A DNA stretch of 23,119 nucleotides from a virus. Location: positions 1 through 23,119 of the IMG/VR virus record IMGVR_UViG_3300047550_000029, one strand, 5' to 3'. Below are positions 1 to 23,119 of this stretch, piece by piece. The notes below the pieces were generated by a model, which worked only from the letters and a program-made list of their open reading frames with translations, did not search any database and had not been told where the DNA came from. Numbering within the stretch: the stretch's first letter is position 1; every line of letters starts with the position of its first letter. Both the position numbers and the translations under genes were made by a program.

Positions 1-824
1 TCCCGAGCAGCCTGTGCTGTCGTCGGTGTGTATCCAGGAACACCTGCCTGATATGCCTCCAGATTGCGTACAGCAGCCTCTGGATCGCGTGACAACTGAC
101 GGAGGATGTTTCCTACGATCACCTCTCTCCCAGGCTCTGTGAACGGTCTAACAAGCTCTCTGCCACCCCTTGCTGCTGCTTGAGTACCCAACAGCGCAGC
201 AGTGCCGACAGACGGGACAGCCATGCCAGCAGCAATGCCAGCACCAACCTGACCCAATGGCCCTAGACCTTCCTCCCGAGCCATAGCAGAACCCAACGCA
301 CCAGCACCACCAGCAGCAATCTGGAATGCCGGAGATTGCGTCAGAAGCTCTTTAGTCGCTTGCAGACCAGCAGCACTAGGAGCAAACCGCTCGACTGCCT
401 GACCAGGAGCAGGAGGTGTAACCATCGTGCCTGGGAGCATTCGACCAAGACCGGACGCACCCAACACACCAAATCCAGCAGAAGCAATATCTTGCACAAC
501 CCGCTCTTGCGGAGTCTCTGGCTCAGGCAGTCCAGCCCTGGTCATCAACTGCTGTTGAGCCTGAGATGGCATCGGAATCTGCTTGCCGGTGATCTGGTTG
601 ATCAGAGACACCAGAGCATCAGAAGCCAACGCAGGGAGTCCGGTAATACCAGAGACTGCTGCTCGACCAGTAAGACCAGCTTGCCGACCAATCTCGGCAG
701 CAACACCTCTAGGTTCAGGTTGTTGACGCGAACCTAGAAACTCAGCAATAGCGCGGTTGGCTTCTTCCCGAGATGTTCCATCCGGGAACTCAATCTTTCC
801 AACACCAGGGACATCGATAATCAT
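1..824 (-). CDS. Large internal virion protein, N-terminal part, cut by the left edge
   Basis: An uninterrupted frame of 274 codons runs from ATG 824 to the window edge. It starts by ATGA overlap with the 483-aa gene. The first residues, MIIDVPGVGKIEFPDGTSRE then EANRAIAEFLG, carry the 'EFPDGTSxEEAxxAI' head domain often found at the front of very large phage internal proteins. The rest is Ala/Gly/Pro-rich with hydrophobic segments (AFQIAAGGAGALGSAMAREE, VGAGIAAGMAVPSVGTAALL) and then EVIVGNILRQLSRDPEAAVR, NLEAYQAGVPGYTPTTAQAA. It probably belongs to the ejection set, comparable in role to P22 gp16 or T7 gp15/gp16. Its full length and any enzymatic domain lie outside the window. Confidence 0.75.
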   Translation of the reverse strand, partial: MIIDVPGVGKIEFPDGTSREEANRAIAEFLGSRQQPEPRGVAAEIGRQAGLTGRAAVSGITGLPALASDALVSLINQITGKQIPMPSQAQQQLMTRAGLPEPETPQERVVQDIASAGFGVLGASGLGRMLPGTMVTPPAPGQAVERFAPSAAGLQATKELLTQSPAFQIAAGGAGALGSAMAREEGLGPLGQVGAGIAAGMAVPSVGTAALLGTQAAARGGRELVRPFTEPGREVIVGNILRQLSRDPEAAVRNLEAYQAGVPGYTPTTAQAAR

Positions 825-2272
825 TGCGCTTCCTCGATTCGTCTGGTTTGCGGATTGTATCGAAGCTCAACCTGTGGCCTTGCTTGACGCTGAACTCGTG
901 CCGGAGGAGTGATTTGAGCGCCAGGAGCAGTCTGGATCAATCGAGCAGCCGGGCCAGCTTCTACCACAAGACCAGATTCGGCTTGCTGACGAAGCAATGC
1001 CTTTTGCCTAATCGTTTCAGGCTTATCACCATACTGCGGGAAGAATGTCTTAATTTCGTCTGCCATCTCATCAGCGCCGATGACAGCACCAGACTCTTTA
1101 CGCAGCTTTGCACGAACCCATGCTTGTTGAGCTTGCAATACCCTCTGCCGGTTTTCGCTACTGCCCAATCGCTCCAAAGTTTGACCAACCCAAGGAACAG
1201 ATCCAGCAGCAGACTGCAACAGATTTGGCGTTGAATAAGCCATTTCTGCTGTGATCTGTTGACCAGACGCATCAACCACAGGTTTGCCAGCAGGATCAAC
1301 CAAAGGCTGATCAAACACGCTAGACGCACCGCGCATTACACCAAGGAAGCTCGCTGCTTTTGCTTGTCCTTCTGTCGGAGGTTTGTCAGCACCCATCGGC
1401 AGAACAGGAGCGCCACCAGCAGTGGTAACAGGTTGTGCAACTGCGCCCGGTGTAGTCGGCGCATAAACATAGCCTTCTTGAGTTTGCAGGATGTCGTATC
1501 CACCTCGCTGAAACTCACGCTCCCGCAGGTCAAGAAGCCTAGCCTCTCCAGGAGAGAGTGTTTTGTTTAGACGGGAAGTGATGCGTCCAGTAGCTTTATC
1601 ACGGAACAGAATCTCAGAGTTTGTGTCAATTTTCTCTTCTGATGGCAGCGGTTGAACATCCAGCACACGCATACCACCAGACTTGCTAAACAGAACAGAT
1701 GTCGGACGGTTGTTGACCAGCATTGTCTGCGGAGTCGTGGAATATTCTTCTCTTGGGCCAGCAGCCAGTTCCTGCTGTTTGGTCAATCCTTCAACCAGAT
1801 CCTTAAAGTCTTTCGGACTCAGGAATGACCTAGCAAGGTTCAATGCTTGCTGATTCAGCATCGGCTGGTTGGTAGTCCCAGCTTCAATCGTCTGAAGCAA
1901 TGCACCAATCGGATCTGCTGCTCTTTCCGCTTGTTGCAAACCAGTCGTCATCAACTGCGGCATGATGCCTTGCAATGCTCTCTGCTGCTGTTGCAATCTC
2001 TGCTGTTCAGCCAGCTTCATCGCCATCTGCTGACCTTGGATCTGCTCCGACAGCGCACCCCTGTACGCCTGTTGGCCAGCCTGGAGTCCAGCACCGATAG
2101 CCTGACCGATGTTGGTTCTCTGTCTACTAGGGCCACCGGCTTGCAACAGACCAGCAGCAAGACCTAGCAGACCCTGCTGTCGAGCCTGTTGCAGTGCAAT
2201 CTGCGACTCATCTCCAAGCAACCCAGAGACATACTGAGGCTGCGGAAAGAGTCGATTCAGGATTTCTTCCAT
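821..2272 (-). CDS. Internal virion / ejection-type protein, 483 aa
   Basis: The N-terminus (MEEILNRLFPQPQYVSGLLG) leads into Gln/Ala-rich helices with GLLGLAAGLLQAGGPSRQRT and NIGQAIGAGLQAGQQAYRGA. A central region of mixed beta character (TMLVNNRPTSVLFSKSGGMR, EILFRDKATGRITSRLNKTL) is followed at residues 384-435 by AWVRAKLRKESGAVIGADEM and FFPQYGDKPETIRQKALLRQ, a segment I know from other phage internal proteins (R-K-E-S-G-A-x-I). This last segment resembles a conserved helical bundle. TGAGGTGAGTT precedes its ATG; the stop overlaps the next start (ATGA). Confidence 0.72.
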   Translation of the reverse strand: MEEILNRLFPQPQYVSGLLGDESQIALQQARQQGLLGLAAGLLQAGGPSRQRTNIGQAIGAGLQAGQQAYRGALSEQIQGQQMAMKLAEQQRLQQQQRALQGIMPQLMTTGLQQAERAADPIGALLQTIEAGTTNQPMLNQQALNLARSFLSPKDFKDLVEGLTKQQELAAGPREEYSTTPQTMLVNNRPTSVLFSKSGGMRVLDVQPLPSEEKIDTNSEILFRDKATGRITSRLNKTLSPGEARLLDLREREFQRGGYDILQTQEGYVYAPTTPGAVAQPVTTAGGAPVLPMGADKPPTEGQAKAASFLGVMRGASSVFDQPLVDPAGKPVVDASGQQITAEMAYSTPNLLQSAAGSVPWVGQTLERLGSSENRQRVLQAQQAWVRAKLRKESGAVIGADEMADEIKTFFPQYGDKPETIRQKALLRQQAESGLVVEAGPAARLIQTAPGAQITPPARVQRQARPQVELRYNPQTRRIEEAQ

Positions 2273-2280
2273 AACTCACC

Positions 2281-2823
2281 TCACAGCAGAGACAGTCTGC
2301 GCGATTCAATCGGCTCTAGGTCTTGCATAAATGGCACAGGTGGCAACCCAAACCTGCTTTGCATCGTCCTCATCCTGCGATCCATCGGGATAGTGTCGAA
2401 CATTCCAGCATCGATAGCGCGGATCTGATCGAGTGTGATCGGAACCTGCTGACTAGGACGCAGCGGCATAGCCTGTGCAACCGGAGGTTTAGGTTGCAAC
2501 GCTCCAGCCAACTGAGCGCCAGCCATCAGGCTTGCAGGAGTCGTTGCTTTGGACATGAATCCAGCTAGGGGTGACGCAGGAGCAGCAGCCAGTTGAGTCT
2601 CTAGCGCCATGCCAGGGATAAAAGTTCCTCCAGCAGCAGCACCAGTTCCGGCAGCACCTGCGGCTCCAGCACCAGCAGCAGTGCCGCCCATAAGAGCAGG
2701 AGCAACAGCACCACCACCGTAACCGAGAGTCGCTCCAAGGAGCGCACCCTTGATCGGATCTTTCTTATTAGTGGCAGCACCAGCGACAGCCCCAATAGCG
2801 GCAAGAGTTACGGGATCAGCCAT
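2281..2823 (-). CDS. Ala/Gly-rich internal virion protein, 180 aa
   Basis: The N-terminal 70 residues are glycine-zipper-like and hydrophobic (LAAIGAVAGAATNKKDPIKG, ALLGATLGYGGGAVAPALMG), a composition found in proteins that insert into or cross membranes. The second half is proline-rich and basic (LQPKPPVAQAMPLRPSQQVP, PMDRRMRTMQSRFGLPPVPF). GAGGTGAAAC stands before its ATG and the stop is part of the GGTGAG site of the next gene. By position and composition I assign it to the ejection set; it could line a channel across the host envelope. No named family is recognised. Confidence 0.65.
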   Translation of the reverse strand: MADPVTLAAIGAVAGAATNKKDPIKGALLGATLGYGGGAVAPALMGGTAAGAGAAGAAGTGAAAGGTFIPGMALETQLAAAPASPLAGFMSKATTPASLMAGAQLAGALQPKPPVAQAMPLRPSQQVPITLDQIRAIDAGMFDTIPMDRRMRTMQSRFGLPPVPFMQDLEPIESRRLSLL

Positions 2824-2831
2824 GTTTCACC

Positions 2832-3743
2832 TCATGCCGTAGTGTTGGAAGGACTCGGTTGATTGAATGCAGACACCAGCGCAGCACCACCAAGCAGAGA
2901 GGCAGCAGGGTTAGTGTAGGAAGGTGCAGCCTGTTGAGCGCCAGCAGGGAACCCACCGAGAAACGCACTGTACTGCTGAAGTGCCCTGAACGGAGCTTCC
3001 TGCTGAAAGTTGTATCGATTGATAGCGTCTTGCAATGCTTGACGCTGATACTGTTCCTGCAACTGACCAGCTTGCATCAACCGCTGCGCTCCAAGGTAAT
3101 CTTGTTCAGCAAGACCAGGAGCAAGTTGCGCTGCTTGCAACATAGCAGCCTGTTGAGCTTGCTGTGCTTGAGTTTGCAGTTGACGCTCAAGACCGTAGGT
3201 CTGGAATCCTAACCGCTCACCCAAACCGGACAGTCCGGACGCAAGAGCTTCCGCTGCACCTGCTTGCATTTGCCCCATTGCAGCAGAACCGTATCGTCCT
3301 GCGCGAGAGGCTTGAGAGGTGATGTTGCCGATCTGCTGCTGGAACTGTTGTTCCAACGGTCTTGCAAGAGATGCAAACGTGCCTTGCAGGAACGGGTTAT
3401 ATCCGAGCATTGACCCGCTTGCAGTAGCTGCCAGTGGACTCTGACCAGCAGCAAGTTGCTGTACGGTCTGTTGAGCCTGGGAAACTAGCGGAGATCCTGC
3501 CTGTGCGCGTTCAGCAGCAGACTGGATCGCTTGAGTCGTAAATCCAGAAGGCCCGACATAGGTTTGACCAGGAAAAAACTGCGGGACAAAACCCGCTCCC
3601 ATCTCGCCAGTCGTCGGATCTTTGAACTGCAATTGACCCGTCTGGAACAGACTCTGAGCGCCACTCAGACCCTGCTCGACAAACGGAACAAGTCTAGGAT
3701 CAATCCTAGTTTCGGTTACTTCCGGTCTGCTTCTGGAACCCAT
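2832..3743 (-). CDS. Internal virion / ejection-type protein, 303 aa
   Basis: First of four consecutive Ala/Gln/Gly-rich genes that close the structural region, where P22-like phages keep ejection proteins (gp7, gp20, gp16). It begins MGSRSRPEVTETRIDPRLVP, has FVPQFFPGQTYVGPSG (PQF(F/Y)PGQTYV, which I recognise from internal proteins of related phages), a long Gln-rich helical middle (QQQIGNITSQASRAGRYGSA, RQLQTQAQQAQQAAMLQAAQ) and a hydrophobic Gly/Ala end (NPAASLLGGAALVSAF). AGAGGTGAAAA precedes its ATG. It likely travels in the head and enters the host envelope with DNA. Confidence 0.7.
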   Translation of the reverse strand: MGSRSRPEVTETRIDPRLVPFVEQGLSGAQSLFQTGQLQFKDPTTGEMGAGFVPQFFPGQTYVGPSGFTTQAIQSAAERAQAGSPLVSQAQQTVQQLAAGQSPLAATASGSMLGYNPFLQGTFASLARPLEQQFQQQIGNITSQASRAGRYGSAAMGQMQAGAAEALASGLSGLGERLGFQTYGLERQLQTQAQQAQQAAMLQAAQLAPGLAEQDYLGAQRLMQAGQLQEQYQRQALQDAINRYNFQQEAPFRALQQYSAFLGGFPAGAQQAAPSYTNPAASLLGGAALVSAFNQPSPSNTTA

Positions 3744-4140
3744 TTTTCACCTCTGCAATCCATTTAACCGGCTTAAATCCATAGTTACCGGCTATCTTCG
3801 CCCATCCCGGACGACTGCTGTCGAATGAGATTTTACGCGCTCCACCCGCTAGCGCAATCTCATGGGCATGACGGAAACCATCTTCCATCAGAAACTTGCC
3901 CCAACCAGCCCAGATATGCAGAGTGTCACCCATCGGTTGCAAAACTCCAAACCCGACAGGATTTCCGTCCTCTACCATCAACCAGAGCATTGACCGTCCT
4001 TCAAAACAGTCAACGTAAATGTCCTCTGGTATCCACTGATCCCTGCTTGCCCTCTTCACCTCCAGCAGTCCAGGTCTAACAAATTCCCACACTTCCCGCA
4101 GTCTCTGCGGCTCTACAAACACTCTAACCGAGGACGACAT
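3706..4140 (-). CDS. GNAT-like acetyltransferase-fold protein, 144 aa
   Basis: The start at ATG 4140 (MSSSVRVFVEPQRLREVWEF) gives a 17-base overlap with the previous gene; a longer ORF from 4173 is less likely. The order of elements resembles a small GNAT fold: an N-terminal helix pair, SMLWLMVEDGNPVGFGVLQP as two strands, then a long helix (FRHAHEIALAGGARKISFDS) and GWAKIAGNYGFKPVKW, where the 'YGF' ending is typical. The canonical acetyl-CoA loop (RxxGxG/A) is not clear, so it may have lost activity and serve structurally. The last 12 residues overlap the next gene by 38 bases. Confidence 0.5.
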   Translation of the reverse strand: MSSSVRVFVEPQRLREVWEFVRPGLLEVKRASRDQWIPEDIYVDCFEGRSMLWLMVEDGNPVGFGVLQPMGDTLHIWAGWGKFLMEDGFRHAHEIALAGGARKISFDSSRPGWAKIAGNYGFKPVKWIAEVKNGFQKQTGSNRN

Positions 4141-4903
4141 AGCGATACGTCTTATCCGCAGTCGAGTTCGCAAAATGACTGATCGTTGCCTGACCGTATC
4201 CTACAGATGACGCATACACATCAGACGTAGACGATTCATCGATCTTGTTGGCAGTCACAATGACACTCGGTGTCGCTGGCCTTGTCGGAGTGGTCTGCGC
4301 TGCAAGATGCTCAATCGTCACCAAGGTGCTTGTCGTCGCCCACATAACTTGAATGTAGTCGTTCGCAACAACATCAACGTAAAAGTTCAGAGACGCAATC
4401 AGGTGACCGTCTGTGCCGCCATGACTGTTTGGAACCGAAAACTTGGAGTTGCTGTTTGCAATGTCAGTCCCGTTCTTCCTGAACCAAACATCCACATCTT
4501 GGATCTGTACATCATCGTTTGCAAACTGAATCGAAAACTGGACGTTGTAGACACCAGCAGTCTCAAACGTGATCCTGGAGTTGCTGACAACACTGATGCC
4601 TTTGGAAAAGTCAGTCGTGTTGTAGGTAATTGCGTATGCCGTTGTCGTATTGGCAGCAGCCTGATCTGTTGAGTCAGAAAACGATCCAAACGGAACAGGA
4701 TCAGCCATTGCCGCAGCAGACGATGGCATCAGCAGAATCAAGCTCTCAGGACTAATCCGAGCGTCGTACAGCGTGGTTGACGTAGCATCACCAGTCGCCA
4801 GAGTGAGATAGCCAAGACTGTTGATCTTGCCATCCAGCACACGATTGACAATCTCAGCAACCTCTCGCTGACTGCCGCCCTGCTGAGGCAACCTACGAAA
4901 CAT
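4124..4903 (-). CDS. Virion protein with C1q/TNF-like jelly-roll domain
   Basis: A 259-aa protein in two parts. Residues 1-70 (GGSQREVAEIVNRVLDGKIN, TSTTLYDARISPESLILLMP) resemble an N-terminal attachment domain seen after the hub gene in related phages. Residues 70-200 look like a jelly-roll: TAYAITYNTTDFSKGISVVS, ITFETAGVYNVQFSIQFAND, VDVWFRKNGTDIA, YVDVVANDYIQVMWATTST, the strand order of C1q/TNF-like domains. Residues 200-259 are a further beta segment ending TYRYVVLG. It could be a tail spike, knob or stabilising protein. Coupled to the hub gene by TGATG. Confidence 0.65.
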   Translation of the reverse strand: MFRRLPQQGGSQREVAEIVNRVLDGKINSLGYLTLATGDATSTTLYDARISPESLILLMPSSAAAMADPVPFGSFSDSTDQAAANTTTAYAITYNTTDFSKGISVVSNSRITFETAGVYNVQFSIQFANDDVQIQDVDVWFRKNGTDIANSNSKFSVPNSHGGTDGHLIASLNFYVDVVANDYIQVMWATTSTLVTIEHLAAQTTPTRPATPSVIVTANKIDESSTSDVYASSVGYGQATISHFANSTADKTYRYVVLG

Positions 4904-6324
4904 CAGCGCCCACCAACAGGAACAATGTCCACATCGATCCCAACAGCAGTGTCGTAGTTCCCTGTCGGGGTGATACTCAGCCGATGGTAGTTTCCTCGAG
5001 ACCGTAGACTCACCCGGTTCTCGCTATCAGCAGATACCGCGGTAGAGTAGGTTATAGACCCGTCCAAGCGTTTTCTGCTTGCGACTGATACCGTAGCACT
5101 GCCGTTGTCGATTTGTGGCCTAGCAAGCCGTATAAGCGTTTCCTGGCCCTCTACGGTGATGTCGCCTGTGTTGATCGTTCCGGTGAGATCAGTTCCAGCA
5201 AAGGTGACAATCCTGGCCCCGGATACACCACCCAGGATCAGTTTGCCACCAGTCCACAGACGCGAGTCCAGAGAGGCTGGCAGCGCATCCAAACTCGCAG
5301 AGATGTTGTCCAACTGTTCCAAAGTAGTAGACGCAGTGGCAATGCTGGAGATGTAGTCAGCACCAGAGTCACCGTGTGACCAACGATCTGTTGACCAGTT
5401 GTAGATCAGGAGCTTCTGGACGTTGAAGATGTCCCGGAAGCACCACAGCACCAGTTTGTTGACAAAATCGACAGCAGCACTCATCTTGCTGAACTGAGAT
5501 GGATCTGCGTTGGCGTAGAACCACCTATCAACCCTCTCTGCTCCGATAGGCTTGACCTGCTGACCATCGGTCATGAAGAACCCGTCATCGCTCAGGAAAA
5601 ACGTCATCGGGCCATATTGAGCAATAGATCGAGACTCGTAGCAACCTACGTTTCGAGCAATGTTGTCGAACTGGAAGAACAACGGTGCGCCGATGTAGGT
5701 CATGCGATACAAACCACGCTCCATCAGCACGACACCAAACTCGCCTCCGGTGATCCCGCGAATCTCACCACCGTCAGGGATGTCCTGGGTGTCGGATTGA
5801 CTGGCAGCACCAGGAGTCCAATCCGTCTCATCGTTAATATCAGACCACAACACCCTGTTAGGGTAGGTCGAGGTCTTGCCAGCAACAACAAAGTCCCGCA
5901 CAACGGTCACAAACGATGCTGTAGGAGCAGCAGCAGCAAGGTCAGCAAACCTTGTGCTGGATGCCATGTTCCAAGCTTGCAGCTTGTCCACACCGTTGGA
6001 CGCGATCACCTGCGATCCAAACTGAGTGAACTGCCAGAAGTCAGTTGTTGAGTAGGCAGTCGGAGTCCTGGAAACATCATCCAGATCAGCATCAGCAGGA
6101 TCGAACTTAAACAGTTTGCCAGCACCAGCACCGAATAGGGTGGTAGCGCCAGCCCATCGACCAACAAACACAGTCAGCAGATTCTCACTAGCAGCATCAG
6201 ACAGGTTTGCAGTCCCGTTGAGAGACGCATAGCCCGATGCTGTAGGGTAGATGTTCTTAGCCTCGGTCAGGTTCCCAGAAACCCCTGGCCGATCTGGTGT
6301 CCACTGACCGAATGCAATCCTCAT
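4903..6324 (-). CDS. Tail hub/nozzle protein, beta-propeller-like
   Basis: A 473-aa protein with the character of podovirus tail nozzle proteins (functionally like P22 gp10 or T7 gp12). It starts MRIAFGQWTPDRPGVSGNLT, followed by ARNIYPT-like text (AKNIYPTASGYASLNGTANL) and repeated blades such as TLFGAGAGKLFKFD, FTQFGSQVIASNGVDKLQAW, FGVVLMERGLYRMTYIGAP, MTFFLSDDGFFMTDGQQVKP and LLIYNWSTDRWSH. The C-terminal 100 residues form a separate beta domain. It should lie below the adaptor ring and gate DNA exit. Start overlaps the repeat protein (ATGA); its stop shares a base with the next ATG (TGATG). Confidence 0.8.
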   Translation of the reverse strand: MRIAFGQWTPDRPGVSGNLTEAKNIYPTASGYASLNGTANLSDAASENLLTVFVGRWAGATTLFGAGAGKLFKFDPADADLDDVSRTPTAYSTTDFWQFTQFGSQVIASNGVDKLQAWNMASSTRFADLAAAAPTASFVTVVRDFVVAGKTSTYPNRVLWSDINDETDWTPGAASQSDTQDIPDGGEIRGITGGEFGVVLMERGLYRMTYIGAPLFFQFDNIARNVGCYESRSIAQYGPMTFFLSDDGFFMTDGQQVKPIGAERVDRWFYANADPSQFSKMSAAVDFVNKLVLWCFRDIFNVQKLLIYNWSTDRWSHGDSGADYISSIATASTTLEQLDNISASLDALPASLDSRLWTGGKLILGGVSGARIVTFAGTDLTGTINTGDITVEGQETLIRLARPQIDNGSATVSVASRKRLDGSITYSTAVSADSENRVSLRSRGNYHRLSITPTGNYDTAVGIDVDIVPVGGR

Positions 6325-7055
6325 TGTGCTGTCCAGTTATTAGATCCGGTTGGCTGTTGAGTCCAAACATTCGACCCACTCACAACAGCAATCCAATCAT
6401 TGTCACTCTCTGGTTCATCTATCCAAGAACTAACATCAACAGGGTCAGGAATCCAAATATTCACTCCATCATCTGGATTGCTCCACACTCCTGACAGTGT
6501 AACCGTTCCTAGTTGTGTTGTCCCCTGTAGACCAGAAACATTCAGAAAGTTGTTGCTCTGGAGCGTAATAGTTCCAAGAACAGATGTGCCTTGTACGCCC
6601 GTAACAGGGACAACGACAAGGATCGTAACAGTTCCAGTTTGCCCTGTGGCAAATACGCCAGTTGGCAAGACCACCGCACTAGCTGTAACAGAAACTTGTC
6701 CGATCTGTCCAGTTGCTTGTAATCCAGAAACAATTGCCGTTTGGTTAACGGCGATTGATACAGATCCAACGTCCGTACTTGCAGATACTCCAGTAACAGG
6801 AACAATTATTGCAATTACAACATTGCCAGTTTGGCCTGTTGCTGAAACGCCAGTTGTCAAAACGGTTGCATCAGCAGCAACCGTTACATCACCAATAAAT
6901 GTATTTGCTGAAACGCCAGTTGTTAAAACGGTTGCGCTAGCAGCAACTACAACACTACCAACTGATGCGGTAGCTGTAACTCCTGTAACCAGTACATATA
7001 TGTCTCCACCAAGCGCAGAGAATGGAGACTCCGAAAATGACTGGAAACCGTACAT
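6321..7055 (-). CDS. Double-repeat virion protein, 244 aa
   Basis: After an 18-residue start (MYGFQSFSESPFSALGGD) the protein has eight units of the form V-x-x-(T/S)-G-(V/L)-x-(A/G)-x-x-x-x-G-x-(V/I)-x-(V/I/L) with lengths 22, 22, 20, 22, 22, 20, 22 and about 17 (residues 21-187), so a 64-residue super-repeat is visible. Residues 191-244 then hold six Trp at 191, 201, 211, 221, 231 and 241, exactly ten apart. The units suggest stacked beta strands. Similar VTG-repeat proteins occur in tailed phages of aquatic bacteria; function is unknown. The stop overlaps the tail-hub start (ATGA), pointing to the tail. Confidence 0.72.
   Translation of the reverse strand: MYGFQSFSESPFSALGGDIYVLVTGVTATASVGSVVVAASATVLTTGVSANTFIGDVTVAADATVLTTGVSATGQTGNVVIAIIVPVTGVSASTDVGSVSIAVNQTAIVSGLQATGQIGQVSVTASAVVLPTGVFATGQTGTVTILVVVPVTGVQGTSVLGTITLQSNNFLNVSGLQGTTQLGTVTLSGVWSNPDDGVNIWIPDPVDVSSWIDEPESDNDWIAVVSGSNVWTQQPTGSNNWTAQ
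6324..6485 (-). repeat. Six decapeptide repeats each starting with tryptophan
   Basis: Tryptophans occur at residues 191, 201, 211, 221, 231 and 241 of the 244-aa protein, a strict 30-base period. The neighbouring residues vary (WSNPDDG, WIPDP, WIDEPES, WIAVVSG, WTQQPTG, WTAQ) with Asn, Asp, Ser, Pro and Gly filling the rest. Exact spacing with variable filler suggests selection on periodic Trp packing or on a shared binding surface. Confidence 0.78.
6495..6995 (-). repeat. Tandem 20-22 residue units with a 64-residue super-repeat
   Basis: Eight coding units follow each other. Units 3 and 6 are two residues shorter (VLTTGVSATGQTGNVVIAII and VLPTGVFATGQTGTVTILVV), and each is followed by a unit starting VPVTGV, so the array repeats as 22-22-20. 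At DNA level the plus-strand segment gctgaaacgccagttgt recurs 66 bases apart (6841 and 6907) and continues with aaaacggttgc after one mismatch, which indicates recent duplication of a 66-base unit, while other units have diverged. Confidence 0.8.
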
Positions 7056-7066
7056 TCGACTGTCTT

Positions 7067-7372
7067 CTATCCAGCCGTGTCAGGCTGTGCGTTAAGTAGC
7101 GCAACCAGTGCCTGCTTTTGCTCAAGTGTCAGAGCGGCAAGCGGATCTGCCACAGGCTCCGGCGCAACAGGCTCAGGTGCTGGCTCAAGCGTCCACACTT
7201 GCCTCCAGACTCCATGCTCGTCTTGTTGCGGATCTTGCTCGACCGCAATCATGCCGGATGACCTGGGCATCTCTGTTGGTATCACCAACGGAATTCCCGC
7301 CTCTTCCAGAGCGGCAACATTGACGTTTTGCGGGATCGACCCATCAGGGTTTAACAAGAATTGTTTTCGCAT
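7067..7372 (-). CDS. Small fibre-associated protein, 101 aa
   Basis: A recognisable recurring small phage protein directly after the fibre gene. It begins MRKQFLLNPDGSIPQNVNVA, continues AGIPLVIPTEMPRSSGMIAV then EQDPQQDEHGVWRQVWTLEP, passes through a Pro/Glu/Ala linker (PAPEPVAPEPVADPLAAL) and ends in a helix TLEQKQALVALLNAQP. The layout (beta N-terminus, PE linker, short helix) is like tail-fibre assembly or tail-end proteins, so a chaperone or fibre-attachment role is plausible. No enzyme motif is present, and the ribosome site is weak. Confidence 0.65.
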   Translation of the reverse strand: MRKQFLLNPDGSIPQNVNVAALEEAGIPLVIPTEMPRSSGMIAVEQDPQQDEHGVWRQVWTLEPAPEPVAPEPVADPLAALTLEQKQALVALLNAQPDTAG

Positions 7373-7380
7373 GACAACTT

Positions 7381-9282
7381 TTAGAAGAACGTGATAACGA
7401 TGACATACCCATTTGCGCCATTGCCACCAGCACCGCTGTTGGTGCTACTACCACCAGCACCGCCGCCGCCGCCACCACCACCTGGGAATCCTCCAGCACC
7501 ACCAGCACCAGCAGCACCGGCAGAATTCGATGATCCTCCACCACCACCGGAACCACCAAAAAAATATGTGGTTGTAGCGCCACCAGCACCACCAGCACCA
7601 CCAGCAGATCCGGCAGTCCCGCCACCACCATTAGTCGTCGCTGATGAACTGGCGATTGACCCACCCAACCCACCAGCGCTGCCACTATTTTGCGCGGTGT
7701 TCCCGGCTCCGTTCCCAGCCCCTCCACCACCACCACCGGGGCCATAGCCTCCTCTGCTTCCCTCGTTCCCTGTTGTTGTTGTGCCGCCGCCGCCAATGTT
7801 GGTGTAGTTTGTGTCTCCGTTCGATCGGATTACGAAGTTGCCGCCGCCAGTGCCACTAGTGCCGGATGTCTGTGTCCCCCCCGATCCGTTCCCGCCACCC
7901 CTCGCTAAAGCCCAACTACCAAAACTTGAATTGCCACCAGACAGCCCGCTAGCACCATTTGTGTCGTCAGTGGTTCTGGCTGCGCCGCCTGTCCCGCCTC
8001 CACCAACCGTCACAGTCTCTGTTGATCCAAGCAGTGATGCAGCAATGAACAGATCGGTGCGACCTCCGGGGCCGCCAGCACCGCCACCCGAATTGTTGCT
8101 CGTTGCAACGTTTGCAGTGCCTCGCCTCCTGCCACTGCCACCACCCCCGCCACCACCGAACAGCAGCACATAGACCATTTTGGCCTCGGCTGGCTTTGTC
8201 CATGTTGATGCGCCGACGCTACTGAACTCCTGAATGTTTGCGCTAGAAATGCCACCAGCAGCGGCCCACTTCAAGCCTTCTGTTGCCGTTGAATCAGCGG
8301 TCAGGACATGACCATTTGTCCCAACAGGCAGACGGACATTGTTTGTCCCGTTGTCAACAATTAGATCGCCTTTGGTGGTCGCCGGGGATAGCGCATCAAA
8401 AGCAGCGGTCTGAGTGGTTTGCCCTGTGCCACCGTAAGCAATTTCAATTGCTGACCCGTTCCATGTTCCAGATGTGATTGCCCCGCTAAACGAATGAGAG
8501 TTTGCCGTGTAAGTCAGGTTGACACTAACCAGATCGCTGGCAGTTGTCCCGGCAATGGATGCTGAAAAAAGAGTCCCCGCACCATTCTGTGTAAACCATC
8601 TGATTCTGCCAAGCGCATCGCCGGAAGCATTTGCAGTAGTTGTTGTCCCGACAACTCCTGACGGGTAATGGAAAAACGACAAATGGGATGAATGTGAAGC
8701 GGTGGCGCTCCAGTTGTAAAACCCGGCAGATGGCGCGATCCCAGATGATTCCGACCCTGTGCTATGTACCTCAAACTTGTTGTCGATGACTGATTGGCGA
8801 GCAGTCTTCCCAAGGATTAAATTTCCCCGCGCATCAATCACAGAAGGAGATGAGTCAGGGTTTGCAGAGTCTTCTACCAGCAACGCATTGCCTGCGCCGA
8901 TCTGCCTGATTTCCAGCGCGGTTGATGCGCTGTTGACATCGATTAAGACAGGACTGGTGAACGGATTTACACCATCAGCAGTAACAGCCTTTTCTGCGGG
9001 ATAGGTTAAAAACACATCCTTACTGCCTGACCCCCAGTTAACCGCAGCACCAGCGTTGCTGGACTCAAGAATTGTATCTCGGCTAAGAGTCGTGCCAGAC
9101 GCTGTGTATGTCCCGATACCAACTTCCCAGTCAGTTCCATTAGTGACCGTGTAATAGGTCGTGTTGCCATTGCCAACAACGGAAAACGACTGGTAGCCGG
9201 TAACAGCACCAGCGAGCGTATAAGTGCCAGTGCTGGTTGTGGTCGTAGTTTCCTTTACGCGATCTTTTAGGACAAGTGCCAT
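7381..9282 (-). CDS. Tail fibre / adhesin with polyglycine-rich C-terminal domain
   Basis: A 633-aa fibre-type protein. The N-terminal 100 residues (MALVLKDRVKETTTTTSTGT, DWEVGIGTYTASGTTLSRDT, KDVFLTYPAEKAV) form a particle-binding domain known from podovirus fibres. The middle has the linkers IAYGGTGQTTQTAAFDAL and TTKGDLIVDNGTNNVRLPVG, common in trimeric fibres. After EFSSVGASTWTKPAEAKMVY the chain becomes glycine-rich (about residues 376-625), ending GANGYVIVITFF. Such repeats form polyglycine-II packing in the phage S16 gp38 adhesin, where loops between Gly strands bind the receptor. It should determine host recognition. The next gene follows eight bases later. Confidence 0.82.
   Translation of the reverse strand: MALVLKDRVKETTTTTSTGTYTLAGAVTGYQSFSVVGNGNTTYYTVTNGTDWEVGIGTYTASGTTLSRDTILESSNAGAAVNWGSGSKDVFLTYPAEKAVTADGVNPFTSPVLIDVNSASTALEIRQIGAGNALLVEDSANPDSSPSVIDARGNLILGKTARQSVIDNKFEVHSTGSESSGIAPSAGFYNWSATASHSSHLSFFHYPSGVVGTTTTANASGDALGRIRWFTQNGAGTLFSASIAGTTASDLVSVNLTYTANSHSFSGAITSGTWNGSAIEIAYGGTGQTTQTAAFDALSPATTKGDLIVDNGTNNVRLPVGTNGHVLTADSTATEGLKWAAAGGISSANIQEFSSVGASTWTKPAEAKMVYVLLFGGGGGGGSGRRRGTANVATSNNSGGGAGGPGGRTDLFIAASLLGSTETVTVGGGGTGGAARTTDDTNGASGLSGGNSSFGSWALARGGGNGSGGTQTSGTSGTGGGNFVIRSNGDTNYTNIGGGGTTTTGNEGSRGGYGPGGGGGGAGNGAGNTAQNSGSAGGLGGSIASSSATTNGGGGTAGSAGGAGGAGGATTTYFFGGSGGGGGSSNSAGAAGAGGAGGFPGGGGGGGGAGGSSTNSGAGGNGANGYVIVITFF
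7400..8157 (-). repeat. Low-complexity GGN-rich DNA coding the polyglycine domain
   Basis: About 750 bases of tail-fibre coding sequence consist largely of glycine codons in runs of four to eight, separated by Ser/Ala/Thr/Asn-rich loops. On the plus strand this appears as CCACCACCGCC-type tracts and gives long proline-rich shadow frames that are not genes. Such tracts are prone to slippage and recombination, which could create loop variants and change host range. It includes a seven-T run (7556-7562 on the plus strand as A) inside a Tyr-Phe-Phe codon stretch. Confidence 0.8.
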
Positions 9283-9291
9283 GACTTACCC

Positions 9292-9714
9292 TTAAGCAAT
9301 CCTGATGATCGCGTTAGACGCATCAGCAACCGGGAACTGAACAACAAAGTTGCCGTTTGTACTAGTTTTGTCAGCACCAAAATCCAGAACAGCAATCGCT
9401 CGATTGGACTTGCTGCTGTTGTAGATCAATGCACCTCTTGCCGTGAATGATGCACTCGCCCAAGTGCTGTCTGAGAAATCTACAAACGCAGTTGTGCCGC
9501 TAGAAGAGATTGCAGCCCCTGTGAGCGTGTTTCCTCCGGTAGTGTACCCGTTACCATTAGCAACCTCATTCGTGCTGCTGTAGGTCGTTGTAGCGGCATC
9601 CAGAGACGCTGAAGAGGTGTACAGCGCGATCTTGATCGTATCAGTGTCTAGATCGTGCGTACCACCAAGAAGCTCCGTCTTAAAGCTGGTACACATTGCC
9701 TGGGTGATAGCCAT
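9292..9714 (-). CDS. Small virion structural protein, 140 aa
   Basis: The protein begins MAITQAMCTSFKTELLGGTH and contains IKIALYTSSASLDAATTTYS, NEVANGNGYTTGGNTL and VLDFGADKTSTNGNFVVQFP. I recognise this pattern as a common small structural protein placed beside tail-fibre genes in phages, with an all-beta composition rich in Ser/Thr/Ala. Its exact place in the particle is not known to me (a head decoration or tail-attachment role are both possible). AGAGGTAAATC precedes the ATG. It is co-directional and closely spaced with adaptor and fibre genes. Confidence 0.72.
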   Translation of the reverse strand: MAITQAMCTSFKTELLGGTHDLDTDTIKIALYTSSASLDAATTTYSSTNEVANGNGYTTGGNTLTGAAISSSGTTAFVDFSDSTWASASFTARGALIYNSSKSNRAIAVLDFGADKTSTNGNFVVQFPVADASNAIIRIA

Positions 9715-9717
9715 GAT

Positions 9718-10338
9718 TTACCTCTTTTGAACTGTCATAACCATCGGATTGCCGCTGTACTCTGCCTGCTCATCCGACACCGTTAGATCCTGCATCGACC
9801 TCTGGAACATTGCCGCCCAGGTCTGCAATCGAGCATCATTCATGAGATACGGTTCTGCCTCTGTTAGCGCCCCGTAGAGCAGCAAGTCCGGGCAAACATC
9901 CGTAAACACATTCGTTGACACAGAATCGCTCAGGAAGGCCGGAGCAGCGTAATACAGCATCCAGAGTGTGTAGTTGCTATCCGCTACAGGAGCGAACTGC
10001 ATTTCGTTCGACAGGATGGTGTAGGCAACAGGCTTGCCACTCTCAGTCACCCGCGCATTCCTGGTGAACGAAGCAGGAGACAGGTATCCGATGGGGATCT
10101 CAGGATTGCCATCCAGATACAGGTTCCGCATCTGGAGGAAGTCGCTTGGCAGACCGACAGTGCTATCACCACCAGTCATCGTCGTGCTAGACAGCTTCAG
10201 CATCTCTCGGATACGAAGCTGCCTCCGCAGACGGATCTCAGCCAGCCGGATGAAGTCAGGGATCTGGTTAGTGAGATCGCTTCTTGCGAGATAGTTTGCG
10301 ACTGCTGTTTTCAGGTCGCTGTAGGTTGCTAGGGCCAT
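9718..10338 (-). CDS. Head-tail adaptor protein (SU10 adaptor-like)
   Basis: A 206-aa protein of the kind that binds the portal ring and attaches the tail hub in short-tailed phages. Visible features are the helical N-terminus (YSDLKTAVANYLARSDLTNQ, IRLAEIRLRRQLR) with the E-x2-L-x-R-xLR-xRE pattern, LPSDFLQMRNLYLDG, a beta region ending FAPVADSNYTLWMLYYAAP, and the C-terminal helices PDLLLYGALTEAEPYL and MFQRSMQDL. These match the adaptor family found next to P22/SU10-type portals. It starts within the glycosyltransferase gene; its ribosome site is weak. The following gene starts four bases after its stop. Confidence 0.82.
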   Translation of the reverse strand: MALATYSDLKTAVANYLARSDLTNQIPDFIRLAEIRLRRQLRIREMLKLSSTTMTGGDSTVGLPSDFLQMRNLYLDGNPEIPIGYLSPASFTRNARVTESGKPVAYTILSNEMQFAPVADSNYTLWMLYYAAPAFLSDSVSTNVFTDVCPDLLLYGALTEAEPYLMNDARLQTWAAMFQRSMQDLTVSDEQAEYSGNPMVMTVQKR

Positions 10339-10984
10339 GCTTTACGTCATCCCATCCAAAGGTCTTGACGCCAATATGTCCGATGTGCATTGACAGTTCA
10401 TGATCAACAAACACCGGAATGTCATTCTCCATGCACCGGACGCAGAATGTCACATCCTCACCGATGACATTGCCGTGATCAGTCCAGATGACATCAAACC
10501 ACGGTCTAGGGATCTTCTCAAACACTTCCCTGTTGACAAGTGTAACCGCAAACCCGACCGCGGTCACCTGTTCTACACCCTTCTTCCCCCTGCTTTCAAC
10601 CTTGTGCCAGACCTGTTTCGGCTCTCCTGGCTTACCGTTGAGCATCTCCCGCTCAATCTTAAGGTTCAACGCAGTCGGCAGAATCGGTTCTCTGCGGGTC
10701 GTAGCGTTAACACCGCAGATCGGTACTTGCCTCGCCTGGAGGATCTCCAGCGTATCAGCAGGGAACCGCTGATCAGAGTCAATCCACAGAACTTGGTCTG
10801 CACCCCATTCCAGAGCTTCCTGCGCCAGTTTCTCCCGCTGAGTGAAGATCAGCGTTCCAGGCATCTGCAACAGTTGGATTTCGTTCTGACCCCGTTTTGC
10901 CTCATATCCGACCAATCTTGCTAGGTCAAAACAGAATCCGCTCATCACCTCGTCCCGACATGGGACACAGATTGCAACCTTCAT
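10268..10984 (-). CDS. GT-A (family 2-like) glycosyltransferase inside the tail module
   Basis: A 238-aa enzyme starting MKVAICVPCRDEVMSGFCFD, the usual family-2 N-terminus for nucleotide-sugar binding. D69-S-D71 in VLWIDSDQRF is the metal-binding DXD, and GEDVTFCVRC near residue 183 is the catalytic-site ED motif. AAGGAGGAGC before the ATG is one of the best ribosome sites in the window, so strong translation is expected. The C-terminal end (SSRKLSRKKRSH) is encoded inside the next gene, with a 71-base overlap, which is unusual in a genome of 1-20 base overlaps. Sitting between capsid and adaptor genes it probably glycosylates a virion protein or was inserted as an extra gene. Confidence 0.8.
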   Translation of the reverse strand: MKVAICVPCRDEVMSGFCFDLARLVGYEAKRGQNEIQLLQMPGTLIFTQREKLAQEALEWGADQVLWIDSDQRFPADTLEILQARQVPICGVNATTRREPILPTALNLKIEREMLNGKPGEPKQVWHKVESRGKKGVEQVTAVGFAVTLVNREVFEKIPRPWFDVIWTDHGNVIGEDVTFCVRCMENDIPVFVDHELSMHIGHIGVKTFGWDDVKHGPSNLQRPENSSRKLSRKKRSH

Positions 10985-10992
10985 GCTCCTCC

Positions 10993-11301
10993 TTAAACGC
11001 TTCCTGGGTAAGTCCTCCAGACTCGGTTATCAGGGTCATTCAACCAAGCCTTAAATCGTTTTTCGTCTGTCACCATGAATCCACGCATGATGCCCATCTT
11101 GTTGAGGACATCGATCACCGTGTCTGGAATCCTGGCAATGTGGGTCATAACATTGTCAACCTTCTTGGTTGCAGCGTTGACCTGTTGTTTGTTTGCTTCG
11201 ACGATCTCAGACACATCCTGCTTTGTGGTCAGGATAACTTGATCATCTTGCAGTGTCGCTACGGTGTAGCGAGTCTCGCTAATGCTGAATAAGTCTTTCA
11301 T
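10993..11301 (-). CDS. Small conserved protein after the capsid gene, 102 aa
   Basis: I do not know a function. The protein begins MKDLFSISETRYTVATLQDD, has a central helical stretch (SEIVEANKQQVNAATKKVDN) and ends RFKAWLNDPDNRVWRTYPGS, a tail motif I have seen in small proteins next to phage coat genes. ATG 11301 lies two bases after the U-tract of the capsid terminator and has no ribosome-binding site of its own. An alternative GTG at 11328 lies inside the hairpin, with GGGAGGGA too close to serve it well. Its expression therefore depends on terminator read-through and probably on ribosomes arriving from upstream. Confidence 0.6.
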   Translation of the reverse strand: MKDLFSISETRYTVATLQDDQVILTTKQDVSEIVEANKQQVNAATKKVDNVMTHIARIPDTVIDVLNKMGIMRGFMVTDEKRFKAWLNDPDNRVWRTYPGSV

Positions 11302-11303
11302 GC

Positions 11304-11351
11304 AAAAAGAGGGAGCAGGTTTCCCCACTCCCTCCCATCAGTCGTTACTGA
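11304..11351 (-). terminator. Strong intrinsic terminator after the major capsid gene
   Basis: On the minus strand GAGGGAG (11334-11328) pairs with CTCCCTC (11315-11309); the stem continues through TGGG/CCTG (two G-U and two G-C pairs) to a GAAA tetraloop, giving 11 pairs, followed by TTTTT (11308-11304). Directly upstream, TCAGT-AACG-ACTGA (11351-11338) can form a second, weaker hairpin that touches the capsid stop codon. A GNRA tetraloop with a GC-rich base and U-tract is a strong Rho-independent terminator. It would separate abundant capsid transcripts from those of the tail genes, with partial read-through. Confidence 0.88.
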
Positions 11352-12296
11352 TTAAAGCGCCGGATTCAAGTCAGCCACGATACCGTGAGCAGCCTCGTTC
11401 CGCATCTCCAGCGTGAACTCAGCGAGCAACTGAGTCTTCTCAGCATCGCCGGTCTTAGCCAGATCATTCGTCGCAAACGGACGCAGATACGCAACCGCAG
11501 CGTACTCAGGATCGAGCAGCAGTGCATCCCTGGTACGCATGAAGCGATCCGGGGTGACCGACAGCGTTCCAAAGTCGCTCATGTAGACATCAGCCGCACC
11601 AATAATCGTAGTGGGTTGGTCACCAGGAGCCATGTAACGCTGTGCTGCGATACCCGCGAAGCTCGACACCTTCTGCTTCAGACCGCTGTTGACCACCAGC
11701 AGTTTCGGATTGCCACCAGAAACAAACACCTCGGCAACAACATCCTTCAGCAGCGTCTCGGTGAAGGTACGGGTAGCACCGTCCGAGCGAGTCGAAACAC
11801 CAATCGTCGTCGGATCAGTGCCAGACGTACCAGCGGAAGTGTTGGTCTTCAGCCAGGACAGAATCGCACCGAGTTTCCGAGCGGTGGTGGACGAACCAGC
11901 AGTCTGCCCTTGGTTGGCAGTGATGATGGTTTCCATGTCACGCTTAAGCTCAGACGCAGCCTTGGAAAGCTGATACGCCTTCTCCGACTTCCGGCCAGCC
12001 TTGTTAACGGCTTCCAGCGTGTTGGAGATGCTGATCGTCTTTTGAACGATCTGCGTATAGTTGCCAAGACGAACAGTCGGGCTGATCGTGGTAGCAACAG
12101 CATCAGCGCCCTCAACCGCAGCGTTTGCAGTCGTAGCAGCAGCCAGCGAATCACTCTGCCACTCGTGATAAACGGCAGTCGCTTTGGTGCGAGCCAGGGT
12201 GGACAGGATCGGGGTTTCGGTAGGACTGATGTCGTAGATAACATCGATCAGGTCTTCGCGCATACCGATTGCGCTGTGTGCGGTAAAAGTGCTCAT
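11352..12296 (-). CDS. Major capsid protein (SU10/DUF5309-like, HK97 fold)
   Basis: A 314-aa coat protein. The N-terminal part, IGMREDLIDVIYDISPTETP then ILSTLARTKATAVYHEWQSD and the VEGADA turn near residue 61, matches the DUF5309/SU10 major capsid family. The middle (NYTQIVQKTISISNTLEAVN, ELKRDMETIITANQG) is the spine-helix region, and the C-terminus carries RTRDALLLDPEYAAVAYLRP. The ATG at 12296 is seven bases after AAGGA; a longer ORF from 12323 overlaps the scaffold stop and is rejected. A strong terminator follows 17 bases after the stop, which would make this the last cistron of many head transcripts, as for T7 gene 10 and its terminator. Confidence 0.9.
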   Translation of the reverse strand: MSTFTAHSAIGMREDLIDVIYDISPTETPILSTLARTKATAVYHEWQSDSLAAATTANAAVEGADAVATTISPTVRLGNYTQIVQKTISISNTLEAVNKAGRKSEKAYQLSKAASELKRDMETIITANQGQTAGSSTTARKLGAILSWLKTNTSAGTSGTDPTTIGVSTRSDGATRTFTETLLKDVVAEVFVSGGNPKLLVVNSGLKQKVSSFAGIAAQRYMAPGDQPTTIIGAADVYMSDFGTLSVTPDRFMRTRDALLLDPEYAAVAYLRPFATNDLAKTGDAEKTQLLAEFTLEMRNEAAHGIVADLNPAL

Positions 12297-12306
12297 TTCA
12301 AAATCC

Positions 12307-13224
12307 TTACAGGAATCGTTCAAAAATGGCAGCAGCGTCTCGCGCTTTGCCGGTCTTTTTCAGGACTTTGCGCTGATCCCTGATTGCCATCTCCTCTGTG
12401 TTCACCGGCCTACTGGTTCCCGGTTTCAACACTTTCGGAGCTTCTGCAACCTTCTTCTGGACGCCCGGTTTCTGCGACAGAAGTTTGTCGTATTGCGCGG
12501 CTTTCCAGAGAGTCAATACAGCGCGTGAATCGTAGACCTGGGCAAGTTCCTGATCCGTGAAACCGAGTTGTTTGGCGTAAGTCCTGATCTCGCCTCTAAC
12601 CGTTTCACCCTTCTGTGGATCTGCAAACTCAGGGATCGCTTGAGCCAGCTTCTGCTGTTCCTCGGCAACGATGCTTGCAAGTCTCTGCTGATGCTCCGAT
12701 TGTTGCTGGTAGGCAATTCGTTGCTGTTCTGCTTGGACTGCTGCTAGTTGCTCTCGACGCTGCTGTAACTCTGCGACTCTGACTGCGTATCCGATTGGAT
12801 CAGATTCTTTCAGTGCCTCAAGGTTTTCTCCCTTCGACTGTTCTGCCAATACCTGCTGAATCGCTTGCAGACGCTCGGCGTACTGATCTCGGAGAGCTTT
12901 CGCTTGCTCGACAGCCTGTCTCTCTGCTTCCAGAGCTTTACGCTGTTCCGCTAGCGATTGGGTTTTCTGCGTGTAATCCGTGCCAAGCTGGTAAGACTTG
13001 ATCAGTTCATCCAGAGTAACCTCGCGTTCCTCACCGGCTGCTTTCACCCGGTAGCGCGGAGTTTCCTCAACCTGCTCAGTCTGTTCCTGCTCCTGCTCAA
13101 CAACCTCTTCCTGCGGTTCCTGCTGGTCAGGCTTTTCACCTTCAGCATCGCCCATCAGTCCAAGAATTGCGGCAGCGCCACTGTTTACATCAAGCTGTCC
13201 ACTTCCTTGCGGAGTAGTGTCCAT
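12307..13224 (-). CDS. Capsid scaffolding protein
   Basis: A 305-aa scaffold that should fill the procapsid core and be absent from mature virions. Residues 28-54 are extremely acidic and Gln-rich; residues 58-103 hold the widely conserved scaffold segment YRVKAAGEEREVTLDELIK then SYQLGTDYTQKTQSLAEQRK. Residues 90-200 continue as Gln/Glu/Ala coiled coil. The C-terminus is basic (MAIRDQRKVLKKTGKARDAA), as in scaffolds that bind the coat protein through a positive helix-loop-helix. It lies immediately before the major capsid gene, ten bases apart, and its TAA stop is part of the TAAGGAT ribosome site for the capsid gene. Confidence 0.88.
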   Translation of the reverse strand: MDTTPQGSGQLDVNSGAAAILGLMGDAEGEKPDQQEPQEEVVEQEQEQTEQVEETPRYRVKAAGEEREVTLDELIKSYQLGTDYTQKTQSLAEQRKALEAERQAVEQAKALRDQYAERLQAIQQVLAEQSKGENLEALKESDPIGYAVRVAELQQRREQLAAVQAEQQRIAYQQQSEHQQRLASIVAEEQQKLAQAIPEFADPQKGETVRGEIRTYAKQLGFTDQELAQVYDSRAVLTLWKAAQYDKLLSQKPGVQKKVAEAPKVLKPGTSRPVNTEEMAIRDQRKVLKKTGKARDAAAIFERFL

Positions 13225-13232
13225 TCAAACCC

Positions 13233-13460
13233 TCACAAAATTTTCCATCGTTTAGACCTGATCTCAGTCGTATCGGCAATCGCTTGGAAATGACTTTTGA
13301 TCAAATCTATTGCGCGAATCATTCTATAGGAATTTTCTCTAGCGTCAACCTCGTGATCACTAGAGTTAACAATCCTGTCAACAAACCCTTGTTTCAGGCT
13401 TTCCAGTTCCCTGACAAACTCATCATCCCGGAGCAGATTGGCTGCGCGATCTGGACTCAT
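13233..13460 (-). CDS. Small conserved protein between portal and scaffold, 75 aa
   Basis: The protein is largely helical and charged: RDDEFVRELESLKQGFVDRI, then DARENSYRMIRAIDLIKSHFQ and a basic end KRWKIL. I recognise the general pattern (helical hairpin with ENSYRMI and a KRWKI ending) from the same position in related phages, but no function is known to me. Start 13460 overlaps the portal stop (ATGA). Its stop TGA is embedded in the GAGGG ribosome site of the scaffold gene, which ties their translation. A scaffold- or portal-binding assembly factor is a reasonable guess only. Confidence 0.65.
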   Translation of the reverse strand: MSPDRAANLLRDDEFVRELESLKQGFVDRIVNSSDHEVDARENSYRMIRAIDLIKSHFQAIADTTEIRSKRWKIL

Positions 13461-15463
13461 CCTGGGATCTCTACGTTGGCACTAATACCAGCACCGATCT
13501 TGGCAGCTTTCAGTTGTGCCTCTGCCTCAAACTCTTGTTGCTTCAACTGGAGTTCAGCAGCAGCCTTCTCCCTGGCAAGCTGGATATCGGCTTGAGCCTT
13601 CATCCGTTGAGTCTCGATTGCTGCCATTGCTTTCTGCTGCTCGATCTGGATCTGCGCTTGAGCCTGAGCAATCATGGCATCGACAGCAGGATTGGGCTGC
13701 GGTTGCTGCGGAGGAGGATTGGACAGTTGCTGATCCTGTTCTGGAGTGATGTCCCGAAAGAACTCAGTTGAGTCCTTGAATCCAGCAGCCTCAACAAACC
13801 GACCCAGAGTCGCACGATACTGCCCGAGACTGACCAACGGGTTAGCTGGCCCTGCCAACTGTAGGATCTGCTCCTGCTTTGCAAGCACCATCTGAAGCAT
13901 TGCCATCTGTTCTTGTTTCGTACCAGTCCCAAGACCGACACGGATGCTGACATCGTACTGATTTGACCACTCTCGAGGATCCATCGGCACAAACTTGCCG
14001 CGCATACGCAGCAGAACCTGTTTGTCCTGGTACTTGCAGAGCAAGTGCAGAATGCCCTTAAACAGCGATTTAACGCCTGTCTCAGCAAAGATCCTAGCGA
14101 TCAGTTCAATCTTGCCTTGAGCAGCATTGGTTACCGCAGCAACAGCAGCAGCAGTGACGTTTTGCAGGATGTTTGGATCGAGTCCCTGTTGAGCATCCGA
14201 TACACCAGTCCGTTTCTGCTGAACCTGATCGAAATAGCCCATCATTGGGAAGATTTGATCACCGATGGATGGAACATTGATCGGAATCATCGCACCAGGA
14301 CTCTTCATCCTGACAACACCACCCGGAGTCACATTGAGCAAGTCATCGATGTTGACCTGACCTTCAACCACACCCATCCGAGCGTTGTTCGACAGATACA
14401 GGTTATCCAGCGACTGACGCACCAGGGTGGACTTGATCAGTTGCAGATCAATCGTCCTGTCTGCCAGAGACTGACCGAAAAACTTGTGCGGGATCGGGAT
14501 CGGACAAATAACATGAAACGGAACATAGTCCGTCTTCTCGTTGCTCAGAATCTCGTTGTTGCTATAGAAAATCTTACGCAACTCAGCAAGACCGTCACCG
14601 TCATAGTCCACATAAATGTAACACTCGAAAACCTCGACCTCCTGCATCGACTCATCCAGCGAGGTAACCTCGAAAGGCTCTTCTCCCGGTGTGTATCGAG
14701 CCAGACGCTCCTCGGTGAAGTCTAGGCTGTTGAATGCCGGCAGACCGTCAACGATCTCCTTGTCAAATCCCATCTGGATCAGGATTGACCTGGGAACCAG
14801 AGTACGGTGAGCCAGGAATGGCGCATCCTGGACGGTTCTAGCCTTCTTGGAGACGATCAACTCTTCCGGAGGGACGTTTTCAACGACAACTCGACCGATC
14901 TTGTTGCGCTTCTGGACTACAACACTGCGAGTCTGCGTGACTTGACCGTCAACCTCGACTTCCTCGATCTGCTCTGCAACAACCTGCCGGGTTCCGTCTG
15001 CCAGCAACAGTGCAAGCTCGATCTCTGAGAGGTTCTTGTAAACCTCCTCGATCACATCCAGCTTCTCATCCCAATACGCTTTGACTGTCCCGGTCTTCTG
15101 AAGCAGCGCATCCTTGAACCAGTGATGCAGGATAGTGAAACCTGGGTTTTGCTTGTAGAACACCCAGTTTGCATAGTCGGTTGCTTGCTTTGCGCCCTCT
15201 TCATCGCCAGGACCAACCGGCTCGTACTGGATGATGTCGTCTGCGCGAGTAAACACCCGGATCAGATCTGGCAAAGCACCATCTACAGCCTCTGCAACCT
15301 CTGCGGTGATGATCTGTGATCGACCTTCTACCTCGTTGCCATACGGCTTGCGGAGGTAGTAATCCATCGCTTTTGCGCGTTCAGCGGAAGTCTCTGTGTC
15401 GAGATAGCCAATAGCGTCATCAATCTCAGACGACAGAATGCCCTTGAGCCTACCTTCATCCAT
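13457..15463 (-). CDS. Portal protein (P22-like)
   Basis: A 668-aa portal, the dodecameric ring through which DNA enters and leaves the head and onto which the tail is built. The N-terminal region (LSSEIDDAIGYLDTETSAER, then DYYLRKPYGNEVEGRSQI, TAEVAEAVDGALPDLIRVF) and the central segment KSTLVRQSLDNLYLSNNARM, GVSDAQQGLDPNILQN are typical of the P22/SU10-type portal family. The final 90 residues are a Pro/Gln-rich linker followed by a long Ala/Gln/Glu/Lys helix, like the barrel of long portals. AGAGGTGCAAA precedes the ATG. It follows TerL and precedes the scaffold in the usual order; its stop overlaps the next start (ATGA). Confidence 0.92.
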   Translation of the reverse strand: MDEGRLKGILSSEIDDAIGYLDTETSAERAKAMDYYLRKPYGNEVEGRSQIITAEVAEAVDGALPDLIRVFTRADDIIQYEPVGPGDEEGAKQATDYANWVFYKQNPGFTILHHWFKDALLQKTGTVKAYWDEKLDVIEEVYKNLSEIELALLLADGTRQVVAEQIEEVEVDGQVTQTRSVVVQKRNKIGRVVVENVPPEELIVSKKARTVQDAPFLAHRTLVPRSILIQMGFDKEIVDGLPAFNSLDFTEERLARYTPGEEPFEVTSLDESMQEVEVFECYIYVDYDGDGLAELRKIFYSNNEILSNEKTDYVPFHVICPIPIPHKFFGQSLADRTIDLQLIKSTLVRQSLDNLYLSNNARMGVVEGQVNIDDLLNVTPGGVVRMKSPGAMIPINVPSIGDQIFPMMGYFDQVQQKRTGVSDAQQGLDPNILQNVTAAAVAAVTNAAQGKIELIARIFAETGVKSLFKGILHLLCKYQDKQVLLRMRGKFVPMDPREWSNQYDVSIRVGLGTGTKQEQMAMLQMVLAKQEQILQLAGPANPLVSLGQYRATLGRFVEAAGFKDSTEFFRDITPEQDQQLSNPPPQQPQPNPAVDAMIAQAQAQIQIEQQKAMAAIETQRMKAQADIQLAREKAAAELQLKQQEFEAEAQLKAAKIGAGISANVEIPG

Positions 15464-15623
15464 TTTGCACCTCTGCCCTGCGAGTGTATTGCCGTTTCGG
15501 TGGAGGATCTGCCTGTTTCAGCGCAGCAATCTCCTGCTCCAACTGGCGAATACGCTCACGCAATTCGTGAATGGTTTGGTCAAAATCTCGACGTAGAACG
15601 ATGTTTCCCTGCGGCATTAACAT
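15456..15623 (-). CDS. Small coiled-coil protein between terminase and portal, 55 aa
   Basis: This short gene fills the gap between TerL and portal. ATG 15623 shares a base with the TerL stop (TGATG), and its own TGA lies inside the first codons of the portal gene (stop 15458-15456, portal ATG 15463-15461). A start four codons earlier at 15635 is possible but has no ribosome site. The product has a heptad-like helix FDQTIHELRERIRQLEQEI and a basic tail PPPKRQYTRRAEVQ. Small coiled-coil proteins here may assist terminase docking or capsid assembly, but I know no named family. Confidence 0.65.
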   Translation of the reverse strand: MLMPQGNIVLRRDFDQTIHELRERIRQLEQEIAALKQADPPPKRQYTRRAEVQNG

Positions 15624-16876
15624 CAAACCACCCATTTTGCACTATGTTTAATCGGTTTACCCCAATCATCATTTGACATCATTTCCAGTGACTCCGCAAG
15701 ATAACGCCAAGCATCAGCAGCGTGAGAATGCTCATCGTGCAATGGCGCTCCAGCCTCCTGCGTGACCTGATTGATAGCCCGTCTGTACCGTTTCAGATGG
15801 TTGACTAACTCCATCGTCTTGTCAGCATCGAAATAAGCCCTTGGAAAGGCCATCCTAGCCATTCTGATGCCTTCCTCTGGGTTGCCCCTTGGCAGCACGG
15901 TAACGCGCCTTCCAAGCGTTTCTAAGAGGTTTTGGGTGGATTTACCAGTCTGGAAGTTCTTGTTTGCACCATCGTGCGGGATGAAGTCTGTTCCCCATCT
16001 CCATTTCCTCGACTCGATCTCCATGACATAGCTGTCAATGGTTCGATGAGAGTCCTCGATGAAGTCAATGATCCTGACTTCTGACGCAACCTTCTGGACA
16101 AAGATGATCGACATGGAGTCGTTCCATCCCAAATCCCAGACAGTGTGGACTTTCAGTGTTGGATCGTATGGCACAGACCTGATCCGGCCTTCTCGCTGTA
16201 GAGCTTCAATCTCATTTGCGTAGATCGCACCGTCTACAGCAGGTCTGCATCGACCCTCCCAGACTGTCAGATACCCAGTCGGATCTCTGTCTAGCCAGTC
16301 TCTGCGCTCTTTGTCGAGTTCAGGAGGAAACCAAGGGTTGTCAGACCAATTGACCTCACAGACCCATGAGTCAGACGGTGGATGCGCGACAAACCGAGTA
16401 AAGGTCTCATCCGTATCGAGTTCAGGATTGAAGCTGATCCAGATTTCTGATGCTGGCTTGCGGATGGTCGGGATCAAAACATCCCAGGACTTACGGGTGA
16501 CAACCTGGGCTTCTTCCACCCAACATATGTCAGTCCCTTCGTAGGACTTCATATTCGCCACACCTTGCTGGCGAATACCTGCAAAAGTGAATTCTGTCCC
16601 GTTGGAACCTATGATGCGGTTCTCCTGCACCTCATACAGGCTATCTAGGTTGAGCAGACTGATCTGATCCTTCAGCAGTCTATGCACAGACTCCTGAATG
16701 GATTTCTGCGTCTCCCTAGCGCATAGCACCCTGATCTGCTTGGATGCTCCGAGCGCTACCAGTGCTCTAGCAATCGACCAGGACTTACCAGACCCTCGTC
16801 CACCATGCAGGATCTTGTATCGCTTTGGCTGAAAGAGCGGTAAGAGCTTATTCGGAATCTCGACCTTCTGCCTCAA
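15623..16876 (-). CDS. terL: Terminase large subunit (packaging ATPase/nuclease)
   Basis: A 417-aa packaging motor of the PBSX/Terminase_3 type. The ATPase half shows Walker A G25-GRGSGKS32, Walker B with the catalytic Glu in ICWVEEA (117-123) and a coupling motif ISFNP (147-151). The nuclease half has WDLGWND (247-253), HDGAN (301-305) and HAADAWRYL (385-393), supplying the acidic metal ligands of the RNase H-like fold. The start appears to be TTG at 16876: it gives RQKVEIPNKLLPLFQPKRYK, the normal family N-terminus, and AGAGGTGG lies about six bases upstream. It cuts concatemeric DNA and pumps it through the portal. Its stop overlaps the next small gene (TGATG). Confidence 0.93.
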   Translation of the reverse strand: MRQKVEIPNKLLPLFQPKRYKILHGGRGSGKSWSIARALVALGASKQIRVLCARETQKSIQESVHRLLKDQISLLNLDSLYEVQENRIIGSNGTEFTFAGIRQQGVANMKSYEGTDICWVEEAQVVTRKSWDVLIPTIRKPASEIWISFNPELDTDETFTRFVAHPPSDSWVCEVNWSDNPWFPPELDKERRDWLDRDPTGYLTVWEGRCRPAVDGAIYANEIEALQREGRIRSVPYDPTLKVHTVWDLGWNDSMSIIFVQKVASEVRIIDFIEDSHRTIDSYVMEIESRKWRWGTDFIPHDGANKNFQTGKSTQNLLETLGRRVTVLPRGNPEEGIRMARMAFPRAYFDADKTMELVNHLKRYRRAINQVTQEAGAPLHDEHSHAADAWRYLAESLEMMSNDDWGKPIKHSAKWVV

Positions 16877-17210
16877 CTCCGACCACCTCTAGGATTGCTG
16901 CTGTTTTGATTGGCTCACCATCAATACCAGAATGCTCGACAACCTGTTTCTCTTTCCATCCGGCTCGAGTCTTGAGCCAGAAGATCATTGCTGTCGTATT
17001 CCCTGCTTTAGCCTGTTGGAACAACGTCTGAGCGACCGCGGCATTAGCCTCCATTCGCCCTTCGGTCAGTTCCTTCTTGTAATGCTTGGTGAGAGTGTCG
17101 TGGTCAATCTCTAGCTTGTCTGCAATGTCAACGTAGCGAACACCGACAGCAGATAGCGTCTTGACTAGCCGACGATCCTCGTCTGTTGGTTTATGCCGCT
17201 TGCCTTGCAT
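16848..17210 (-). CDS. terS: Terminase small subunit-like DNA-binding protein
   Basis: A 120-aa protein directly upstream of the large terminase. Residues 8-50 (PTDEDRRLVKTLSAVGVRYVDIADKLEIDHDTLTKHYKKEL) fit a helix-turn-helix; residues 55-85 (ANAAVAQTLFQQAKAGNTTAMIFWLKTRAGWKE) are the helical segment usually seen in small phage packaging proteins. It should recognise the packaging site and feed DNA to TerL. Both ends overlap neighbours (20 bases with the methyltransferase, 29 with TerL), which argues for coupled expression. The ribosome site is weak. Identification relies on position and pattern. Confidence 0.75.
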   Translation of the reverse strand: MQGKRHKPTDEDRRLVKTLSAVGVRYVDIADKLEIDHDTLTKHYKKELTEGRMEANAAVAQTLFQQAKAGNTTAMIFWLKTRAGWKEKQVVEHSGIDGEPIKTAAILEVVGVEAEGRDSE

Positions 17211-18444
17211 TTTTTATATCCGAAAGATTGTTGAATGTTTCCCCTGTTGCCTCTAGCGTTGCTTGTTTTCCGGTGAAGTCTTGCCAGCGTTTTACGATGA
17301 CATCGCAATATTTTGGGTCGAGTTCCATACTTCGGTTGACTCGTCCGGTCTTCTCGCAGGCAATCAAAGTCGAGCCTGAACCTCCAAACAGATCAATAAT
17401 GACGTCTTCGCCCTTGCTGCTGTTGTTTATTGCTTCTTCCGGCAAAGCAACTGGCTTTTGAGTTGGATGCACGTAGCTGGCTTGTGCATCACGACCAATC
17501 TTCCAAATTGTCGTCTTTGATCTGTCCCCGCAATAAAAATGCTTACCTGAACCTTCTTTCCACCCGTAAAGGATTGGCTCATGTTGCGCTCGATAGTCCT
17601 GCCAGCCCATGCCAGCCGATTGTTTAACCCAAATAACAGTTGATGATTTCTTGAATAACTCTCCAAATGTCTTCTCAAAAGCGAGCTTGGGAGCAGTTTG
17701 ACTGTCTGGATGACAGACATAAATGCAAGCAAGCGGCTTCATGATCGAATGATAAGTCGCAAAAACATCCCGGCAAAATTGCTCAAAAGACTCATCCGAC
17801 ATATTGTCGTTCTTAATCGGCCCCAACTTATTCTTTTCTCCTCTTCCTTCATACGCAACATTGTATGGAGGATCAGTAAAAACCATGTCTCCTTTAACGC
17901 CGCCCATGAGTTTTTCTGCCTGTTCGATGCTTGTACTATCCCCGCACATCAACCTATGCTTACCAAGCAGCCACACATCCCCTAGCTTGGTTACCGGATC
18001 AACCGGAACCTCTGGAACCTCATCCTCGTCTGTCAGCCCTTCCGTAACCTCTACCGGCATCAACGCAGCAATCTCATCTGCTGAGAATCCTGTCAGGTCT
18101 GTGTTGAACCCTAAATCTTTCAGGTCTGCAAGCTCAATCGACAGCAGGTTGTCATCCCACCCAGCATTCAGAGCGAGCTTATTATCAGCCAGGATGTAAG
18201 CCTTGCGCTGCGTCTCTGACAGATGACTCAACCTGATACAAGGCACTTCTGACAGGTTTAGCTTTCGAGCAGCCATCACCCTGCCGTGACCGGCAATGAT
18301 GCTGTTGTCGTCTGCTATCAAGACAGGGTTGTTGAACCCAAACTCTCGGATGCTGGCAGCAATCTGGGCAACTTGCTCGTCCGAGTGTGTACGCGCATTC
18401 CTGGCGTATGGAATCAGCTTGTCGATTCCAATCTTCTCTATCAT
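17191..18444 (-). CDS. ParB-domain / DNA methyltransferase fusion (beta-class N4/N6)
   Basis: A 417-aa two-domain protein. Residues 1-130 form a ParB/sulfiredoxin-like nuclease-type domain, with IIAGHGRVMAARKL (G51-R60 region) and LSETQRKAYILADNKLA. Residues 155-395 are an S-adenosylmethionine-dependent amino-methyltransferase with the circularly permuted order: D191-P-P-Y194 (catalytic), target recognition region, H326-PTQKP (motif X) and F353-GGSGST (SAM binding). This fusion is common in phages and prophages, where it probably protects phage DNA from host restriction or marks it for packaging. It overlaps TerS by 20 bases, so it is tied to the packaging genes. TAGGAG lies 5 bases before ATG. 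Confidence 0.9.
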   Translation of the reverse strand: MIEKIGIDKLIPYARNARTHSDEQVAQIAASIREFGFNNPVLIADDNSIIAGHGRVMAARKLNLSEVPCIRLSHLSETQRKAYILADNKLALNAGWDDNLLSIELADLKDLGFNTDLTGFSADEIAALMPVEVTEGLTDEDEVPEVPVDPVTKLGDVWLLGKHRLMCGDSTSIEQAEKLMGGVKGDMVFTDPPYNVAYEGRGEKNKLGPIKNDNMSDESFEQFCRDVFATYHSIMKPLACIYVCHPDSQTAPKLAFEKTFGELFKKSSTVIWVKQSAGMGWQDYRAQHEPILYGWKEGSGKHFYCGDRSKTTIWKIGRDAQASYVHPTQKPVALPEEAINNSSKGEDVIIDLFGGSGSTLIACEKTGRVNRSMELDPKYCDVIVKRWQDFTGKQATLEATGETFNNLSDIKNARQAA

Positions 18445-18452
18445 TCCGACTC

Positions 18453-19145
18453 CTAACGGGTCATCGGTTTCACTCGATCCTTAATCAGCCTTTCGATCTC
18501 TGGATCACCCATCTGCTCCGGTGTTGGTGCAAACAATGCTCTCTTACGATTGTCTGTGGTTGTTGCCGGTTCAGACAAATAGTATACAGCGATTGAGTTT
18601 CTGGTTACATCAGCAGGACATTTGATTGGATCAGGCAGTCCATGCCATGAGCCTCTAGTGTCGAAGATCACTGCCCTGTTGAACTTCGGCTCAATGACCT
18701 TTGCAAGAGTTCTGCTGTCCTTGTACAGGCCCAACCCACCACCCCAGGACGATTCCCATGCAGGAGACAGGTAAACAATAAGGTTAAGGCGACGTTGCAA
18801 ATGTAGCTTTGGATGGATGTTGTAATCCAGGTGAACATTGAGCTTCCCTCCTCTGCTGTGCTGATGCCAGCCACCACCGTGTAGTCCTTGGTCAGCGAAC
18901 AGATCCTCGTCTACCATCGCTTCCAGGGACTGTGTGAACTTGTCGCTGGTTAGCCAAGCAAAGGTCTTGTATGTCTCTGGTGGGAACTTGTGCCAGTCGT
19001 TGCAGGTTCGCTTGACCTCTAACGGATTGTCATACCGAAACCAGCATGGATCGTCTGGCTGCGGGAACTCTTTTGCTAGCTGATCTGGATTGGTGAAGAA
19101 GTCATCTATCACACAATGCCAGTATGGATCGTGGTTTACGATCAT
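18453..19145 (-). CDS. 2-oxoglutarate/Fe(II)-dependent oxygenase
   Basis: A 230-aa double-stranded beta-helix oxygenase. The iron triad is visible as H105-L-D107 and H168, and R182 (TRNSIAVYYLS) is placed to bind the 2-oxoglutarate carboxylate. SPAWESSWGGGLGLY and SWHGLPDPIKCP are typical of the prolyl-4-hydroxylase-like branch, which hydroxylates proteins or small molecules. It starts by ATGA overlap with the zincin gene and its stop TAG forms part of the TAGGAG site of the methyltransferase gene. Phages often carry such enzymes; the substrate is not known. Its position among sugar-transferase genes suggests virion protein modification, and next to a methyltransferase DNA modification is an alternative. 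Confidence 0.85.
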   Translation of the reverse strand: MIVNHDPYWHCVIDDFFTNPDQLAKEFPQPDDPCWFRYDNPLEVKRTCNDWHKFPPETYKTFAWLTSDKFTQSLEAMVDEDLFADQGLHGGGWHQHSRGGKLNVHLDYNIHPKLHLQRRLNLIVYLSPAWESSWGGGLGLYKDSRTLAKVIEPKFNRAVIFDTRGSWHGLPDPIKCPADVTRNSIAVYYLSEPATTTDNRKRALFAPTPEQMGDPEIERLIKDRVKPMTR

Positions 19146-20182
19146 TGAGTCAGCAATCCGCGAATGATCAGTTGATCAATCGGGACATCGTATGACTCCA
19201 GTGGGAATGATGTTCTGCGACTTTCCATAGGCATATCTTTTCTTGCTTGAACCGCTCTAGCCTCTGCTTCACCAGCAAGACGTTTGTATTCGCTAGAGTA
19301 TGGCCCACCTTTTGCAAACCCTTCAATCTGTTGTATTGCGTGTTGCAGTTCATGCAACGCAACCGATCTAGGATCAGTCACTGTTTTGCCAATCTCTACA
19401 GTGTTGGTTGCAGGATTAAACCTCGATTGCTGACTTTGAGCCAAGCTGTATCTAGCAACTTCTGGATATGCAGAAAATAATTCTTGGTGTGGCAAGTATT
19501 TTTGAACATCACCAACCACCGTAGGGCCAAATTGAGATGCATTGAAAGCATCAACAACTTGCCTTGCTTGTGACTCTTGAGCAGCTAACTTAGGGTTCTT
19601 GTCATAAAAACCCTGCAAACTGAATTTTCCTGAACGCATTGCGTCCGACACTTTGTTTCTTATGTCTAGCAATGTTTTTCTTGCGGAATCAACTTGATCT
19701 ATGTCTGGAACTTGTACTGAAGCTGCAAACGCTTGGTCAAACGGAATAGGCTGGTCACTGATCTCTTGTCTGAGCATCCCGTCTGGTGACCTGAATGTGC
19801 CGGTCTGCAAGTAAGCATCCTTGTTCGACACTCCAGACTTTTCTAGCGTCTCAAATGTTTTTGCGCTAGCCTTATTCCATATTTTTGATTTAGGCCCGAT
19901 AAAGATTGCAGGGATAGTTCCAGCAGCCTCCAACAACCCTGGAATCTGTGCAGCAGCCTTGAAAGCACCAGCAGGAGCGCCCAACGCTGGCATATTGCCT
20001 AACGCCTGACCAGTCCGATACGATTCCTCTGCCAGCAGACCACCGTATTCCGGCTTATCCAGCCCGAGATAACCCCTGCCAGCACCGCCGACCATAGCAG
20101 CAAAAGGCTCACCAATGTTGCGCTGGTAAGCCCCGAAAGCCTGTTCTAGTCCCAATGCGCGGAGTAACTGGCTGACATCCAT
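19142..20182 (-). CDS. Zincin-domain (HExxH) phage protein, LPD23-like, 346 aa
   Basis: The C-terminal third contains H277-E-L-Q-H281 followed by AIQQIEGFAKGG and, 20-odd residues later, GEAEARAVQARKDM. This is the HExxH zinc site with a plausible third ligand (E305 or E307) seen in 'large polyvalent protein associated' domains such as LPD23. The N-terminal 100 residues are Gly/Ala-rich and resemble internal virion proteins (VGGAGRGYLGLDKPEYGGLL). It could be a virion-carried or assembly peptidase, or a protein that kept the fold only. I place the start at ATG 20182 (MDVSQLLRAL), one base after the upstream stop; the longer ORF from 20251 would overlap that gene. Its stop overlaps the oxygenase start (ATGA). 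Confidence 0.65.
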   Translation of the reverse strand: MDVSQLLRALGLEQAFGAYQRNIGEPFAAMVGGAGRGYLGLDKPEYGGLLAEESYRTGQALGNMPALGAPAGAFKAAAQIPGLLEAAGTIPAIFIGPKSKIWNKASAKTFETLEKSGVSNKDAYLQTGTFRSPDGMLRQEISDQPIPFDQAFAASVQVPDIDQVDSARKTLLDIRNKVSDAMRSGKFSLQGFYDKNPKLAAQESQARQVVDAFNASQFGPTVVGDVQKYLPHQELFSAYPEVARYSLAQSQQSRFNPATNTVEIGKTVTDPRSVALHELQHAIQQIEGFAKGGPYSSEYKRLAGEAEARAVQARKDMPMESRRTSFPLESYDVPIDQLIIRGLLTQ

Positions 20183-20183
20183 G

Positions 20184-20483
20184 TCACTTGCCCTTGTTGC
20201 GTTCGCTGATAGCTTTAGCTTTAGCCTTAGCGTCTGCCTTGGATGACGCACCCCAGGCTCTCAGTGACAGCAGCAAACGGGTTGGCTTGCCATCCTTGTA
20301 CTCCGGCCCAGGCATACCACCCATCCGAGCCAGGAATGATGCCCTGCGAGGATTGTCACCAGACTTCACCGGAGCTTTCAGGTCTGATCCTGGATTTGCT
20401 CTTTCGTAGGACTTCCTGCCAGCCTCATTCAGCCCACCAGAAGGACTTTTACCTGCCTTGCGAGTCCATGCTGGCGACTTCAT
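20184..20483 (-). CDS. Conserved phage protein, 99 aa (DUF6321-like)
   Basis: The sequence pattern AWTRKAGKSPSGGLNEAGRK, then NPGSDLKAPVKSG, NPRRASFLARM and PTRLLLSLRAWGASSKADA matches, from memory, a widespread small phage/bacterial protein of unknown function (DUF6321). The basic C-terminus (SKADAKAKAKAISERNKGK) looks like a helix. Start and stop are both coupled: ATG overlaps the mini-gene stop and its TGA is one base from the next ATG. The high conservation of the Gly/Pro/Arg-rich motifs suggests a nucleic-acid or capsid contact, but no function is established that I can name. Confidence 0.7.
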   Translation of the reverse strand: MKSPAWTRKAGKSPSGGLNEAGRKSYERANPGSDLKAPVKSGDNPRRASFLARMGGMPGPEYKDGKPTRLLLSLRAWGASSKADAKAKAKAISERNKGK

Positions 20484-20557
20484 TTCTTTGGGTACTTTGG
20501 AGCGTTGTTCTTGGCTGGCTTAGGCTTTTTGTACTTCGGCTGATTAGTAGTTCCCAT
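20480..20557 (-). CDS. Mini-gene, 25-aa Lys/Pro-rich basic peptide
   Basis: A very short reading frame fills the space between two genes and is coupled on both sides: its ATG shares a base with the upstream stop (TGATG at 20559-20555) and its TGA overlaps the downstream ATG (ATGA at 20483-20480). The product starts MGTTNQPKYKKPK and ends APKYPKK; 9 of 25 residues are lysine, with five prolines and two KY pairs. It should be unstructured and strongly basic. The perfect stop-start geometry on both ends makes chance unlikely. A role such as DNA, RNA or capsid binding is inference only. Confidence 0.6.
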   Translation of the reverse strand: MGTTNQPKYKKPKPAKNNAPKYPKK

Positions 20558-20904
20558 CAATCTTCCTCCATCATCTTTGCCATCTTAAGCATGATCTTGT
20601 GCTTCTCAGTCATGCCCTTGACAGGCCCACCAGACAACCAGCGATCACACACATAATCCTCTGAACACCGGAAGTCCCATCGAGCGCAATAGCCGATGTC
20701 GTCCTCGTCAACGATCTCCTGCATTTCCTCTGGCAGACCAGAAACCATGCACTCGATCATCTCCGGGGTTTGCAGGAACCGCGCACAGTTCCCACAACTC
20801 ATCTCATCATCTTCGGTTTCGGTATAACCAGCTTTGGACTCAGCCTCGGCCTTGTTCCGATCATTGACCTTCTGATCCTGCGTTGAGACTGGACAACCGT
20901 TCAT
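20557..20904 (-). CDS. Small cysteine-rich, probably metal-binding protein, 115 aa
   Basis: The protein has seven cysteines, six of them clustered: C37-x2-C40-x11-C52-x20-C73-x6-C80-x5-C86, with aromatic residues beside them (CARF, GYCARWDF, VCDRW). This spacing suggests a Zn2+ or Fe-S site or a disulfide-stabilised fold. The N-terminal 35 residues are polar and probably disordered; the C-terminus (KHKIMLKMAKMMEED) is a Met/Lys-rich helix. The start at 20904 is supported by ATGA overlap with the upstream gene, and the stop overlaps the 25-codon gene (TGATG). No enzymatic motif is visible. Confidence 0.7.
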   Translation of the reverse strand: MNGCPVSTQDQKVNDRNKAEAESKAGYTETEDDEMSCGNCARFLQTPEMIECMVSGLPEEMQEIVDEDDIGYCARWDFRCSEDYVCDRWLSGGPVKGMTEKHKIMLKMAKMMEED

Positions 20905-21059
20905 TTCGCCCTCTTTGGCATCTTTTTGTACGCAGACTTAGGGGTTGCCTCGATCATCTCTTTAGCAACCTTCTGCGGGACTCCGGTCTGCTTTGCAACC
21001 TTCTTTGACCCGGCTGCTGCGTACATCAACCGCTGCTGCTGCTTGCTGGTGATCGGCAT
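20901..21059 (-). CDS. Small basic phage protein, 52 aa (PITSKQQQRLMYA type)
   Basis: The protein begins MPITSKQQQRLMYAAAGSKK and ends in a Lys-rich tail (KKMPKRAK). I know the pattern 'P(I/V)TSKxQQRxM.A' followed by GVPxxVAKEM as a recurring small phage protein of unknown function. ATG 21059 is one base after the stop of the previous gene (TGA-A-ATG); a longer ORF from 21173 would run deep into that gene and is rejected. It is probably mostly helical and strongly positively charged, so nucleic-acid or virion binding is possible but unproven. Its stop overlaps the next start (ATGA). Confidence 0.65.
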   Translation of the reverse strand: MPITSKQQQRLMYAAAGSKKVAKQTGVPQKVAKEMIEATPKSAYKKMPKRAK

Positions 21060-21060
21060 T

Positions 21061-21717
21061 TCAGTCCTCGACGATGTGTTCAAGATGCCCAATACGGCCA
21101 ATAACACCCATCTTATCAACTTCTTGCACACTTGTCTCCGGTAAGAATTTGAACAATCCATGCTCGATGTCAAAGACCTTTTTGTCCTTCCACTGCGACC
21201 AATGGAATGCCAGTGAGCGTTTCAGCGCCAGTTCTAATGTCGGAATCTGTGTGCTTGGTATTCCGTAACACCGAGTCATATACATATGTGATGTTCCGCA
21301 TTCCTCCAGGCTGAATCCTGTCGGAATCCTGCGCTTGAACACCAGCTTCTCCGGATCATGCAAGCCTGGATTGAAGTCATCCGTCAACTGATAGCGACCA
21401 CTCACTTTGTAGTTGTTAGCCTCGGTTAGCCAATCCAGTGACCGGATCATCACCTGCATCTCAATTGAGTTCTGGATGAACCCTCTTGGCAATCCACTGT
21501 CATGCGCCTCGTGGATAAAATCGCAATCCCAGAACGGAACCAGATGCACCCTGCGCGGGATAGCCTCTAGGAAGGCTTTATCGGGCCTATAGCGCGATGA
21601 TTCTGTCAGGACGATGGAGGACAGCGGGAATCGCTTCCAGATGCTCTCAAGCGTTCCTAGTAGCTCATAACAGCGTCTTTCGTCGTTGTTGATCGCTGAT
21701 GTGACCAAAAATCTCAT
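21061..21717 (-). CDS. Putative glycosyltransferase-like protein, 218 aa
   Basis: I choose ATG 21717 because it overlaps the stop of the preceding glycosyltransferase (ATGA) and has AGAGGTGG upstream; a longer in-frame reading from 21744 is less likely. The N-terminus MRFLVTSAIN resembles a Rossmann-like first strand. The centre contains NYKVSGRYQLTDDFN, which resembles the K(I/V)SGRY segment I associate with viral and bacterial sugar-transferase-like proteins, with nearby acidic residues. There is no clear DXD. Coupling to a genuine glycosyltransferase supports a shared sugar pathway, but the assignment rests on weak motif resemblance. Confidence 0.5.
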   Translation of the reverse strand: MRFLVTSAINNDERRCYELLGTLESIWKRFPLSSIVLTESSRYRPDKAFLEAIPRRVHLVPFWDCDFIHEAHDSGLPRGFIQNSIEMQVMIRSLDWLTEANNYKVSGRYQLTDDFNPGLHDPEKLVFKRRIPTGFSLEECGTSHMYMTRCYGIPSTQIPTLELALKRSLAFHWSQWKDKKVFDIEHGLFKFLPETSVQEVDKMGVIGRIGHLEHIVED

Positions 21718-22325
21718 TTCCAGCCACCTCTTGTACTCTTCCATTCCTGCGTTGCAAATACCTGTCCTTTGCCCGTATAGCGGGAGCCAGCAAAGTGTTC
21801 AGGCAGGAAGTAATGAGACGGATAAACAGTGAGATCGCTGAACTCATGCTCGTGCATTGTCTGAGTGATTCTTGCTGGCCCTGAGAACTCCCAGGCCATC
21901 CTATCGCCTGGAGTGTCGTTTTCCAGGTCTTTGATGATCTGACCAATGAACGGATGGCGCGGGACTGATCCGACCACACCGTTTGCGATCAGCCCTGGAC
22001 GCTTGATCTCTGACTCCCAAGACGCAAAGACATCCGGCTCTAACAGCCAGTCCTCGAGCGGTCTGACACACAGGCTGTCAGCATCCAGTGCGATCCCACC
22101 GTGGTTGTAGAGGATCTCCCAGCGCATACAGTCGGCAACTCCGCAAAGCTCTCGCTCCCAGTAGTGCCGCATATGTTTTGCAAGGAGCCAGCCATCTTTC
22201 AGGTCGCTGTTACCCCAGACCGTGACCGTGTAGCTTGGATTCTTGTCGATCCAGGACTGGATCTCTGCGTCTGGACGTTTGGACTCATCACCAACCCAGA
22301 CGAAATGAAGTCGTTTTGGTATCAA
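21714..22325 (-). CDS. Glycosyltransferase with DXD sugar-binding motif (Gly_transf_sug-like)
   Basis: A 203-aa GT-A type enzyme expected to move a sugar from a nucleotide-sugar donor using a metal ion. It begins IPKRLHFVWVG, the usual N-terminus of this family (OCH1/capsular sugar transferases), and carries ADCMRWEILYNHGG followed by D81-A-D83, the Mn2+/nucleotide-sugar motif. I choose the TTG at 22325 because it puts IPK right after the initiator and has GGAGG eight bases upstream. A longer reading from TTG at 22385 would translate through the terminator and give an atypical leader. The stop overlaps the next ATG (ATGA at 21717-21714). The acceptor is unknown: virion protein, host surface glycan or modified DNA. 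Confidence 0.8.
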   Translation of the reverse strand: MIPKRLHFVWVGDESKRPDAEIQSWIDKNPSYTVTVWGNSDLKDGWLLAKHMRHYWERELCGVADCMRWEILYNHGGIALDADSLCVRPLEDWLLEPDVFASWESEIKRPGLIANGVVGSVPRHPFIGQIIKDLENDTPGDRMAWEFSGPARITQTMHEHEFSDLTVYPSHYFLPEHFAGSRYTGKGQVFATQEWKSTRGGWK

Positions 22326-22351
22326 AAAAAGTGCCTCCACGCAGGAGGCAC
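22324..22351 (-). terminator. Intrinsic terminator before the glycosyltransferase gene
   Basis: Read on the minus strand: GTGCCTCC, loop TGCGT, GGAGGCAC, then seven T. That is a perfect 8-bp GC-rich stem with a 5-base loop and an immediate U-tract, the classic Rho-independent form. The run of A before the hairpin on the plus strand means it acts only for minus-strand transcription. Unusually, the 3' arm contains the GGAGG ribosome-binding site of the next gene and the last T residues form its TTG start codon. Confidence 0.85.
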
Positions 22352-22390
22352 AATCGGGGAGACACCCAAGGAAGGAGCGCCCCAATTGTG
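22349..22390 (-). other. Inverted repeat (RNA hairpin) just upstream of the terminator
   Basis: On the minus strand CACAATTGGGG (22390-22380) can pair with CCCCGATTGTG (22359-22349): 11 base pairs including one G-U, with a 20-base loop. It begins six bases after the stop of the 60-aa gene. Its last three bases (GTG) are also the first three of the terminator stem, so the two helices meet end to end and compete only for those bases. It could protect the 3' end of the upstream transcript or influence the terminator; no protein or ligand site is recognised. Confidence 0.6.
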
Positions 22391-22396
22391 CCAGAT

Positions 22397-22579
22397 TTAT
22401 CTTGCAGACGGAAACAGCAGTTCTGGTTGCTTTTGTGCGCCTTTCACCAGCAACTCTTGCGCTGTCATCTCGACCATGTGTTGCCGACCATAACCCGGTG
22501 AGACAAACTTTCCACGCTTCAGCCAGTGTGGAACCCAGGTGATGCCTCTCAAAACATAACAGTCTGTGGCCAGCTTCAT
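22397..22579 (-). CDS. Small unknown protein, 60 aa
   Basis: I do not recognise this protein. It starts inside the stop of the MazG-like gene (ATGA overlap, 22576-22579), which strongly suggests it is real and translationally coupled. It is basic, has several aromatics in its first half (ITWVPHWLKRGKFVSPGYG) and no obvious membrane segment. It is the last gene before the tandem hairpins and terminator at 22324-22390, so it probably closes the transcript carrying the MazG-like gene. Confidence 0.65.
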   Translation of the reverse strand: MKLATDCYVLRGITWVPHWLKRGKFVSPGYGRQHMVEMTAQELLVKGAQKQPELLFPSAR

Positions 22580-22896
22580 ACGATCGTCTCCTTTATAAAC
22601 ACCCCGTTAGGCATCAGAGTGCCTTTCCGGTCTTTGATTTCGTTATACGCACCTTCCAGGCAATCCAGCATATCCAGCCCTGCAAGCTCACAGAAGTTGA
22701 TCATGCAGACAAGAACATCACCCACAGCGTCAGCAGTCAGAGCAACATCTTTCTTGGCAATCCCGTCTGCAAGTTCACCCATCTCGCTGACCATTTTCAG
22801 GAACTGAGCGTTAGCGGTTGAGTTTGGGATGATCTGTCTGGCCCGACTCCAGCCTACAACTCGGACGTATAGCTCATCGAAAGACATTGTTGCCAT
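22576..22896 (-). CDS. MazG-like nucleotide pyrophosphohydrolase
   Basis: A 106-aa protein with the layout of the all-alpha MazG/NTP-PPase superfamily, whose members hydrolyse NTPs or dNTPs to the monophosphate and pyrophosphate using Mg2+ held by acidic residues. The visible signature is E38-M-G-E41-L followed by D56-A-V-G-D60, i.e. an ExxE pair and a later acidic pair on neighbouring helices. The length fits the short phage forms. The start is well supported: AAGGAG lies 7 bases before ATG. It is followed by the 60-aa gene through an ATGA overlap. Phage MazG proteins are thought to adjust nucleotide pools or host stress signalling; which substrate this one uses cannot be read from the sequence. 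Confidence 0.8.
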   Translation of the reverse strand: MATMSFDELYVRVVGWSRARQIIPNSTANAQFLKMVSEMGELADGIAKKDVALTADAVGDVLVCMINFCELAGLDMLDCLEGAYNEIKDRKGTLMPNGVFIKETIV

Positions 22897-22898
22897 GA

Positions 22899-23119
22899 TC
22901 AGACTCCTTCTGGATTTTTAGGAACTGAGACATGAGTCTGGCTTGTGTTGCCATTTCCACCAACAAATTTTGAGCTTCGTTGTAGTTTTTGCTCAAAAGT
23001 TGGATCCACAGATTTCCAGTCATCTGATTCAGGGTCAGCCAGTGCGACGACCAGTCCACCGGGTTGTTGAGCATCCCAGAGCCTCTTGTTGAACCGGAAT
23101 GCTCGTCTGTCTTCTGAGT
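22899..23119 (-). CDS. C-terminal part of an unknown phage protein, cut by the right window edge
   Basis: This is an open frame of 73 codons that enters from the right edge and ends with TGA two bases before the MazG-like gene. I do not recognise it. The visible part is hydrophilic and ends in a Gly/Asn/Thr-rich segment (FVGGNGNTSQTH) followed by VSVPKNPEGV. I prefer this frame to the competing one starting at 23074: its stop sits just before the next start, the next gene's AAGGAG site lies over its last codons, and many of its codons begin with G, as expected for coding sequence. The competing ORF would overlap the MazG-like gene by 23 bases. No start codon for this frame is visible, so the gene begins outside the window. 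Confidence 0.55.
   Translation of the reverse strand, partial: SEDRRAFRFNKRLWDAQQPGGLVVALADPESDDWKSVDPTFEQKLQRSSKFVGGNGNTSQTHVSVPKNPEGV

Follow-up and report, generated by a model that had tools for sequence, protein, structure and literature searches.

The DNA analyzed here, referred to throughout as the window, is a virus record 23,119 bases long. It comes from a tailed phage whose portal is of the SU10 type and whose large terminase belongs to Terminase_3. Matched by portal against annotated phages, the window comes closest to an uncultured Manatee Spring phage (59.8% identity) among the best 15 of 303 records; of the isolates in that group, Methylophilales phage Venkman ranks first (53.1% over 86%). 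An array of small genes and the terminase genes together form one close-packed run that ends in TerL, with the array lying upstream of the terminase genes. The features that concern us are listed below.

20480..20557, minus strand: MICRO, a 25-codon gene encoding MGTTNQPKYKKPKPAKNNAPKYPKK (ATG at 20557-20555, TGA at 20482-20480)
20565..20569, minus strand: Shine-Dalgarno-like GGAGG, 7 nt before the MICRO ATG and inside the end of the Cys-rich gene
20555..20559, minus strand: TGATG joint, a 1-nt overlap of the MICRO start with the stop of the Cys-rich gene (from the sequence)
20480..20483, minus strand: ATGA joint, a 4-nt overlap of the MICRO stop with the DUF6321 gene start, whose ATG is at 20483 (from the sequence)
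20557..20904, minus strand: CYS, gene for a Cys-rich acidic protein of 115 aa, pI 4.4, with 35 viral relatives
20184..20483, minus strand: DUF6321 gene, 99 aa, pI 10.7 (PF19846, E 1.3e-23; phrog_4689, E 5.3e-33)
20901..21059, minus strand: TSKQ, a small basic gene of 52 aa (phrog_16759, E 1.2e-12)
15623-16876, minus strand: TerL (Terminase_3, E 2e-31)
16848-17210, minus strand: putative TerS, the frame preceding TerL, labeled from its position

Between the array and the terminase genes, the stretch 17191-19145 carries one gene for a 2OG-Fe(II) oxygenase and another that combines ParB-N with DNA methyltransferase domains.

The initial annotation had proposed that TGATG at the start and ATGA at the end fit a 25-codon frame between the Cys-rich and DUF6321-like genes, and the window sequence confirms this arrangement, with a -4 or -1 overlap on each side of MICRO. 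A ribosome-binding site is also present in the window, in the form of the GGAGG 7 nt upstream, and a GGA-type purine run, under a permissive pattern, precedes MICRO in all 18 distinct upstream contexts. The description of the product as very basic and Lys/Pro-rich is likewise borne out, as the peptide has a net charge of +8 and a pI of 10.4, with 8 Lys and 5 Pro in 25 residues, and the Pfam match listed above upholds the DUF6321-like identity of the downstream neighbor.

The stop-start geometry had been the main argument for calling this frame a gene, and here the initial annotation does not hold up. Under a permissive definition, the window contains two short frames that are overlapped at both ends on the minus strand, one of them spurious, and none on the plus strand, while 60 dinucleotide shuffles of the window gave a mean of 1.1 such frames and a maximum of 4. 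By itself the stop-start geometry of MICRO is no more than chance, and therefore it does not alone make MICRO a gene. The open frame taken alone is weak and uninformative evidence as well: among 12 distinct copies, one antisense frame across MICRO is open in all 12 and the sense +1 frame in 11.

What decides the gene status of MICRO is its conservation in relatives, which is far beyond chance. We used 35 viral loci that were found through the Cys-rich neighbor only, without use of the MICRO peptide; one locus that ends at the match (L116) was dropped, leaving 34 loci and the window, or 35 slots. An intact frame of 25-28 codons is present in 26 of these slots (in L106 the automated call had placed the ATG one codon earlier), the gene is absent altogether from nine, and none holds a broken copy, no slot showing a frameshift or internal stop. 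Length differences among relatives are in whole codons. The 26 intact copies comprise 12 distinct DNA sequences with 27 variable columns, of which 22 fall at third, three at second and two at first codon positions, and the pooled pN/pS is 0.096. A codon model gave lnL -273.81 with omega free and -299.71 with omega fixed at 1 (2dlnL 51.8), rejecting neutrality; because the parameters outnumber the codons of the alignment, this figure is only indicative, although its direction is plain.

MICRO thus codes for a genuine protein whose amino acids are under purifying selection, and the prediction that relatives would carry a short frame at the same place under such selection was borne out. That MICRO is a real gene despite its 25 codons is strongly supported by its conservation in the neighbor-anchored slots. 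The opposite view, that MICRO is merely an open frame arisen by chance where two real genes adjoin, can draw on the double-overlap geometry, which arises about 1.1 times per shuffled window, but it is countered by the conservation, by the codon-position pattern and by the movement of the frame as a unit (below). We consider it extremely improbable and reject it on slot conservation, pN/pS and the codon model, though the geometry alone is compatible with chance. In each of the nine slots without MICRO, another gene comes straight after the Cys-rich gene, coupled or nearly coupled to it by joint geometry, and since MICRO is missing there it is dispensable in some relatives and not essential everywhere.

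A wider set of copies was gathered from IMG/VR with exact back-translated patterns. PKPAKNNAP matched 49 contigs and MGTTNQP 60, and from both patterns we obtained 52 contigs with MICRO, or 53 copies including the window, in 33 distinct DNA forms and 10 distinct peptide forms. Eight of the 60 MGTTNQP contigs are not members, seven being unrelated (L164, L165, L167, L170, L171, L172 and L174) and one a fusion (L168). Residue conservation in the 53 copies is partly built in because they were picked by peptide pattern; the Cys-rich-anchored slots are the unbiased set in this respect. A third pattern, YKKKPKPAK, matched 39 IMG/VR contigs and added no new MICRO contig, and the wider start pattern MGTTxQPK matched 16, of which the new ones, L182 and L183, both hold unrelated frames; members that differ at all three pattern sites would escape this search.

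Beyond these viral contigs, MICRO has few likenesses. Searching 50,697 annotated phage records with the 28-mer (tblastn, E<=10) gave no match, although the low-complexity filter may hide some, and one pattern scan of cellular genomes gave two matches, neither of which holds a MICRO-like frame. Solved structures yielded no match beyond one at E 2.4, which we take as chance. Pfam gave no family at E<=1 for either the 25-mer or the 28-mer, DUF6321 (PF19846) and DUF6496 (PF20106) included, and PHROG gave none for the 25-mer (E<=1) or the 28-mer (E<=0.1), although peptides this short may have no profiles. A search of the open-licence PMC literature found nothing on Lys/Pro-rich phage peptides. MICRO represents a real and narrow family of phage micro-genes that has no name; the family is new, although its kind is already known. 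It also illustrates how comparison alone can establish a phage gene of just 25 codons, a length often overlooked by gene finders.

The neighbors of MICRO change while its joints persist. A downstream NTGA joint is present in all 53 copies and reads ATGA in every one but L131. There AAG replaces AAA as the last MICRO codon, and the same overlap supplies a GTG start to the following gene (GTGA). The upstream joint is a 1-nt overlap in 44 of 53 copies and a 1-nt gap (TGAGATG) in the other nine. Three families lie upstream, namely CYS in 40 copies, DKPRP (phrog_34011) in 11 and TSKQ (phrog_16759) in two, and five lie downstream: DKPRP in 23, DUF6321 in 12, CYS in 11, IKRG (phrog_7595) in four and NKAG (phrog_17747) in two. 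The remaining downstream case is L131, which was classed as an edge and has a GTG-started IKRG-like frame there. MICRO is a shuffled unit, closely joined to its neighbors in varying places of the small-gene array, and it shows that phage mosaicism can have so small a gene as one of its independent units. Because both joints persist in almost all contexts, one could suppose that the frame serves as a relay that carries ribosomes between genes, its amino acids being immaterial. We regard this as very unlikely, since the amino acids are conserved despite wide variation at synonymous sites, as the low pN/pS attests, and since the nine slots lacking MICRO join CYS directly or nearly directly to the next gene.

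Across window positions 20184-21059 and loci L001-L080, roughly ten kinds of small, mostly basic genes can be recognized, mainly with start-stop overlaps. Of 80 DUF6321-anchored loci, 68 have at least two typed array genes, in 30 different orders, some of these arrays being shortened by contig ends. TSKQ leads the typed array genes in every array that contains it. The 198 distinct array joints include 170 of the -4 type and 15 of the -1 type (185 together), two gaps and 11 others; taken singly, the -4 and -1 counts are approximate, as some TTGATG joints before MICRO were booked as -4. Ten of 11 array products, two MICRO forms among them, have a pI of 10.3-10.7, and the eleventh is CYS at 4.4. 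A quick tree was built from 35 upstream GT1 proteins, which represent 62 loci after rows identical in protein and array were dropped. On it there are at least five changes in the presence of MICRO, 16 in its immediate neighborhood and 18 in the whole array string; these counts are rough because 8 of the 32 inner branches are open and two end branches are long, and some forks are weak. More unusual than MICRO itself, then, is its setting in a reshuffled array of small genes that is almost fully start-stop joined, and partners that change across standard joints offer a natural test set for the function of the array.

The joint pairs around MICRO share three to four bases (28 distinct cases, median three), and with so few shared bases we reject the precise excision of MICRO by direct repeats at its joints. 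The joint pairs around DKPRP and GLYAN share up to 14 bases, and when all genes are pooled, nine or more bases are shared in 21 of 107 joint pairs, compared with 0 of 1148 interior-ATG controls. Short repeats at the joints could allow precise gene exchange for DKPRP and GLYAN. At L085:4401-4587, for example, the 12-base run GAAGAAATGAAG occurs at both DKPRP joints, and the window, which has no DKPRP gene, holds a joint of nearly the same sequence.

The genes around MICRO give some indication of the company it keeps. The N-terminus of TSKQ resembles phrog_22033, a 'virion structural protein' (E 4.7e-6), and both TSKQ and IKRG show partial likeness to PHROG head or virion families. DUF6321 forms the end of an annotated 'structural protein' in cyanophage S-P4, whose family, T4-GC119, is called hypothetical in PMC3037559. 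The link of MICRO's neighbors to the virion is weak. The open-licence PMC literature yielded nothing on DUF6321 or DUF6496. For the CYS protein, Pfam gave no match at E<=1, the best PHROG match stands at 0.038, and matches in the PDB are weak, the best (E 0.036) being to a kinetochore protein. The annotation high potential iron-sulfur protein is carried by a Cys-rich gene similarly placed in MW202462 and by an OQ999401 gene 32.3% identical to CYS; nothing was found in the open-licence PMC literature on high potential iron-sulfur together with phage and auxiliary metabolic.

We suggest that MICRO encodes a coupled, disordered, nucleic-acid-binding peptide that acts in head assembly or packaging, a tentative reading to which we give somewhat less than an even chance. 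It is the function we favor given the basic array products, the run into the terminase genes and the virion and head likeness of the neighbors, and the nucleic-acid-binding or capsid-associated role offered in the initial annotation would fit the charge, the basic neighbors and the place upstream of the terminase genes. Ribosomes ending the upstream gene would re-start on MICRO, aided by the purine run encoded in the end of that gene, and would then re-start on the gene that follows. Coupling through -4 and -1 overlaps is established in bacteria and archaea, according to PMC10666635, and the MICRO peptide is therefore probably made in step with its neighbors; it would also be made late, expression at that time being suggested by the position of MICRO in the run leading into the terminase genes. 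With less certainty than the coupling, the Lys/Pro-rich peptide may be unfolded and bind DNA or RNA by its charge, and, with the other small basic proteins, it may be an accessory of head assembly or DNA packaging.

Two other readings are live rivals to the packaging role. MICRO could be a small partner or chaperone of a specific neighbor, most likely the acidic CYS protein, held by opposite charge (pI 10.4 against 4.4), which we judge unlikely overall even though CYS adjoins MICRO in 51 of 53 copies (upstream in 40, downstream in 11) and overlapping gene pairs are enriched for complex subunits (PMC10666635). The copies in L130 and L173 do not adjoin CYS, which in L130 is two genes on, and CYS genes occur without MICRO in nine of the 35 slots. 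It is quite improbable, in our estimate, that the peptide is directed at the host, where it might bind the ribosome or nucleic acids, for example, and so alter host gene expression. Its size and composition are like those of proline-rich antimicrobial peptides, but its Pro content is a mere 5 of 25 residues, and its place in a close-packed run into the terminase genes suggests late expression. Small phage proteins often act on hosts (PMC11323111).

Returning to the packaging role, we can extend it to the array as a whole, although the extension is speculative and we hold it to be doubtful. The roughly ten small, mostly basic proteins and the acidic Cys-rich one would make up a mix-and-match kit, in which start-stop joints on most genes would give coupled, balanced synthesis in any order; phages would reshuffle the kit to tune DNA condensation and packaging, and the 25-28-residue peptide would be its smallest module. 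If it is true that the array products condense or package DNA, tailed phages would possess a modular packaging kit.

Parts of this arrangement have counterparts in known systems. The coupled -4/-1 pairs described in PMC10666635 and PMC6728339 have the same ATGA and TGATG/TAATG joints as the MICRO array, whereas MICRO, at 25-28 codons, is joined on both sides and its partners vary, the coupling here being predicted from sequence. DUF6496 (PF20106) is connected to MICRO by a single case, the L168 fusion (L168:1125-1307), in which MICRO's MGTTNQPK stands ahead of a DUF6496 protein (residues 9-55, E 4.1e-12), while neither the 25-mer nor the 28-mer itself matches DUF6496. That fusion gene is apparently the first in its run, with AAAGGAG upstream. 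The J proteins of microviruses, which are DNA-binding packaging peptides, have a size and strong positive charge like those of MICRO; microviruses, however, are small ssDNA phages, whereas the phage that carries MICRO is tailed and has TerL and a portal of the SU10 type. Other phages, too, have small basic frames ahead of DUF6321, one example being the 37-aa gp51 of Methylophilales phage MEP402. It differs in sequence and is without the MGTTNQP or KPKPAKNNAP core, but, like the MICRO product, it is very Lys-rich and its gene stands directly before DUF6321, shortly upstream of the terminase.
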